From: Pseudaquabacterium terrae | GTDB lineage: Bacteria; Pseudomonadota; Gammaproteobacteria; Burkholderiales; Burkholderiaceae_C | Length of the DNA stretch: 64,000 nucleotides | Assembly (NCBI RefSeq): GCF_013266755.1 | Contig: NZ_JABRWJ010000005.1 | Coordinates: 496,001 to 560,000, forward strand | Direction: 5' to 3' | Part shown: positions 1 to 64,000 of the stretch, one piece after another | Position numbering within the stretch: position 1 is the stretch's first letter | How the letters are laid out: the number at the start of each line of letters is the position of its first letter | Translations under genes and position numbers: made by a program | Notes under the pieces: model-generated | What the model was told of the DNA's origin: nothing | Databases searched by the model: none | Seen by the model: only the letters and a program-made list of their open reading frames with translations

Positions 1-630
1 CGCACCGGCAGCGGTAAGACGCGGCTGCTGCACGCGCTGGCCGATGCCGGCGCACAGGTGCTGGACCTGGAAGGGCTGGCGCTGCACCGGGGCTCGGTGC
101 TCGGCGGCTTCACGGGCCGGCCGCAGCCTGCGCAGAAGCGCTTCGATACGCTGCTGTGGCAGGCGCTTCAGGCGCTGGATCCGGCACGGCCGGTGTTCGT
201 CGAGTCGGAGAGCCGCAAGATCGGCACCTTGCTGGTGCCCGAGGCGTTGATCACGCGCATGCACGGCCACGGCCGCTGCATTTCAGTGTTTTTGCCGGAC
301 CCGGCTCGCGTGAAGCTGCTGCTCGACGACTACGCCGAGCTGACTGCCGAGCCCGAGCGCCTGTGCACGCTGCTGCAGGGCCTGGTCGAGCTGCGTGGCA
401 AGGAAGCGGTGGCCCGCTGGCAGGCCTTCGCGCGCGCCGCCGACTGGCAGTCGCTGCTCGGCGAGCTGCTGCATCAGCACTACGACCCGCTGTACCTGCG
501 CTCGATCGACAAGCACTACGCGGGCTACGCCGAGGCGCAGCCCGTCGAGTTGACCGACACCGACGCGGCCACGTTGCGCGCGGCCGCATCGGGTCTGCTC
601 ACCCCATGTGCATCCCGCCGTTGCAGCTGA
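1..630 (+). CDS. mnmH: tRNA 2-selenouridine synthase, 3' part (5' end outside window)
   Basis: The frame is open from base 1 and enters at a Walker A motif (RTGSGKT), followed by segments typical of the MnmH/YbbB family: LDLEGLALHRGSVLG, the FVESES stretch and a conserved HYDPLY near the C-terminus. MnmH exchanges the sulfur of 2-thiouridine at the tRNA wobble position for selenium, using selenophosphate. The N-terminal rhodanese domain with its active cysteine would lie before the window, so I cannot check it. The reading frame runs 32 bases into the convergent phaB gene, so the last ten or so residues may be a non-conserved tail. Identification is firm; the true start is not visible. Confidence 0.9.
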   Translation, partial: RTGSGKTRLLHALADAGAQVLDLEGLALHRGSVLGGFTGRPQPAQKRFDTLLWQALQALDPARPVFVESESRKIGTLLVPEALITRMHGHGRCISVFLPDPARVKLLLDDYAELTAEPERLCTLLQGLVELRGKEAVARWQAFARAADWQSLLGELLHQHYDPLYLRSIDKHYAGYAEAQPVELTDTDAATLRAAASGLLTPCASRRCS

Positions 631-1336
631 AGTCGGCGCCGGTCGAGAAGCCGGAATCCCCGCTGGCGAGCCACGCCACGATCGAGCCGATCTCTTCCGG
701 CGTGCCCAGGCGCTTGACCGGAATGGTCGCGACGATCTTCTCCAGCACCTCGGGCTTGATCGCCCGCACCATGTCGGTTCCGATGTAGCCCGGGCTGACG
801 GTGTTGACCGTCACGCCCTTGGACGCCACTTCCTGCGCCAACGCCATCGTGAAGCCGTGCATGCCGGCCTTGGCCGCCGAGTAGTTGGTCTGGCCGGCCT
901 GGCCCTTCTCGCCGTTGACCGACGAGATCTGGATGATGCGGCCCCAGCCCTTCTCGACCATGCCCGGCACCACTTGCTTGGTGACGTTGAACATCGAGTT
1001 CAGGTTGGTGTCGATGACCGCCTTCCAGTCCTCCGGCGACATCTTCAGGAACATGCGGTCGCGCGTGATGCCGGCGTTGTTGACCAGCACGTCGATCGTG
1101 CCGTGCTCGGCGACCGCCTTCGTGAAGGCTTCGACGGTGGAGTCCCAATCGGCGACGTTGCCGACCGAGGCGTAGAACGAGTAGCCCAGTGCCTTCTGCT
1201 CGTCGAGCCACTTGTTGAAGTCGCGGCTCGGACCGCAGCCGGCGATGACCTTGAAGCCTTCCTTGTGCAGGCGCTGGCAGATCGCGGTACCGATGCCGCC
1301 CATGCCCCCTGTGACGTACGCCGTCTTCTGACTCAT
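599..1336 (-). CDS. phaB: acetoacetyl-CoA reductase (NADPH)
   Basis: A 245-residue short-chain dehydrogenase that reduces acetoacetyl-CoA to (R)-3-hydroxybutyryl-CoA, the monomer for PHA synthase. It has the nucleotide-binding TGGMGGIG at residues 9-16, the NNAG motif near 86-89, the active Ser in IISS/QISSV near 138-139, and YSAAK with Tyr152 and Lys156. The PhaB-typical PEDWKAVIDTNLNSMF segment separates it from FabG. The ATG at 1336 has AGGAG seven bases upstream. It is the last gene of phaC-phaA-phaB, 114 bases after phaA, and ends convergently with mnmH. No phaR follows, although one is often found there in related genomes. Confidence 0.96.
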   Translation of the reverse strand: MSQKTAYVTGGMGGIGTAICQRLHKEGFKVIAGCGPSRDFNKWLDEQKALGYSFYASVGNVADWDSTVEAFTKAVAEHGTIDVLVNNAGITRDRMFLKMSPEDWKAVIDTNLNSMFNVTKQVVPGMVEKGWGRIIQISSVNGEKGQAGQTNYSAAKAGMHGFTMALAQEVASKGVTVNTVSPGYIGTDMVRAIKPEVLEKIVATIPVKRLGTPEEIGSIVAWLASGDSGFSTGADFSCNGGMHMG

Positions 1337-1450
1337 GACTCGCTCCTTGGATGTTTGAAAAACTCAAAGCGCCCGGCCAGCGTGATCCGAAGCCGCATAG
1401 CGGTCAAGCGGATCGACCCTGGCAGAGCGCAGGACCTCTGGAAAATGTGC

Positions 1451-2632
1451 TCAGCGCTCGACGGTGAGAGCAACGCCCATGCCACCGCCGATGCACAGCG
1501 ACGCGATGCCCTTCTTGGCGTTGCGGCGCTGCATCTCGTGCAGCAGCGTCACCAGGATGCGGCAGCCCGACGCACCGATCGGATGGCCGATGGCGATCGC
1601 GCCACCGTTGACGTTGACCTTGTCGAGGTCCCAGCCCATCTCGTTGTGCACGGCACAGGCCTGCGCGGCGAAGGCTTCGTTGATCTCCAGCAGGTCGAGG
1701 TCGGCGGCCTTCCAGCCGGCGCGCTGCAGCGCCTTCTGCGAGGCCGGCACCGGGCCCATGCCCATCAAGGCCGGGTCGAGCGCGACGGTCGCGTAGCTGG
1801 CGATGCGCGCCAGCGGCGTCAGGCCGAGCTGGTCGGCACGCTTGGCCGTCATCACGACCACGCCGGCGGCGCCGTCGTTCAGGCCCGAGGCATTGCCGGC
1901 GGTCACGCTGCCGGCCTTGTCGAAGGCCGGCTTCAGCCCGGCCAGCGCTTCGGCGTTGGTCTTGCGGTTGATGTACTCGTCCGCGTCGAAGGCGATCGGG
2001 TCACCCTTGCGCTGCGGGATCAGCACCGGGACGATCTCGTCCTTGAACTTGCCGGCGTCCTGCGCGGCGGCGGCCTTCTGCTGCGAAGCCAGCGCCAGCG
2101 CATCCTGCTTGTCGCGCGAGATCTCGTACTTCTTCGCGACGTTCTCGGCGGTGATGCCCATGTGGTACTTGTTGTACACGTCGAAGAGGCCGTCGACGAT
2201 CATCGAGTCGACCAGCTTCCAGTCGCCCATGCGCTGGCCGTCACGCGAGTTCGGCAGCACGTGCGGCGCCAGGCTCATGCTCTCCTGGCCGCCGGCGATG
2301 ACGATGTCCGAGTCACCGGCCTGGATCGCCTGCGCGGCAAGCATCACGGCCTTCAGGCCCGAGCCGCAGACGGCATTGATCGTCAGCGCCGGCACGCCTT
2401 GGGGCAGCCCGGCCTTGATCACCGACTGGCGCGCCGGGTTCTGGCCGGCACCGGCCGCCAGCACCTGGCCGAGGATGACCTCGCCGATCTGGTCGCCGCT
2501 CAGCTTGGCGCGCTTGAGCAGCTCGGTGAGCACGGTGGCGCCGAGCTCGGGCGCGGAGATCTTGGCGAGCGAGCCGCCGAACTTGCCGACCGCGGTGCGG
2601 GCGGCGGCGACGATGACGATGTCATTGGACAT
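1451..2632 (-). CDS. phaA: acetyl-CoA C-acetyltransferase (beta-ketothiolase)
   Basis: A 393-residue biosynthetic thiolase that condenses two acetyl-CoA to acetoacetyl-CoA, the first step of PHB synthesis. The nucleophile is Cys89 in NAVCGSG, the catalytic His350 is in [10 protein letters not shown], and the second cysteine Cys380 is in LCIGGGMG. These lie within one residue of the positions known for the Cupriavidus enzyme. The length is normal. The ATG at 2632 has GAAGGAG about eight bases before it. It lies 37 bases downstream of phaC and is surely cotranscribed with it. Confidence 0.96.
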
Positions 2633-2669
2633 GGAGGTCTCCTTCAGGAGGACGAGAGAGAGTGGAGGA

Positions 2670-4361
2670 TCAGGCTTTCTGCTTGACGTAGCGACCGGGC
2701 GCGGGCTCGATCACTTTGTGCTGGCGGCTGCCGAAGGACTTCGGCGCGGCGACCTGCTTGCCGGCATGGCTCGCCAGCCAGGCGGACCAGTCCGGCCACC
2801 AACTGCCGGGTTTTTCGTTGGCGCTGGACAGCCAGTCGGTGGCCGCTTCGGGCAGCTTGTCGTTGACCCAGTGGCTGCGCTTGTTCTTGACGGCCGGATT
2901 GATCACGCCGGCGATGTGGCCGGAGGCGCCGAGCACGAAGCGCTTCGGGCCCTTCAGCACGCGCGTCGACGCGTAGGCGGCGGTCCACGGCACGATGTGA
3001 TCCTCGCGCGAGGCGTAGATGAAGACGGGGGCCTTCACCTGGCCGAGGTCGAGCTTCTCGCCGCAGACGGTCAGCTTGCGCGGCTGCTTCAGGTCGTTCG
3101 CCAGGTAGGTGTGGCGCAGGTACCAGCAGAACATCGGCCCCGGCAGGTTGGTCGAGTCGCCGTTCCAGTACAGCAGGTCGAACGGCGGCGGCGCTTCGCC
3201 CTTCAGGTAGTTGCCGACGACATAGTTCCAGACCAGGTCGTTCGGACGCAGGAAGCTGAAGGTCGTGGCCAGCTCCTGGCCCTTCAGCAGGCCGGGGCCG
3301 TTCGATGCCTGTTCGCCGATCGTCAGCTCGCGCAGGCGCACGGACGGCTCGTCGATAAAGACAGAGAGCACGCCGGTGTCCTCGAAGTCGAGCATCGTGG
3401 TCAGCAGCGTCACCGACGCCGCCGGGTGCTCGCCGCGCGCGGCCAGCACCGCCAGCGCCGTGGAGAGGATCGTGCCGCCGACGCAGAAGCCAAGGGTGTT
3501 GATCGTGTCGGCGCCGGTGATCTCCTGCACCACCTCGATGGCCTGGATCGGGCCGTCGGCGATGTAGTCGTCCCAGGTCTTGCCGGCGATCGACACGTCC
3601 GGGTTGCGCCAGCTCATCACGAACACACGGTGGCTCTGCTCGACGGTGTAGCGGATCACCGAGTTCTCGGGCTGCAGGTCGAGGATGTAGTACTTGTTGA
3701 TGCACGGCGGCACGAAGAGCATCGGCTTGTCGTGCACCTTGGCCGTCAGCGGCTTGTACTCGATCAGCTGGAACAGTTCGTTCTCGAACACCACCGCGCC
3801 TTCGGTGGTCGCGACGTTGCGGCCGACTTCGAAGACGCTTTCGTCGGTCTGCGACACGTGGCCCTTGCCGATGTCCTGCCACAGGTGCTGCAGGCCCTGG
3901 GCGATGCTCTCGCCCTGGGTCTCGATCGCCTTGTTCAGCGCCTCGGGGTTCAGCGCCAGGTAGTTCGCCGGGCTCGCGGCGTCGACCCATTGCTGCACCG
4001 CGAAGCGGATGCGCGCCTTGGTCTTCTCGTCGGCCTGCACGCTGTCGGCCATCTTCAGCAGCGTGCGCGCGTTCAGCAGGTAGCTCTGCGCGGCGATCGC
4101 GGTGGCCGGGTTCTGTGCCCAGGCCTGGGAAGCGAAACGCTTGTCGGTCAGCGGCTTGTGCACCTCGGCCGATGCGGCACCGCCGAGGGCGCCGTTCCAC
4201 AGCCGGGTCACTTCGTTGACGTAGTCGGCCTGCAGGCCGGCCAGCGCGTCCATCGGCAGGTTGATGCCGGAGACCGTCTTGAGCATCTCGCCCATTGCGG
4301 TGCCGAAAGCCTGCGCCTGGGCGTTCACGGCATCGAGGGACGGGACGGACGGGCTCTTCAT
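2670..4361 (-). CDS. phaC: class I polyhydroxyalkanoate synthase
   Basis: A 563-residue class I PHA synthase that polymerises (R)-3-hydroxyacyl-CoA on the granule surface. The lipase-like box GFCVGGT carries Cys293, and Asp454 (SREDHIVPW) and His482 (GHIAGVINP) complete the triad. All three sit exactly 26 residues before C319-D480-H508 of the Cupriavidus necator enzyme, so the catalytic domain is collinear with a shorter N-terminus. The start at 4361 has GGAGA eight bases upstream. It is the first gene of phaCAB. The upstream region carries a palindrome (4474-4493) and a motif shared with the aceE region. It is divergent from a small membrane-protein gene. Confidence 0.97.
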
Positions 4362-4378
4362 TCGCTTGTCTCCAACAG

Positions 4379-4393
4379 GTGCCAGAGTGGCAC
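4379..4393 (-). other. short hairpin in the phaC leader
   Basis: GTGCCA and TGGCAC pair around a three-base loop, 18 bases upstream of the phaC start codon. The ribosome site lies between hairpin and ATG and stays free. It may affect leader stability; no more can be said. Confidence 0.35.
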
Positions 4394-4473
4394 GGCCGCG
4401 GCTTGTGCAATGCTCGCTCGCGCGGCATCACCTTGTACAGCCGGTAGCTTACCCGATGGTGACCCAGGTTTTC

Positions 4474-4493
4474 GATACGCGATATTGCGTATC
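4474..4493. promoter_or_regulatory. palindrome in the phaC upstream region (candidate operator)
   Basis: A perfect 7-base inverted repeat, GATACGC and GCGTATC, is separated by GATATT. It sits 113-132 bases before the phaC start and just before the divergent small gene, in an otherwise A/T-richer stretch. It is the form expected of a dimeric regulator site. The regulator is unknown, and the site is not the TGC-type palindrome seen at the phasin gene. Confidence 0.45.
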
Positions 4494-4513
4494 ACAATTT
4501 GAAATGTGAACGG

Positions 4514-4795
4514 ATGCTGATCGTTGCTGTCGCCTGGATGTTCGTCGTCGTGCTGATGGCGGCCGCCGAGGCGATGTCGAGCCAGGGCACGCTGCTGGGC
4601 GCCTTCTTCACGCTGCTGCTCTATGGCTTGCTGCCGCTGGCCATCGTGCTGTACGTGATGGGCACGCCGGCGCGGCGCCGCGCCCGATACCGCGCGGAAG
4701 TGGCGGCCGACGCCGCGGCTGCCTCAGCCGCGCAGGGCGATGGCGGCGGCCTGGCGGCCGGTGACCCGCTCGCGCCGGAACGAAAAGAACCGTGA
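4514..4795 (+). CDS. small two-helix membrane protein, unknown function
   Basis: A 93-residue protein with a hydrophobic N-terminal helix (about residues 1-20, MLIVAVAWMFVVVLM), a second helix (about 27-49, FFTLLLYGLLPLAIVLYVMG), a basic RRRARYR stretch and an Ala/Gly-rich tail. An in-frame TTG at 4499 could extend it by five residues; neither start has a good ribosome site. The last 72 bases overlap the 3' end of pgeF on the other strand. I recognise no domain. Membrane topology with a cytoplasmic basic tail is an inference from charge. Confidence 0.55.
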   Translation: MLIVAVAWMFVVVLMAAAEAMSSQGTLLGAFFTLLLYGLLPLAIVLYVMGTPARRRARYRAEVAADAAAASAAQGDGGGLAAGDPLAPERKEP

Positions 4796-5524
4796 CGGCT
4801 GCTCGACGGTGCACCACGCGCCGCCGCTGATCGCCTTGACGCCGGCGGCTGCCAGCCGATCTCGCGCCAGCTGCGGCAGGTTGGCGAGCCAGCGCGGCGC
4901 GCCGTCCGGGCGCGGCCGGTAGACGAATCGCACCGGGTCGGGCGATGCCGAATCGGCACCGAAGGCTTCGAGCACGTCGGCGCCGACCTCGAACTGCCGC
5001 GGCCCGATGCAGGCACCAAGCCAGGCGATCACCTCGTCCGGCGCGCAGCCGGCGGCTTCGCACAGCGCGGCCAGCGTGTGCTCGACCACCCCGCCGGCCA
5101 GCCCGCGCCAGCCGGCATGGGCGGCGCCAACCGCGCGACCAGCGCGGTCGCACAGCAGCACCGGCAGGCAATCGGCGACCAGCACGGCGCAGCCGATGCC
5201 CGGTTCGGTGCTGATGGCGGCGTCGGCACGCGGGTGCGGCCGACCGGGCTGCAGGTCAGCGCGCGTCAGCCGCACGACGTCGGCGCCGTGCACCTGGTCC
5301 AGCCACACCGGCGTCGCGCCGAGCGCTGCGGCGAAACGGCGCTGGTTCTCGGCGACTGCCTCGGGCGCATCGACCGCGTCGCCGCGCAAGCCGGGCGGCC
5401 GCAGGTTCAAGGTGTCGAACGGCGCCGCGCTGACGCCGCCGAGCCGCGTGCTCATCAGCGCGCTGACGTTCGGCGGCGCCGGCCATTCGGGCCGCAGCGC
5501 GTCGGGTAACGCTTCAGGAAGCAT
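4724..5524 (-). CDS. pgeF: laccase-domain peptidoglycan editing factor / polyphenol oxidase (YfiH family)
   Basis: A 266-residue YfiH/DUF152 protein. Diagnostic pieces are STRLGGVS near the N-terminus, the metal-binding histidine in DQVHGADVV, the cysteine in ADCLPVLL, and the histidine in AAHAGWRGL, plus the C-terminal FFSFRRE. In E. coli the homologue removes mis-incorporated amino acids from UDP-MurNAc precursors; others oxidise phenols or act on purine nucleosides. I chose the ATG at 5524 because it begins at the family start. A frame extension to 5563 adds 13 basic residues that look like read-through. It overlaps the end of the upstream isomerase gene by 11 bases, so translation is probably coupled. 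Confidence 0.88.
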   Translation of the reverse strand: MLPEALPDALRPEWPAPPNVSALMSTRLGGVSAAPFDTLNLRPPGLRGDAVDAPEAVAENQRRFAAALGATPVWLDQVHGADVVRLTRADLQPGRPHPRADAAISTEPGIGCAVLVADCLPVLLCDRAGRAVGAAHAGWRGLAGGVVEHTLAALCEAAGCAPDEVIAWLGACIGPRQFEVGADVLEAFGADSASPDPVRFVYRPRPDGAPRWLANLPQLARDRLAAAGVKAISGGAWCTVEQPSRFFSFRRERVTGRQAAAIALRG

Positions 5525-6146
5525 CCGGACAAGCCGACGGCTGTGCGCGCTGGAACGCCTCATGCGCCATGCAGGCCTCGAACACCCGCATCACCTGCGG
5601 CACGTGGTCGAGCCCGCAATCGAAGCGCTGCGCATTGAAGATCTGCGGCACCAGCACGCAATCGGCCAGCGTCGGCGTGTCGCCATGGCAATAACGCGAT
5701 GGTGCAGCGGCCAGGCGCTGCTCGACGACCGCCAGCCCGGTCTCGACCCAGTGCCGGTACCAGGTGTTCTTGTCGTCCTCCGCGACCTTCAGCGGACCGA
5801 CCAGGTAGCGCAGCACGCGCAGGTTGTTCAGCGGATGGATCTCGCAGGCGATGTCCAGCGCCAGCGAGCGCACGCGCGCGCGGCCGAGCGCATCGGCCGG
5901 CAGCAGCGGCGGCTCGGGAACCGTCTCGTCGAGGTATTCGATGATCGCCAGCGATTGCGAGACCGAGGTATCGCCGTCTTTCAGCAGCGGCACCAGCCGC
6001 GCGACGTTCAACGCGCCGTAGCCCGGCGTCAGGTGCTCGTTCTTCACGAGCGAGACCGGCTTGTAGTCGTAGGCCAGGCCCTTCAGCTGCAGCGCAATGC
6101 GCACGCGGAACGAGGCCGACGAACGGAAGAAGTTGTAGAGCTCCAT
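5514..6146 (-). CDS. maiA: glutathione-dependent maleylacetoacetate / maleylpyruvate isomerase
   Basis: A 210-residue zeta-class glutathione S-transferase fold. The glutathione-site motif SSASFRVRIAL (residues 9-19) replaces the usual SSCSxR. DGDTSVSQSLAIIEYL supplies the Ser of the thioredoxin-fold half, and GDTPTLADCVLVPQ marks the helical half. It isomerises maleylacetoacetate (tyrosine breakdown) or maleylpyruvate (gentisate pathway). The gene 16 bases upstream encodes an FAH-fold hydrolase, the enzyme of the next step, so the two form a catabolic pair. No ring-cleaving dioxygenase is in the window, so the substrate stays open. Confidence 0.87.
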   Translation of the reverse strand: MELYNFFRSSASFRVRIALQLKGLAYDYKPVSLVKNEHLTPGYGALNVARLVPLLKDGDTSVSQSLAIIEYLDETVPEPPLLPADALGRARVRSLALDIACEIHPLNNLRVLRYLVGPLKVAEDDKNTWYRHWVETGLAVVEQRLAAAPSRYCHGDTPTLADCVLVPQIFNAQRFDCGLDHVPQVMRVFEACMAHEAFQRAQPSACPDAS

Positions 6147-6162
6147 CGTTTTGCTCCTGCCT

Positions 6163-6855
<693 letters not shown>

Positions 6856-6918
6856 GGCAGTGGCGGCAAGGGCGGTGCAGGGAAGCCGACGATGATGCCA
6901 CCGCTACACTGCCGCACC

Positions 6919-7470
6919 ATGTTGATCGACCCGCGCCGCATCAAGCACTGTCGCCATTGCGGCCGCCCGGTCGACTACCGCATTCCCGCCGACGACAACC
7001 GCGAACGCGCGGTCTGCGACGGCTGCGGCACGATCCACTACGAGAACCCGCTGAACGTCGTCGGCACGCTGCCGGTGTGGGGCGAACAGGTGCTGCTGTG
7101 CAAGCGCGCGATCGAGCCGCGCTACGGGCTGTGGACCTTGCCGGCGGGCTTCATGGAACTGGGCGAGACGGTCGCCGACGGCGCGTTGCGCGAGACGGTG
7201 GAAGAGGCCGGTGCGAAGGTCGAGCTCGAGGGCCTGCTGACGCTGCTGAACGTCGTGCGCGTCGGCCAGGTGCACCTGTTCTACCGCGCGCGCATGCTCG
7301 ACACGACGCTCGATCCCGGCCCCGAATCACTCGATGCGCGGCTCTTCCACGAGCACGAGATCCCCTGGGACGAGATCGCGTTCCGCACGGTGCGCGAAAC
7401 GCTGCGCCACTACTTCGATTGCCGGCGCAGCGGCAACGGCTACCCGCTGCATTTGGCCGATATCGGCTGA
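6919..7470 (+). CDS. Nudix hydrolase with N-terminal zinc ribbon
   Basis: A 183-residue protein. An N-terminal zinc ribbon is formed by CRHCG (residues 11-15) and CDGCG (about 34-38). The Nudix box follows as GFMELGETVADGALRETVEEAG, matching GX5EX7REUXEEXG in full. Enzymes of this kind hydrolyse nucleoside diphosphates linked to another group, such as ADP-ribose, FAD or NADH. The ATG at 6919 was chosen because it directly precedes the zinc ribbon; the open frame reaches much further upstream only as an antisense shadow of the FAH gene. The 3' end overlaps the next gene on the other strand by 31 bases. Confidence 0.88.
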   Translation: MLIDPRRIKHCRHCGRPVDYRIPADDNRERAVCDGCGTIHYENPLNVVGTLPVWGEQVLLCKRAIEPRYGLWTLPAGFMELGETVADGALRETVEEAGAKVELEGLLTLLNVVRVGQVHLFYRARMLDTTLDPGPESLDARLFHEHEIPWDEIAFRTVRETLRHYFDCRRSGNGYPLHLADIG

Positions 7471-9530
7471 AGCGGCGCCGGCTCCGAGACCTCGGCGTCG
7501 GCATTGATGGCGGCCCGCGTCACCGCCGGCCCGGTCGCGGCATCGAAGCCGAGCGACCACAGCAGCTGCAGGTCGTCGTCGTCGTTGACGCCCTCGGCGG
7601 CGATCGAGATGCCCACGCTCTGCACCAGCTGCACCAGCCCGCGCAGATAGCGGCGGGCGTCGTCGCTGGCATCGGCGGCGGCCAACCCGCGCACGAAGCG
7701 GGCATCGATGCGCACGCAGTCGAGGCCGAGCTCGGTCAGGCGGTGGATGCGCGCGAGGCCTTCGCCGGCGTGTTCCAGACCCAGGTAGACGCCCAGCGGC
7801 CGCCAGCGTCGCGAGGCTTCCTGCACCAGCGCCGGCCGGTCCAGCGCCAGCGCCTCGGGCAGGTCGATCCACAGGCGCGTCGCGGCTTGGGGCGCGGCTT
7901 CGAGCCGGCGTGACACGGCGGCCATGAAATCGCTGACGCCCAGCGATTGCGCCGACAGGTTGATGCAGCGCGCGCGGCCGTCGTTCTCGATCGCCTGCAG
8001 CGCGAGCTCGATCGCGCGCTCGTCGACCGCGGCACTCAGCCGCGCACGCTGGGCTTGCGCCAGCCAGCGCAGCGCCGGCTCGAACGCTCCGCCCGCTTCC
8101 AGCTGCACGCGCATCGGGCAGTCGAGGTGCAGCACGCGGCCGTCGGCGGTGCAGACCGGGAATTCGGCCAGCGCCACGCGGCCTTGCTCGAGCGCCTGCG
8201 ACAGCCGCTGTTGCCAGCCGGCGGCGCCGAGGGCCACCGCAGCGCCGGCATCGGCGAGCGTGACGGCCGAGTACGGCCGCATGGCCTCGGCCTGACCGAG
8301 CGCTTCATCGGCCAGCGCGAGTGCCTGCGGCAGCGTGCGGCCGCCACCGAGCTCGACCGCGCCGATCGCCACCGCCGCGGCGGCGTCCAGCGTCACCAGA
8401 GGCAGCCGCAGGCCGCGCACCAGCGACTGCGCGGTTTCGTCGGCGACACCCCCGACCGGCAGCACCAGCGCGAAATCGGACCCGTTCAGCCGGCCGGCGA
8501 AACAGCCGTCGGCGCGCTGCGGGTAGCTCTGCAGGATGCGCGCGATCGCCTGCAGCACCTGGTCGGCCTGCGCATGGCCGACGCGCCGGTTCATGCCGGT
8601 GAGGTCGCGCACGCGCAGCAGCAGCAGGCCCAGCTCGGCCGGCGCGGTTTCATCGCCGAGCGCTTGTTCGAGCCGGGCCACGAAAAAGCGGCGCAGCGGC
8701 AGGCCGGTCAGGCTGTCGAGGTGGGCATGGCGGCGCAGCTGTTCGAGCTCGGCGGCCTGGGTGTCGAAGAGGGCCTGCACGCGCTCGCCGAGCAGGTTCA
8801 TGCTCGCCGCCAGCGGCTGCAGCTCGGGCAGCGAGGGCGGCGCGACGCGCGTGTAGCGGCCGTCGCAGAAGGCATCGGCCTGGGCCACCGCGTCGGCCAG
8901 CAGCCGGCGCAGCGAACGCACGCCCCAGGCGGCGCCGACCAGCACCGCCAGCCCGACCAGGCCCAAGGCGATCACCGACTGCAGCAGGCCTTGCCACAGC
9001 ACGTCGACCGCGTCGCCGCCCTGGGCCTCGACCAGCACGCTGCCGGCCGCTTCGCCGGCGGCGTTGCGCAGCGGCGCGGTCGCGGAGAGGTCGGTCAGCG
9101 CCAGCAGCTCGGCATACGCCGCGGGCGCCCAGACCGGCGCCACCTCGGCGCGTTGCGCCCAACGCGTGCGGCCTTCGGCATCACGAAGCTCGAGCCGATG
9201 CAGCCGTGCCGAAGCGACGTGCGCGCCGAGCAGGGCCTCGCGCTGCGCCGGATCACGGCCGGCCTCGGTGTTCAGGGCCAGCGCCAGCCATTGCGCGCTG
9301 GCGCGGTTCTGCTGGCCGAGCTGCTGCACCAGCGCGGCGCGCGCAGCCCATTGCTGCACGACCAGCGCGACGAGCAGGCACAGCAGCACGACGGCGGAGA
9401 CCAGCCAGTACTGCTGGCGCGCCAGCGTGGCGCCGCGTTGGGCGGCGGCCGGCGTCGTCCCGGCGGCAGCGGGCGAACGGCCCGCACGGAGCGGCGACGA
9501 GTGAGCGGAGAGGTCGTGGGCAGGCGGCAT
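7440..9530 (-). CDS. LapD-like c-di-GMP receptor with degenerate GGDEF and EAL domains
   Basis: A 696-residue inner-membrane protein: TM helix at about residues 42-61, a periplasmic domain, a second TM near 190-212, a HAMP-like linker, then GGDEF and EAL folds. The GGDEF signature reads NGSDF and the EAL signature reads EFPVC, so neither synthesis nor hydrolysis of c-di-GMP is expected. The order and local wording (HLDSLTGLPLRRFF, LLLLRVRDLTGMNRRVG) match Pseudomonas LapD, which binds c-di-GMP in its dead EAL domain and signals outward to hold protease LapG. No lapG or adhesin gene is nearby. ATG 9530 is preferred over a TTG at 9542. It lies about 115 bases after lpdA, same strand. Confidence 0.8.
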   Translation of the reverse strand: MPPAHDLSAHSSPLRAGRSPAAAGTTPAAAQRGATLARQQYWLVSAVVLLCLLVALVVQQWAARAALVQQLGQQNRASAQWLALALNTEAGRDPAQREALLGAHVASARLHRLELRDAEGRTRWAQRAEVAPVWAPAAYAELLALTDLSATAPLRNAAGEAAGSVLVEAQGGDAVDVLWQGLLQSVIALGLVGLAVLVGAAWGVRSLRRLLADAVAQADAFCDGRYTRVAPPSLPELQPLAASMNLLGERVQALFDTQAAELEQLRRHAHLDSLTGLPLRRFFVARLEQALGDETAPAELGLLLLRVRDLTGMNRRVGHAQADQVLQAIARILQSYPQRADGCFAGRLNGSDFALVLPVGGVADETAQSLVRGLRLPLVTLDAAAAVAIGAVELGGGRTLPQALALADEALGQAEAMRPYSAVTLADAGAAVALGAAGWQQRLSQALEQGRVALAEFPVCTADGRVLHLDCPMRVQLEAGGAFEPALRWLAQAQRARLSAAVDERAIELALQAIENDGRARCINLSAQSLGVSDFMAAVSRRLEAAPQAATRLWIDLPEALALDRPALVQEASRRWRPLGVYLGLEHAGEGLARIHRLTELGLDCVRIDARFVRGLAAADASDDARRYLRGLVQLVQSVGISIAAEGVNDDDDLQLLWSLGFDAATGPAVTRAAINADAEVSEPAPLQPISAKCSG

Positions 9531-9645
9531 GTCGACACGCAATCAGGCCTGCCGGGGGGCACGCCTGATCTGAATGTCGACCGCTGACGCCTGTAACTTG
9601 AGGCAACGAGACGCGACGTTTTGCGCGTCGCGCCGTGGGGAGCCC

Positions 9646-11421
9646 TCAGCGCCGCTGCGGCGGCAGGTCGGTGCAGGTGCCGTGGGCGACTTCGGCCGCC
9701 ATGCCGATGCTCTCGCCCAGCGTCGGGTGCGGGTGGATGGTCTTGCCGATGTCGACCTCGTCGGCGCCCATCTCGATCGCCAGCGCGACCTCGCCGATCA
9801 TGTCGCCGGCATGCGTGCCGACGATGCCGCCACCGACGATGCGGTGCGTCTCGGCGTCGAACAGCAGCTTCGTGAAGCCCTCGTCGCGGCCGTTGGCGAT
9901 CGCCCGGCCGGACGCGGTCCACGGGAACAGGCCCTTCTTGACCTTGACGCCGCGCGCCTTCGCCTCGTCCTCGGTCAGCCCGACCCAGGCCACTTCCGGG
10001 TCGGTGTAGGCGACGCTCGGGATCACGCGCGCATCGAACTGCGCCTTGCTGTCGCCAGACGCCACCTCGGCCGCCACGTGCGCCTCGTGCACCGCCTTGT
10101 GCGCGAGCATCGGGTTGCCGACGATGTCGCCGATCGCGAAGATGTGCGGCACGTTGGTGCGCATCTGCACGTCGACCGGGATGAAGCCGCGCTCGCTCAC
10201 ACGTACGCCGGCCTTGTCGGCGCCGATCTTCAAGCCGTTCGGGCTGCGACCGACCGCCTGCAGCACCACGTCGTACAGCTGCGGCTCCTTCGGCGCGCCC
10301 TCGCCTTCGAAGCGCACCAGGATGCCGTCCTTGGTCGCCTCGGCGCCGACGGTCTTGGTCTTCAGCATGATGTTGTCGAAGCGCGGCGCATTCATCTTCT
10401 GCCACACCTTGACCAGGTCGCGGTCGGCGCCCTGCATCAGGGAGTCGAGCATCTCGACGACATCGAGCCGCGCGCCGAGCGTCGAATACACCGTGCCCAT
10501 CTCGAGGCCGATGATGCCGCCGCCGACGATCAGCATGCGCTTGGGGTTGTCGCGCAGTTCGAGCGCGCCGGTCGAGTCGACGATGCGCGGATCGTCGGGC
10601 AGGAAGGGCAGCCGCACCGCCTGCGAGCCGGCGGCGATGATGCAGTGCTTGAAGCGGATCGTCTGCGTCTTGCCGGTCTTCTGCTGCGCGTCGCCGCTGG
10701 TCTCTTCGACGGTCACGTGATGCGGGTCGGCAAAGCTGCCGTAGCCGCGCACGACGGTGACCTTGCGCATCTTGGCCATCGCCGTCAGGCCACCGGTCAG
10801 CTTGCCGACGACCTTGTTCTTGTGCGCGAGCAGCTTCGGAAGATCGAGCTTCGGCGCGCCGAAATCGACGCCGAGCGCCGCGAAGTGGCTGACCTCGTCC
10901 ATCACCGCGGCCACGTGCAGCAGCGCCTTCGACGGGATGCAGCCGACGTTCAGGCAGACGCCGCCGAGCGTGGCATAACGCTCGACCAGCACGGTCTTCA
11001 TGCCGAGGTCCGCCGAACGGAAGGCGGCCGAGTAGCCGCCCGGGCCGGCGCCGAGCACCAGCATGTCGCATTCGATGTCGGCGCCGCCGGCGTAGCTCGC
11101 AGCCGCCGGTGCGGGCGCGGCAGCGGCCGGCGCGGGCGCCGCCGCGGCGGGTGCCGGCGCAGGCGCGGGGGCCGCGGCACTGCCGCTGCCTTCGAGCGTC
11201 AGCAGCAGCGAACCCTCGTTGACCTTGTCGCCGATGGCGATCTTCAGTTCCTTGACGACGCCGGCAGCGCTCGACGGAATCTCCATCGAGGCCTTGTCGG
11301 ACTCCACCGTCACCAGGCTCTGCTCGACCGCCACCGTGTCGCCCGGCTTGACGAGGATCTCGATCACCGCGACGTCCTTGAAGTCGCCGATGTCGGGTAC
11401 TTTCACTTCAACGAGTGCCAT
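9646..11421 (-). CDS. lpdA: dihydrolipoyl dehydrogenase with N-terminal lipoyl domain (pyruvate dehydrogenase E3)
   Basis: A 591-residue E3 subunit. Residues 1-80 are a lipoyl domain with the lipoylated lysine in ESDKASM. An Ala/Pro-rich linker (about 82-112) follows, then the FAD-binding [10 protein letters not shown], the redox disulfide [13 protein letters not shown], the NAD-binding [10 protein letters not shown], and the C-terminal His-Pro dimer residues in [10 protein letters not shown]. It re-oxidises dihydrolipoamide of E2 with NAD+. The fused lipoyl domain is known in betaproteobacterial and some other E3 enzymes. It starts six bases after the proteasome-homologue gene, so the four genes aceE-aceF-bph-lpdA form one operon. 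Confidence 0.96.
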
Positions 11422-11427
11422 GGCTGC

Positions 11428-12000
11428 TCAATCTTTCAGTTTGAGGGTGTGAGCCTTGATGGGGCCCGCAGAGTTCTTGTCGAATTCGCAGCCCGCGCGC
11501 ACGCCGGTCTCGACGACTTCGCGCGCGGTCTTGGCCTTGTCCCAGCTCGCGTGCATCGCGCCGAGCGCGAAGCTGCGGCCCGAGCCGATGGCCCAGAAAC
11601 GCTCGAACTCGAACACCTCGCGGTACGAATAAACGCCGAAGATGCCGCTCGCATTGGCGATCAGCACGGTGAACTGGCTGCTCTCGTAAGGGTCGGCATC
11701 CTCTTCCTTGGTGTTCAGGAAGAAGTGCTCCTTCAGCTTCGGGTGCAGCTTCAGGAAGGTGTCGAAGACCTCGTCGCGCGAGTGCAGCTTCAGCTCGTCG
11801 GCGGCCAGGCCGCCGAGCGCCTTGCGCAGCACCGGGAAGTGCGCCGTCGTGCCGGCCATGCCGACCCACGAGTCTCCTATGCGGAACACCTTGTCGTTGG
11901 CTTCGTAGCCATGGGCCAGGCGCGTATCGCCGAAGGTCACCAGCGCATCGGCGGCAATCGCGACCTGGCCGTTCTTGCGAGCGACCGCGACCGTCGTCAC
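11428..12000 (-). CDS. bph: proteasome-related Ntn hydrolase (betaproteobacterial proteasome homologue, BPH)
   Basis: A 190-residue HslV/proteasome-beta-like protein. The start is GTG and the sequence begins M-TTVAVARKNGQVAIAAD, so removal of Met would expose an N-terminal catalytic threonine. Later segments AIGSGRSFALGAMHA and GVRAGCEFDKNSAGP match the beta-subunit core. It differs from HslV in length and wording, and no hslU ATPase is adjacent. It fits the described BPH family, which forms self-compartmentalised double rings. Its start overlaps the aceF stop by four bases (GTGA) and lpdA begins six bases after its end, so it is made together with pyruvate dehydrogenase. A role in turnover of that complex is inference only. 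Confidence 0.82.
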   Translation of the reverse strand: MTTVAVARKNGQVAIAADALVTFGDTRLAHGYEANDKVFRIGDSWVGMAGTTAHFPVLRKALGGLAADELKLHSRDEVFDTFLKLHPKLKEHFFLNTKEEDADPYESSQFTVLIANASGIFGVYSYREVFEFERFWAIGSGRSFALGAMHASWDKAKTAREVVETGVRAGCEFDKNSAGPIKAHTLKLKD

Positions 12001-13676
12001 AGCAGGACTCTCCTGAAGTCGGCCAGGATGCTGCCGAGATAGGCGTTGAAGCGCGCGGCCGAAGCGCCGTCGATCACCCGGTGATCCCAGCTCAACGACA
12101 GCGGCAGGATCAGGCGCGGCACGAAGGCCTTGCCGTCCCAGCGCGGCTCGGTGCTGCTCTTGCAGACGCCGAGGATCGAGACTTCGGGCGCATTGATGAT
12201 CGGCGTGAAGTAGCGCCCGCCGATGCCGCCCAGCGACGAGATGCTGAAGCAGCCGCCGCTCATGTCGGCGGGTCCCAGCTTGCCGTCGCGCGCCTTCTTC
12301 GCCAGCTCGCTCATTTCCTGCGAGATCTGCAGCACGCCCTTCTTGTCGGCGTCCTTGATCACCGGCACGACCAGGCCGTTCGGCGTGTCGGCGGCGAAGC
12401 CGATGTGGAAGTAGTTCTTCATCACCAGCTGCTCACCATCGAGCGAGCTGTTGAACTCCGGGAACTTCTTCAGCGCAGCGACCGAGGCCTTGATCAGGAA
12501 GGCCAGCATCGTGACCTTGACGCCGGACTTCTCGTTCTCCTTGTTCAGCTGGACGCGGAAGGCCTCGAGCTCGGTGATGTCGGCATCGTCGTGGTTCGTG
12601 ACGTGCGGGATCACGACCCAGTTGCGGTGCAGGTTGGCGCCGGAGATCTTCTTGATGCGCGACAGGTCCTTGCGCTCGACCGGGCCGAACTTCGTGAAGT
12701 CGACCTGCGGCCACGGCAGCAGGCCGGGGAAGGCGCCACCGCCAGCGGCCGCGCCGCCGGCCGGTGCCTTGGACTTCTGTGCGCTGGTCTGCACCGCGCC
12801 GGCCATCACGCCCTTGACGAAGCCTTGCAGGTCTTCCTGGGTGATGCGGCCCTTCGGACCACTGCCCTTGACCTCGTCGAGCGGCACGCCGAGCTCACGC
12901 GCGAACTTGCGGATCGACGGCGAGGCGTGCGGCAGCGCGCCCTTGGGCGCGCTCGGTTCATGCGGCGGCAGCGCTGCGGTGGGCGAGATGCGTTCGGCGG
13001 CTGCAGCGGGCACCGGTGCGGCGGCAGCGGCCGCTGTCGGCGCCGCTGCAGCCGCGACCGGTGCCGGTGCCGGCGCGGCGGCGCCACCGGCGGCCTCGAC
13101 GACCACCACCAGCGAGCCCTTGGCCACCTTGTCGCCGATCTTGACCTTGACTTCCTTGACGGTGCCGGCATGCGACGACGGGATCTCCATTGACGCCTTG
13201 TCCGATTCGACGGTGATCAGGCTCTGCTCGACCTTTATCACATCGCCGGGCTTGACCATCACCTCGATCACCGCGACTTCCGCGAAGTCGCCGATGTCGG
13301 GCACCAGCACGTCGACCAGCCCGCCGGAAGCGGCAGCCGGTGCGGCTGCCGGCGCCGGGGCCGGCGCTGCGGCCGCGGGTGCCGCGGCCGGCGGTGTCGG
13401 TGCGGCAGCGGCCGGCGCGGCAGCGGGCGCGGCGACGCCATCGGCCTCGAGCAGCAACAGCAGCGAGCCCTCGTTGATCTTGTCGCCGATGTTGACCTTC
13501 AGTTCCTTGACGACGCCGGCGTGACTCGAAGGAATCTCCATCGATGCCTTGTCGCTCTCGACCGTGATCAGGCTCTGCTCGGCTTTCACCGTGTCGCCGG
13601 GCTTGACCAGCAGCTCGATCACCGCGACGTCCTTGAAGTCGCCGATGTCCGGGACCTTGACTTCAACCAATGCCAT
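11997..13676 (-). CDS. aceF: dihydrolipoyllysine acetyltransferase (pyruvate dehydrogenase E2)
   Basis: A 559-residue E2 core protein. Two lipoyl domains (about residues 1-78 and 118-195) each carry [15 protein letters not shown]. They are joined by long Ala/Pro linkers, then come a peripheral-subunit-binding domain (SPSIRKFARELGVPL) and the acetyltransferase domain ending in SWDHRVIDGASAARF, with the catalytic His of the HRVIDG motif. It passes acetyl groups from lipoamide to CoA. I chose the ATG at 13676 since it begins the first lipoyl domain; upstream frame is low-complexity read-through. It follows aceE by 28 bases and overlaps the proteasome-homologue gene by four. Confidence 0.96.
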   Translation of the reverse strand: MALVEVKVPDIGDFKDVAVIELLVKPGDTVKAEQSLITVESDKASMEIPSSHAGVVKELKVNIGDKINEGSLLLLLEADGVAAPAAAPAAAAPTPPAAAPAAAAPAPAPAAAPAAASGGLVDVLVPDIGDFAEVAVIEVMVKPGDVIKVEQSLITVESDKASMEIPSSHAGTVKEVKVKIGDKVAKGSLVVVVEAAGGAAAPAPAPVAAAAAPTAAAAAAPVPAAAAERISPTAALPPHEPSAPKGALPHASPSIRKFARELGVPLDEVKGSGPKGRITQEDLQGFVKGVMAGAVQTSAQKSKAPAGGAAAGGGAFPGLLPWPQVDFTKFGPVERKDLSRIKKISGANLHRNWVVIPHVTNHDDADITELEAFRVQLNKENEKSGVKVTMLAFLIKASVAALKKFPEFNSSLDGEQLVMKNYFHIGFAADTPNGLVVPVIKDADKKGVLQISQEMSELAKKARDGKLGPADMSGGCFSISSLGGIGGRYFTPIINAPEVSILGVCKSSTEPRWDGKAFVPRLILPLSLSWDHRVIDGASAARFNAYLGSILADFRRVLL

Positions 13677-13704
13677 GACTGTGTGTCTCCGCGTGTTCGT
13701 GGTG

Positions 13705-16419
13705 TTATGCGTAGAGCGGGTTGACCTTGTCGGCGTTGATGCCGTACTTGGCGATCGCCTCGGCCACCTTCGCGGCCGGGACGCTGCCTTCATCGGCCAG
13801 CGACTTCAGCGCCGCCACCACGATGTAGTGGCGGTTGACCTCGAAATGGTCGCGCAGCTTGCTGCGGAAATCGCTGCGGCCGAAGCCGTCGGTGCCGAGC
13901 ACCTTGAAGGCACGGCCCTTGGGCATGAAGGCGCGCACCTGCTCGCAGTAGTTCTTCATGTAGTCGGTCGAGGCAATCACCGGGCCCGCATGCTTGTCGA
14001 GCTGCTGGGCGATGAAGGGGACCTTCGGTTCTGAAGTCGGATGCAGCAGGTTGAAGCGCTCGCAGTCCTGGCCGTCGCGCGCCAGCTCGTTGAAGCTCGG
14101 GCAGCTCCACACCTTGGCGGCCACGCCCCAGTCCTTCTCGAGCAGTTCCTTGGCGAACATCGATTCACGCAGGATGGTGCCCGAGCCGAGCAGGTTCACC
14201 ACCGGCTGCTTGGCCTTCGGCTTGGCGTCCTGCAGCAGGTACATGCCCTTGATGATCTGCTCTTCGGTGCCGGCGGTGATCCCGGGCATCGCATAGTTCT
14301 CGTTGAGCAGCGTGATGTAGTAGAAGACGTTGTCCTGCTGCTCGACCATGCGCTGCAGGCCGCGGTGCATGATCACCGCCACCTCGTGCGCGAAGGTCGG
14401 GTCGTAGCTCACGCAGTTCGGGATCGTGCCGGCGAGGATGTGGCTGTGGCCGTCCTCGTGCTGCAGGCCTTCGCCGTTCAGCGTCGTGCGGCCCGAGGTG
14501 CCGCCGAGCAGGAAGCCGCGCGCCTGCATGTCGCCGGCGGCCCAGGCCATGTCGCCGATGCGCTGGAAGCCGAACATCGAGTAGTAGACGTAGAACGGGA
14601 TCATCACGCGGTTGTTCGTCGAGTACGACGTCGCCGCGGCGATCCACGAGCCCATGCCACCCGCCTCGTTGATGCCTTCCTGCAGGATCTGGCCGGCCTT
14701 GTCTTCCTTGTAGTACATGACCTGGTCCTTGTCGACCGGCGTGTACTTCTGGCCCTCGGGGTTGTAGATGCCGATCTGGCGGAAGAGGCCTTCCATGCCG
14801 AAGGTGCGCGCCTCGTCGACGAGGATCGGCACGGTGCGCGGGCCCAGCTGCTTGTCGCGCAGCAGCGTGGTCAGGAAGCGCACGTAGGCCTGCGTGGTGC
14901 TGATCTCGCGGCCTTCGGCGGTCGGCTCGAGCACGGCCTTGAAGGTCTCCAGCGGCGGCACCGGCAGGTGCTCGTCGGCCTTCGGGCGGCGCTTGGGCAG
15001 GTAGCCGCCGAGCGCGCGGCGGCGCTCCTGCAGGTACTTCATCTCCGGCGTGTCGTCGGCCGGGCGGTAGAACGGGATGTCCTTGGCCAGCTGCTCGTCG
15101 CTGATCGGGATGTTGAAGCGATCGCGCATGCCCTTGATGTCGTCGTCGGTCAGCTTCTTGGCCTGGTGCGCAGTGTTCTTGCCCTCCGCGGCCTTGCCCA
15201 TGCCGAAGCCCTTGACGGTCTTGATCAGCATCACCGTCGGCTGGCCCTTGTGGTTGACCGCGCGGTGGTAGGCCGCGTAGACCTTCTGCGGGTCGTGGCC
15301 GCCGCGCTGCAAACGCCAGATGTCATCGTCCGTCATCTTCGAGACCATCTCGAGTGCCTTGGGATGGCGGCCGAAGAAGTGCTTGCGGACGAACGCGCCG
15401 TCGTTGGCCTTCATCGCCTGGTAGTCGCCGTCGACCGTCTCCATCATGATCTTGCGCAGCACGTGGTCCTTGTCGCGCGAGAGCAGCGGATCCCAGTAGC
15501 TGCCCCACAGCAGCTTGATGACGTTCCAGCCCGAGCCGCGGAACTCGCCTTCGAGCTCCTGGATGATCTTGCCGTTGCCGCGCACCGGGCCGTCCAGGCG
15601 CTGCAGGTTGCAGTTGACGATGAAGATCAGGTTGTCGAGCTTCTCGCGCGCTGCCAGGCCGATGGCGCCCAGCGATTCCGGCTCGTCCATCTCGCCGTCG
15701 CCGCAGAAGACCCAGACCTTGCGGTTCTCGGTGTTGGCGATGCCGCGCGCGTGCAGGTACTTCAGGAAGCGCGCCTGGTAGATCGCCATCAAGGGGCCCA
15801 GGCCCATCGAGACGGTGGGGAACTGCCAGAACTCGGGCATCAGCTTCGGATGCGGGTAGCTCGACAGGCCCTTGCCGTCGACTTCCTGGCGGAAGTTCAG
15901 CAGCTGGTCGGCGCTGATGCGGCCTTCCATGAAGGCGCGGGCGTAGATGCCGGGCGCCGAGTGGCCCTGGATGTACAGCAGGTCGCCGCCGTGGTCCTCG
16001 GTGGCGGCATGCCAGAAGTGGTTGAAGCCGGCGCCGAACATCGTCGCCACCGAGGCGAACGACGAGATGTGGCCGCCGAGGTCACCGCCGTCGGCCGGGT
16101 CCAGCCGGTTGGCCTTGACGACCATCGCCATCGCGTTCCAGCGCATGTAGGCGCGCAGGCGTTCCTCGATCTCCAGGTTGCCGGGGCAGCGCTCTTCCTG
16201 GTCCGGCGGGATGGTGTTGACGTAGGCGGTGTTGGCCGAGAACGGGTGGTCGATGCCGGCTTGGCGCGCTTCGTCGATCAGCTGCTCGAGCAGGAAGTGA
16301 GCGCGCTCGGGGCCTTCGTTGGCGATGACGGCGTCGAGCGCTTCGAGCCACTCACGGGTTTCCTGGGCGTCGGCATCGTTGGCGGCAGCGCCGAAGAAGG
16401 AGTCGGGCACAGCGGACAT
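13705..16419 (-). CDS. aceE: pyruvate dehydrogenase E1 component, homodimeric
   Basis: A 904-residue homodimeric E1 that decarboxylates pyruvate with thiamine diphosphate and acetylates E2. Visible landmarks are the N-terminal ETREWLEALDAVIANEGPER, the conserved ANTAYVNTIP segment, the ThDP motif from GDGEMDEPES to NLIFIVNCNLQRLDGPVRGN, and the C-terminal KVLGTDGFGRSDFR. Length and order match E. coli AceE. The start at 16419 is supported by AGGAGA before the ATG; the frame stays open beyond but without E1 sequence. First gene of the operon; divergent from a sensor kinase with 183 bases between the starts. Confidence 0.97.
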   Translation of the reverse strand: MSAVPDSFFGAAANDADAQETREWLEALDAVIANEGPERAHFLLEQLIDEARQAGIDHPFSANTAYVNTIPPDQEERCPGNLEIEERLRAYMRWNAMAMVVKANRLDPADGGDLGGHISSFASVATMFGAGFNHFWHAATEDHGGDLLYIQGHSAPGIYARAFMEGRISADQLLNFRQEVDGKGLSSYPHPKLMPEFWQFPTVSMGLGPLMAIYQARFLKYLHARGIANTENRKVWVFCGDGEMDEPESLGAIGLAAREKLDNLIFIVNCNLQRLDGPVRGNGKIIQELEGEFRGSGWNVIKLLWGSYWDPLLSRDKDHVLRKIMMETVDGDYQAMKANDGAFVRKHFFGRHPKALEMVSKMTDDDIWRLQRGGHDPQKVYAAYHRAVNHKGQPTVMLIKTVKGFGMGKAAEGKNTAHQAKKLTDDDIKGMRDRFNIPISDEQLAKDIPFYRPADDTPEMKYLQERRRALGGYLPKRRPKADEHLPVPPLETFKAVLEPTAEGREISTTQAYVRFLTTLLRDKQLGPRTVPILVDEARTFGMEGLFRQIGIYNPEGQKYTPVDKDQVMYYKEDKAGQILQEGINEAGGMGSWIAAATSYSTNNRVMIPFYVYYSMFGFQRIGDMAWAAGDMQARGFLLGGTSGRTTLNGEGLQHEDGHSHILAGTIPNCVSYDPTFAHEVAVIMHRGLQRMVEQQDNVFYYITLLNENYAMPGITAGTEEQIIKGMYLLQDAKPKAKQPVVNLLGSGTILRESMFAKELLEKDWGVAAKVWSCPSFNELARDGQDCERFNLLHPTSEPKVPFIAQQLDKHAGPVIASTDYMKNYCEQVRAFMPKGRAFKVLGTDGFGRSDFRSKLRDHFEVNRHYIVVAALKSLADEGSVPAAKVAEAIAKYGINADKVNPLYA

Positions 16420-16482
16420 TCGGGGTCTCCTGGGGCGGTTCGTTGGGGCGCGCGGCACTTGGGGCGGCGGGGCGCGCGAAGT

Positions 16483-16538
16483 TTGACACAGAAGCTCGGT
16501 CGTTTCAAATTGCGCGAGTCGATTTTGTATCGTGAAAC
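16483..16538. promoter_or_regulatory. aceE / sensor kinase divergent promoter region
   Basis: On the plus strand TTGACA (16483-16488) and TCAAAT (16505-16510) with a 16-base spacer form a moderate sigma-70 promoter for the kinase. From 16503 the box TTTCAAATTG is followed 15 bases later by TATCGTGAAAC; the GTTTCA and TGAAAC ends form an inverted repeat. The same box and a similar downstream element recur before phaC on the minus strand. Start sites and the binding factor are not known. Confidence 0.4.
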
Positions 16539-16602
16539 TACGTAGCTCGGCAGCGCCGCCATGATGTCTGGCGGGCACGACGGCGCCGGGATAATCGGCC
16601 GC

Positions 16603-19266
16603 ATGACCCCCTCGAAGCCCCTGCCCGCCGGACCCGGCGTCACCCCGCTCGGGCGTCGCTTGCTCGGCCGCTGGTGGCGGCGGCAGTCGCCGGCACGGCA
16701 GGACCGCTTCGCGACGCTGGCGCCGCTGGTCTCGGTGATGTTGTTCCTGGCCGCCATCATTTCGGCCTTCTGGTACCTGCGCAACGAGGAAATCGATCGC
16801 GAGGCCGAAGCGGTCAAGCGCGACACCGAGATCGCCCAGCAGCAGATCCGCTTGCGCCTGATCGAGAACCAGGAGCAGCTGGTGCGCATGGCGCGCGAGA
16901 TCGTCACGCGCGAGCTGGAGGCGCCGAACTTCCTGGCCCAGGCCGCGCGCTTCACCGCCGACCGGCCCGAGATCCTGCAGCTGAGCTGGATCGGCGCCGA
17001 CCGCAAGGTGCGCGCGCGCCAGTCGGCGTTCTCCGAGCGTGAGCTGCCACCACCGCCGAAGCCCGCCCCGACCCGCTTTTCATCACGCAGCGCCCAGCAG
17101 GCGGCCGCCGCCAGCGCTGCCGAAGCCGCCGCGCTGGCCGCCGCGGCCGCGAGCCGGCCGAGCGAGGCCGACTGGGCCTTCATCGCCGCGCGCGACGTGC
17201 GCCAGCCGATCTATTCGCGCCCCTTCAAGGACCCCGCCGGCACGATGGTCTTCGAGCTGCACGTACCGCTGCTCGACCGCGGCAGCTTCTCCGGCGCGCT
17301 GGTCGTCGAGTACTCGATCGACGTGCTGCTGCGCCACTTCGTGCCGGCCGAGGTGACCAACCGCCACGCGATCGCGGTGATCGACGAGCGCGAACGCGTG
17401 ATCGCCAGCAGCGTGACGCCGATGCCCGGCCCCGCGCGGGCACCGGCGCTGTTCAACGACGTGCCGCTGGCGCCGGCCGCCAACGGCCTGATCCTGCGCG
17501 GCAGCGGCTACCGCACCTCCGTCGGCCTGATCGGCAACACGCTGTTCTGGATGGTCGTCGCGCTGTCGGTGCTGACGGTGTGGATGCTGCTGGGCACCTG
17601 GCGCCACATGCGGCGCCGGTCGCAGATCCAGGGCGCGCTGGTCGCGGAAACCAACTTCCGCCGCGCGATGGAGAACTCGATGCTGACCGGCATGCGGGCG
17701 ATGGACCTGGAGGGGCGCGTCAGCTACGTCAACCCGGCCTTCTGCGCGATGACCGGCTTCACCGAGAACGAGCTGATCGGCCGCCTGCCGCCCTACCCGT
17801 ACTGGCCGCACGACCGCATCGAAGAGAACAGCCGCCTGCTGCAGCAGGAGCTGCAGGGCCGCAGCCCGGCCGGCGGCATCGAGGTCAAGGTGATGCGCAA
17901 GAACGGCACCTTGTTCGACGCGCGCATGTATGTCTCGCCGCTGGTCGATGCGCGCGGCCACCAGACCGGCTGGATGACCTCGATGACCAACATCACCGAG
18001 GCCAAGCGCATCCGCGACCAGCTGTCGGCCTCGCACGAGCGCTTCACGACGGTGCTCGAAGGGCTCGATGCCGCGGTCTCGGTGCTGTCGGTGCAGCAGG
18101 GGGAATTGCTGTTCGCCAACCGCTCGTACCGCCTGTGGTTCGGCGCCGATGCGCGCGGCCACGGCCTGCTGGCCAGCGGCGCCGGCCCTGCCGTGCCCTT
18201 CATCGCCGAGCCCGACGATGCGGTCGACGGCCTGTCCGGGCTGCCGACGCAGGAGCTGACCAGCATCGGCACCAACCCGCGCGAGGTCTACGCGCACCCG
18301 CTCGACAAGTGGTTCGACGTGCGCTCGCGCTACCTGCAGTGGACCGACGGGCGCCTCGCGCAGATGCTGATCGCCACCGACATCACCGCGCGCCGCCGCG
18401 CCGAGGAGCAGGCCTCGGCGCAGGCCGAGAAGGCGCAGGTGTCGAGCCGGCTGATCACGATGGGCGAGATGGCGTCGTCCGTCGCGCACGAGCTGAACCA
18501 GCCGCTGACGGCGATCACCAACTACTGCAGCGGCATGATCTCGCGCGTCAAGGCCGAGACGATCCAGCAGGGTGACCTGGTCGCCGCGCTCGAGAAGACC
18601 GCGCGCCAGGCCGAGCGCGCCGGCCAGATCATCCACCGCATCCGCGCCTTCGTGAAGAAGAGCGAGCCGCAGCGCCAGCCGGCGCACGCCAAGGACATCG
18701 TCGAGGACGCGGTCGAGCTGGCGAGCATCGAGCTGCGCCGCCGCAACGTCGCGATCCACCACTACGTCGCGCAGAGGCTGCCGGTTCTGAAGTGCGATCC
18801 GATCCTGGTCGAGCAGGTGCTGCTGAATCTGCTGAAGAACGCCGCCGAGGCGATCGACAGCGCCAAGCTGCCGGCGGCGCGCCGCCACATCGAGCTGCGC
18901 GTGATCCCGCGCCACACGCCCGAAGAAGGCGGCGTGATCGAGTTCAGCGTCACCGACATGGGCCCCGGCCTGCCCGAGGAAGTGATCAACCGGCTCTACG
19001 AAGCCTTCTTCTCGACCAAGGCCGAAGGCATGGGCATCGGCCTGAGCCTGTGCCGCTCGATCGTGGAGTCCCACCGCGGGCGTATCAAGGCGCAGAACCT
19101 CTACAATGGCAGCTCTGTTGCGGGGTGCCGGTTCGCCTTCACCCTGCCCGTCGAAACCAGTGCGCGGCACGAGGAGACAACGCTGCCACCGCCACCGCTG
19201 AACTCCCGGCGGACGACCGTAGCGCCCGACGCTGACGCCCCACCTGCGGCAAACACCACCCCATGA
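16603..19266 (+). CDS. membrane PAS-domain sensor histidine kinase
   Basis: An 887-residue kinase. TM helix at about residues 37-57 and another near 305-327 enclose a periplasmic sensor region containing an Ala-rich insert (about 165-187). Two PAS domains follow (about 345-465 and 475-595), then HisKA with the phospho-accepting His629 in SSVAHELNQPLTAI and an HATPase with NLLKNAAEAI, DMGPGLP and GMGIGLSLCRSIVE. The start at 16603 excludes 14 dubious residues. Its stop overlaps the start of the FixJ-type regulator (ATGA), so the two are a pair. Divergence from aceE suggests, but does not prove, that the pair senses a carboxylate or redox state and controls the pyruvate dehydrogenase operon. 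Confidence 0.88.
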   Translation: MTPSKPLPAGPGVTPLGRRLLGRWWRRQSPARQDRFATLAPLVSVMLFLAAIISAFWYLRNEEIDREAEAVKRDTEIAQQQIRLRLIENQEQLVRMAREIVTRELEAPNFLAQAARFTADRPEILQLSWIGADRKVRARQSAFSERELPPPPKPAPTRFSSRSAQQAAAASAAEAAALAAAAASRPSEADWAFIAARDVRQPIYSRPFKDPAGTMVFELHVPLLDRGSFSGALVVEYSIDVLLRHFVPAEVTNRHAIAVIDERERVIASSVTPMPGPARAPALFNDVPLAPAANGLILRGSGYRTSVGLIGNTLFWMVVALSVLTVWMLLGTWRHMRRRSQIQGALVAETNFRRAMENSMLTGMRAMDLEGRVSYVNPAFCAMTGFTENELIGRLPPYPYWPHDRIEENSRLLQQELQGRSPAGGIEVKVMRKNGTLFDARMYVSPLVDARGHQTGWMTSMTNITEAKRIRDQLSASHERFTTVLEGLDAAVSVLSVQQGELLFANRSYRLWFGADARGHGLLASGAGPAVPFIAEPDDAVDGLSGLPTQELTSIGTNPREVYAHPLDKWFDVRSRYLQWTDGRLAQMLIATDITARRRAEEQASAQAEKAQVSSRLITMGEMASSVAHELNQPLTAITNYCSGMISRVKAETIQQGDLVAALEKTARQAERAGQIIHRIRAFVKKSEPQRQPAHAKDIVEDAVELASIELRRRNVAIHHYVAQRLPVLKCDPILVEQVLLNLLKNAAEAIDSAKLPAARRHIELRVIPRHTPEEGGVIEFSVTDMGPGLPEEVINRLYEAFFSTKAEGMGIGLSLCRSIVESHRGRIKAQNLYNGSSVAGCRFAFTLPVETSARHEETTLPPPPLNSRRTTVAPDADAPPAANTTP

Positions 19267-19889
19267 GCCTGATTCCCAAGAAGGGCACCGTGTATGTCGT
19301 CGACGACGACGAGGCGGTACGCGATTCATTGCAATGGCTGCTCGAAGGCAAGGACTACCGGGTCAAGTGCTTCGACTCGGCCGAATCCTTCCTCTCGCGC
19401 TTCGATCCCCGCGAAGTCGCCTGCCTGATCGCCGATATCCGCATGGATGGCATGAGCGGGCTGGAGCTGCAGGACCGGCTGCTCGAGCGCAAGAGCCCGC
19501 TGCCGGTGGTCTTCATCACCGGCCACGGCGACGTGCCGATGGCCGTGACGACGATGAAGAAAGGCGCGATGGACTTCATCGAGAAGCCGTTCAAGGAGGA
19601 CGACCTGCTCGGCCTCGTCGAACGCATGCTCGATTCCGCGCGCGCCGCGTTCAGCCAGCACCAGGAACAGGCCAGCCGCGATGCGCTGCTGTCGCGCCTG
19701 ACGACGCGCGAGGCGCAGGTGCTCGAGCGCATCGTCGCCGGCCGGCTGAACAAACAGATCGCCGACGACCTGGGCATCAGCATCAAGACGGTCGAGGCGC
19801 ACCGCGCCAACATCATGGAGAAGCTGAACGCGAACACGGTGGCCGATCTGCTGAAGATCGCGCTCGGTGCGAATACCGCGAAAGCCTGA
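19263..19889 (+). CDS. FixJ/LuxR-type response regulator
   Basis: A 208-residue regulator. The receiver domain has the acidic pocket DDDEA, the phosphorylation site Asp58 in ADIRMDGMSG, the Thr in FITGHGDVPMAV and the Lys in EKPF. The output is a LuxR/FixJ helix-turn-helix: LTTREAQVLERIVAGRLNKQIA and SIKTVEAHRANIMEKL. It is read from an ATG that overlaps the kinase stop codon by four bases and is followed by a strong hairpin terminator. The DNA target is not known; the divergent aceE promoter is an obvious first candidate. Confidence 0.92.
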   Translation: MSLIPKKGTVYVVDDDEAVRDSLQWLLEGKDYRVKCFDSAESFLSRFDPREVACLIADIRMDGMSGLELQDRLLERKSPLPVVFITGHGDVPMAVTTMKKGAMDFIEKPFKEDDLLGLVERMLDSARAAFSQHQEQASRDALLSRLTTREAQVLERIVAGRLNKQIADDLGISIKTVEAHRANIMEKLNANTVADLLKIALGANTAKA

Positions 19890-19905
19890 ACCCCACATCC
19901 TGACC

Positions 19906-19938
19906 GAGGCCGCTGTGATCCAGCGGCCTCTTGCATTT
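19906..19938 (+). terminator. Rho-independent-type terminator after the kinase/regulator pair
   Basis: A perfect 10-base stem GAGGCCGCTG / CAGCGGCCTC with a five-base loop is followed by TTGCATTT. It separates the two-component operon from folD, whose start lies 12 bases further on. The T-run is interrupted, so termination may be partial. Confidence 0.7.
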
Positions 19939-19949
19939 CGGAGATCCCG

Positions 19950-20801
19950 ATGAGCGCCCAATTGATCGACGGCAACGCCCTGGCGAAGAAGATCCGCAGC
20001 GAGGTGGCCGAGCGCGTCGCCGCGTTGACCGCACGCGGCCACCAGCCCGGGCTGGCGGTGATCCTGGTCGGCGACGACCCGGCCTCGCAGGTCTACGTCA
20101 AGCACAAGGTGGCCGATTGCGAAAGCGTCGGCATGCGCTCGATCCTCGAGCGCCACCCGGCGAGCTTGAGCGAAGCCGACCTGCTGGCGCGCCTGCAAGC
20201 GCTGAACGACGACCCGACGGTGCACGGCATCCTGGTGCAGATGCCGCTGCCCAAGCAGATCAATCCGCAGCGCGTGATCGAGACGATCTCCACCGCCAAG
20301 GACGTCGACGGCTACTCGGTGCAGAGCGCCGGCGACCTGCTCTGCGGCCTGCCCGGCTTCCGCCCGTGCACGCCCTACGGCTGCATGAAGCTGATCGAGA
20401 CCACCGGCGTGTCGCTCAAAGGCAAGCACGCGGTGGTGATCGGCCGCAGCAACACGGTGGGCAAGCCGATGGCGCTGCTGCTGCTGCAGGCCAACGCGAC
20501 GGTGACCGTCTGCCACAGCGGCACGCCCGACCTGGGCGTGCACACCCGCCAGGCTGACATCGTCGTTGCCGCCGTCGGCCGCCGCAACGTGCTGACCGCC
20601 GACATGGTCAAGCCCGGCGCCGTGGTCATCGACGTCGGCATGAACAAGAAGGACGACGGCAAGCTCTGCGGCGACGTCGACTTCGACGCCGTGCGCGAGA
20701 TCGCCGGCTGGATCACCCCGGTGCCCGGCGGGGTCGGGCCGATGACACGCGCGATGCTGCTGGTCAACACTGTCGAATCAGCGGAACGCACCGCGGCCTG
20801 A
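19950..20801 (+). CDS. folD: bifunctional methylenetetrahydrofolate dehydrogenase / methenyltetrahydrofolate cyclohydrolase
   Basis: A 283-residue FolD, normal in length. It interconverts 5,10-methylene-, methenyl- and 10-formyl-tetrahydrofolate with NADP+. The substrate-site [14 protein letters not shown] (Lys near residue 53), the VQMPLPKQI segment, [13 protein letters not shown], the dinucleotide site [14 protein letters not shown] and the C-terminal [14 protein letters not shown] are all present. GGAG precedes the ATG. It is the first gene after the terminator and lies 15 bases before the oligopeptidase gene. Confidence 0.97.
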
Positions 20802-20816
20802 ACGAGTCCAGTTGCC

Positions 20817-22865
20817 ATGAACACCAACCCCCTGCTGCGCGCCGGCGACCTGCCCGCCTTCGCCGAGATCCGGCCCGAACACGTGACACCGGCCCTCGAC
20901 GTGCTGCTGCCTGAAGCCGAAGCCGCGCTCGAACGCGCCGTCAGCGCCGACACCCCGGCCGACTACGACGCGCTGTCGACGGTGCTCGACGTGCCGCTGG
21001 AGCGCATGGGCCGCGCCTGGGGTGCCGTCGGCCACCTGAATGCCGTGGCCAACACGCCCGAGCTGCGTGCCGCGTACAACGAGAACCTCGGCCGCATCAC
21101 CGAATTCCACACCAAGCTCGGCGCCGACGAGCGGCTGTACGCCAAGTACAAGTCGATCGTGCAGAGCCCGGCCGCGGCGGCCTTGAGCGCGCCGCGCCGG
21201 CGCGCGCTGGCCAACGCGATGCGCGACTTCATGCTGTCCGGCGCCGAGCTGCAGGGCACGGCGAAGGAGCGCTTCAAGGCCATCCAGGAAGCGCATGCCG
21301 AGAAGGCGCAGAAGTTCTCCGAGCACGTGCTCGACGCAACCGACGGCTACACGCTCACCGTGGGCGCCGAGCGCCTCGCCGGCGTGCCGGCCGACATCGT
21401 CGAGGCGACGCGCGAAGCCGCCCAGGCCGACGGCCAGCAAGGCCACAAGCTGACGCTGCACATGCCGGTGTGGATGCCGGTGATGCAGTACGCCGACGAC
21501 CGTGCGTTGCGCGAGGAGCTGTACCGCGCCTATGTCACGCGGGCCAGCGAGTTCGGCGCCGCCGAGCGCGACAACTCGGCGCTGATGCGCGAGCTGATCA
21601 CGCTGCGCCAGGAAGAAGCCGGGCTGCTCGGCTACGCGAGTTATGCCGAGCTGTCGCTGGTGCCGAAGATGGCCGAATCGCCGGCCCAGGTGCAGCAGTT
21701 CCTGCGTGAGCTGGCCGCCAAGGCCCGCCCCTATGCCGAGCGCGACCTGGCCGAGGTGCGCGCCTTTGCCGCCGAGCAGCTGAAGCTGCCCGACCTGCAG
21801 CCCTGGGACCTGGCCTATGCGTCGGAGAAGCTGAAGGAAGCGCGTTATGCCTTCAGCGAGCAGGAGGTCAAGCAGTACTTCACGGAGCCGCGCGTGCTCG
21901 AAGGCCTGTTCCGCATCGTCGAGACGCTGTTCGAGGTGCAGATCCGCCCGGACGAGGCGCAGGGCATCTGGCACGAGAGCGTGCGCTTCTACCGCATCGA
22001 GCGCAGCGCCGCCGGCACCTCCGAGCAGCCGCAGCTGGTCGGCCAGTTCTACCTCGACCCCTACGCCCGCACCGGCAAGCGCCCCGGCGCCTGGATGGAC
22101 GACGTGCGCGGCCGCTGGGCGCGCCCCGAAGGCGTGCTGCAGACGCCGGTGGCGCAGCTGGTGTGCAACTTCGCCGCGCCGGTGGGTGACAAGCCCGCGC
22201 TGCTGACGCACGACGACGTCATCACGCTGTTCCACGAGTTCGGCCACGGCCTGCACCACATGCTGACGCAGGTCGATGACCTGGCGGTCGCCGGCATCGC
22301 CGGAGTCGAGTGGGACGCGGTCGAGCTGCCGAGCCAGTTCATGGAGAACTTCTGCTGGGAATGGGAGGTGTTGTCGCGCCTGACCGCCCATGTCGACACC
22401 GGCGAAGCGCTGCCTCGGGCGCTGTTCGAGCGCATGACCGCGGCGCGCAACTTCCAGAGCGGGCTGCAGACGCTGCGGCAGATCGAGTTCGCGCTGTTCG
22501 ACATGCGTCTGCATGCCGAAGCCGGCGCGGCCGAGCACATCCAGGCGCTGATGGACGGGGTGCGGCGAGAAGTCGCGGTGCTGATCCCGCCGCCCTACAA
22601 CCGCTTCCAGCACACCTTCTCGCACATCTTCGCTGGCGGCTACTCGGCCGGCTACTACAGCTACAAGTGGGCCGAGGTGCTGTCGGCCGACGCCTATGCC
22701 GCGTTCGAGGAATCGAGCGTGTTCGATGCCGAGACGGGGCGCCGCTACCGCCGCGAGATCCTCGAATCGGGCGGCAGCCGGCCGGCGATGGAGAGCTTCC
22801 GCGCCTTCCGCGGCCGCGAGCCGAAGATCGACGCGCTGCTGCGCCACCAGGGCATGGCGGGATGA
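20817..22865 (+). CDS. prlC: oligopeptidase A, M3 zinc metallopeptidase
   Basis: A 682-residue M3A peptidase. The zinc site is FHEFGHGLHH with His473, Glu474 and His477, and the third ligand Glu is in GVEWDAVELPSQFMEN about 27 residues later. The C-terminal half contains YSAGYYSYKWAEVLSADAY, typical of OpdA/PrlC. It degrades short peptides in the cytosol, including cleaved signal peptides. Cotranscription with folD is likely (15-base gap). Confidence 0.95.
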   Translation: MNTNPLLRAGDLPAFAEIRPEHVTPALDVLLPEAEAALERAVSADTPADYDALSTVLDVPLERMGRAWGAVGHLNAVANTPELRAAYNENLGRITEFHTKLGADERLYAKYKSIVQSPAAAALSAPRRRALANAMRDFMLSGAELQGTAKERFKAIQEAHAEKAQKFSEHVLDATDGYTLTVGAERLAGVPADIVEATREAAQADGQQGHKLTLHMPVWMPVMQYADDRALREELYRAYVTRASEFGAAERDNSALMRELITLRQEEAGLLGYASYAELSLVPKMAESPAQVQQFLRELAAKARPYAERDLAEVRAFAAEQLKLPDLQPWDLAYASEKLKEARYAFSEQEVKQYFTEPRVLEGLFRIVETLFEVQIRPDEAQGIWHESVRFYRIERSAAGTSEQPQLVGQFYLDPYARTGKRPGAWMDDVRGRWARPEGVLQTPVAQLVCNFAAPVGDKPALLTHDDVITLFHEFGHGLHHMLTQVDDLAVAGIAGVEWDAVELPSQFMENFCWEWEVLSRLTAHVDTGEALPRALFERMTAARNFQSGLQTLRQIEFALFDMRLHAEAGAAEHIQALMDGVRREVAVLIPPPYNRFQHTFSHIFAGGYSAGYYSYKWAEVLSADAYAAFEESSVFDAETGRRYRREILESGGSRPAMESFRAFRGREPKIDALLRHQGMAG

Positions 22866-22959
22866 GCGCCGCCCGGCCGTTCCGAAGGGGTGCACCAGTG
22901 ACACGTCGGTCGCGCTCACCCGACTTGAGGCGCCCGGCGCACTGGGCTAGATTCGGCCA

Positions 22960-23565
22960 ATGAAGCGTACGCTCACCTTCGGCGCGTTGATGGTCCTGGC
23001 CTGCATGCCGCTGCAAGCCCAATACAAGGTGGTCGGCCCCGATGGCCGCATCACCTACACCGACCGCCCGCCCCCCGCGCAGCAAGGCCAGGTCAGCGCG
23101 ATGCGCCGCGACGGCAGCGTGGTGTCGACGCCGAGCTCGGCGCTGCCGCTGGAGCTGCGGCAGGTGGTCACCCGCTTCCCGGTCGTGCTGTACACGGCGC
23201 CGCAGTGCGAGCTCTGCGACACCGCGCGCCAGATGCTCAAGCAACGCGGCATTCCGCTGACCGAACGCCAGGTGCTGCGGCAGGACGACCTCGCCGTGGT
23301 CGAACGCGCGACCGGCAACCGCGGCATGCCGGCAGTGACCGTCGGCGGCCAGGCGCTGAACGGCTATTCGGCGATGCAGTGGAGCGCGCTGCTCGACCTG
23401 GCCGGGTACCCGCGCGAGTCGAAGCTGCCGAAGGACTACCAGGCCGCCGCGCCGGTGCCGATCACGCCGCGCGCGCCCGAGCAGCCGCCGGTTCCCGCCG
23501 TGCTGCCTCCGGCGCCGGCGCCCGCGGAGGCGCCGGAGCAACCGGCCTCGGGCATTCGCTTCTAG
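22960..23565 (+). CDS. exported glutaredoxin-fold protein with DUF4124 start
   Basis: A 201-residue protein. Residues 1-20 (MKRTLTFGALMVLACMPLQA) look like a Sec signal peptide. A DUF4124-like segment follows (YKVVGPDGRITYTDRPPP), then a thioredoxin/glutaredoxin fold with Cys83-x2-Cys86 (APQCELCDTAR), a TERQVL strand and a cis-proline-like GMPAVTVGGQ. The last 45 residues are Pro/Ala-rich. A periplasmic or membrane-proximal thiol-redox role is inferred from the signal and CxxC. It lies 94 bases after prlC and may have its own promoter. Confidence 0.8.
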   Translation: MKRTLTFGALMVLACMPLQAQYKVVGPDGRITYTDRPPPAQQGQVSAMRRDGSVVSTPSSALPLELRQVVTRFPVVLYTAPQCELCDTARQMLKQRGIPLTERQVLRQDDLAVVERATGNRGMPAVTVGGQALNGYSAMQWSALLDLAGYPRESKLPKDYQAAAPVPITPRAPEQPPVPAVLPPAPAPAEAPEQPASGIRF

Positions 23566-23617
23566 CCACCGGCCATCGTCGCGAGCCGCTCGCCGATGCG
23601 GCGCAGCGCCGCGTCAG

Positions 23618-24802
23618 TCAACTGGACCGCTCGGCTGTTGCAAAAGCCCGCGTGAGGCCTTTGGCCACCCAGCTGCCCGCGCCGACCGCGGCGCCCATGA
23701 TCCAGAACATCACGCCCGGCCCGAGCACCGAGCCGGCGAGGCCGAAGGCCAGCGGCATCACGCTGCTCGAGAAATTGATCGCCATCGAGCGAAAGGCGAT
23801 CGCCTCGCCGTGCCGGTGCTCGGGCGTCAGGTGGTGCAGCGTCGACATGATCATCGGCTGAACGGCGCCGAGCGTCAGCCCGAGCAGCGTCGCGCAGATG
23901 CCCATCATCCAGGCGGTCTTGGCGAACGGGTAGAGCGTGAAGACGATGCCGGTCAGCACCATCGCGAAGCGCAGCACCGTGACCTCGCGCAGCCGGTGCG
24001 CGAGCAGCGGAATGATGAAGCGCACCAGCGTCACCGCCAGCGTGAAGCTGCCGAGCACGATGCCGATCGTCGACGCGCTGTAGCCGCGGTCGAAGCCGAG
24101 CACCGGCACCGCGAAGCTGTGCACGTCCCAGCTCGCCGACAGCAGCCAGTTGACGAACAGCAGCCGCTTCAGTCCCGGTGTCGCCAGCAGGTCCCAGGCG
24201 CCGCCGCCATCGCCGGCCTCGCGCGCCGGCGCCTGGCGCGCGACCACCGGCACGCGGCGGGCAGTGATCAGCGACAGCAGCGGCAGCGCGAACAGCAGCG
24301 CATAGGCCGCCGCGAAGCCGCCAGCATCGATCATGAAGCCGGCCGCCACCGGCCCGACGACATTGGCCAGCGACGGCGCCATGCCGAGCCAGCTGAAGAC
24401 GCGCATGCGCTCGGTCGAATCGCCCGCCAGGTGGCCGGCGGTGCGCTGGATCGCGATCAGGCCGACGTTGGTGCCGACGCCGCTGGCCGCCGCGCCGACG
24501 CACAGCAGCCCGAAGCGCCACCAGCCGTCGACGAAACAGGCAGCGAAGGCCAGCCCCGCGCCGAGCATCGTCCCGCCGACGGCAACGTGCAGCGGCCGGT
24601 GGTAGCCGTGCCGATCCGCCATGCGGCCGGCAGCCAGCGCGGTGACCACCGGCAGCGCGGCGAACAGCGCCAGCAGCACGCCGACCGCCCACGCGCTGTG
24701 GCCTTGCTGCAGCGCCTGCAGCGGCGCGGCCATGCGCTGGCCGGCCATTGCCGCATGCAGCGCGATCTGGCCGGCAATCAGCGCCGGCAGCACGCTGGCC
24801 AT
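23618..24802 (-). CDS. major facilitator superfamily transporter
   Basis: A 394-residue integral membrane protein with about 12 hydrophobic segments and the MFS loop 2-3 signature AGRMADRHGYHRPL. The substrate is not evident; the family includes drug and sugar-phosphate exporters. The ATG at 24802 begins the first helix (LPALIAGQIALHAAMAGQ); a longer frame upstream runs through rmuC. It starts 22 bases after the rmuC stop and so probably belongs to the LysR-rmuC-MFS transcription unit. It faces the glutaredoxin-like gene convergently. Confidence 0.82.
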   Translation of the reverse strand: MASVLPALIAGQIALHAAMAGQRMAAPLQALQQGHSAWAVGVLLALFAALPVVTALAAGRMADRHGYHRPLHVAVGGTMLGAGLAFAACFVDGWWRFGLLCVGAAASGVGTNVGLIAIQRTAGHLAGDSTERMRVFSWLGMAPSLANVVGPVAAGFMIDAGGFAAAYALLFALPLLSLITARRVPVVARQAPAREAGDGGGAWDLLATPGLKRLLFVNWLLSASWDVHSFAVPVLGFDRGYSASTIGIVLGSFTLAVTLVRFIIPLLAHRLREVTVLRFAMVLTGIVFTLYPFAKTAWMMGICATLLGLTLGAVQPMIMSTLHHLTPEHRHGEAIAFRSMAINFSSSVMPLAFGLAGSVLGPGVMFWIMGAAVGAGSWVAKGLTRAFATAERSS

Positions 24803-24824
24803 CGGTGGCCGCTCACCTGCGGTG

Positions 24825-26219
24825 TCAGGCAGAGGCGCCCCCTTCGATCTCCTCGCCCTCTTCCGGAATGCCCGGCAGCGCCTGCTGCGCATACGCATCG
24901 CCGACCGCCTCGACGCCGCGCAGCTGGCGCGCCATCGCGCGCGTGCGCACCTCCGCCGCCTCGATCGTATTGCCGGCTTCCTGCAGCTTCTTGCGGGTGC
25001 GCGCAAGCACCTCGCCGAACTTCGCGAATTCGGTCTTCACCGCACCGAGCACCTGCCAGACCTCGGCGCTGCGCCGTTCCAGCGCCAGCGTGCGAAAGCC
25101 CATCTGCAGGCTCGACAGCGTGGCCAGCAGTGTCGTCGGGCCGGCCAGCATGATGCGGTGCTCGCGCTGCAGGTGCTCGACCAGGCCGGGGCGCCGCAGC
25201 GCTTCGGCGTACAGGCTCTCGGTCGGCACGAAGAGGATCGCGAAGTCGGTGGTGTGCGGCGCGGCGAGGTACTTCTCGCGGATCGTGCGCGCCTCGAGCT
25301 TCAGGCGGGCCTCGATCGCGCGCGCGGCCAGTTCGACAGCGGGCGCATCGGCACGCTCCTGCGCATCGAGCAGGCGCTCGTAGTCCTCGCGCGGGAACTT
25401 GGCATCGATCGGCAGCCACACGGGCGGTCCGCCCTCCGCGCCATGGCGACCCGGCAGCCGGATCGCGAATTCCACCCGCGCGCCGCTGCCTGGCACCGTC
25501 TCGACATTGGCCGCGTACTGCTCGGGCGTGAACACCTGCTCCAGCAGGCCGGCGAGCTGCACCTCGCCGAAGATGCCGCGCGTCTTCACGTTGGTCAGCA
25601 CGCGGTTCAGCGAACCGACGTCGCGCGCCAGCGCCTGCATTTCACCCAAGCCGCGGTGCACCTGTTCGAGCCGTTCGGCAACCTGCTTGAAGCTCTCGCC
25701 GAGGCGCTGCTCCAGCGTCGCGTGCAACTTCTCGTCGACCGTCGCGCGCATCTGCTCGAGCTTCTTCTCGTTGCCTTCCTGCAGCGCCGCGAGCCGGCCT
25801 TCGACCGCCTGGCGCACCTCGCCCAGCCGGCGCTCGTTGGCCTCGGTCAAGACGCGGAACTGCTCGGTCAGCTGCGCGGCCACCGCCTGCAGCGATTGCC
25901 CCACCGCATGCTGCAGCACCGCCAGCTGGCTGCGGAAGGCATCGATCTGCTCGTTCTGCGTGCGGGCGATGTCGCCGCTGTGCGCCAGCAGCGTCTGCTG
26001 CAGCAGCGCGAGTGAGGCAGCAAGCTCCTGGCGTGTCGCGCGGGCGCCGTCCTGCAGCTCGGCACGCAGCGCGCGCTGGTGCTCCTCGTCGCGGGCCCGC
26101 TGCTCGCGCTGCCGCTCGTCCGCCTGCGCTTGTCGGGTCTTGTCGTCGGGCCGCAGCAGCAGCCACAGCAGCATCAATCCATTGAGTGCCAGCAGCGCCG
26201 GCACGATCCATTCCGTCAT
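24825..26219 (-). CDS. rmuC: DNA recombination protein RmuC
   Basis: A 464-residue RmuC. An N-terminal membrane anchor (residues 4-22, WIVPALLALNGLMLLWLLL) is followed by a long coiled coil (about 30-190, charged heptads with many Gln/Glu/Arg) and the RmuC nuclease-fold core with NVKTRGIFGEVQLAGLLEQVF, LPIDAKFPREDYERL and the FVPTESLYAEAL segment. RmuC limits inversions at short inverted repeats in E. coli. Its ATG overlaps the stop of the LysR gene by four bases. Confidence 0.93.
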   Translation of the reverse strand: MTEWIVPALLALNGLMLLWLLLRPDDKTRQAQADERQREQRARDEEHQRALRAELQDGARATRQELAASLALLQQTLLAHSGDIARTQNEQIDAFRSQLAVLQHAVGQSLQAVAAQLTEQFRVLTEANERRLGEVRQAVEGRLAALQEGNEKKLEQMRATVDEKLHATLEQRLGESFKQVAERLEQVHRGLGEMQALARDVGSLNRVLTNVKTRGIFGEVQLAGLLEQVFTPEQYAANVETVPGSGARVEFAIRLPGRHGAEGGPPVWLPIDAKFPREDYERLLDAQERADAPAVELAARAIEARLKLEARTIREKYLAAPHTTDFAILFVPTESLYAEALRRPGLVEHLQREHRIMLAGPTTLLATLSSLQMGFRTLALERRSAEVWQVLGAVKTEFAKFGEVLARTRKKLQEAGNTIEAAEVRTRAMARQLRGVEAVGDAYAQQALPGIPEEGEEIEGGASA

Positions 26220-27136
26220 GCAGGCATTGTCTCAGGTGACTTTGCGCGCCGGCCCGGCACGGCCGCGCGCGACGCCGGCGGCAAGGCATCGAGCAGCGTG
26301 ATCAGCCGCTGCAGCGCCGGCGACGGCTCGCCGCGCCAGACCAGGTGCGTGCGGTTGCGGCGCACACGCTCAGGCAGCGCATGCTCGGCCACATCGACCG
26401 AGGCGCGCAAGGTCAGCAGCACCGAGCGCGGCACGATGGCGCAGCCGGTGCCGGCGGCAACGCAGGCGATGATCGCCGGGTAGCTGGCGAACTCCAGCAC
26501 CCGCTCCGGCAGCACGTTGGCCTGGCCGAACCAGTCCTCCAGCCGCTTGCGGTACGAGCAGCCTTGCGAGAACGCGAGGATGGTGCTGCGGCCGAGGTCG
26601 GCGGCGCGCTGCACCGGCAGGTGGCCGCGCGCAGTGATCAGCACCAGCTCCTCCTCGAAGACAGGGATCGAGGCCAGACCCGGCGCGGTGAAGGGCTCGC
26701 TGACGAACGCGGCTTCGAGGCGGTAGTCGATCACCTTCTGCAGCAGCGCGGCGGTGTTGCCGGTACCGAGCTCGATCACCACCGCCGGATGCAGCCGGTG
26801 ATAGCGCGCGAGGATCGCCGGCAGCCGGCTGCCCGCGGTGCTCTCCAGCGAGCCGAGGCGGAACGGCCCGCGCGCCGGCCCGTCGCGCAGAGCGCTCTCG
26901 GCCTCGTCGGCCAGCCGCAGCAATTGCTCGGCATGCACCAGCAGGCTGTCGCCCTCGGCCGACAGCACCAGCGAGCGGCCCTGGCGCCGGAACAGCGCGA
27001 CGCCCAGGCGCTCTTCGAGCTGCTTGATGCGCGTCGTGACATTGCTCTGCACACGATTGAGCCGCGCCGCCGCGCGGATCACGCCGCCCTCGCGCGCGAC
27101 GGTGCGAAAAATCTCCAGCGAGTCCAGGTCGAGCAT
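26216..27136 (-). CDS. LysR-family transcriptional regulator
   Basis: A 306-residue LysR protein (308 if the ATG at 27142 is used). The N-terminal helix-turn-helix reads LEIFRTVAREGGVIRAAARLNRVQSNVTTRIKQLEERLG, followed by LFRRQGRSLVLSAEG. The effector domain shows AIVPRSVLL near the C-terminus. It is divergent from a YbfB-type MFS gene, and the spacer holds inverted repeats that include its own start codon. That is the common LysR layout for control of the divergent gene and of itself. Downstream it is coupled to rmuC by a four-base overlap. Confidence 0.92.
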   Translation of the reverse strand: MLDLDSLEIFRTVAREGGVIRAAARLNRVQSNVTTRIKQLEERLGVALFRRQGRSLVLSAEGDSLLVHAEQLLRLADEAESALRDGPARGPFRLGSLESTAGSRLPAILARYHRLHPAVVIELGTGNTAALLQKVIDYRLEAAFVSEPFTAPGLASIPVFEEELVLITARGHLPVQRAADLGRSTILAFSQGCSYRKRLEDWFGQANVLPERVLEFASYPAIIACVAAGTGCAIVPRSVLLTLRASVDVAEHALPERVRRNRTHLVWRGEPSPALQRLITLLDALPPASRAAVPGRRAKSPETMPA

Positions 27137-27161
27137 TCTCATGGCGAGAATGATAGTTCTC
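27134..27161. promoter_or_regulatory. overlapping inverted repeats between LysR gene and MFS gene
   Basis: CATTCTC (27134-27140) and GAGAATG (27146-27152) form a perfect 7-base inverted repeat spanning the LysR start codons. GAGAA (27146-27150) also pairs with TTCTC (27157-27161) around TGATAG. LysR proteins bind such interrupted dyads, so this is a candidate autoregulatory operator. Confidence 0.45.
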
Positions 27162-27206
27162 GATTATTCATTTGTGCAGCGGATGCGAAGCGGCTCCAAT
27201 GCGGCC

Positions 27207-28412
27207 ATGGACGAGCGAGCGACACCCGCTGACGACACCTGGCGCATCTGCCTCGCCGGCGCGCTGGCGCTGGCGGTGGCGATGGGCATCGGCCGCTTCG
27301 GATTCACGCCGCTGCTGCCGCTGATGCAGCGCGAGGGCCTGGTGAATGCCGACGGCGGCGCGGCGCTGGCCGCGGTGAACTACGCCGGCTACCTGCTCGG
27401 TGCGCTGAGTGCCGCAGCGCTCACCGGCCGGCCGCGGCGGCTGGTGCTCGGCGGCCTGCTGGCGACCGCGGCGCTGACCGCCGGCGCCGGTGCCGTGTCG
27501 GGTCTCGCGCCGTGGTTGCTGCTGCGCGGGCTCGCCGGCGTGCTCAGCGCCTGGGTGATGGTCGGCGTCAGCAGCTGGGCGCTCGGCGAGCTGGCGCGGC
27601 GCGGCCGGGCCGAGGCCGGCGGCGTGGTGTTCGCGGGCGTCGGCGTCGGCATCGCCGCGGCCGGCGCGCTGGCCTGGTGGCGTGCCGGTGACGGCGCTGC
27701 AGCCTTGTGGTGGCAGTTGGGGCTGCTGGCGCTGGCGGCGACGGCCGTCATCGCGCTGTGCTGGCGGCCGTCGCGTGCGGCGTCGCCGATTACGGCCGCA
27801 CCCCCGGCGACCCGCGCGCCGCTGCCGCGCGGCAGCACCGGGCTGATCGTCTGTTATGCCTGCTTCGGCTTCGGCTACATCCTGCCGGCCACTTACCTGC
27901 CGGCGCTGGCGCGCGCGCTGGTCGACGATCCGCAGCGCTTCGGCATCGCCTGGCCGGTGTTCGGTATCGCGGCGGCGATCTCAACCCTGCTCGCCGCGCG
28001 GGCGCTGCGGCGCTGGCGCCAGCTCGACGTCTGGGCCGCCTGCCACCTGCTGCTGGCGGTCGGCACGGTGGCGCCGTTGCTGGGTCGCTCTGTTTGGATG
28101 ATAGGTTTTGCAGCGCTGTGCGTCGGCGGCTCGTTCATGGTCGCGACGATGGCCGGGCTGCAGCAGGCGCGGCGCCTGGCCCCCGCCCATCCAGCCCCGC
28201 TGCTCGGCCGCATGACGGCTGCCTTCGCGCTCGGCCAGATCGCAGGGCCCCTGGTTGCGCTTGCCTGGTCGCGCGCACCGCTGCCCGGGCTCACCGGCAT
28301 CGAATCGACGCTCGCGCTGGCCGCGCTGCTGCTGTGCGCCAGCGCAGCCTGGCTGCACTACCGACAGGAGAACCCGCATGTCCAATCAGAAGCCCTCGCC
28401 GCGTCCCGTTGA
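27207..28412 (+). CDS. YbfB/YjiJ-family MFS transporter
   Basis: A 401-residue transporter with about 12 helices. The start MGIGRFGFTPLLPLMQREG is diagnostic of the YbfB/YjiJ family, and CYACFGFGYILPATYLPALAR begins the second half. Substrates of the family are poorly known. The ATG at 27207 gives the normal family start; the frame further upstream is antisense to the LysR gene. It overlaps the next gene by 35 bases and is divergent from the LysR gene, which most likely regulates it. Confidence 0.87.
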   Translation: MDERATPADDTWRICLAGALALAVAMGIGRFGFTPLLPLMQREGLVNADGGAALAAVNYAGYLLGALSAAALTGRPRRLVLGGLLATAALTAGAGAVSGLAPWLLLRGLAGVLSAWVMVGVSSWALGELARRGRAEAGGVVFAGVGVGIAAAGALAWWRAGDGAAALWWQLGLLALAATAVIALCWRPSRAASPITAAPPATRAPLPRGSTGLIVCYACFGFGYILPATYLPALARALVDDPQRFGIAWPVFGIAAAISTLLAARALRRWRQLDVWAACHLLLAVGTVAPLLGRSVWMIGFAALCVGGSFMVATMAGLQQARRLAPAHPAPLLGRMTAAFALGQIAGPLVALAWSRAPLPGLTGIESTLALAALLLCASAAWLHYRQENPHVQSEALAASR

Positions 28413-28989
28413 ACAAGGCCGCGGCGGCGAACGCCTGCCGCTGCCGCCGCTCGATGCGCTGGATGCCGAGCAGCGCGCCGCGGCGCAGGTGCTGATCGAC
28501 GGCCCGCGCAAGGCAGTCTATGGTCCCTTCGTGCCGTTGCTGCGCACGCCGGTGCTGCTCGATCGCGTCGCGCAGCTCGGCGAGGCGCTGCGTTTCGGCG
28601 GGCGGCTCGACGCGCGTGTGCGCGAGCTGGTGATCTGCGTCGCCGCGCGCGCGGTCGGCAACCAGTTCGAATGGGTGATGCACCAGCCGCTGGCGCGCGC
28701 TGCCGGCATCGATGCGGGCGCGCTCGAAGCGATCCGCGTCGGCGCGCGTGCCGAGGGATTGATGGCCGACGAGCAGGCGGCCGTCGACTTCGCGACCGAG
28801 CTGCTACAGCACGACGGCGTCGCCGACGCCAGTTACGCGCGCGCGCTCGCCGCTTTCGGCGAGCCCGGCGTCGTCGAGCTGGCGACGCTGATCGGCTACT
28901 TCGTGATGGTGTCGTGGGTGATGAACGTCGCCCGCACGCCGTCGCGACCGACGGCCGACGTCGCGCCGCTGCCGGCGTGGCCGCTCTGA
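28378..28989 (+). CDS. carboxymuconolactone decarboxylase / AhpD-fold protein
   Basis: A 203-residue protein. The CMD core reads RLDARVRELVICVAARAVGNQFEWVMHQPLARAAG. The position that holds the CxxC of AhpD peroxidase-type members is occupied by NQFEWVMH, with no cysteine pair, so a thiol-peroxidase activity is unlikely. Related proteins act in aromatic-compound or lactone breakdown, or have no known reaction. ATG 28378 lies within the end of the MFS gene (35-base overlap), so the two are coupled. Ends convergently eight bases from the next gene. Confidence 0.82.
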   Translation: MSNQKPSPRPVEQGRGGERLPLPPLDALDAEQRAAAQVLIDGPRKAVYGPFVPLLRTPVLLDRVAQLGEALRFGGRLDARVRELVICVAARAVGNQFEWVMHQPLARAAGIDAGALEAIRVGARAEGLMADEQAAVDFATELLQHDGVADASYARALAAFGEPGVVELATLIGYFVMVSWVMNVARTPSRPTADVAPLPAWPL

Positions 28990-28996
28990 ATCTGCG

Positions 28997-29992
28997 CTAG
29001 GTCTTCTGCAGCACCTCGGGGTTCAACGCCGTCGGCGGCCGCCCGGCGTTCCGCCCGTTGCCGAGCGCGGCGATCAGGTTGTCGGCCGCCAGGTCGGCCA
29101 TCGCCCGCCGCGTCGGCAGGCTGGCGCTGGCGATGTGCGGCGTCAGCACGACGTTGGGCACGGTCAGCAGGTCCGGATGCAGCGCAGGCTCACCTTCGAA
29201 GACATCGAGCCCGGCCGCCGCGATGCGCCGCTCGCGCAGCGCCTGCGCCAGCGCCGCGTCGTCGACGACGCCGCCGCGCGCGACATTGGTCAGCGTCGCG
29301 CCCGGCTTCATCAAGGCGAGCTCCGCCGCGCCGATCAGGTGGTGCGACTCGGCGCTGTACGGCACGACGATCACCAGGTGATCCGCTTCGCGCAACAGCG
29401 TCGGCTTGTCGACCCAGCGCGCGCCGAGCTGCTGCTCGACGCCCGCATCGAGCCGCGAACGGTTGTGATAGATCACCGGCATGCCGAAGCCGAGCGCGCC
29501 GCGGCGCGCGATCGCCTGGCCGATGCGGCCCATGCCGAGCACGCCAAGCGTCGCGCGATGCACGTCGGCGCCGGCGAAGAGGTCGTAGCGCCACTCCGTC
29601 CACTGTCCGGCGCGCAGGAAGTGTTCACTCTCGGCGATGCGTCGCGCCGTGGCCATCATCAGCGCGAAGCCGAAGTCGGCCGTCGTCTCGGTCAGCACGC
29701 CCGGCGCGTTGCTGACCAGCACGCGGCGCGCGGTGCAGGCGGCGAGGTCGATGTTGTTGAAGCCGACCGCCATGCTGCAGACGGCGCGCAGGTCGGGGCA
29801 GGCGTCGAGCAGCGCCGCGTCGATGCGCGGCGTGCCGGCGACGAAGATACCGGCCTTGCCTTGTAGACGCGCGACCAGCTCGTCGCGCTCGGTGATCGCG
29901 CTCTCACCGCACGCTTCGACATCGAAGTGCTCACGCAAGCGCTCGAGCACCGCGTCGAACACCGGAATCGCGACCAGGATCTTGGCTTGCAT
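28997..29992 (-). CDS. D-2-hydroxyacid dehydrogenase (glyoxylate/hydroxypyruvate reductase-like)
   Basis: A 331-residue NAD(P)-dependent D-2-hydroxyacid dehydrogenase. The Rossmann site is LGMGRIGQAIARRG, the catalytic Arg is in NVARGGVVDD, a Glu lies in LDVFEGEPALH and the catalytic His in VVLTPHIASAS. The wording is close to GhrB-type reductases acting on glyoxylate, hydroxypyruvate or 2-ketogluconate. The start is one base after the antiporter stop, so it is the last gene of a four-gene unit. Confidence 0.9.
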   Translation of the reverse strand: MQAKILVAIPVFDAVLERLREHFDVEACGESAITERDELVARLQGKAGIFVAGTPRIDAALLDACPDLRAVCSMAVGFNNIDLAACTARRVLVSNAPGVLTETTADFGFALMMATARRIAESEHFLRAGQWTEWRYDLFAGADVHRATLGVLGMGRIGQAIARRGALGFGMPVIYHNRSRLDAGVEQQLGARWVDKPTLLREADHLVIVVPYSAESHHLIGAAELALMKPGATLTNVARGGVVDDAALAQALRERRIAAAGLDVFEGEPALHPDLLTVPNVVLTPHIASASLPTRRAMADLAADNLIAALGNGRNAGRPPTALNPEVLQKT

Positions 29993-29993
29993 C

Positions 29994-31349
29994 TCAACGC
30001 ATCCAGATGAAGGTGATGAGGACGAACAGCGGCAGCAGGATGCCGCCCGACCACAGCAGGTAGCCGAAGAAGCTCGGCATGCGGATGCCGCGATCTTCGG
30101 CGATCGCCTTGACCATGAAGTTGGGCGCGTTGCCGATGTAGCTGTTCGCGCCCATGAACACCGAGCCGGCCGAGATCGCCGCCAGCGTCGTCGCCAGCGG
30201 CCCCATCAGCATCTGCGGATCGCCGCCGGCGAGGTTGAAGAACACCAGGTAGGTCGGCGCGTTGTCGAGGAAGGACGACAGCAGGCCGCTGAACCAGAAG
30301 TAGGCCCACGGCAGCGGCTGGCCGTCGGCACCGGTCACCGCGCGAGTCACCGCCGCGAAGGCGCCGGCCTCACCGGCCTTCAGCATCGCCAGCACCGGCA
30401 GCATCGTGACGAAGATGCCGATGAAGAGCTTGGCCACCTCCTGCATCGGCGCCCAGCTGAACTGGTTCGCTTCGTGCACCGCCGCCGGCGTGATCTTCAG
30501 CGACACGAAGATCACGACGATCAGCAGGCCGTCGCGCACGATCTGCTGCAGTTCGACCTCGGTGCCCCAGACCATGAAGTTGATGCCCGGCTTCCAGACG
30601 CCGCTGATCAGCACCAGCGCCATGATCGCCGCCAGCGGCAGCAGGTTGACGGCGCCGTCGAGGCCGAAGCGCGGCGAGTCCGGCGTCGGGTCCTCGGGCA
30701 ACACGCCTTCGCGCCGGTACCAGTAGCTGTCGACCACGTAGAAGATCGCCAGCAGCGCACCGACCAGGAACAGCGTCTCGGGGAGGATGTGCTTCAGCGT
30801 CCAGAAGAAGTCCACGCCCTTCAGGAAACCGAGGAACAGTGGCGGATCGCCGAGCGGCGTCAACGCGCCGCCGGCATTGCTGACGATGAAGATGAAGAAC
30901 ACCACCACGTGCGCGACATGCTTGCGGTTGTCGTTGGCTCGGATCAGCGGGCGGATCAGCAGCATCGACGCGCCGGTGGTGCCCATCAGGCTCGCCAGCA
31001 CCGCGCCGATCGCCATCAGCGCGGTGTTCAGGCCCGGGCTGCCGTGCAGGTTGCCGCGCACGTAGATGCCGCCGGAGGCCGTGAACAGCGCGACCAGCAG
31101 GATGATGAACGGCAGGTACTCGGCGAGCAGCGTGTGCAGCAGCGCCTGGGCCGTGGTCGCCGCGCCGAACGTGAAGGCGAACGGCAGCGCGAAGGCCAGC
31201 GTCCACGCGGCCATGACCTTGCCTTGATGGTGATGCCAGACCTGCGGCGCCAGCAGCGGCAGCACCGCGATCGACAGCAGCGTGCCGGCGAACGGCAGAC
31301 CCCATGCGGCGCCGAGCGCCGACCCGTCGACGGCGAAGGCCGCGCTCAA
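29994..31349 (-). CDS. sodium:proton antiporter-like / ion transporter superfamily protein
   Basis: A 451-residue membrane protein with about ten or more helices, including [34 protein letters not shown] and [21 protein letters not shown], the paired loops of the ion-transporter (NhaD/CitMHS-like) superfamily. There is no ATG near the start of homology. I chose TTG 31349 because its TTGA overlaps the stop of the thioesterase gene, matching the coupled style of this operon. An internal ATG would lose the first helix. Na+/H+ exchange is the usual annotation; the transported ion is not shown by the sequence. Confidence 0.78.
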
Positions 31350-31789
31350 GCAGCGACCTGCAGCGGCCGCAAGGCCTGCTTCAGAACTTCGGGCAATGGC
31401 ACCGGCCGGCGCGTCGCACGATCGACGTAGACGTGCACGAAATGGCCGAGCGCGGCGGCGAGCGGCTCGCCCGGCGCGAACAGCCCGATCTCGTAGCGCA
31501 CGCTGGAGTTGCCGAGTTGCGCAACGCGCAGCCCCGCCTCGACGTCCTGCGGGAACGACAGCGGCGCGAAGTAGTTGCAGTGCGTCTCGACCACCAGGCC
31601 GATCACCGCGCCGCCGTGGATGTCCAGCGCCCCGGCCTCGATCAGGTAGCGGTTCACGACGCTGTCGAAGTAGCTGTAGTACTGGACGTTGTTGACATGG
31701 CCGTAGAGGTCGTTGTCCATCCAGCGCGTGGTGATGCGGGCGTGGTGGCGAAAGGCCTCGCGCGGTTCGGGCTTTGGACGGGTGCTCAT
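31346..31789 (-). CDS. acyl-CoA thioesterase, 4HBT hot-dog family
   Basis: A 147-residue hot-dog thioesterase. The N-terminal [25 protein letters not shown] carries the catalytic Asp and the HVNN helix of 4-hydroxybenzoyl-CoA thioesterase-like enzymes, followed by [18 protein letters not shown]. It hydrolyses an acyl-CoA of unknown kind. ATG 31789 overlaps the stop of the deacetylase gene by four bases, and its stop overlaps the TTG of the antiporter by four. Confidence 0.88.
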
Positions 31790-32760
31790 CGGGCCGATTG
31801 TTGCCATGCGCCGGCCCGCGCGCTGTCGCCCGCTTGGCAATCGCGCCACGCGGCCTGCGCCAGGCGCACCGTTTCCAGCTGCGCCGCAACGGTCACCGCG
31901 ATGTCGCGGCCATAACCGCCGGCCATCGTCACCGCCACCGGCACGCGCTGTCGGCCGAGCAGCGCGAAGACGCGGCGGTCGCGCTCGGCCAGGCCGGCAA
32001 GGCTCAGCTTCAGCCGGCCGAGCCGGTCGTCCTCGTGCGGATCGGCGCCGGCCAGGTAGAAGGCCAGCCCCGGTGGGCCGGTGAGCTGCTGCCGCTGCCA
32101 GGCCTCGTCGAGGGCGCGGTCCAGCGCTTGCAGGTACTGATCGTCGCGGCAGCCGTCGGGCAGCTCGACGTCGAGATCGCTCGCCTCCTTGCGGAACGGA
32201 AAGTTCTTCGCGCCGTGCAGCGACAGCGTGAACACCGTCGGGTCGTCGCGAAAGATCGCCGCGCTGCCGTTGCCCTGGTGCACGTCGAGGTCGATGACCC
32301 AGACCCGCAGCATGCGGCGCTGCCGGCGGTGCACTTCGGCCTGCATCAGCCGCGCGGCGACGGCGACGTCGTTGAAGACGCAGTAGCCGCCGCCCTTGTC
32401 GGCGGTCGCATGGTGGGTACCGCCGCCGAGTTGCGCCGCAACGCCCTCGGCCAGCGCGGCGCGGGCGGCGGCGATCGTCGCGCCGACCGACCGCAGCGAG
32501 CGCTCGACCATGCGCTCGGACCACGGGAAGCCGATCTCCCGCTGCATCGCCGCCGGCAAGGTGCCGCCGAGCACCGCGCCGATGTAGTCCGGCGTGTGAG
32601 CGAGCGCCAACTCGCCTTCGCTGGCCGGTTCGGCCTCGGCCAGGCGCAGGCCGGGAAGCTCGGCCTGCACGCGCTCCCGCAGCAGCCGGTACTTCGGCAT
32701 CGGGAACGAGTGGCCGGCCGGGAGCGACAGGGCGAAACGGTCGTTGCTGAAGACTTGCAT
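31786..32760 (-). CDS. histone deacetylase-family amidohydrolase
   Basis: A 324-residue class II HDAC/AcuC-type protein (329 from an ATG at 32775). The metal site is [12 protein letters not shown], with the zinc-binding Asp and His, and [13 protein letters not shown] with the third ligand Asp. The [20 protein letters not shown] segment forms the active-site wall. Bacterial members deacetylate acetylated lysines, polyamines or small amides. It is the first gene of the unit with thioesterase, antiporter and dehydrogenase, and is divergent from the phasin gene. Neither start has a clear ribosome site. Confidence 0.88.
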
Positions 32761-32812
32761 CGTGTGTGACTGCATTGTGGCGAGCGGGCTCGCCTAGGCT
32801 CTTATCCCTAGA

Positions 32813-32826
32813 TTGCTGCAGCGCAA
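32813..32826. promoter_or_regulatory. PhaR-type operator, upstream copy
   Basis: TTGCTGCAGCGCAA is a near-perfect TGC/GCA palindrome of the kind bound by the PHA-responsive repressor PhaR. It lies just upstream of the predicted -35 element of the phasin promoter. A second copy overlaps the expected transcription start. PhaR binding at phasin promoters is established in Cupriavidus and Paracoccus; here it is inferred. Confidence 0.6.
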
Positions 32827-32836
32827 CAAAAACCGC

Positions 32837-32864
32837 TTGCAATCCGTTCGTCGCTGCCTATACT
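32837..32864 (+). promoter_or_regulatory. sigma-70 promoter of the phasin gene
   Basis: TTGCAA (32837-32842) and TATACT (32859-32864) are separated by 16 bases. The element is framed by the two PhaR-type palindromes, with the downstream one covering the expected start point near 32871. The leader to the ATG would be about 60 bases. Confidence 0.6.
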
Positions 32865-32871
32865 TCGGTCC

Positions 32872-32888
32872 ATGTTGCAGTGCAACAT
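32872..32888. promoter_or_regulatory. PhaR-type operator, downstream copy
   Basis: ATGTTGCA-G-TGCAACAT is a perfect palindrome around one central base. It is the clearest PhaR-type site in the window and would block transcription from the promoter at 32837-32864. Confidence 0.65.
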
Positions 32889-32930
32889 CGGAATTAAGAG
32901 ATCCATCCCCCTTTCCAACGGAGCCCGCAC

Positions 32931-33500
32931 ATGTCTTTCCTGACCCCTGAACAATTCGCCGCCGCCAACAAGGCCAACATCGAGACCCTGTTCGGTCTGA
33001 CCAACAAGGCCTTCGAAGGCGTCGAGAAGCTGGTCGAGCTGAACCTGCAAGTCGCCAAGGCCGCCCTGGGCGAAGCCGCCGAGAACACCATGGCCGTGCT
33101 GGCCGTCAAGGACGCGCAAGAGCTGCTGGCCCTGCAAGCCAGCCTGCTGCAGCCGTCGGCCGAGAAGGCCGCCGCTTACAGCCGCCACCTGTACGACATC
33201 GCCACCGCGACGAACACCGAAGTCACCAAGACCGCTGAAGCGCAATTCGGCGAGCTGCAGAAGAAGTTCATGTCGGCCGTCGACTCTGCCGTCAAGAACG
33301 CCCCGGCCGGCACCGAGAACGCCGTGACGCTGGTCAAGTCGGCCATCACCGCCGCCAACAACGCCTACGAAACCGTCAACAAGGCTGCCAAGCAGGCCGC
33401 CGACATCGCCGAAGCCAACTTCAACGCCGTGACGACCACCGCGGTGAAGGCTTCGCAAGCCGCTGCCAAGAGCAACGCCACCAAGCGCGCTGCTGCCTGA
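32931..33500 (+). CDS. phaP: phasin, PHA granule surface protein
   Basis: A 189-residue phasin of the betaproteobacterial type: the start [40 protein letters not shown] is diagnostic, and the rest is amphipathic, Ala-rich helix ending in KRAAA. Phasins coat PHA granules and control their number and size. GGAG precedes the ATG. Two PhaR-type operators and a good promoter lie upstream, a structured 3' region and a strong terminator downstream. It is 28 kb from phaCAB but belongs to the same storage function. Confidence 0.96.
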
Positions 33501-33510
33501 TGTCCCGAAG

Positions 33511-33640
33511 CGGGTCGGCACGGCCACGGCGGAACCAATCCGCCGACCCGGGCGTCAGACCAGCGGCCGTGGCGCTCGCGCTGCGGTCAGGGTGAAAGGT
33601 TGTCTCCTCGGTACCTCTCGAAACCCCCTTTCAAGGTACC
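33511..33640 (+). other. structured 3' untranslated region of the phasin transcript
   Basis: Outer CGGGTC (33511-33516) pairs with GACCCG (33545-33550), and inner GGCGGA (33528-33533) with TCCGCC (33539-33544). A separate stem follows: GGTACCT (33610-33616) with AGGTACC (33634-33640). No coding frame is evident here. The stems precede the terminator by only a few bases. Confidence 0.5.
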
Positions 33641-33643
33641 TTC

Positions 33644-33678
33644 AACCCGCAAGCTTCGGCTTGCGGGTTTTTTCTTTT
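33644..33678 (+). terminator. Rho-independent terminator of the phasin gene
   Basis: An 11-base stem from AACCCGCAAGC to GCTTGCGGGTT closes a stable TTCG tetraloop and is followed by six T, C and four T. This is the strongest terminator in the window. It ends just 16 bases before the patatin gene stop on the other strand. Confidence 0.92.
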
Positions 33679-33693
33679 CCGGCGACCGCTTCT

Positions 33694-34596
33694 TCAGTGG
33701 CTGCCGAAGGCCGCGATGCGCTGGCGCAGTGGTGCGAGGCTCGCGAGCGCGGCTTCGCGGCCGGCATCGATCGTCTGCTTGCGCACCGTGAAGTCCGCGC
33801 CGGAGAAACCGCGCAGCTTCGGCCGCAACACGACCTCGGCCTCCTTCAGCTCGAAGCGATTGATGCTGCGGCCCATGATCGCGAAGGTCTGCAGCAGCAG
33901 CCGCATCATGTCGCCGGTCGGGTTGCCGTCGGGCGCCGTCGAGATGTCGACCGCGATCACCAGCTCGGCGCCCATCTGCTTGGCGAAGCGCACCGGCACC
34001 GGCGAGACCAGCCCACCATCGACGTACTCGCGCGCACCGATCTTCACCGGCTGGAACACCGCCGGCACCGCGCTCGAGGCCCGCACCGCGACGCCCGGAT
34101 CGCCGCGCTGGAACAGCACCGCCTCGCCACTGTCGAGGTCGGTCGCGACGATCCCCAGCGCCAGCGGCAGCTGCTCGATGTTCTTGCCCGCCGTCTGCTC
34201 GCGCACGTAGCGCGCCAGCGCCTCGCCGCGGATCAGCCCGCGGCCGGGGAAGGACCAGTCGGTGATCGCCGATTCGTCCATCGCCAGCGCGATGCGCGCC
34301 AGCTCGGCGCCGGACTTGCCGGCGGCGTACATCGCGGCGACCAAGCTGCCGGCCGACGTGCCCACCACCAGGTCCGGCCGGATGCCGGACTCCTCCAGCA
34401 CCTGGATCACGCCGATGTGGGCGAAGCCCCGCGCCGCGCCACCGCCCAGCGCCAGGCCGATGCGCGGCAGGCGCGGCGCGGGTGCCGGCTCCGGCGCTGC
34501 CGGAGCGGGCGCCGGCGCCACCGGGCGCGGCGGGGTCTGGCAGGCGCCCAGGGCCATCAGCCCGAGCAGGCCCAGGCAGGTGTCACGACGGTTCAT
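33694..34596 (-). CDS. patatin-like phospholipase lipoprotein (RssA-like)
   Basis: A 300-residue protein. The N-terminus MNRRDTCLGLLGLMALGACQ is a lipoprotein signal with lipobox LGAC. A Pro/Ala linker follows, then a patatin domain: oxyanion loop LGGGAARG, nucleophile Ser in GTSAGSLV, and catalytic Asp in EYVDGGLVSPVP. It is expected to be a membrane-anchored serine lipase or esterase of the RssA/NTE group. The gene stands alone, convergent with the phasin gene and divergent from the TauE-like gene. Confidence 0.9.
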   Translation of the reverse strand: MNRRDTCLGLLGLMALGACQTPPRPVAPAPAPAAPEPAPAPRLPRIGLALGGGAARGFAHIGVIQVLEESGIRPDLVVGTSAGSLVAAMYAAGKSGAELARIALAMDESAITDWSFPGRGLIRGEALARYVREQTAGKNIEQLPLALGIVATDLDSGEAVLFQRGDPGVAVRASSAVPAVFQPVKIGAREYVDGGLVSPVPVRFAKQMGAELVIAVDISTAPDGNPTGDMMRLLLQTFAIMGRSINRFELKEAEVVLRPKLRGFSGADFTVRKQTIDAGREAALASLAPLRQRIAAFGSH

Positions 34597-34659
34597 GGCG
34601 CGATTCTAGGAAACGACGGACACTCCCCGACCGTTCTAAATGCCTCAGAAGAATTTGTA

Positions 34660-34680
34660 GAGAACTTATATGTAGTTCTC
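34660..34680. promoter_or_regulatory. inverted repeat upstream of the sulfur-assimilation operon
   Basis: GAGAACT (34660-34666) and AGTTCTC (34674-34680) form a perfect 7-base dyad around TATATGT, about 75-95 bases before the TauE-like start, in the only A/T-rich spot nearby. It may be an operator or part of the promoter; CysB-type control is expected for this operon but the site does not prove it. Confidence 0.4.
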
Positions 34681-34754
34681 ATCTATATGCGGGTTTACTA
34701 GAGTCCGGCTCCAGCAGCGGCTCCCTTTGCCGCTGCCCCTCTTTCAGGATCTCC

Positions 34755-35522
34755 ATGGATTGGTTGGCCATCGCGAGTGGATTCGGCATCGGCGCCATCG
34801 TCGGCATGACGGGCGTCGGCGGCGGCTCGCTGATGACGCCGCTGCTGATCAGCGTGTTCAAGCTGCACCCGGCGGTGGCCATCGGCACCGACCTGTGGTT
34901 CGCCGCGATCACCAAGTCCGGCGGCTCGTGGGCGCATCACCGCCATGGCCACGTCGACTACCGCATCACCGGCCTGCTGCTGCTCGGCAGCATCCCGGCC
35001 GCGCTGGCGACGATCGGCATGATGCACCTCACCGGCGTCACCAAGGGCTGGGCCAGCGCGCTGACGCTGGCGCTCGGCATCGCGCTGCTGCTGACGGCCG
35101 TCACCGTCGCCTACAAGAAGGCCTGGCAGGCCGTCGGGCTGCGCCTGGAGCGCTGGCTGCCCGAGAGCCGCAAGCGCGGCCTCACGGTCGCCGCCGGCGC
35201 GCTGCTCGGCGTGCTGGTGTCGCTGAGCTCGATCGGCGCCGGCGCCGTCGGCGCCACGCTGATCCTGCTGCTGTACCCGCGCCTGCCGGCGCCGCGCCTG
35301 GTCGGCACCGACATCGCCCACGCGGTGCCGCTGACGCTCGTGGCCGGCATCGGCCACGCCACCCTGGGCCACGTCGAGTGGGGCCTGCTCGGCGCCCTCT
35401 TGATCGGCTCGCTGCCGGGCATCTGGCTCGGCGCCCACCTGACGAAGGCGATGCCCGAGCGGCTGGTGCGCGCACTGCTGTGCGTGGCGCTGGTCGGCGC
35501 CGGCATCAAGGTCATCCACTGA
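34755..35522 (+). CDS. TauE/SafE-family anion exporter (sulfite exporter type)
   Basis: A 255-residue membrane protein with about eight helices and the two-repeat TauE/SafE pattern: IGAIVGMTGVGGGSLMTPLLI in the first half and LVSLSSIGAGAVGATLIL in the second. It probably moves sulfite or a related sulfur anion. The ATG at 34755 starts the first helix; a longer upstream frame is antisense to the patatin gene. It leads the plus-strand run cysI-DUF934-cysH-cysD-cysN, 33 bases before cysI, which supports a sulfur role, for instance in preventing sulfite overload. Confidence 0.87.
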   Translation: MDWLAIASGFGIGAIVGMTGVGGGSLMTPLLISVFKLHPAVAIGTDLWFAAITKSGGSWAHHRHGHVDYRITGLLLLGSIPAALATIGMMHLTGVTKGWASALTLALGIALLLTAVTVAYKKAWQAVGLRLERWLPESRKRGLTVAAGALLGVLVSLSSIGAGAVGATLILLLYPRLPAPRLVGTDIAHAVPLTLVAGIGHATLGHVEWGLLGALLIGSLPGIWLGAHLTKAMPERLVRALLCVALVGAGIKVIH

Positions 35523-35555
35523 CCTTGTCGCCCGAACTTCCATAAGAGCACAACG

Positions 35556-37247
35556 ATGTACGCCTACACCGATTTCGACCGCCAGTTCGTGCATGCCCGT
35601 GCCGCGCAATTCCGCGACCAGCTGCAGCGCAACCTGAGCGGTGAGCTGACCGACGACGACTTCCGCCCGCTGCGGCTGCAGAACGGCTGGTACGTGCAGC
35701 GCCACGCGCCGATGCTGCGCATCGCCGTGCCCTACGGCGAGCTGAGCGCTAAGCAGCTGCGCCAGCTGGCGGTCATCGCGCGCGAGTTCGATCGCGGCTA
35801 CGGCCACTTCACGACGCGGCAGAACCTGCAGTTCAACTGGATCCCGCTGCCGCAATCGGCCGACGTGATGGAGCGCCTGGCCGAGGTCGACATGCATGGC
35901 ATCCAGACCAGCGGCAACTGCATCCGCAACATCACCAGCGATGCGCTGGCCGGCATCGCCGCCGACGAGATCGTCGATCCGCGGCCCTACTGCGAGATCC
36001 TGCGCCAGTGGAGCACGCTGCACCCCGAGTTCGCGTTCCTGCCGCGCAAGTTCAAGATCGCCGTCTCCGGCGCCGCCGAAGACCGCGCGGCGATCGCCTG
36101 GCACGACATCGGCCTGCAGCTGCTGAAGAACGCCGCCGGCGAGATCGGCTTCAAGGTGCTGGTCGGCGGCGGCATGGGCCGCACGCCGGTGATCGGCAGC
36201 GTGGCCAGCGAGTTCGTGCCGTGGCAGCAGATCCTCGTCTACATCGAGGCCATCGTGCGCGTCTACAACCGCTACGGCCGGCGCGACAACGCCTACAAGG
36301 CCCGCATCAAGATCCTCGTCAAGGCCGAAGGCAAGAAGTTCTTCGACGCCGTCGCGGCCGAGTTCCGCCACATCCTGCAAGACGATGCCGACGGCGGCGC
36401 GCACCTGATCCCGCAGGCCGAGTTCGACCGCGTCAACGCCTGCTTCGTGCGCCCCGCCGGCGTCTCGCCTATCGCCGAAAAGACGCAGCCCGACGACCTC
36501 GACCGCCCGCAGGCCTTCAGCCGCTGGCTCGAGCGCAACGTGCATGCGCACCAGGTGCCGGGCTACCGCGCGGTGACGCTGTCGCTGAAGCGCCCCGGCC
36601 AGCCCCCGGGTGACGCGACCGACGCGCAGATGGACCTCGCCGCCGACCTGGCCGACCGCTACAGCCACGGCGAGCTGCGTGTCACGCACGACCAGAACCT
36701 GCTGCTGCCGTGGGTGCGCGAGAGCGACCTGCGCCTGCTGTGGCAGGCCGCGCGCGATGCCAGCTTCGCAACGCCGAACATCGGCCTGCTGACCGACATG
36801 ATCGCCTGCCCCGGCGGCGACTTCTGCGCGCTGGCCAATGCGCGCTCGATCCCGATCGCTGCGGCGATCACCGAGCGCTTCGACGACCTCGACGCGCTCT
36901 ACGACATCGGCGACATCGACCTGCACATCAGCGGCTGCATCAACAGCTGCGGCCACCACCACAGCGGCCACATCGGCGTGCTCGGCGTCGACAAGGACGG
37001 CAGCGAGTGGTACCAGATCTCGCTGGCCGGCTCCGACGGCTCGACGATCAGCGGTGCACCGATACCCGGCAAAGTGATCGGCCCGTCGTTCGCCGCCGAG
37101 GAAGTGCCCGACGTGATCGAGGCGCTGATCGACACCTACCGCCGCGAGCGCAGCGCCGGCGAGCGCTTCATCGACACGGTGCGCCGCGTCGGCCCGGCGT
37201 CGTTCAAGCTCGCCGCCGACGCCCAGCGCCACCTGACCGCCGCTTGA
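35556..37247 (+). CDS. cysI: assimilatory sulfite reductase, siroheme/4Fe-4S hemoprotein
   Basis: A 563-residue nitrite/sulfite reductase hemoprotein. The [4Fe-4S]-siroheme ligands are in IACPGGDFCALA (C-x5-C) and GCINSCGHHHSG (C-x3-C). The N-terminal TTRQNLQFNWIPL and GNCIRNIT segments match sulfite reductases. It reduces sulfite to sulfide with six electrons. There is no CysJ flavoprotein in the window, so ferredoxin or the DUF934 partner may be involved in electron delivery. First enzyme gene of a tight operon; 11 bases to the next gene. Confidence 0.93.
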   Translation: MYAYTDFDRQFVHARAAQFRDQLQRNLSGELTDDDFRPLRLQNGWYVQRHAPMLRIAVPYGELSAKQLRQLAVIAREFDRGYGHFTTRQNLQFNWIPLPQSADVMERLAEVDMHGIQTSGNCIRNITSDALAGIAADEIVDPRPYCEILRQWSTLHPEFAFLPRKFKIAVSGAAEDRAAIAWHDIGLQLLKNAAGEIGFKVLVGGGMGRTPVIGSVASEFVPWQQILVYIEAIVRVYNRYGRRDNAYKARIKILVKAEGKKFFDAVAAEFRHILQDDADGGAHLIPQAEFDRVNACFVRPAGVSPIAEKTQPDDLDRPQAFSRWLERNVHAHQVPGYRAVTLSLKRPGQPPGDATDAQMDLAADLADRYSHGELRVTHDQNLLLPWVRESDLRLLWQAARDASFATPNIGLLTDMIACPGGDFCALANARSIPIAAAITERFDDLDALYDIGDIDLHISGCINSCGHHHSGHIGVLGVDKDGSEWYQISLAGSDGSTISGAPIPGKVIGPSFAAEEVPDVIEALIDTYRRERSAGERFIDTVRRVGPASFKLAADAQRHLTAA

Positions 37248-37258
37248 GACCCGTTGCC

Positions 37259-37804
37259 ATGAAGTTCATCGAATCCCCTCACGACCAATGGCACGTCGCC
37301 GGCGGCGAAGACGGCCCGATCCAGAACCCGGCGCCGCGCGCCTTCACGCTGCTGAGCCTGGAGCAGTGGCATGCCGTGCGCGAGTCCTGGCCCGCGGGGC
37401 TGGCGACCGGCGTGATCGTGCCGAACGACACCGACATCGAGACGCTGGCGGCCGACCTGCCGCGCCTGTCGCTGATCGCACTGCAGTTCCCGAAGTGGAT
37501 CGACGGCCGCGCCTACAGCCAGGCGCGCCTACTGCGCTCACGCTACCGCTTCGCCGGCGAAGTGCGGGCCACCGGCGACGTGGTGGTCGACATGCTGCCG
37601 CTGCTGCAGCGCACCGGCTTCGATGCGGTGAAGCTGCGCCACGACCAGAAGGTCGACTCCGCGCGCCGTGCGCTGAACTTCTTTGCCGGCCACTACCAGG
37701 GCGACGTGAATCAGCGGCAACCGGCCTTCGCCCGCGACGTCGCGAGCGAGCTGCAGGCGCACGCACAACGCCAGGCCGACCAGTTCGTCGGCGAGGGGAT
37801 CTGA
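37259..37804 (+). CDS. DUF934 family protein of the cys operon
   Basis: A 181-residue DUF934 protein. The recognisable core is LPRLSLIALQFPKWIDGRAYSQARLLRSRYRFAGEVRATGDV, with DMLPLLQRTGFDAV later. Members are almost always encoded between cysI and cysH in betaproteobacteria, as here, and are thought to support sulfite reductase, but the biochemical role is not established. Eleven bases follow the cysI stop; two bases precede the cysH start. Confidence 0.88.
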   Translation: MKFIESPHDQWHVAGGEDGPIQNPAPRAFTLLSLEQWHAVRESWPAGLATGVIVPNDTDIETLAADLPRLSLIALQFPKWIDGRAYSQARLLRSRYRFAGEVRATGDVVVDMLPLLQRTGFDAVKLRHDQKVDSARRALNFFAGHYQGDVNQRQPAFARDVASELQAHAQRQADQFVGEGI

Positions 37805-37806
37805 GC

Positions 37807-38580
37807 ATGTCGGCGATCGCCCTCTACGCCCGCGCCACGCCCGGTTTCGACGAGCGCGTCGCCAACGCGCTCGCGCTGCTGCAGAGCGCGGCGACCGAAC
37901 ACCCCGGCCGCATCGTGCAAGCCACCAGCCTCGGCGCCGAGGACATGGTGATCACCGACCTGATCGCCCGCCACAAGCTGCACATCGCGATCGGCACGCT
38001 GGAGACCGGCAAGCTGCACCCCGAGACGGTCGCGCTGATCGGCCGCATCGAGCAGCGCTACCGCCTGAAGCTCGAGGTCTACCAGCCCAAGCACCAGGCC
38101 GTCGTGCACTTCGTCAAGCAGAACGGCGAAGAGCCGATGTACAAGAGCCTCGAGCTGCGCAAGGCCTGCTGCGGCCTGCGCAAGCTGGAGCCGCTGTCGC
38201 GCATGCTCGCCGACCGCAGCGCCTGGGTCACCGGCCTGCGCCGCGAGCAAAGTGATGCGCGCGGCGAGGTGCCGTTCCAGGACCACGACGACCAGGGCCG
38301 CGTGAAGCTCAATCCGCTCGCCGACTGGAGCTGGAACGACGTCTGGCACTACATCCAGAGCCACGACGTGCCCTACAACCCGCTGCACGACCAGTTCATG
38401 CCGAGCATCGGCTGCGCGCCGTGCACGCGCGCGATCGCCGTCGGCGAGGACTTCCGCTCCGGCCGCTGGTGGTGGGAACAAGAAAGCGCCAAGGAGTGCG
38501 GCCTGCACGTCAGCGGCGCCAGCGAAGAACAAGGCGGCGCGGTCAGCCTGCTGCAGCGCCCCGTGGAGAACCGTGTATGA
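37807..38580 (+). CDS. cysH: adenylyl-sulfate (APS) reductase, assimilatory
   Basis: A 257-residue CysH-type reductase. The four iron-sulfur cysteines are in LRKACCGLRK and GCAPCTRA, which marks the [4Fe-4S] APS-reducing class rather than the PAPS class. The catalytic cysteine is in the C-terminal ECGLH. It makes sulfite from adenylyl sulfate using thioredoxin. No APS kinase (cysC) is seen in the operon, in keeping with APS being the direct substrate. ATG 37807 follows the DUF934 stop by two bases; the stop overlaps the cysD start by four. Confidence 0.95.
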   Translation: MSAIALYARATPGFDERVANALALLQSAATEHPGRIVQATSLGAEDMVITDLIARHKLHIAIGTLETGKLHPETVALIGRIEQRYRLKLEVYQPKHQAVVHFVKQNGEEPMYKSLELRKACCGLRKLEPLSRMLADRSAWVTGLRREQSDARGEVPFQDHDDQGRVKLNPLADWSWNDVWHYIQSHDVPYNPLHDQFMPSIGCAPCTRAIAVGEDFRSGRWWWEQESAKECGLHVSGASEEQGGAVSLLQRPVENRV

Positions 38581-39536
38581 ATGCCCGCGTCGATCTCGAC
38601 CAACTGCTGCCCGAACTCGACCACCGCCACCTCGACTGGCTGGAAGAAGAGGCCATCTTCATCCTGCGCGAAGTCGCGGCGACCTTCGAGCGCCCGGCGC
38701 TGCTGTTCTCCGGCGGCAAGGATTCGTGCGTCGTCCTTCGGCTCGCCGAGAAGGCCTTCAAGACCCGCATCGCCGGCAACGACTTCAAGGGCAAGCTGCC
38801 CTTCCCGCTGCTGCACGTCGACACCGGCCACAACTTCCCCGAGGTCATCGAGTTCCGCGACCAGCGTGTCGCCGAGATGGGCGAGCGCCTCGTCGTCGGC
38901 CACCTCGAGGATTCGATCAAGCGCGGCACGATCCGCCTGGCCGACCCGATGGAATCGCGCAACGGCCACCAGACCGTCACGCTGCTCGAGGCGATCGAGG
39001 AGCACCGCTTCGACTGCCTGATCGGCGGCGCGCGGCGCGACGAGGAAAAGGCGCGCGCGAAGGAGCGCATCTTCAGCCACCGCGACAGCTTCGGCCAGTG
39101 GCAGCCGAAGGAGCAGCGGCCCGAGCTGTGGACGCTGTTCAACACCCGCCACCGCCCGGGAGAGCACTTCCGCTCGTTCCCGATCAGCAACTGGACCGAG
39201 CTCGACGTCTGGCTCTACATCGCACGCGAGAACATCCCGCTGCCGGGCCTGTACTTCGCGCACCAGCGCGAGGTGATCCGCCGCAAGGGCCTGCTGGTGC
39301 CGGTGACGCACGTGACGCCGCCGCAGCAGGGCGAGACGGTCGAGACCGCGACGGTGCGCTTCCGTACCGTCGGCGACATGACCTGCACCTGCCCGGTCGA
39401 GAGCGAAGCCGAGACCGCCGCCGACATCGTCGCCGAGACGCTGACCGTCACCGTCAGCGAGCGCGGCGCGACTCGCATGGACGACCGCACCTCCGATGCC
39501 TCGATGGAGCGGCGCAAGAAGGAAGGTTATTTCTGA
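38577..39536 (+). CDS. cysD: sulfate adenylyltransferase subunit 2
   Basis: A 319-residue ATP sulfurylase small subunit of the PAPS-reductase fold. The PP-loop SGGKDSCVVLRLAEKAF and the downstream GGARRDEEKARAKER, SHRDSFGQWQPKEQRPELW and FPISNWTELDVWLYI segments are typical. With CysN it makes APS from sulfate and ATP. The ATG at 38577 overlaps the cysH stop (ATGA), and its stop shares one base with the cysN start (TGATG). Confidence 0.96.
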   Translation: MNARVDLDQLLPELDHRHLDWLEEEAIFILREVAATFERPALLFSGGKDSCVVLRLAEKAFKTRIAGNDFKGKLPFPLLHVDTGHNFPEVIEFRDQRVAEMGERLVVGHLEDSIKRGTIRLADPMESRNGHQTVTLLEAIEEHRFDCLIGGARRDEEKARAKERIFSHRDSFGQWQPKEQRPELWTLFNTRHRPGEHFRSFPISNWTELDVWLYIARENIPLPGLYFAHQREVIRRKGLLVPVTHVTPPQQGETVETATVRFRTVGDMTCTCPVESEAETAADIVAETLTVTVSERGATRMDDRTSDASMERRKKEGYF

Positions 39537-40831
39537 TGAGTGCCGTGTTGAAGCAGCCCGACCACCGGGCCCTGAGATTCCTCACCGCCGGCAGCGTCGA
39601 CGACGGCAAGAGCACGCTGATCGGCCGCCTGCTGTTCGACGCGCAGGCGATCCTCGCCGACCAGCTCGACCACCTGCACAAGCGCGCGGCCGGCGAGCCG
39701 ATCGACCTGTCGCTGCTGACCGACGGCCTCGAGGCCGAGCGCGAGCAGGGCATCACGATCGACGTGGCGTACCGCTACTTCGCGACGCGCCAGCGCAAGT
39801 TCATCATCGCCGACGCGCCGGGCCACGAGCAGTACACGCGCAACATGGTCACCGCCGCCGCCGGCAGCGATGCCGCCGTGGTGCTGGTCGACATCACGAA
39901 GATCGACTGGCGCGCTCCCGTCGTGCAGCTGCTGCCGCAGACGCGGCGCCATGCGCTGCTGGCGCACCTGCTGCGCGTGCCGAGCATCGTCTTCGCAGTC
40001 AACAAGCTCGATGCGGTGGACGAGCCGCAAGCCGCTTTCGAGGCCACGCAAACGGCGCTGCTGGCCTTCGCCGAGGAAGCCGGCATTCGCGGCGTGGCCG
40101 GCATCATCCCGGTCAGCGCGCTGCGCGGCGACAACGTCACGCAGAAACTCGACGCCGCGTGGTACGACGGCCCGTCGCTGCTGCAATTGCTGGAGTCGCT
40201 GCCGACGACGCAGGAGCGCACCATCGGTGAGCTGCTGCAACCGGTGCAATACGTGGCCCGTGATGCTGGCATCGAGGCGGACGGCGCCGGCCACCAGCCG
40301 CGCGTGTTCTGGGGCCGCATCGCCCACGGCAGCGTGCGCGCCGGCGACCCGGTGCAGGTCTTCCCCAGCGGCGAGCAGGCCACCGTCGCCGAAGTGCGCC
40401 GCGCCGGCAGCACTGTCGCGTCAGCGCAGGCTGGCGAATCGGCCGGCATCGTGCTCGACCGCCAGCTCGACATCTCGCGCGGCGACTGGATCGGCAGCCC
40501 CGGCAGCCTGAAACCCACGCAGCGCTTCGACGCCACGCTGGCCTGGCTCGACACCGAGCCGGCGCAGCCGGGCCGCAAGTACTGGGTGCGCCACGGCAAC
40601 CGCTGGTGCCAAGCCCGCATCGCGGCGATCGAGCACCGGCTCGACATCCACACGCTCGAGCCGACCGAGGCGCACGAGCTGGCCGTTAACGAGATCGGCC
40701 ACGTGACGGTCGAGCTGCAGCAGCCGCTGCCGCTCGAAGCCTACGAGACCAACCGCGTCGGCGGCGCGCTGATCGTCGTCGACCCGGCGAGCAACCGCAC
40801 CAGCGGCGCGCTGCTGGTGCGCAAGACCTAA
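39536..40831 (+). CDS. cysN: sulfate adenylyltransferase subunit 1 (GTPase)
   Basis: A 431-residue EF-Tu-like GTPase. G1 is GSVDDGKSTLIGRLL, the switch region EREQGITIDVAYRYF, G3 DAPGHEQYTRNM and G4 NKLD. GTP hydrolysis drives APS formation with CysD. The C-terminal beta-barrel ends normally and there is no fused APS kinase domain. Last gene of the cys run; followed after a repeat element by the siroheme methyltransferase gene. Confidence 0.95.
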   Translation: MSAVLKQPDHRALRFLTAGSVDDGKSTLIGRLLFDAQAILADQLDHLHKRAAGEPIDLSLLTDGLEAEREQGITIDVAYRYFATRQRKFIIADAPGHEQYTRNMVTAAAGSDAAVVLVDITKIDWRAPVVQLLPQTRRHALLAHLLRVPSIVFAVNKLDAVDEPQAAFEATQTALLAFAEEAGIRGVAGIIPVSALRGDNVTQKLDAAWYDGPSLLQLLESLPTTQERTIGELLQPVQYVARDAGIEADGAGHQPRVFWGRIAHGSVRAGDPVQVFPSGEQATVAEVRRAGSTVASAQAGESAGIVLDRQLDISRGDWIGSPGSLKPTQRFDATLAWLDTEPAQPGRKYWVRHGNRWCQARIAAIEHRLDIHTLEPTEAHELAVNEIGHVTVELQQPLPLEAYETNRVGGALIVVDPASNRTSGALLVRKT

Positions 40832-40837
40832 CGACAT

Positions 40838-40914
40838 GAAGCCCCCACGCTCACTTCGTTCGCTGCCCCCCGAGGGGGCGCGTCAGTGCCTTCGGGCGGC
40901 CGGGCGGCACTGAC
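40838..40914. repeat. GC-rich intergenic repeat element with hairpins, ending at the cobA start
   Basis: The stretch begins with GCCCCCACGCTCACTTCG and contains CCCCC-CGA-GGGGG, wording I know as a common intergenic repeat in Comamonadaceae and related genomes. It continues into a perfect 9-base hairpin GTCAGTGCC (40882-40890) / GGCACTGAC (40906-40914). The hairpin ends on the base before the cobA ATG, so the ribosome site region is inside the stem-loop. Confidence 0.6.
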
Positions 40915-41664
40915 ATGGGACGCGTGATCTTCATCGGCGCCGGCCCCGGTTCGGCCGACCTGATCACCGTGCGGGGCGTGCGCCGGCTCGCCGAGGCCGA
41001 CGTCGTGCTGTTCGACGCGCTGACCGATCCCGCGCTGCGCGAGCTCGCGCCGCGGGCGCGCTGGGTCGACGTCGGCAAGCGCGGCTTCGGCCGGGCGGCG
41101 AACCAGGAGGCGATCAACGCCCGCCTGGTGCGCGAGGCGCAAAGCCACGCCTGCGTCGTCCGCCTGAAGGGCGGCGACCCGAGCGTCTTCGGCCGCCTCG
41201 AAGAAGAGCTGCAGGCGCTCACCGAACAGGGCATCCCGTTCGAGATCGTGCCCGGCGTCACCGCGGCGCTGGCCGCTGCGGCCGACAGCGCCCGCCCGCT
41301 GACGCGCCGCGGCAGTGGCCGCAGCGTGAGCCTGACGACCGCGATGACGCAGCTCGGCACGCTGCAGGCCACGCGCAGCGCCGACACCGAGGTCTTCTAC
41401 ATGGCCGGCCGCCAGCTCGGCGCGCTGTCGCGCAAGCTGCGCGAAGCCGGCTGGCCGGCCGATGCGCCGGCTTGCGTCGTCTCGCGCGCCGGCTGGCCCG
41501 ATGCGATCACCAGCGCGCACCGCGTCGACACGCTGGCCGATGCCGCCGTGCTGCACGCCGGCCGCCCGGCGGTGGTCACGGTGGGCGCCGGCGCCGCAGC
41601 GCTCGCCCCGCGCACAACGCCGGCCGATGCCTCGGCGACATCGCTGCACATGCCGGCGCCGTAA
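40915..41664 (+). CDS. cobA: uroporphyrinogen-III C-methyltransferase
   Basis: A 249-residue SAM-dependent methyltransferase that converts uroporphyrinogen III to precorrin-2, the first step to siroheme, the cofactor of CysI. SAM-site and substrate motifs are [27 protein letters not shown] and [10 protein letters not shown]. It lacks the dehydrogenase/ferrochelatase half of CysG, so that function must be elsewhere. The start codon directly follows a hairpin that could hide the ribosome site. Position after cysN fits siroheme supply. Confidence 0.92.
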
Positions 41665-41667
41665 AAT
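41662..41667 (+). promoter_or_regulatory. possible -10 element of the ferredoxin gene
   Basis: TAAAAT overlaps the cobA stop codon, 48 bases before the fdxA ATG. No convincing -35 is present at the right distance, so this is a weak call. Confidence 0.3.
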
Positions 41668-41714
41668 CCGCCCTTCGTCGCTGTTCCTCGCCGAAAACAA
41701 CCTGGTCCGCTCCC

Positions 41715-42038
41715 ATGACTCACGTCGTCACCGAATCGTGCATCCGCTGCAAGTACACCGACTGCGTCGACGTCTGTCCGGTCGATTGCTTCCGTGAAGG
41801 CCCCAACTTCCTGACCATCGATCCCGACGAGTGCATCGATTGCGCCGTGTGCATCCCCGAGTGCCCGGTCAACGCGATCCTGCCCGAGGAAGACGTGCCC
41901 AGCGATCAGCTGGCGTTCATCAAGCTCAACGCCGACCTCGCCAAGAACTGGCCGAGCATCACCAAGCGCAAGGCGCCGCTGCCCGATGCCGACGACTGGA
42001 AAGACCGCAAGGACAAGATATCCGAGCTGATCCGCTGA
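41715..42038 (+). CDS. fdxA: 7Fe ferredoxin, FdxA type
   Basis: A 107-residue ferredoxin very close to Azotobacter ferredoxin I. The cysteines are in [20 protein letters not shown] and [18 protein letters not shown], giving one [3Fe-4S] and one [4Fe-4S] cluster. The C-terminal [15 protein letters not shown] is also typical. It carries single electrons in the cytosol. It lies between cobA and a ferredoxin-NADP reductase gene and may serve sulfite reductase, though this is inference. Confidence 0.96.
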
Positions 42039-42065
42039 TCTGCTGAGCCGGGAGCTCATCGTCCG

Positions 42066-43115
42066 ATGATCGAGACAGACGCCGTCATCGTCGGCGCCGG
42101 GCCGGTCGGCCTGTTCCAGGTCTTCGAACTCGGCTTGCTCGAAATCAAGGCGCACATCGTCGACTCGCTCGCCTACCCCGGCGGCCAGTGCATCGAGCTG
42201 TACCCCGACAAGCCGATCTACGACATCCCCGCGGTGCCGATGTGCACCGGCCGCGAGTTGACCGACAGCCTGCTCAAGCAGATCGAGCCCTTCGGCGCGA
42301 CATTCCATCTGGGCCAGGAAGTCACGCGCGTCCAGCGTCAGGCCGACGACCGCTTCCTCGTCGAGACCAGCAAAGGCACGCAGTTCCTGACCAAGACCGT
42401 CTTCGTCGCCGGCGGCGTCGGCGCGTTCCAGCCGCGGCAGCTGAAGGTCGACGGGCTCGACACCTACCTCGACACGCAGGTCTTCTACCGCGTGCGTGAC
42501 CCCGCAGCCTTCGCCGGCAAGGAGCTGGTGATCGTCGGCGGCGGCGACTCTGCCCTCGACTGGGCGCTCAATTTCGCGCAGGAGGGGCCGCACCAGGCCG
42601 CCAGCGTGATCCTGATCCACCGGCGCGACGGCTTCCGCGCCGCGCCCGCCTCGGTCGCCAAGATGCGCGAGATGTGCGAGGCGCTGCAGATGCAGTTCAT
42701 CGTCGGCCAGCCCACCGGCATCGAAGAAGCCGACGGCCGGCTGACCGGCCTGAAGGTCACCGGCAGCGACGCGGTGACGCGCATCGTGCCGCTGCAGGCG
42801 CTGCTGGTCTTCTTCGGCCTGAGCCCGAAACTCGGGCCGATCGCCGACTGGGGCCTCGGCATCGAACGCAAGCAGGTGGTCGTCGACACCGAGAAGTTCG
42901 AGACCAACGAGCCGGGCATCTTCGCCGTCGGCGACGTCAACACCTACCCGGGCAAGAAGAAGCTGATCCTGTCCGGCTTCCACGAGGCGGCGCTGGCCGC
43001 CTTCGGCGCCGCGCCCTATGTCTTCCCGGACAAGCGCGTGATGCTGCAGTACACGACGACGAGCCCGAAGCTGCACAAGGTGCTGGGCGTCGAGACGCCG
43101 ACGTTCGACGACTAG
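42066..43115 (+). CDS. ferredoxin/flavodoxin-NADP+ reductase, thioredoxin-reductase-like type
   Basis: A 349-residue FAD enzyme. FAD site: [17 protein letters not shown] and [24 protein letters not shown] site: [16 protein letters not shown]. The C-terminal [17 protein letters not shown] completes FAD binding. It lacks the CxxC of true thioredoxin reductase, so it belongs to the TrxR-like ferredoxin-NADP reductases. It lies 27 bases after the ferredoxin gene, a natural redox pair. Confidence 0.92.
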
Positions 43116-43180
43116 AGGTGGCGAGCGACCGTTGAAGTGCCGGGCCCGGGTGCGTTGATGATTGCGCCCGGCGCCGCCCA

Positions 43181-44578
43181 TCATCCCGCCCTGACCGCAT
43201 GCAGCCCGCCGGGCGCGAGCCCGGCGGGCAGCGCCTCGGTCACCAGGCGGCCGGCGAGCGCGGCGTGCGTCGGCGCGTCGACGACGATCGGATGCGCGCG
43301 GTCGGCGGTCAGCACGGCGATCTGCGCCGCGCGCTCGAGCGTCGCGCCGGCGCAGGTGTACGCGGTGCGGCGCGGCGCGCCGGTGTAGCCGGCCACCAGC
43401 TCGCCGCTGGCGATGCCGATGCCCAGCGCCACCGGCGGTCGCGACCGTGCGGCGCGCTCGGCGTTGAACAGCTCGACCATCTCCGCCATCTCCAGCGCGG
43501 CCCGCACCGCGGCGCGGGCGGCGTCGGCCGGGTCGGGCAGCGCCAGCGGCGCGCCGAACAGCGCGACCAGCGTGTCGCCGCCGACCAGGTTCACGACGCC
43601 GCCGTGCGCGAGCACCGCGTCGAACATCAGCGTGTGCCAGCTGTCGAGCGCCTCCAGCGTGTCCTCCGGCGGCGCGGCCTGCGCCAGCGCGGCCAGACCG
43701 TGCAGCCGCGCCTGCAGCACGCTGGCCTGCACGCGCGCCGCGCCGGTGGCGGGCGGGCCCGCGTCGACCGGCGCCGCGCCGGCGGCCAGGCGCTCGATCA
43801 GGGCCTTCTGCTGGTCGCGCAGCCGCTTCTTCTCGAGGCTGGAGGTCACGCGGGCCTTCAGCAGCACCGGGTTCACCGGCTTCGACAGGTAGTCGTCGGC
43901 GCCGAGCGCGATGCAGCGCGCGACGCTGGCCACGCCCTCGACCGAGCTGGTGACGATCACCGGCAGGTCGCGCAGGTCGGCATCGGCCGCGAGCTGTTCC
44001 AGCACCGCGAAGCCGTCCAGTCCCGGCATCTCCAGGTCCAGCAGCAGCAGCTCGAAGCGCTCGCGCCGCAGCAGCGCCAGCGCCTGCGCGCCGTCCTCGA
44101 CGCCGGCGACACGGTGCCCCATCAGCTCGAGCGCACGGCACAGCAGCAGCCGGTTGACCTTGTTGTCGTCGGCCACCAGCAGCTGCGGCGGGCCGGCCGC
44201 GGGCGCGGCTGGCAGCGCCGCGCGCGCCGGGGCGGCGGGCGGCGCGGGGGGACTGTCCTGCGCGGTGGCCGCGGCGGTGAAGCGGTAGCCGCGGCCGGGA
44301 ATGGTCGCGATGACCTGCGCGCCGAGCAGCTTGCGCAGCATCGAGACCTGCACCTGCAGGTTGTTCTCCTCGACCACCAGCCCCGGCCAGACGAGCTCGA
44401 TCAGCTCGCTCTTGGAGACCAGGCGGTCGCGCCGCTCGACCAGCACCGCGAGCACGTCGAACGCGCGGCTGCCGAGCGCGACCGGCGCGCCGTCGATCAG
44501 CAGCTGCCGCTGCGCCAGGCGGATCTCGAAGCGGCCGAAGCGCGCCGGGTCGGTTGCGGTGAGGTTCGTGTCGCTCAT
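43181..44578 (-). CDS. wHTH-REC-adenylate/guanylate cyclase-fold response regulator with degenerate cyclase domain
   Basis: A 465-residue three-domain protein. Residues 8-102 are an OmpR/CadC-type winged helix (SELIELVWPGLVVEENNLQVQVSMLRKLL, IPGRGYRF). Residues 132-255 are a receiver with DD138-139, phospho-Asp181 and Lys233. Residues 284-445 are a class III cyclase fold in which the first metal Asp is replaced (VLQARLHG, Ala290), while the second is kept (GGDTLVALFG, Asp335), and the NxxxR pair is replaced (Glu415, Gln419). Nucleotide cyclisation is therefore unlikely. Its start overlaps the HPt stop (ATGA), so it is the probable end of the phosphorelay. Confidence 0.85.
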   Translation of the reverse strand: MSDTNLTATDPARFGRFEIRLAQRQLLIDGAPVALGSRAFDVLAVLVERRDRLVSKSELIELVWPGLVVEENNLQVQVSMLRKLLGAQVIATIPGRGYRFTAAATAQDSPPAPPAAPARAALPAAPAAGPPQLLVADDNKVNRLLLCRALELMGHRVAGVEDGAQALALLRRERFELLLLDLEMPGLDGFAVLEQLAADADLRDLPVIVTSSVEGVASVARCIALGADDYLSKPVNPVLLKARVTSSLEKKRLRDQQKALIERLAAGAAPVDAGPPATGAARVQASVLQARLHGLAALAQAAPPEDTLEALDSWHTLMFDAVLAHGGVVNLVGGDTLVALFGAPLALPDPADAARAAVRAALEMAEMVELFNAERAARSRPPVALGIGIASGELVAGYTGAPRRTAYTCAGATLERAAQIAVLTADRAHPIVVDAPTHAALAGRLVTEALPAGLAPGGLHAVRAG

Positions 44579-44937
44579 GCCGGCGTCCCGCTCGTCCCGC
44601 TCGCGAGGGCGCGCAGCGCCGCCAGCGCGGCGGCGAGCTCGGCTGCGAGTGCGTCGATGCCGCTCACATCGGGCGGCAGGCCATCGAGCTCGAGCGTGCG
44701 CGCGCGCTCGGCGAGACCGACGGCGCCGAAGGCGTTGGCGTTGCTCTTCAGCGAGTGCGCGGCGCGGCGGAAGCGCTCGGCCGCGCCCGCGGCCCGCGCG
44801 GCGCGCAGCTCGTCGATCAGCGGCGGCGCTTCCTCGCCGAAGGTGCCGACCAGGTCAGCGACGAAGTCGGCGCCGGTCAGGCGCTGCAGGTCGGCGAACA
44901 CGCTGCGGTCGATCACGGTGAGGTTCATGGCGGTCAT
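44575..44937 (-). CDS. histidine phosphotransfer (HPt) protein
   Basis: A 120-residue stand-alone HPt domain. The phospho-accepting His is in [17 protein letters not shown], in a four-helix bundle setting. The ATG at 44937 overlaps the hybrid-kinase stop, and its stop overlaps the start of the wHTH-REC-cyclase gene; both overlaps are ATGA. It should carry phosphate from the kinase receiver domains to the downstream regulator. Confidence 0.9.
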
Positions 44938-47900
44938 GGCGTCAAGGCTCCGGTGGTTTCGCGCGGCCGCGCGCGCGCCAGCGCATCGACCAGCTGCTGC
45001 ATGCGGATCGGCTTGGCCAGGTAGTCGTCCATGCCGGCGGCCAGGCACTGCTCGCGGTCGCCGTGCATCGCGTTGGCGGTCATCGCGACGATGCGCGGGC
45101 GCTCGGCTTCGGCCCACTCGGCGGTGATCAGCCGCGACGCGGCCAGGCCATCCATCTCCGGCATCTGCACGTCCATCAGCACCACGTCGTAACGCTGGCG
45201 GCGCAGGCTCTCGATGGCCTCGATGCCGTTGGCCGCGACATCGGCGCGGTAGCCCATCTGCAGCAGCAGCCGCAGCGCGAGTTTCTGGTTCACCAGGTTG
45301 TCCTCGGCGACCAGGATGCGCAGCGGATGGCGCTGCGCCATGCCGGGATCGGCCACCGGCGCCGCGGCGGGCGCGGCCGCGACACCGGTGCCGCCGAGCA
45401 GCGTGACCAGCGTGTCGAAGAGCGCGCTCTGGTGCAGCGGCTTGGCCAGCGCGGCGGCGAACAGGCGGTCGTCGACCTCGCGGCGGCCCAGCGAGCTGAA
45501 CAGCACCAGCGGCATCGTGTGGCCCGCCGCACGCAGCCGCCGCGCCAGCGTGGCGCCGTCCATGCCGGGCATGTGCATGTCGAGGATCGCCAGGTCGTAG
45601 CGCTCGCGCGCGGCCATCTCCAGCGCCGCCGGGGCTTCAGCCGCGTCGTGCACCACCATGCCCCAGCGTGCGGTCTGCAGCGCCAGGATGCGGCGGTTGG
45701 TCGCGTTGTCGTCGACCACCAGCAGGCGCCGGCCCTTCAGCGCCGGCTGCTCGCCGATCAGCGCGCGCCGCGCCGCGCGCTGCAGCTTGGCGCGTGGCGC
45801 GACGATGTCGAAGCTGAAGGTGCTGCCGCGGCCCGGTCCGTCGCTGGCCGCGTCCATCGCGCCGCCCATCAGCTCGACCAGGCGGCGGCTGATCGCCAGC
45901 CCGAGGCCGGTGCCGCCGTACTTGCGCGTGGTGCTGCTGTCGGCCTGGCTGAAGCTCTGGAACAGCCGCGCGCGGCCCTGCGGCGTCAGGCCGATGCCGG
46001 TGTCGCGCAGCGCGAAGTGCAGGCGGTCGGCGGCCGTGGCGCGCACCGTCAGCACGACCTCGCCGGCGTCGGTGAACTTGACCGCGTTGGCCAGCAGGTT
46101 CAGCAGCACCTGGCGCAGCCGCGTCACGTCGCCGCGCACCGTCTCGGGCAGCTCGCCGTCGAAGACGTAGGCCAGGTCGAGCTGCTTCTCGGCCGCGCGC
46201 GCGGCGACCAGATCGAGTGCGGACTCGACGCATTCGCGCAGGTCGAAGGGCTGCGCCTCGATGTCCATGCGGCCGGCCTCGATCTTCGAGAAGTCGAGGA
46301 TGTCGTTGATGATCGTCAGCAGCGCATCGCCGGAGTCGCGGATCGTCGTCGCGAAGTCGCGCTGCTCGGCCGACAGCGCGGTGTCCAGCAGCAGGCCGCT
46401 CATGCCGATCACCGCGTTCATCGGCGTGCGGATCTCGTGGCTCATCGTCGCCAGGAACGCGCTCTTGGCGTCGTTGGCGGCCTCTGCGAGGCGTCGCGCG
46501 TCTTCGGCCAGGCGTCGATCGCCTTCGGCTTGCGTGCGCGCCTCGCGCGCCTCGGCGAACAGCTGCGCGTTGCGGATCGCGATGCCGACGCCGGCGGCCA
46601 TCGTCTCCAGCAGGTGCTGGTCGGCCGGTGCAAAGCGGTTCTGCTCGCGCGTGCTCTGCACGCTGATGACGCCGATCGGCCGGTCGCGCACGACGATCGG
46701 CACGCCGAGGTAGCTGGCCGCGCGCACGCCGCGCCGCGTCGCGCCGAGCGCGTCGGCGGCGCCGTCGACGTCGTGGTTGATCAGCAGCGCACGCCCGGTC
46801 TCGAGGATCTTGCCGGTCAGGCCCTCGCCGAGGCCCTGCGTGTCCAGCGCCTCGCCGTGCACGTACGGGAAGCGCACGACGCCGGCCGCCTCGTCGACCA
46901 GCGCGACGTAGCAGATGTCGGCGCGGAAGGTCTCGCGCAGCTTGTCGCCGAGCGCGGGCAGCAGCTCGTGAAGCTCGATCTTCGACGACAGCGCCTGGCC
47001 CAGCGCATTGACGGTGGCCAGCTCGTTCGCGCGCTGCGCGGTCTGCGCCAGCAGCGCCTGGGTCTGCGTGAAGAGCCGCGCGCGCTCCAGCGCGACGCTG
47101 ACGCTGCCGGCCAGCGTCTGCAGCAGCTTCAGGTCCGCGTCGTCGAAGGCGTGTTCGCGGTCGACGTTGTCGAGGCCGATCATCGCCACGACGCGCCCGT
47201 CCTGCAGCACCGGCACGCGCAGCAGGCTGCGCGCGGTCAGCGTGCCCGGCACCGTCTGCTGGCGCACGCCGAGCGCGGCCAGCTGCGCATCGACATCGGC
47301 ATTGATCAAGAGCGGCTGCGCGGTGCGGATCACATGCCAGCCGAGCGGCGAGATCGGCGCGTCGGGCACCGCGTGGTGCTGGCCGCGCTCGAGCAGGTAG
47401 GCGAAGTGGCGCCTGTCGGCGCCGGCATCGAAGGTCGCGATGCTGATCGCCTGCGAATCGAACAGCGCGCGCAGCTCTTCGCCGACCAGCGTGTGGATCG
47501 CCTGCTCGTCGAGCTGGCCGGCCAGCCCCTGCTGCACGCCGTTGATGATCGCCAGCTCGCGGGCACGTGCGTCGGTCTGCTTCAGCAGCTGCTGCGTCTG
47601 GTCGAACAGCCGTGCGCTCTGCAGCGCGACGCCCATCGACGCGGCAATCGTCTGCAGCAGCCGCACCTGCGATTCGCCGTAGGCGTATTCACGCTCGAAA
47701 TCCTCGGTGTCGACGATGCCCAGCACGCGGTCGCCGACGATCACCGGGACTTTCAGCACCGACTTCGCCGCGTCGGTGTCCGGCAGCACGCGGTCCAGGG
47801 CCATGGCGGCGGCCATCGTGTGATGCACGACCGGCGCGCGGGTCGCCACCATCCTTTCCCAGGCGCCGCCGCTGCGCGGCGTGTAGGGCGGCAATTGCAG

Positions 47901-50600
47901 CCGCCGACCCTTCTCGACCGCATACATCGTGTGCATCTGGTTGCTGGCCGGCTCGTGCCAGGTGATGCCGACGTTCTCGCTGCCCAGCACCTCGCGCAGC
48001 TTGTCGCCCACCAGGTCGACGATGGCCTGGAAGTCCAGCGAGCCGGCCATGCCCTGTTGGATGCTGTTGATCACCGCGAGCTCGGCGTTGCGCTGTTCGG
48101 TTTCCTTCAGCAGCGCCTGCGTCTGGTCGAACAGCAGCGCGCTCTGCAGCGCCACGGCCATCGCGGCGCCGATGGTCGACAGCATGCGCGCGTCGGCCTC
48201 GCTGAACGCGTGCTCGCGCTCGTGGTCCTCGACCGAGATGCCACCGACGCGGCGGTCGCCGACCACCATCGGCACGAGCAGCGAGCTGCGTGCGACGTCG
48301 GTGCCCGGCACGTGGCCGACGAGGTCGGGCACGTGCAGCAGCACCGGCGCGCGCAGCGCGAGGCGCTCCTGCCAGGCGGCCGCATTGCCGGCGTAGTCGC
48401 GGTCCGGCACCTGCAGCCGCCGGCCGTGCTCGAAGAGATAGAGGAACTTCACCGCCCGGCGCTCGTGGTCCAGCCAGGTGATGCTGAGGTCGTCGCGTCC
48501 GAGCACCTGGCGCAGCTTGTCGCCGACCAGCTCGACGATGCCCCGGAAATCCAGCGAGCCGGCAATGCCTTGCTGGATGCTGTTGATCACCGCCAGCTCG
48601 GCCGCGCGCTGCTCGGCCTGCGCCTGCGCGGCGCGTGCTTCGGCCGTGCGCGCGGCCACCTGCGCTTCCAGGTCCTCGCCGCGGCGCGCGTTCGACAGCG
48701 CCACCGCCGCCTGCGCGGCGAGCATTGCCAGCAGGTCGCGGTCGCCGTCGTCGAAGCGGCCGAACGCGCCGTCGAGGTCGGCGTAGAGCCAGCCGATCAG
48801 CTCGCGCTGCGCGATCAGCGGCGCGACCAGGCAGCTGCGCTGGTCGACGGCCTCGCCGCCGTCCGGGCCGTGGCGCAGCGTGGCGACGCGCGTGGCGCGC
48901 GCGTCGTCGAGCCATTGCCGCACCGCCTGCAGCAGCGCGGCGGCGTCTTCGCCGGCGGGCAGTTGCGCGCCGGCGATCGCCGGGCCCGCGGGCTGGTCCA
49001 GCACCAGCAGCACACGTTGCGCGCCGCTCAACTCGGCGAGCTCGTCGATCAGGAATTCCTGCAGCGCCGCGACGCCGGGCTGCTCGTTGAGCCGCACGCC
49101 GGTGTCGACCAGGCGCCGGAAGGGCTCGCCGGGGTCGTTTGGCAAGCGCAGGTGGGCGAGGCGGCGTTCGTCCGGCAGGCCGCGGCGGCGGGCCTCGTGC
49201 AGCCAGGCCCGCACGAGCTCGCGGTTGTCGGGGACGCGGCTCAAGAAGCAGCGCCGCAGGCCGGGGTCGCGCACATTGCCCACCGCCTCGAGCAGGAAAG
49301 CGTGGGCCTGCTGCAGCGCCTGCCAGGCGGCGTCGTGCTGGCCGCCGGCGGCGAGCGCACGCGCGTGCTGCCACCAGATCTCCTGCCGCGTGACGGGGTC
49401 GATCAGCGCCAGCCCGCTGCGCCGGTGCATCGCGGCCGCACGGCGGCTGGCGCGCCACGCGCCGTGCGCATCGCCATGCGCCAGCAGCGCCCGCGCAAGG
49501 CCGACGAGCAGGTTGATCGACCACGTCGTCGTGCCGCCCGTGTCGCGCAGGCCGGCGCGGTACAGGCGCGCGGCCTCGGCCGGCCGGCCCTCGGCCAGCG
49601 CCAGGCTGGCCGCGAACTGGCCGCGCGTGTAGCGGTCACGCACCGAGTGTTCGACGGTGCCCAGCGCGTCGAGCTCGGCTAGCGCCGCGCGAGCCCTCTC
49701 GAGGTCACCGAGCTGCAGCGCCGACTCGCCGGTGTTGGCGAGCGGAATCGCGAGCGAACCGCGTGCGCCGCTGTCCTTCAGCGTGCGAGTCGCCGGCGCG
49801 GCGATGCGCAACGCGCGCCGGTACAAGCCGAGCGTGCTGTAGTTGGCGGCGAGGTTGCCGCGCATCGCCGCGCTACGCTGCACGTGGCCCGAGCGATCCA
49901 GGGCATCGCACGCCCGCTGCCGCAGCAGCAGCCCGGCGGCCAGATCGGCTTCGGTGGTCGCCAGCGCGTTCAGCGCGCTGCCGAGCGATGCGAAATCGCC
50001 GCTGCGCCCGGCGAGCTCGACCGCCGTCGTCGAGAGCTCGCGCGCCGCGCGGTCTTCGCTGCGCCGCATCGCGATCCAGGCCAGCATCGTCAAGGCCCAG
50101 GCGCGGCCACCGAGCTGGTCGAGCGCCTCGAACAGAGGGTCTGCAGCCTGCAGGTCGGCGCTGGCCGCGTCGAATTCATTGCGCAGGAACTGCACCTCGC
50201 CGCGGCGGGCCAGTGCCCGCGCGTGGGCTTCGCGGTGGCGCGACCGCGCCCCCAGCGCCACCGCGGCGTCGGCGGCGGCCAGCGCCTCGTCCATCCGCGC
50301 GGCGCGCATCAGCGGCAGCGCGCGTGCGGTCTGCGCGAGGGCCTGGTCCAGGCGGTGGCGTGCGCGCGTCGCCTCCCGCAGCATCGCGTCGGCGTCGGCC
50401 AGTGCGGCGTCGAGCTGGCCGATCGCGCAGTGCGCCTCGCTGCGCAGCGCCAGCAGCTGCCGCCGCGCGGCAGCGCCGGGCCGCTCGTGCTGCAAGGCCT
50501 GCGTGCAGCGTGCGACGGCCTCGGCCTGCCGGCCGGCCCGCGCGTGCTCCGCGGCTTGCCTGACGGCATGTTCGACAGCGGTCGGACTTCGCAGCGTCAT
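44934..50600 (-). CDS. very large hybrid sensor histidine kinase with TPR-like and five GAF domains
   Basis: An 1888-residue soluble kinase. Residues 1-480 are TPR-like helical repeats. Five GAF domains follow (about 500-640, 675-830, 845-1005, 1020-1180, 1195-1355), each of the last four introduced by a near-identical helix such as [11 protein letters not shown]. HisKA has His1388 in [12 protein letters not shown], then HATPase ([29 protein letters not shown]) and two receivers (LVVDDN near 1627, LVAEDN near 1763). The ATG at 50600 has AGGAGG nine bases upstream, better than the ATG at 50618. No TM helix is seen. It starts the kinase-HPt-regulator operon. Confidence 0.9.
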
Positions 50601-50749
50601 TGTTCTTGGCCTCCTCATGCCGGGTGCGTGCCGCCGGACCCGATGCCGGCGCAGCGCGGCTGTTGCCGGGGCACCGTGCCAGCGCGGCCCCGCGGCGTCA
50701 ATGGAACAAGTGCCTAGGGATCGCCCGCTGGTGGGCGCAGCCGCAGGGG

Positions 50750-50971
50750 TCAATGGCGCTGCGCGACCAGCGTCGGCTGCAGGGTTGGCGCAGCGGTCGG
50801 CGCGCTGGCGACCGCGGCCGTGGCCTGCGGGCGCGCGGCGGCCGCGAGCCGGCTGCGCTGCGGCTCGGCAACCGACACGACCCCGTGCAGCACGGCCAGC
50901 GTGACGCAGGCGGCGGCGGCAGCGGCGGCGATACGGGAGACGGTCGAGAGGCGGAACGTGGCGGTCGTCAT
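50750..50971 (-). CDS. small protein with one hydrophobic N-terminal segment
   Basis: A 73-residue protein: basic start [13 protein letters not shown], hydrophobic Ala-rich segment (about 14-32, ending [10 protein letters not shown]), then a polar Ala/Pro-rich tail. AGGAG lies seven bases before the ATG. It could be a membrane-anchored or exported small protein. It is 149 bases upstream of the giant kinase gene on the same strand and may be cotranscribed. No family recognised. Confidence 0.55.
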
Positions 50972-51130
50972 GGTCGGCTCCTGGTGGTGGTCTGCGTCGT
51001 GCAGTGACACCACTGTCGAGCCGGAGACCATCCGCCGTCCTTGAGCCGCCTGAAACAGGACCTGAAGCGTTCTGAACCGGCACGCCGGCGCCCCAGGCAC
51101 AATGCCGGCTCGTTCCCCGCTGCGGCGGGA

Positions 51131-51308
51131 AGCGTTCGCTAGGGGTGTTGGCGCCCGACCCGGCGCCGACTGAGACAGTCCCTTTGAACCTGATTGAGGC
51201 GAGCCCCTTGGGCGAGCCACAGTCCCCAATTGGGGATTGAGGCGAGCCCTTCGGGGCGAGCCACAGTCCCCATTTGGGGACCGAGGTAATCCTCGCGCAG
51301 GGAAGCAG
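51131..51308 (+). ncRNA. thiamine pyrophosphate (TPP) riboswitch with internal tandem-repeat insertion
   Basis: The conserved THI-box parts are in order: AGGGGTG (51141-51147), P3 stem GGCGCC/GGCGCC (51150-51155, 51162-51167), CTGAGA (51170-51175), CCCTTTGAACCTGAT (51180-51194), then GAGGTAATCCTCG (51283-51295) and CGCAGGGAAGC (51296-51306). Between CCTGAT and GAGGTAAT, where only a base or two is normal, lie about 88 extra bases made of 44-base repeats. GGGAAG (51300-51305) can also pair with CTTCCC (51329-51334), a candidate switching hairpin. The next gene is a TonB-dependent receptor, the kind of target known for TPP control. Confidence 0.88.
51175..51286 (+). repeat. 44-base tandem repeats inside the TPP riboswitch
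   Basis: Copies begin at 51175, 51219 and 51263, each with ACAGTCCC. Copy 1 holds the riboswitch sequence TTTGAACCTGATTGAGG at this place; copies 2 and 3 hold CCCCAATTGGGG / CCCCATTTGGGG hairpins. Between copies runs GGCGAGCCCCTTGGGCGAGCC or its near match. The third copy is partial and leads into the final riboswitch segment. Confidence 0.8.
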
Positions 51309-51397
51309 CTCTCGAACCGGCACGCCTTCTTCCCGTCTCCGGACGTGCCCGTCTTCAGTGTTTGCCCACCTGCCATCGACGCATCGAAGGTTTCCCG

Positions 51398-53503
51398 ATG
51401 GCATTCCGATCTCATTGCGTGTTAGGCACGCTCACGCTCGCCGCGCTGCAGGCGCTGGCGCAGGACACGCCGCAGACCGTCACGGTCACCGGACGCGGCA
51501 CCACCACCGCGACGGTCGCCGGCTTCGGCAACGTGCCGCTCGGCAAGCTGCCGATGTCGGCGATCTCGCTCGGCAACGGCCAGCTGGAGGATGCTGCCGT
51601 CTCGACGCTGGCCGACATCACGCGGCTCGACGCCAGCCTGAGCGACGCCTACAACTCGCCCGGCTACTGGAGCAGCCTGACGATCCGCGGCTTCGTGCTC
51701 GACAACCGCTACAACTACCGACGCGACGGGCTGCCGATCAATGCCGAGACGGCGATCGGCCTGGCCAACAAGCAATCGATCGAAGTGCTCAAGGGCACCT
51801 CCGGCCTGCAGGCCGGCACCAGCGCGCCCGGGGGACTCGTGAACTTCGTGGTCAAGCGCCCGACCGCCGGGCTGCGCGCCGCGGCGATCGGCTGGGCGCA
51901 GGACGGCAGCGTCGGCGCATCGGTCGACCTGTCCGAGCGCAGCGGCGCCAGCGGCGCCTTCGGCTGGCGCATCAACGCCGCGGCGGAGAAGCTCGACCCG
52001 CAGCTGCGCGATGCCGAAGGCCGCCGCCACCTGCTGGCGCTGGCCGCCGACGCGCGCCTGTCCCCCGGCAGCCAGCTCGAAGGCGAGCTCGAATGGAGCC
52101 GCCAGCGCCAGCCCAGCATGCCGGGCTTCAGCCTGCTCGGCGGCCGCCTGCCCGATGCGCAGGCGATCGACCCGCGCATCAACTTGAACAACCAGCCTTG
52201 GAGCCTGCCGGTGGTGCTGGAAGGCCGCACCGCCTCACTGCGCTGGACCCACGAGCTGCGCCCCGACTGGCGCATCAGCGCGCATGCGATGGCCCAGCGC
52301 CTGAAGAGCGACGACCGCGTCGCCTTTCCGTTCGGCTGCAGCGCCGAGAACAACTACGACCGCTACTGCAGCGACGGCAGCTTCGACCTCTACGACTTTC
52401 GCAGCGAAGGCGAGCGCCGCGACACCGATGCGCTGGACCTCGCGCTCAGCGGCCGCGCGATGCTGGGCGGCATGGACCACCGCTTCACGATCGGCCTGCT
52501 GGCCAGCCGCTTCGAGGCCCGCTTCAACCGCCAGGCCTACAACTGGGTCGGCGTCGGCCAGATCGACGGCAGCGTGATCACGCCGGCCGACCCGACGCTG
52601 ACCGACGAGAACACGAACCGCGACGAACGCAGCACCGAGCTGCGCCTGCAGGACCAGATCACGCTGGGCCAGGACACCACGCTGTGGGCCGGCCTGCGCA
52701 GTTCGCGCATCGCGCGCGCCAGCGTACGCACCGACGGCTCGCGCGGCACCGACTACCACCAGCAGCTGACCACGCCGTGGCTCGCGCTGAGCCACCAGCT
52801 CAGCCCGGCCGCGATGGTCTACGCCAGCTGGGGCCAGGGGGTGGAATCCGAGGTCGTGCCGAACCGTTCGTTCTACGCCAACGCGGGCCAGCCGCTGGCG
52901 GCCCTGAAGAGCCGCCAGATCGAAGCCGGGATCAAGCGCCGCAGCACCGCGGTCGACGCCGGCATCACGCTGTTCGACATCCGCCGCCCGATGTGGGCCG
53001 ACTTCTGCGACACCGACGGCCAGTGCGTCCGGCTCGCCGATGGCGCGCAGCGGCACCGCGGCCTGGAGGCCGACGCCGAGGCGCGCCTGGGCGCGTGGAA
53101 CCTGCGCGGCAGCGTGATGTGGCTGAAGGCCCGTCGCGAAGGCTCCATCGACGCAAACGTCGAAAACAAGCGGCCCGCGAACGTGCCCGCTTTCGCGCTG
53201 AAGGCCCAGGCCGCCTACAACGTGCCCGCCCTGCCCGGCCTGGCGCTGCTGGGCTTCGTCACCCACGAGGGCGACCGCGCCGTGCTGCCCGACAACAGCA
53301 TCATCGCCGGGGGCTGGACCCGCATCGACCTGGGCCTGCGCTACGCGATGAAGCTCGACGGCCACGCACTGACCTGGCGCGCCGGCGTCGACAACGTGGC
53401 CGACCGCCGGGCGTGGAAGGAGACGCCCTACCAGTTCAGCCACGTCTACCTGTATCCGCTGGCGCCGCGGCGGGCGCATGCCTCGCTGAACGTGCAGTTC
53501 TGA
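51398..53503 (+). CDS. TonB-dependent outer-membrane receptor, probable thiamine or precursor uptake
   Basis: A 701-residue TonB-dependent receptor. An N-terminal signal ([22 protein letters not shown]) is followed by a TonB-box-like QTVTVTG, the plug domain with [22 protein letters not shown] and [24 protein letters not shown], and a beta-barrel ending in HASLNVQF with the terminal aromatic. The wording is of the FhuA/siderophore-receptor type. Because it is the only gene behind a TPP riboswitch, the likely substrate is thiamine or a precursor rather than iron. ATG 51398 was chosen for the signal peptide; GAAGG lies about eight bases before. Confidence 0.88.
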
Positions 53504-53563
53504 CGGTCCGGGCGGACGGTTCCGGCGCCCCTTGAAAATCAGGCTATACTGCGCGGCTTCCCT
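53503..53563 (+). promoter_or_regulatory. tRNA-Asn promoter region
   Basis: TATACT at 53545-53550 is a good -10 element with GC before it, 14 bases upstream of the mature tRNA. No matching -35 is visible at 16-18 bases. Confidence 0.4.
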
Positions 53564-53639
53564 TCCCCGATAGCTCAGTTGGTAGAGCGCCGGACTGTTA
53601 ATCCGTAGGTCCCTGGTTCGAGCCCAGGTCGGGGAGCCA
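53564..53639 (+). tRNA. tRNA-Asn (anticodon GTT)
   Basis: A 76-base tRNA with encoded CCA. Acceptor TCCCCGA pairs with TCGGGGA; the discriminator is G; the anticodon loop is CTGTTAA with GTT at 53597-53599; the T-arm contains GGTTCGAGCCC. It stands at the border between core genes and a lower-G+C accessory region, a common island insertion point. Confidence 0.97.
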
Positions 53640-53664
53640 AATAAGCCATACGTGGCGAGCACTT

Positions 53665-53692
53665 AGCCCAGTTCCAACGAACTGGGCTTTTT
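53665..53692 (+). terminator. Rho-independent terminator of tRNA-Asn
   Basis: AGCCCAGTTC pairs with GAACTGGGCT around CAAC and is followed by TTTTT. A strong, simple terminator 26 bases after the tRNA. The remaining stretch up to 53903 shows no gene that I can support. Confidence 0.9.
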
Positions 53693-53902
53693 GCGTTTTG
53701 GGTCCTGGTAAGCAAAGGGTCAGCGGTCGGCACCGCTGGCCGCGAACACCCGAGGGCTACGCAAGTACATCGCCCCCAGCCAACGAGAACAATCCGCGCG
53801 CGCCGCTCCTCGGCTGCAAGTGCGTTGTGACGTTTGACGCGGGCGGTAGCACTTTGGCAACGCTGCCTCGACAATGGACGAATCGTCCAAGGAGGTGGCC
53901 CG

Positions 53903-54922
53903 ATGGCCGGAATGCGCCCAGTAGAGTTCGCAAACTTCGTCTGCACATCCGGAACTGATCTTGAGATGCTAGACATGGTGGACACCGTCGTGCTTCCAGC
54001 CTTCAGTAGCGGTCTGCGCCGCACTTGGGGCGAGAACACGTACTTCTTCCACGACGTGACACTGGTGGATTTTGCGCCGGACACCGTGAAAGGCACACCC
54101 GCAATTTGCGGCCGCTTTGTGAAGGACACCGTGCTGCATAGCAAGCAGGTCTATCGCAATGGTGAACTTCTCGCAAACAACCAGAAGATCAAATCAGCAC
54201 CGTCTGCATTCTTTGTACTTCTTCTGGAGCAGCACAAGCTCATCTACTGCTCCGAATACACTGGTGCTCCTGGCATAGGTACGTTCCGATCTACCGCGTA
54301 TCAATTTATCGGCCAAGCACACAAGGCCTATATTGACACAGCGTACGAGCAGTTCAAAGAACAAAGCAATGCGGACCCTGACGCCGAGCGCATCACGAAG
54401 GCTTCACTAGTGGAGAAGTTCCCGAGGCCTATGCTGGAAATAGTGCCGCTCGCAAGCGAAGAGTCAATCGACCAGTTTGTCAAGCGATTCAAAGTCTTGC
54501 AGGCGATGACGATACGCCTGATCAAACCGAACAACGAGATCAACAACGAAAGACTGTACGAACAGATTCAGACCGAATCTAGGCATATGGGCGCAACGGC
54601 CTCGACCCTCACCTACAAGAACAGCAAAGGCCTAAGTCAGTCAGTCGCGACCGACCATGCAGAAGCCGCGGCAGACGGGAACGCAGAGGTGACCTTTTCC
54701 GGCAAGGACAAGGAGGGCGCCCCACTCAAAGGCAGCAATGAGGACTTCAGGGTATTGCGATTCATTGAGGAACTGCCTAGTCAAGCTGCAGAAGCCGCCA
54801 GAAGGCTCTATATTGCGTTTAAGAGCGCACGGCAATCCGGGCTGATTACGGCTGAGCCTGCCGCCGACACACGCCATGCCGCGAAACTTGCGGACCTAAG
54901 AAGTAGAGCCGCCCAACAATGA
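53903..54922 (+). CDS. uncharacterised protein, first gene of a two-gene accessory module
   Basis: A 339-residue soluble-looking protein that I do not recognise. AGGAGG lies about eight bases before the ATG. It contains segments such as ENTYFFHDVTLVDF, AFFVLLLEQHKLIYCSEY and FIEELPSQAAEAARRLYIAF, mixed alpha/beta in character with no TM helix, no P-loop and no nuclease motif that I can name. The G+C content is clearly lower than in neighbouring core genes (30/60 at 54121-54180). Its stop overlaps the start of a four-helix membrane protein gene (ATGA), so the two act together. A sensor/effector pair of a defence system is a reasonable guess from position only. Confidence 0.8.
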   Translation: MAGMRPVEFANFVCTSGTDLEMLDMVDTVVLPAFSSGLRRTWGENTYFFHDVTLVDFAPDTVKGTPAICGRFVKDTVLHSKQVYRNGELLANNQKIKSAPSAFFVLLLEQHKLIYCSEYTGAPGIGTFRSTAYQFIGQAHKAYIDTAYEQFKEQSNADPDAERITKASLVEKFPRPMLEIVPLASEESIDQFVKRFKVLQAMTIRLIKPNNEINNERLYEQIQTESRHMGATASTLTYKNSKGLSQSVATDHAEAAADGNAEVTFSGKDKEGAPLKGSNEDFRVLRFIEELPSQAAEAARRLYIAFKSARQSGLITAEPAADTRHAAKLADLRSRAAQQ

Positions 54923-55578
54923 TTGAACCCAAGGACCTAACAAGGGAGCGAAGTCTATTCGCTCTGTACTTGCTGTCCTTCAAATTCCCGGGTAGTCGCT
55001 TCAATCGCGGCGTCACCGCAATGGCGATGCTGGTTGCCGCCCTGTTCTGCTGGCATTCCTGGGACAATCCTGGCGCGATCTTCGCGCACTTTCGAAAAGC
55101 AGTGGCCGACGGGCTCACCTTCGCGACATCGATTCTCGGTTTTCTCGTCGCAGGATTTACCGTCTTTGCGACGATCACAAAGATCGAGATCTTCGTGTCC
55201 ATGGCAAGGATTGAATACGAGAACACACGCGAGAGCTATCTCAAGTACAACCTGAACGCATTTGTGCTCGCGTTCGTGCACTACATCGCGCTCGTCTTCT
55301 TCTGCATCGTCGCTCAGCTCTTTGGACAGACAAACGGGGTCCTTGCACTGGTGCTTCATAAGTTGACCTCCATTTACCCAACTTCCGAGCAAACCATTCG
55401 CGCAGCCACTGCCTCTGCACTATTCACCTTCTTCGCGGCTTGGATGGTCTATCTGCTCGTGCTGCTGAAGTCATTCATATACAACACATACCAAGTCCTT
55501 ACTACAGCCGTGAGACTGGAACTGCAGCAGGGTCAGGACGCAGAGCAAAGCGCGAAGGGCAGCTCGGAACAGCCTTGA
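54919..55578 (+). CDS. uncharacterised four-helix membrane protein, second gene of the module
   Basis: A 219-residue integral membrane protein. Hydrophobic segments lie at about 30-46 (AMAMLVAALFCWH), 64-86 (GLTFATSILGFLVAGFTVFAT), 112-136 (LNAFVLAFVHYIALVFFCIVA) and 163-188 (ASALFTFFAAWMVYLLVLL). The ends are charged and probably cytosolic. The ATG overlaps the stop of the partner gene. The architecture recalls membrane effectors of two-gene defence systems such as the KwaA protein of Kiwa, but the gene order is reversed and no family match can be claimed. Confidence 0.8.
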   Translation: MIEPKDLTRERSLFALYLLSFKFPGSRFNRGVTAMAMLVAALFCWHSWDNPGAIFAHFRKAVADGLTFATSILGFLVAGFTVFATITKIEIFVSMARIEYENTRESYLKYNLNAFVLAFVHYIALVFFCIVAQLFGQTNGVLALVLHKLTSIYPTSEQTIRAATASALFTFFAAWMVYLLVLLKSFIYNTYQVLTTAVRLELQQGQDAEQSAKGSSEQP

Positions 55579-55688
55579 GCGTCAGCGGCGCACGATCGCC
55601 AGCCTCCCCGGGACCGACGTGTCGCGTGTGAACACCCCAGACAGCGGCGCCCGCAGCTCTTCCTGCTAGCCCGTCGTGCGCACCGTTC

Positions 55689-55710
55689 GTTAGCTTCGCA
55701 AGGAGCTAAC
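55689..55710. other. hairpin in the convergent gap between membrane-protein gene and helicase gene
   Basis: GTTAGCT pairs with AGCTAAC around an eight-base loop. It lies in the 230-base gap between two convergent operons. There is no T-run directly after it on either strand, so terminator function is uncertain. The rest of the gap shows no gene. Confidence 0.35.
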
Positions 55711-55808
55711 CCCTTTGTCCTTGGTGTGACGGATTTGTGCCGTGGATTGGTCAACGCCTGATATCGCTGCGCGCAGCAGACTGGCGTATCGCCCTATGGC
55801 CGCGTCGC

Positions 55809-58800
55809 TCACACCGACCTCATCAAGTCACTCAAAGTACCAACCACCGCTGCCCCGTCTGCCACGTCGGTCCGAGGGAACGATGGATTTCCCGGCGTCC
55901 AGAACTCAAGCGACTCTGGGTTCTCCTCGAAGAACTCCGGATCGGTTGTCACGGCTACTTGTCGGGCCCCAGGCTGAACCCAGAACACGTCCTTCGCGTT
56001 GGCGCGCTGCGCCTCGCAGCCTGGCGGCAGAAGCTTGGCATGATCGAGCAGCCGGCCGAGGTCTTCCAGGTCGTAATGCGGCGGCGGCCGGTCGCCCAAT
56101 TCGAGCGCCGCCTCGATCGCATCGTCGATGTCGAACGATTCCGGCGGTGGCGCTGCCGCTTCATGCTGCAGGTGGGCCACCAGATTGGCGCGCGCCTGAT
56201 CGCGATCGCCCGCACCGGTCAGAGCCACCTCTGCAATACGCTTAGGCATTGATGACAGGATCGGCTGCAAGCGGCCGACAACAGCGGTGAACAGGCTGAT
56301 GCGGGCTCGCAAGACGCGATACACGTCGGTCTCGACCGTGCCCTCGTACATCAGGTTCACGATGGCGATGCGCTCGAAGCGCTGCCCAAGACGATCGACG
56401 CGCCCGATGCGCTGCTCCACGCGCATTGGGTTCCAAGGCGCGTCGAAGTTGATGAGCGCCCCGCAGAACTGAAAGTTCAAGCCCTCGGCTGCTGCATCAG
56501 TGCACACCAGCACTTGCGCGTCGCCGTTGCGAAACCGGCGCTTCGTCTCTTCGCGCGACAGGTTTTTCCACCGTCCATCGGGCTGCAGCCACTCCCCGCC
56601 GCGGCCGGAATAGCAAAGGATGGAGAAGCCTTCGGTCTTCAGGTAGTCACGCAGGTAGTCCAGCGTGTCGGTGTACTGCGTGAACACGATCGCCTGCGGG
56701 TACGGTCGCAGCAGCGAGTCGTCCATGGCGTGGAAGCTGCCGGCCTGCAATGCGCGCAGCACTTCCACTAGGCGTTTCGCCTTGCTGTCCACCGGCAGCT
56801 TGCGCACCTGGGCGAGCAGCTGCTCGATATCGCCGCTTTCCTCCAGGTTCAGCGCCGCAGCCTTCTGGGCAGCCACGGCGTCGTCGTCGGCCTGGTCTCC
56901 GCTGTCGTCTTCGTCGTCTTCCGCGTCTTCGCTCGTGCGCAGCTGGTCGAAGGGCAGGCTCGCTTGGCCGGTCACCAGAGAGAGCCGCTCCTCCAGCGTC
57001 TGGCGCAGCGCGTAGAAGCTGGACGCCAAGCGCTTGCGGTAGGTGGTCATCACGAAGCCTACGGCGCTGCGCTGGTCCTGCGCCGCGTTGTTGTAGGTCG
57101 TCGAGATGTAGTCCTCCAGCGCGTGGTAGGCATCGGCTTCAGCCGGTGTCATGTCCAGGAACTCGTCGACCACCATGCGGGTAGCGATGGGCGAATCGAT
57201 CATGCCGCGGCGGTGGTATTCCCGCAGCAGGTCGCGGGTGTGGCGCGAGATCAGGCCCGCCACCGGCGTGTGCGCTCGCATGATGGCGACGGCGCTGCGC
57301 CGCTCCTCGGCCGAAAGCTGCCGCCTTGGCGTGGCCGCGGTGTCACGCAGCGCTCGCAGCACTTTCTGCGCCTTCAGCTTGCTCTTGCCAACCGTGCGCC
57401 GCACTGCCACGTCCAACGGCACCGGTCCAAAGGCCGCCTCGGCCGCACGGAACAGTGCGGCCAGCATTTCGAAGTCGTCTGGCGAAGGGTTGCCGTCCCC
57501 TGACTTGCGGAAGAACTCCAGGAAGGCGCTCCGCGACCAGGCCGTCGGCATGGCCAGCAATGAGAGCAAGTCCCACACCTCGACTGGGTGCACCTGCATC
57601 GGCGTCGCCGTCAGCAACAGTAGGCCCTGGGTGCGCGGCGCCAGCTTCTGCATCAATTGCAGCAGCAGGTTGGGCGGGCCCTCCTTGGACGCCCCGGGAC
57701 TCTTGCGCCGCGCGTGGTGGGCTTCGTCCAGCACGATCAGATCCCAGGGCTCGGCGGCTTCCAGCAGTTCGCGCTGCCGATCACGCCGGCGCATGAGGTG
57801 GCTCGACGCAATCACGAAAGGCTCGCGGTGCCAGTCGTCGCGGGACACCTCACACTCGGCTCGGCCCCGCATCAGCGGCGACGGGTACCACTTCAGCGAC
57901 TTGCCGTCGTAGAGGGGCCAATTGAGGTTGAACTTCTCGCGCAGCTCGATCTGCCACTGCATCATCACGGCCTTGGGTGCCAGCACGAGTATGCGTTTGG
58001 CGCGGCCGGACAACCACGCGTGACGCAGCAACAGACCCGCCTCGATCGTCTTGCCCAAGCCCACCTCATCGGCGATCAGCAGCCGCGGCGGCCAGTGTCC
58101 GACCATGCGCTCGAACGCGCGCACCTGATGGGGCCAGGGCACGATGGCGCTCGTCGCCTCGGCGATGCGCTCGCCACCCGGCTGCTGCGGCGCGCCCCAG
58201 ATGATGTTCCACACCTGTTTGCGGACCTCGTCGGCGTTGGCCGGCTGTGGCACCGCCGGTTGCTTCGGGCGCTCTGGTGGCGGCGCATCGCCAGGCACGC
58301 CTTCGGCCCTGGCCCGCTTCAGCCGCTCCGGCTCCCGGTCACTCTCCGGCAGAAAGCGCAGCAGGTCTTCCCGTACGGCGGACGGCACGTCCAGCACCCG
58401 CGCACGCTTGGCCTTGTCGGCCCACAGCTGGGCAAAGGTGCGCTCCTCGGCCTCCACATGCTTGGCGCCGCCGTCCCAATCGCAGAAGACGTGGAAGCTC
58501 TCCCAGTTGTGCAGCCAGCCGTAGGCTGTCTCGTTGATGCTGCCGGCGAAGGCAAGCTTGCTGCCGGTCTTATCTTCGATGACGCCGGCCTTCTCGTGAA
58601 AGATCGCGTTTGACGCGACCGCGTTGCGGTGCTCGTCGCAAGGCACCGCCACCTTGATCTCCAGGTGGCCCTTGGCCACCATCCAGGCCAGCAGTTCGAG
58701 CGCCTCTTTCTCACCCTGGCTTTTGCCGACCAGAGGCATGGCCAGCAGCATGCCGGCCACTGTGTTCTTCAGAGATTGCCCCTGCTCGATGGCCTGCACT

Positions 58801-59027
58801 TCGGGCTGGCCGAGCGTGCAGCCCACCACCATCCGCACTCGGCCCGCGTTGAGCACGAGGCCTTCAATGCCGCGCGCGGCGATGGCCAGCGCCGTGGCGC
58901 TGAAGTAGCCCGTGGTGCGGTCGTAGCGCTGCGCGCAGGCCAGCGCCGTGAGGTAGAACTGCCCGATCAGTGGCCAGTCATCGGGGTCGTACTTGGTTCG
59001 CCAGTCGTAGTCGGTCAGCAACGGCAT
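55809..59027 (-). CDS. PLD-domain SNF2-type helicase, defence-associated
   Basis: A 1072-residue protein. The N-terminal third is a phospholipase D-like domain with HEKAGVIED followed by AFAGSINETAYGW (one HKD-type half-site). The helicase core has ADEVGLGKTIEAG (Walker A), VLDEAHHARR (motif II), LLTATP (III), and C-terminal motifs FTQYTDTLDYL, TDAAAEGLNFQF and QRIGRVDRLGQ (VI). An acidic linker (about 675-700, EDAEDDEDDSGDQADDD) splits the core. Such proteins translocate on duplex DNA and occur in DISARM/Hma-like defence operons beside DUF1156 methylases. The ATG shares one base with the upstream stop (TGATG). Confidence 0.87.
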   Translation of the reverse strand: MPLLTDYDWRTKYDPDDWPLIGQFYLTALACAQRYDRTTGYFSATALAIAARGIEGLVLNAGRVRMVVGCTLGQPEVQAIEQGQSLKNTVAGMLLAMPLVGKSQGEKEALELLAWMVAKGHLEIKVAVPCDEHRNAVASNAIFHEKAGVIEDKTGSKLAFAGSINETAYGWLHNWESFHVFCDWDGGAKHVEAEERTFAQLWADKAKRARVLDVPSAVREDLLRFLPESDREPERLKRARAEGVPGDAPPPERPKQPAVPQPANADEVRKQVWNIIWGAPQQPGGERIAEATSAIVPWPHQVRAFERMVGHWPPRLLIADEVGLGKTIEAGLLLRHAWLSGRAKRILVLAPKAVMMQWQIELREKFNLNWPLYDGKSLKWYPSPLMRGRAECEVSRDDWHREPFVIASSHLMRRRDRQRELLEAAEPWDLIVLDEAHHARRKSPGASKEGPPNLLLQLMQKLAPRTQGLLLLTATPMQVHPVEVWDLLSLLAMPTAWSRSAFLEFFRKSGDGNPSPDDFEMLAALFRAAEAAFGPVPLDVAVRRTVGKSKLKAQKVLRALRDTAATPRRQLSAEERRSAVAIMRAHTPVAGLISRHTRDLLREYHRRGMIDSPIATRMVVDEFLDMTPAEADAYHALEDYISTTYNNAAQDQRSAVGFVMTTYRKRLASSFYALRQTLEERLSLVTGQASLPFDQLRTSEDAEDDEDDSGDQADDDAVAAQKAAALNLEESGDIEQLLAQVRKLPVDSKAKRLVEVLRALQAGSFHAMDDSLLRPYPQAIVFTQYTDTLDYLRDYLKTEGFSILCYSGRGGEWLQPDGRWKNLSREETKRRFRNGDAQVLVCTDAAAEGLNFQFCGALINFDAPWNPMRVEQRIGRVDRLGQRFERIAIVNLMYEGTVETDVYRVLRARISLFTAVVGRLQPILSSMPKRIAEVALTGAGDRDQARANLVAHLQHEAAAPPPESFDIDDAIEAALELGDRPPPHYDLEDLGRLLDHAKLLPPGCEAQRANAKDVFWVQPGARQVAVTTDPEFFEENPESLEFWTPGNPSFPRTDVADGAAVVGTLSDLMRSV

Positions 59028-59464
59028 CAATCTTCTCCCTGAGATCGGGCAAGGTAGCGTGCCACACGCGGGATCTTCGAATCATCCGCAAGCCGCCAGA
59101 CGACCCGATACACCACCTCGACGACGTCGGGCTCGTAGACAGCCGGCAGCTCACGGCCCTTGCCGTTCTCATCCAACCACGCGTCCCCGGCATCAGACGG
59201 CGGCCACATGGCCACCATCTGCAGGTGGGGCAGACGGACCAACGCGCCGCTGATGCATTGCTTGACCGTGTCCTGGTACTCGTCCCAGAAGAAGCTCTCA
59301 TCGCCCTGCACCTGGGCGCAGAACTCCTCCGACCCGCTGCGCAGCTCCGAGTCGCCACCCGACTGTGTGGCCGGCATCTTGGCCAGTTGGCGCACGATTC
59401 GCGCGGCTGCACGGGCTGCGATCTCCGTGGCCCATTGGCGGACGACTGCGGCCTGAATGCTCAT
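59027..59464 (-). CDS. uncharacterised 145-residue protein between methylase and helicase genes
   Basis: A small, acidic-to-neutral protein: an N-terminal helix (AVVRQWATEIAARAAARIVRQL), then ESFFWDEYQDTVKQCISGALVRL, and a C-terminal EVVYRVVWRLADDSKIPRVARYL. I know no family for it. Its ATG overlaps the DUF1156 methylase stop by four bases and its stop shares a base with the helicase start, so it is an integral member of the operon. It may be an adaptor or specificity factor, comparable in place to small DUF3780-type partners in related operons; this is not shown. Confidence 0.8.
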   Translation of the reverse strand: MSIQAAVVRQWATEIAARAAARIVRQLAKMPATQSGGDSELRSGSEEFCAQVQGDESFFWDEYQDTVKQCISGALVRLPHLQMVAMWPPSDAGDAWLDENGKGRELPAVYEPDVVEVVYRVVWRLADDSKIPRVARYLARSQGED

Positions 59465-62418
59465 GTCGCTGTTGCTTCGTCCTGCCAGATCTTGAGCTGC
59501 TCCGGCTCGGCCACCTTCTCCGACAAAGCCAGGCGCCGCAACTTCTCCAGCGCGTCGAAGTCGGCGCCAGCGCCGGCCGCAGCGTCCGGCAGATCCAGGC
59601 CGCTCCACTCCTTGCCTACTGGCAGCACTTCGAGCACGGCCTCCAGCGCCACCAGGAAGCCGGGCTCGTTGGCGAGGCTGTGCTTGGCCAGCAGTTCGTT
59701 GGCCGACCCCAGGGACGCCGAGCGCGCCGCCCGCGCCAGGTGGTGCAGCGCATCCATCATCGAGTCGCGCCCATCCGGCAGGCCCAGCGAGCCCTTGGCG
59801 GCGCGGGTGACGCTGTCCCACAGCACCAGGTCAGACGTCTTCTTCTCGGCCAGCTTGCCCACCACGTCGCGCTCCAGGTCGACGCCGCAGACTTTGGCCA
59901 AGCGGTTGGCTTCGTCGTAGGGGAAGACTGGCGCCTCGAACGCGTCCCAGGCCAGCACGAACCAGCTGGTCAGGTTGTCCAACTCCACGTTGCGCTGCAC
60001 GTGGGTCAGTTGGTGCAGGCGCCACTCCTTCACTTCGCGGCGGGCGACTTCCAGCGCGTCTTCCGGCGTCACGGCATAGGGGTCGTACTCCTCCTCGAAC
60101 ATCTCGCTTTGCCGCTTGCGGCGCCGCGTCTGCTCCACGTCCTGCCGGGGAGCGCCTCGCTTGAGCGGCCAGGCTTGCGAGAACGCTTCCAGCGCCGGGC
60201 CGAAGCACGAGAGATACAGGTCCACGCCTCGGATGCCACCCTGCTGGAACTGAGCAATGCGTTGGCGGACGGCCTGGCGCACGGTGGGCTCGACATCCTC
60301 CCAGTAGCGCGCCTCGCTGCCATGGTCCGTGCGCGGCCGGCACACCAGGAACACCGTGGAGTTGGCGGCCGACTTGTCCTTGATGTGCAGACTGCCTTCG
60401 GCCTCGGTGTTGATCGGCCACGATGCGGTGATCGCGAAGCCGGCTTCGATCAGGCCGGTGGTCAGCGCGTCCCACGCACCCGTGGCCTTGTGCGTGAACA
60501 TCAAGGTCATGATGCCGTCGGGCTTCAGCACGCGGCGCATTTCCGCAAAGATGGCGGCCATGCGCTGTTGGTAGTCGCGCCCCGCCAAGGCCTTGCCCCC
60601 CTTCTCGCCCTTGAACTTGGCCGGGTTCGCAACAGCCTCGTTCTCCTTATCGGTGAGTTGCCGGCGGAACAGTTCGGGGTAGACGTAGCCGGCGGTACGC
60701 TTGAGCCAGACATAGAAGAAGTCCGACAGCTCCGCATACATGACGTTGTCGTAGTACGGCGGGTCCATCACCACTACGTCGGTGCTGGCATCAGCGATAT
60801 GGTCTAGGCTGTCGCCGGGCTTACACGTCAGGGTGACAGCAGGCGGCGGCTGTGCTTCTGATGCTTGGTCAAAGTCGAAACCAGTCTGCGGTCCAGCGCC
60901 AACGCCACCTGCTGGTCGCACCAGTTCCACCAGTTCGCCAATACATTTTGCGGTCTGCTCGATGGCCCACTGAAAGCCATCCCCGACGACGAGAGGAGGC
61001 ATTTCGGCATGCGACCAAGCGAACGCAAAGTCGTGACGGTTGAATGTGTTGGCGATCACCTCTCGTGTGGACATCCACACGGACATCCGCGAGTTGTAGT
61101 TGAGCATCTTGTCGAGAGACATAGCCAAGTATGCAAACCCTGCCGCCGTCAACTCGCTCCAGCGCCCAGCAGCCTTCTCGTCTTCGACCAGTTGCCGAAA
61201 TACCTTGACCGCCGTTGCATGGCCCAGAAGTTGTCGCGACGAAAACATGTCGCGCCAGCGTGAAATGCCATAGCGAATCGGTTCGTCAGTCTTGTGGCCA
61301 GGTGGCACTGACTCGGTCGGAACCATGTCCAGTGCTTCCCACTCAGGAAGCTTCTCCGCCAATGCCGCCTCTATTGCGCCCGAACCTTCATCTTCCGGAC
61401 GCGGAGCACGGTACCCGCGCTCCCACTTATCCTTACCGCGTTTGCCCAGCTTCGTTTTGGTCTCGACGCGGCGCTTGAATGCAACAGCATAAAGCTGCTC
61501 GCCCATGCGGCCCACCTGGGCCTCAGCCTTGATGTGATCACCCGGAATCAGGCGGCTGCAATCGTCGAACGGACAAGTGGCATCGCCGCCCGACACAGTT
61601 CCGGGTGACTGCTGCTTGGCCTTGGTGACGAGCTCGAAGCCAACCCGACGCGACCGATCGCCAGGCCCGTTCCCGAGCAGGGGGACAAGACACATCCCTG
61701 TTCCATCAGGAGCAAGGCGCCAGTTGGGAGAAAGTGGGACCAGTCCCTCGCAGTGCGGGCAACGAATGACGCGCGCCCACAGGTAGCCAAGTACTCGCAC
61801 GTCGTCGGGCTCGTGCGGGAACATCCCCGTGAATTGTGGCTCCGCCAACTTCGTGAACCTGCGACTCAATCGGTCGAACTCGACCGCAAGCTGCGACCCA
61901 TGCGCTAGGGGCAACTCGTATGTAGCCTTCTGAATGAGCGTCGCCACAGGGTTCAGGTCATTCGCGAAAGTAGTCAGTCCGAGCCGGAGGGACTCGAACG
62001 GAATGCTCCCTCCCCCTGCTGTCGGATCCAACACAGTTGCGTCCGCGATTCCCGTTCTGTTGCATTGGTCCCGAAGCCAGCAGCCTTCTTCAACTGTCGG
62101 CAGGTATTTGAAGGCCCGTTCGTAACCGTATGGGTTCAACCCAAGGTCGTCACCGGTCTTTCGCGCACGATCTATCCGCTTTCTGGTCGCAACCGGATCG
62201 CCGTGAATGCCAAGCAGATGGACGAACTTGTCTCGGTCGACGTCTGTGGGCAGTATCGACGCAGCAATGGCTGCCCGCGACGCCACAAGCGGCCGGCGGG
62301 CCCACCACACGTGCAGGTAGTAGGTCGGCGGAAGCGCAGTCATGGAGCGCCGCTCACGCACGCTTTCCTCACCCAATGCGGCAATCGGCAGCCAATCTTC
62401 GATCAACCGTCGGGTCAT
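59461..62418 (-). CDS. DUF1156 adenine-specific DNA methyltransferase
   Basis: A 985-residue methyltransferase. The DUF1156 start is RLIEDWLPIAALGEESVRERR and LHVWWARRPLVASRAA. SAM motif I is DPTAGGGSIP (131-140); catalytic motif IV is MDPPYYDNVMY (DPPY 552-555). Between them lies a long insert with a probable zinc site (C220-x2-C223, C282-x4-C287) that may recognise the target. The C-terminal 350 residues are helical. It likely makes N6-methyladenine as self-marking for the helicase system. Base composition falls in the 5' half (32/60 at 61021-61080) compared with the 3' half (40/60 at 59641-59700). Coupled by ATGA overlaps to both neighbours. Confidence 0.9.
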   Translation of the reverse strand: MTRRLIEDWLPIAALGEESVRERRSMTALPPTYYLHVWWARRPLVASRAAIAASILPTDVDRDKFVHLLGIHGDPVATRKRIDRARKTGDDLGLNPYGYERAFKYLPTVEEGCWLRDQCNRTGIADATVLDPTAGGGSIPFESLRLGLTTFANDLNPVATLIQKATYELPLAHGSQLAVEFDRLSRRFTKLAEPQFTGMFPHEPDDVRVLGYLWARVIRCPHCEGLVPLSPNWRLAPDGTGMCLVPLLGNGPGDRSRRVGFELVTKAKQQSPGTVSGGDATCPFDDCSRLIPGDHIKAEAQVGRMGEQLYAVAFKRRVETKTKLGKRGKDKWERGYRAPRPEDEGSGAIEAALAEKLPEWEALDMVPTESVPPGHKTDEPIRYGISRWRDMFSSRQLLGHATAVKVFRQLVEDEKAAGRWSELTAAGFAYLAMSLDKMLNYNSRMSVWMSTREVIANTFNRHDFAFAWSHAEMPPLVVGDGFQWAIEQTAKCIGELVELVRPAGGVGAGPQTGFDFDQASEAQPPPAVTLTCKPGDSLDHIADASTDVVVMDPPYYDNVMYAELSDFFYVWLKRTAGYVYPELFRRQLTDKENEAVANPAKFKGEKGGKALAGRDYQQRMAAIFAEMRRVLKPDGIMTLMFTHKATGAWDALTTGLIEAGFAITASWPINTEAEGSLHIKDKSAANSTVFLVCRPRTDHGSEARYWEDVEPTVRQAVRQRIAQFQQGGIRGVDLYLSCFGPALEAFSQAWPLKRGAPRQDVEQTRRRKRQSEMFEEEYDPYAVTPEDALEVARREVKEWRLHQLTHVQRNVELDNLTSWFVLAWDAFEAPVFPYDEANRLAKVCGVDLERDVVGKLAEKKTSDLVLWDSVTRAAKGSLGLPDGRDSMMDALHHLARAARSASLGSANELLAKHSLANEPGFLVALEAVLEVLPVGKEWSGLDLPDAAAGAGADFDALEKLRRLALSEKVAEPEQLKIWQDEATAT

Positions 62419-64000
62419 CTCGTTCTCTTCTTCTGCGTCGGCTCTTCACCGCCCGCGTATTCGTAGGTGGCGCCGCGCCCGTGCCCAGTCAGGCGTACAG
62501 ACTCGGCCTCCAGTTCGTGGATTAGCCGGTTCACCTGCTGGCGCGTGTAGCCAGTCACCGCCCGCACTTCGGCGTTCGTCAGCCCTCGTTCGCCGCGACG
62601 ATGGCGCTGCTTCAACATGTTCAGCACGCGCGTCTTTGCCACGTCGGCGTCGATGCGCTGGTCGCGCTCAGCGTTGCCGCGCCCCTCCAGCCGGCGGTGC
62701 AGCGCGGGCTTCAGCCGCCACCAGGTGCCGCGGCCAACGCCACCGCGCTCCAAGTAACCGTAGTCCTGCGCCATCTCGTCCAGGATGTCGCGCATTTCCG
62801 CCTCGCGGCGCTGGCAAAGCTCCGCGGCCAGCGCGGTGTCGATCTCCGCGTGCCCCAGCAAGTAGCGCAGCACAAGCATGTGGTCCACATCCAGCACGCG
62901 GCCGGCCTTGCCCTCGTCGGCGATGAACTCGCGGAACGGCGCCGAGGTTTCCTGGCGCTTGAAGACGACGCGAACTGCGCTTTCTTCGTCGATGATGAGG
63001 GGCGGCTCCTTGCCCTCGATCAGCATGGCCTCGAACATGCGGCCCACGCCGAGGTTGCTGCGGTTCACCAGGCGCAACCGGGACAGCGCGTGCACCAGTA
63101 GTGGGTTGCGGGCTAAGGGTGGGTGATGAAGGATGTTGGCCGGCGTGATGCCGCCCACCAGGCCACCGGGGTTGCTGATCTCGAGCTTGCGCGGGTACTG
63201 CTTCACCAGTACCGGACTGGCCAGGCGCAAGTCCAGGTGGCACAGCGCATTGAGTAGGGCTTCGCGCAGGGCCACGGTGGGATAAGCGCGGAACTCGAAG
63301 TGATGCAGCCCGTGCTCCACGGTGGTGATGGGGTTGTCGGCATTGATGCGTGCCTCCAGCGCCTGCAGGGCCAGCGGCAGCGCCAGCTCGCCTTTGCCGG
63401 GTCCATCGCGGCCGTCGGCACGGTCGACGTATGTGGTGGCGCTCTTCATGCGCTCGTGCGTCCAGCCGTAGTTGGGCAGGTGGCGGGCCAAAGCGGTGGC
63501 GCTGCCGGCGATCAGCAGGCCCGCCTTGGTAAGCCGGCCGTCGCGCAGCACGTCCAGCGCACCTAGCAGGTCGAGGTCAGTCTTGCGCAGCAGGTCGGCC
63601 GGGGCCTGCTCCTGACGTGCCAGATCGCGCAGGCGTTCCACCGCGGCGGCCGAGAGCAAGGCCTCCACCGGCTCGGGCACCGCGACGGCGGTCACGTCGG
63701 ACTCGCCGCGCTCCACCATCAACCGGTCGCGCAGGTCGCCCGTCAGAGGCACGCAGTCCTTGCTGCGGCGCACGGTGCCGGCGCCGGCGGTGGTGGTGTA
63801 CGGAGGCAGTCCGCCGTGCACCTGCATTACCAGCAGGCGGCCCGTGCCTTCCGGCACCGGCAACTCCAGCACCTCTGGCGTGAGCTTGGGCGCCGTGCGT
63901 TCGTAGATGTCGCGCTTGAGTTGGTGCGGCTCGGCGGAGTCCGGAACGCCGACGATGGCTTTCGCCCGGCCGACGACGCGGTCGCGCACGCCCAGCACCA
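62415..64000 (-). CDS. AlbA/Schlafen-type ATP-binding protein with C-terminal winged helix (5' end outside window)
   Basis: At least 527 residues; the frame is open at the window edge, so the N-terminus is missing. The visible part begins in the tail of an AlbA_2-type domain (VGRAKAIVGVPDS), continues with a GHKL-like ATPase region (YPTVALREALLNALCHLD, LEISNPGGLVGGIT, GVGRMFEAM) and ends in a helix-turn-helix (GLTNAEVRAVTGYTRQQVNRLIHELE). Such proteins are often annotated as RecG-like regulators or defence ATPases. The stop overlaps the methylase start (ATGA), so it belongs to the same operon, probably near its front. Confidence 0.8.
   Translation of the reverse strand, partial: VLGVRDRVVGRAKAIVGVPDSAEPHQLKRDIYERTAPKLTPEVLELPVPEGTGRLLVMQVHGGLPPYTTTAGAGTVRRSKDCVPLTGDLRDRLMVERGESDVTAVAVPEPVEALLSAAAVERLRDLARQEQAPADLLRKTDLDLLGALDVLRDGRLTKAGLLIAGSATALARHLPNYGWTHERMKSATTYVDRADGRDGPGKGELALPLALQALEARINADNPITTVEHGLHHFEFRAYPTVALREALLNALCHLDLRLASPVLVKQYPRKLEISNPGGLVGGITPANILHHPPLARNPLLVHALSRLRLVNRSNLGVGRMFEAMLIEGKEPPLIIDEESAVRVVFKRQETSAPFREFIADEGKAGRVLDVDHMLVLRYLLGHAEIDTALAAELCQRREAEMRDILDEMAQDYGYLERGGVGRGTWWRLKPALHRRLEGRGNAERDQRIDADVAKTRVLNMLKQRHRRGERGLTNAEVRAVTGYTRQQVNRLIHELEAESVRLTGHGRGATYEYAGGEEPTQKKRTR

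Follow-up and report, generated by a model that had tools for sequence, protein, structure and literature searches.

TPP riboswitches (RF00059, THI element) vary in size mostly in P3, according to the accessible text of PMC6414600, PMC5882874, and PMC4260697, which backs what a sequence-only reading of this DNA had stated. The available portions of PMC5882874 and PMC8786325 single out P4 and P5 as the stems with the strongest conservation in the aptamer. The riboswitch described here lies in a 64,000-nt stretch of Pseudaquabacterium terrae DNA (the window). It resembles RF00059 in its P2-P5 core with CTGAGA, GAACCTG, L5 TAAT, and GCGCAGGGA and in its position upstream of probably thiamine-related genes but differs in its additional helices between P4 and P5 and in its subthreshold scores. 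With the optional P3a stem-loop of bacterial TPP riboswitches, as presented in the accessible part of PMC2258182, it shares an optional additional helix at an aptamer junction; P3a, however, is located at the P2-P3 junction, while the module considered here is located between P4 and P5, mostly contributes a pair of helices, and occurs in double copy in the window. As in the TPP riboswitch k-junction (PMC10573300, available text), a helical junction would set the course of the sensor arms, but the k-junction is a native three-way junction, while the module would add a junction further up the P4-P5 arm. The kind of element is known, but no description of an insert at this place, between the 5′ strand of P4 and P5, was found in the accessible text of the open-license PMC literature searched. 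The locus is a real, structured, and recurrent TPP riboswitch variant that is doubled in the window genome. The reading that we consider probable is that extra helices (mostly two, PA and PB) between P4 and P5 arose by duplication in a riboswitch that acts on translation and probably still binds TPP.

The anatomy of the aptamer is seen directly in positions 51131–51308, which contain GGGGTG (P2), CTGAGA, GAACCTG, GAGGTAATCCTC, and GCGCAGGGAAGC. The order is GGGGTG, P3 hairpin, CTGAGA, P2 3′ strand, and GAACCTG, and the 3′ half that follows the insert consists of P5 (GAGG/TAAT/CCTC), GCG, CAGG (the P4 3′ strand), and GGAAGC. Thus, the elements of the RF00059 core (P2, P3, CTGAGA, GAACCTG, P4, and P5 with L5) are all found as sequence segments, as had been claimed from the sequence alone; in predicted folding, P5 forms, while P2 forms only if imposed. 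The covariance-model search that had been proposed matched positions 51131–51231 at 24.2 bits (E 0.07) compared to a gathering score of 54.3. None of the 20 module-bearing loci from the family reached this cutoff, and three further insert-bearing loci (L069, L071, and L111) scored 32.7 to 34.3 bits, so that all 24 insert-bearing riboswitches, the window included, are below it. The low scores are probably due to the insert, given that three plain orthologs (L065, L066, and L070) score 54.3 to 60.9 bits. Because the window is below the threshold, its assignment to TPP riboswitches rests on the core segments and the orthologs. A second TPP riboswitch in the same genome (C4, 63.1 bits) has no such insert. 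Coordinates are collected in Table 1.

Table 1. Features of the riboswitch locus (window positions).
Feature	Position	Strand	Basis or remark
TPP riboswitch aptamer, interrupted by insert	51131..51308	+	RF00059 24.2 bits on 51131-51231; core segments present
P3 hairpin GTTGGCGCC/GGCGCCGAC	51147..51170	+	fold with P2, P4, and P5 imposed
ACAGTCCC of aptamer (J3-2 and P2 3′ strand)	51175..51182	+	in register with copies at 51219 and 51263; spacing 44, 44
P4 5′ strand CCTG	51189..51192	+	sequence; P4 columns of alignment fold
Insert, P4 5′ strand to P5	51193..51282	+	90 bases here vs 3 in plain relatives
Repeat unit 1, 43 bases	51192..51234	+	tandem-repeat search; spacing of copies
Repeat unit 2, 44 bases	51235..51278	+	tandem-repeat search; spacing of copies
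Hairpin PA1 with GA/GA internal loop	51195..51221	+	MFE fold
Nested rod: PB1 and PB2 arms paired mutually, PA2 (51241-51262) at tip	51222..51281	+	MFE fold
P5/L5 GAGG TAAT CCTC	51283..51294	+	pairing probability 0.82
J5-4 GCG and P4 3′ strand CAGG	51295..51301	+	sequence; alignment
CCTGC, copy of P4 5′ strand, predicted anti-sequestor	51369..51373	+	pairs P4 3′ strand, probability 0.97, full leader
Start-codon hairpin TGCCATCG...CGATGGCA	51371..51403	+	8-bp perfect, over ATG; also in nearest relative
TonB-dependent receptor, 701 aa, open	51398..53503	+	PF00593, PF07715; TIGR01783
tRNA-Asn	53564-53639		directly after receptor gene

The insert separates CCTG from GAGG by 90 bases, a net gain of 87 on the 5′ strand between P4 and P5, and is located where the sequence-only reading had put it, between J2-4/P4 and P5. 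That reading had also counted two extra 44-base units; two tandem units are indeed present, but their lengths are 43 and 44. The array (51192–51280; period 44, 2.0 copies, 91% matches) has the top score, 150, among 39 tandem-repeat rows in the window, the next being 87. By eye, the units differ mainly in the hairpin loops, and the last half-copy of the array has GACC in place of GATT. The insert folds better than its dinucleotide shuffles (z −7.64, 0 of 300), and the segment 51131–51312 folds at −99.9 kcal/mol (z −5.99, 0 of 200). A tandem repeat within a draft of 56 contigs could be suspected of being an assembly or sequencing error. We regard this as a negligible concern, because the two units differ at several positions, other genomes carry inserts at the same point, and a stretch of 22 bases (AGTCCCCAATTGGGGATTGAGG) that starts in unit 1 and continues into the beginning of unit 2 is found identically in the insert of L111, a metagenome-assembled genome (MAG) titled Rhodoferax and belonging to another genus.

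Folding predictions place the doubled copy in two arms. As PA1 followed by a long rod, the insert reaches an MFE of −61.4, compared to −52.8 for the best set of four separate hairpins (cut points 40 to 48 were tried). In the rod, the 5′ arm of PB1 pairs with the 3′ arm of PB2 and the 3′ arm of PB1 with the 5′ arm of PB2, leaving PA2 at the tip. Such crosswise pairing of the units is possible because hairpin B is nearly self-complementary, and since the nested fold is better than four hairpins, duplication is predicted to leave two arms. In the ligand-free aptamer of the window, P4 has a probability of 0.59 and P2 of 0.05, and the unconstrained minimum lacks P2. A symmetrical internal loop of the GA/GA type, with tandem G-A pairs, is common to the PA hairpins of L164, L165, and the window (51195–51221 and 51241–51262) and may be a specific motif of structure.

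As one of two options, it had been suggested from the sequence that the final CCTC could find its partner in the GAGG of unit 1, which would turn the whole insert into a giant P5/L5 arm. The GAGG of each unit is indeed complementary to CCTC. Yet the pairing probability of either is 0.0, compared to 0.82 for the ordinary P5, and with P2 and P4 imposed the ordinary P5 gives −94.1 and the unit-1 version −89.3; moreover, UAAU would be left unclosed. We therefore give the giant arm almost no credence. The unit-2 pairing was rejected on its energy (−75.1 versus −94.1) and its pairing probability.

Fifteen of 20 other genomes of the genus contain a receptor match with an E value of 1e-50 or lower; the aptamer upstream is plain, GAACCTGAYYGAGGTAATCCTC, in all 15. 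The nearest relative is G003, with a receptor 82% identical and a match whose location is that found in Aquabacterium humicola RJY3. A second collection comprised the best 80 of 211 receptor loci, from which 67 riboswitches were parsed: 64 are plain, and 3 carry an insert at the same point (L069, L071, and L111). As for the 13 unparsed loci, L089 is plain by eye, L139 has no upstream DNA, and in the other 11 no TPP core was seen within 900 bases upstream. A long-gap pattern, GAACCTG...GGTAAT, matched in 23 of 399 family genomes, while the reversed-pattern control matched in none; after 3 of the 23 matches were judged false, same-point inserts remain in 20 genomes from 13 genera. These inserts in other genera, seen directly, had been overlooked in the first reading, which had considered that relatives might all share the insert with compensatory pairing: the 15 congeners lack it, but the inserts of distant relatives keep hairpins while differing in sequence. 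A search for gaps as long as that in the window matched 1 of 399 family genomes, namely the window itself, and across these genomes and the 67 parsed riboswitches the window has the only doubled module. Since the pattern requires GAACCTG and GGTAATNCYNGCGNA, other forms of insert would be missed; with it, no true insert was seen outside the family among 200 genomes of the order.

Several candidates were rejected. L145 was dropped, there being no aptamer around the match. L157 and L158, first read as aptamers with an internal core copy, are ordinary riboswitches whose first GAACCTG is in the P3 loop. The sole order-level match (L168, 1 of 200 genomes) looks like the same false kind, judged from its matched letters, and the reversed-pattern control at this level also produced one match, in G525.

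Within genera, the distribution is uneven. Ten of the 13 genera with hits are represented by more than one genome, with counts of 3/3 in g99 and 3/4 in g163, but 1/5 in g45, 1/5 in g124, 2/5 in g104, 2/5 in g95, 1/3 in g86, 1/4 in g143, 2/3 in g52, and 1/2 in g101. At least one member has no match in 9 of the 10, which can mean that the insert or the gene is absent or that the exact pattern is. A tree of 96 receptors, built by a quick method, requires 8 changes of the insert label, at least 7 of them forced by starred branches, compared to 17.6 in shuffles; the sister of the window has no insert. Rows from the family sample entered this tree only if insert-bearing, so insert-rich branches partly reflect sampling, and gain is indistinguishable from loss.

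By eye, CCTG is followed by A in those plain receptor aptamers that were inspected and by T in 10 of the 24 insert-bearing ones (L069, L071, L111, L152 to L154, L161, L162, L166, and L167); GAT of the P4-P5 loop therefore seems released from constraint. In L152 (1494–1596, minus strand, genome G316), the PB hairpin appears by eye to hold a degenerate extra P5/L5 copy (TTGAGGTATTCCTC) before the real P5, which by this inspection is a second case of further expansion. The records of L092 and L097, titled Bordetella parapertussis and Chloroflexota (both MAGs), contain receptors that group with the Burkholderiales relatives of the window, and these record names are probably wrong.

In the predicted folds of the 24 inserts (20 family loci, L069, L071, L111, and the window), two top-level hairpins are present in 20, and one in 4 (L147, L159, L160, and L166); the two hairpins abut between CCTG and P5 in the window and in 19 of the 23 other inserts, and P4, PA, PB, and P5 are predicted to meet in a four-way junction. 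Stable hairpins are a direct observation here, with z values below −2.6 against dinucleotide shuffles in 21 of 24 inserts, the exceptions being L159, L160, and L166 with weak folds. In 17 inserts, picked as single two-hairpin modules after the folds had been inspected (the four one-hairpin inserts, L152, L167, and the window being omitted), 0 to 4 bases precede PA, 0 to 1 separate PA from PB, and 0 to 1 precede P5. When arms were swapped between loci, PA paired in 48% of cells and PB in 58%, own pairs being complete by construction.

Covariation was assessed on a MAFFT alignment of 17 rows (unit 2 of the window and 16 loci, L069 also being omitted). Three of five measures went beyond all 500 shuffles: P4/PB/P5 cells paired (96.6% versus 90.0), double-change cells (17 versus 5.4), and the covariation score (0.258 versus 0.130, with 0.003 to 0.080 for slid versions), although related rows can exceed shuffles in such a comparison. 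The number of pairs with a double change (4 versus a shuffled mean of 2.9) was reached by 118 of the 500 shuffles, and the number of further pair types (11 versus 9.3) by 71. RNAalifold recovered P4, PB, and P5 from the alignment but not PA, which is misaligned; because P4 and P5 hardly vary, the covariation speaks for PB only, in 17 of the 24 inserts. A comparison by eye of two loci from the same genus, L164 and L165, reveals U-A to C-G and C-G to A-U exchanges in PA and an A-U to G-C exchange in PB.

The sequence-only reading had proposed that the unit contains aptamer sequence and arose by duplication of the riboswitch, and this origin is a fair one: ACAGTCCC occurs at 51175 in the aptamer and at 51219 and 51263 in the units, in 44-base steps, and is then followed by GATTGAGG or GACCGAGG. 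Since these copies are in register, internal duplication is favored. Aptamer-like AGTC is present in 11 of the 24 inserts and absent from 13; it is located 15 to 19 bases before the P5 strand in 10 of the 11 (18 in the aptamer) and 48 bases before it in L152. When the 11 AGTC-containing inserts were compared with their own aptamers, the longest common word had shuffle P values (single-base shuffles) of 0.0055 to 0.031 in 7 and 0.11 to 0.31 in 4. For some inserts, the AGTC data fit an origin of the hairpins from a P3-to-P5 segment copied in tandem. We infer that a duplicated P3-to-P5 piece of the aptamer probably gave rise to the module and that, in the window genome, the module would have been duplicated once more, the copies nesting as PA1 and a long rod so that two arms are kept. 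The palindromic hairpins and the GATTGAGG/GACCGAGG ends could instead suggest that the aptamer was hit by a small mobile repeat of the REP or MITE kind, but such repeats are present in several copies and this one occupies a single place in its 8.0-Mbp genome. Other matches in the genus and family are stretches of 16 to 40 bases, one being the inverted arm of the window itself, and none of nine inspected by eye contains the unit; the exact hairpin pattern is unmatched in phages and in a contig collection that may omit the own genome, and plasmids match over 25 bases only, in two plasmids. A mobile origin is therefore very improbable.

At the 20 family loci, the downstream gene encodes a receptor in 15 cases, a CytX-like protein in 3, and a thiamine-binding protein (PF01910) in 1, the remaining locus being L147. 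For the three CytX-like hydroxymethylpyrimidine permeases, TIGR02358 is the best match (E 1e-66 or better), below its curated cutoff. The window receptor carries the NCBIfam name siderophore receptor (TIGR01783, above cutoff). Despite this name, a thiamine-related substrate seems more likely for the product of 51398–53503, judging from its gene context: a plain TPP aptamer precedes the receptor in all 15 congeners with a strong match. A tRNA gene is also located 3′ of the receptor in L065, L066, L069, L071, and L111.

Ligand contacts can be compared with the position of the insert. According to the accessible part of PMC6414600, C67 and G68 contact the phosphate directly, and two adenines of L5 dock on P3; by our reading of its numbering, C67 and G68 belong to the 3′ strand in the P4-P5 loop. 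GCG/CAGG and L5 are untouched by the insert, which is on the 5′ strand; therefore, the window RNA likely still binds TPP.

The sequence of the expression platform is conserved. In 19 of 24 insert-bearing leaders and in 39 of 60 plain ones (60 parsed of 77; counts given with no chance control), an ATG is covered by a perfect hairpin of 6 bp or more, and CCTGCCATC is present in 19 of 24 and 32 of 60, respectively. We infer a translational mode of control. With TPP, P4 would hold, the hairpin would cover the start codon, and translation would stop. Without TPP, the P4 3′ strand would pair with the second CCUGC just 5′ of the start hairpin, which would thereby open. The predicted effect of the module in the window genome is a weaker P4, and shutoff would then require more TPP.

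Folding predictions bear on the last step. In ligand-free leaders, the median P4 probability is 0.02 in 19 insert-bearing and 0.91 in 32 plain leaders (Mann-Whitney p 1.2e-7), while the anti-sequestor medians are 0.06 and 0.005. A group-wide shift to the “on” state was expected but not found, the start-hairpin medians being 0.97 (19 insert-bearing) and 0.955 (32 plain). The window leader without ligand yields P4 0.00, anti-sequestor 0.97, and start hairpin 0.03; the corresponding values for the leader of the nearest relative are 1.0, 0.0, and 0.90. For aptamers alone (24 insert-bearing, 60 plain), the medians are 0.63 versus 0.99 for P4 and 0.05 versus 0.20 for P2. Since the start-hairpin median is no lower with an insert and the anti-sequestor median is only slightly raised, the predicted “on” shift applies to the window and a few others and not to the group. 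All P4 probabilities depend on multiloop energies and on folding without ligand or tertiary contacts, and any insert at this point would lower P4 in such a model; tuning of the switch by the module is therefore a prediction, mainly for the window, and as the weakest step of the proposed mechanism it is a guess.

What the module does can be read in several ways. A serious rival to the TPP-binding, translational variant, with a probability that we would place a little short of even, is that self-folding hairpins are tolerated as passive decoration at a permissive point of the aptamer, without function and free to change in copy number. The patchy distribution, in the receptor tree as well as within genera, is consistent with this, as are the diverging arm sequences, a start-codon hairpin that is no weaker in the insert group, and the tolerance of riboswitches for variable stem-loop insertions mentioned in the accessible text of PMC2258182. 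On the other hand, the module is present in all g99 and most g163 genomes, genera chosen for their hits, and a free insertion point is unexpected at P4 and P5, given the conservation that the available portions of PMC5882874 and PMC8786325 ascribe to these two stems above all others. At the other extreme, the module may be an active tunable joint, derived from the duplicated P3-to-P5 segment, that sets how readily P4 is lost to the CCUGC anti-sequestor; copy number would then adjust the TPP threshold, the window would represent a two-copy step, and an AGUCC-type module may act as a decoy of the P2 strand. We regard this more ambitious proposal as rather unlikely.

Another possibility is that the insert has broken the riboswitch, abolishing TPP sensing so that the receptor is made constantly. 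The ligand-free predictions for the window (the lost P4 and opened start hairpin of its leader and the low P2 probability of its aptamer) point in this direction, but neither ligand nor tertiary contacts entered the computation, the platform and every core segment are in place, and module-bearing riboswitches precede three kinds of probably thiamine-related gene. Loss of function is thus distinctly unlikely, and we retain the reading of a TPP riboswitch variant with extra helices between P4 and P5.

The recurrent structured insertions between P4 and P5 represent a natural architecture of a well-known riboswitch class that is missed by the standard model. They also provide a testable case of a riboswitch gaining helices by duplicating its own parts and of whether such helices tune the response. 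With these insertions recognized, ~1 in 20 of the family genomes sampled would gain a thiamine riboswitch annotation.
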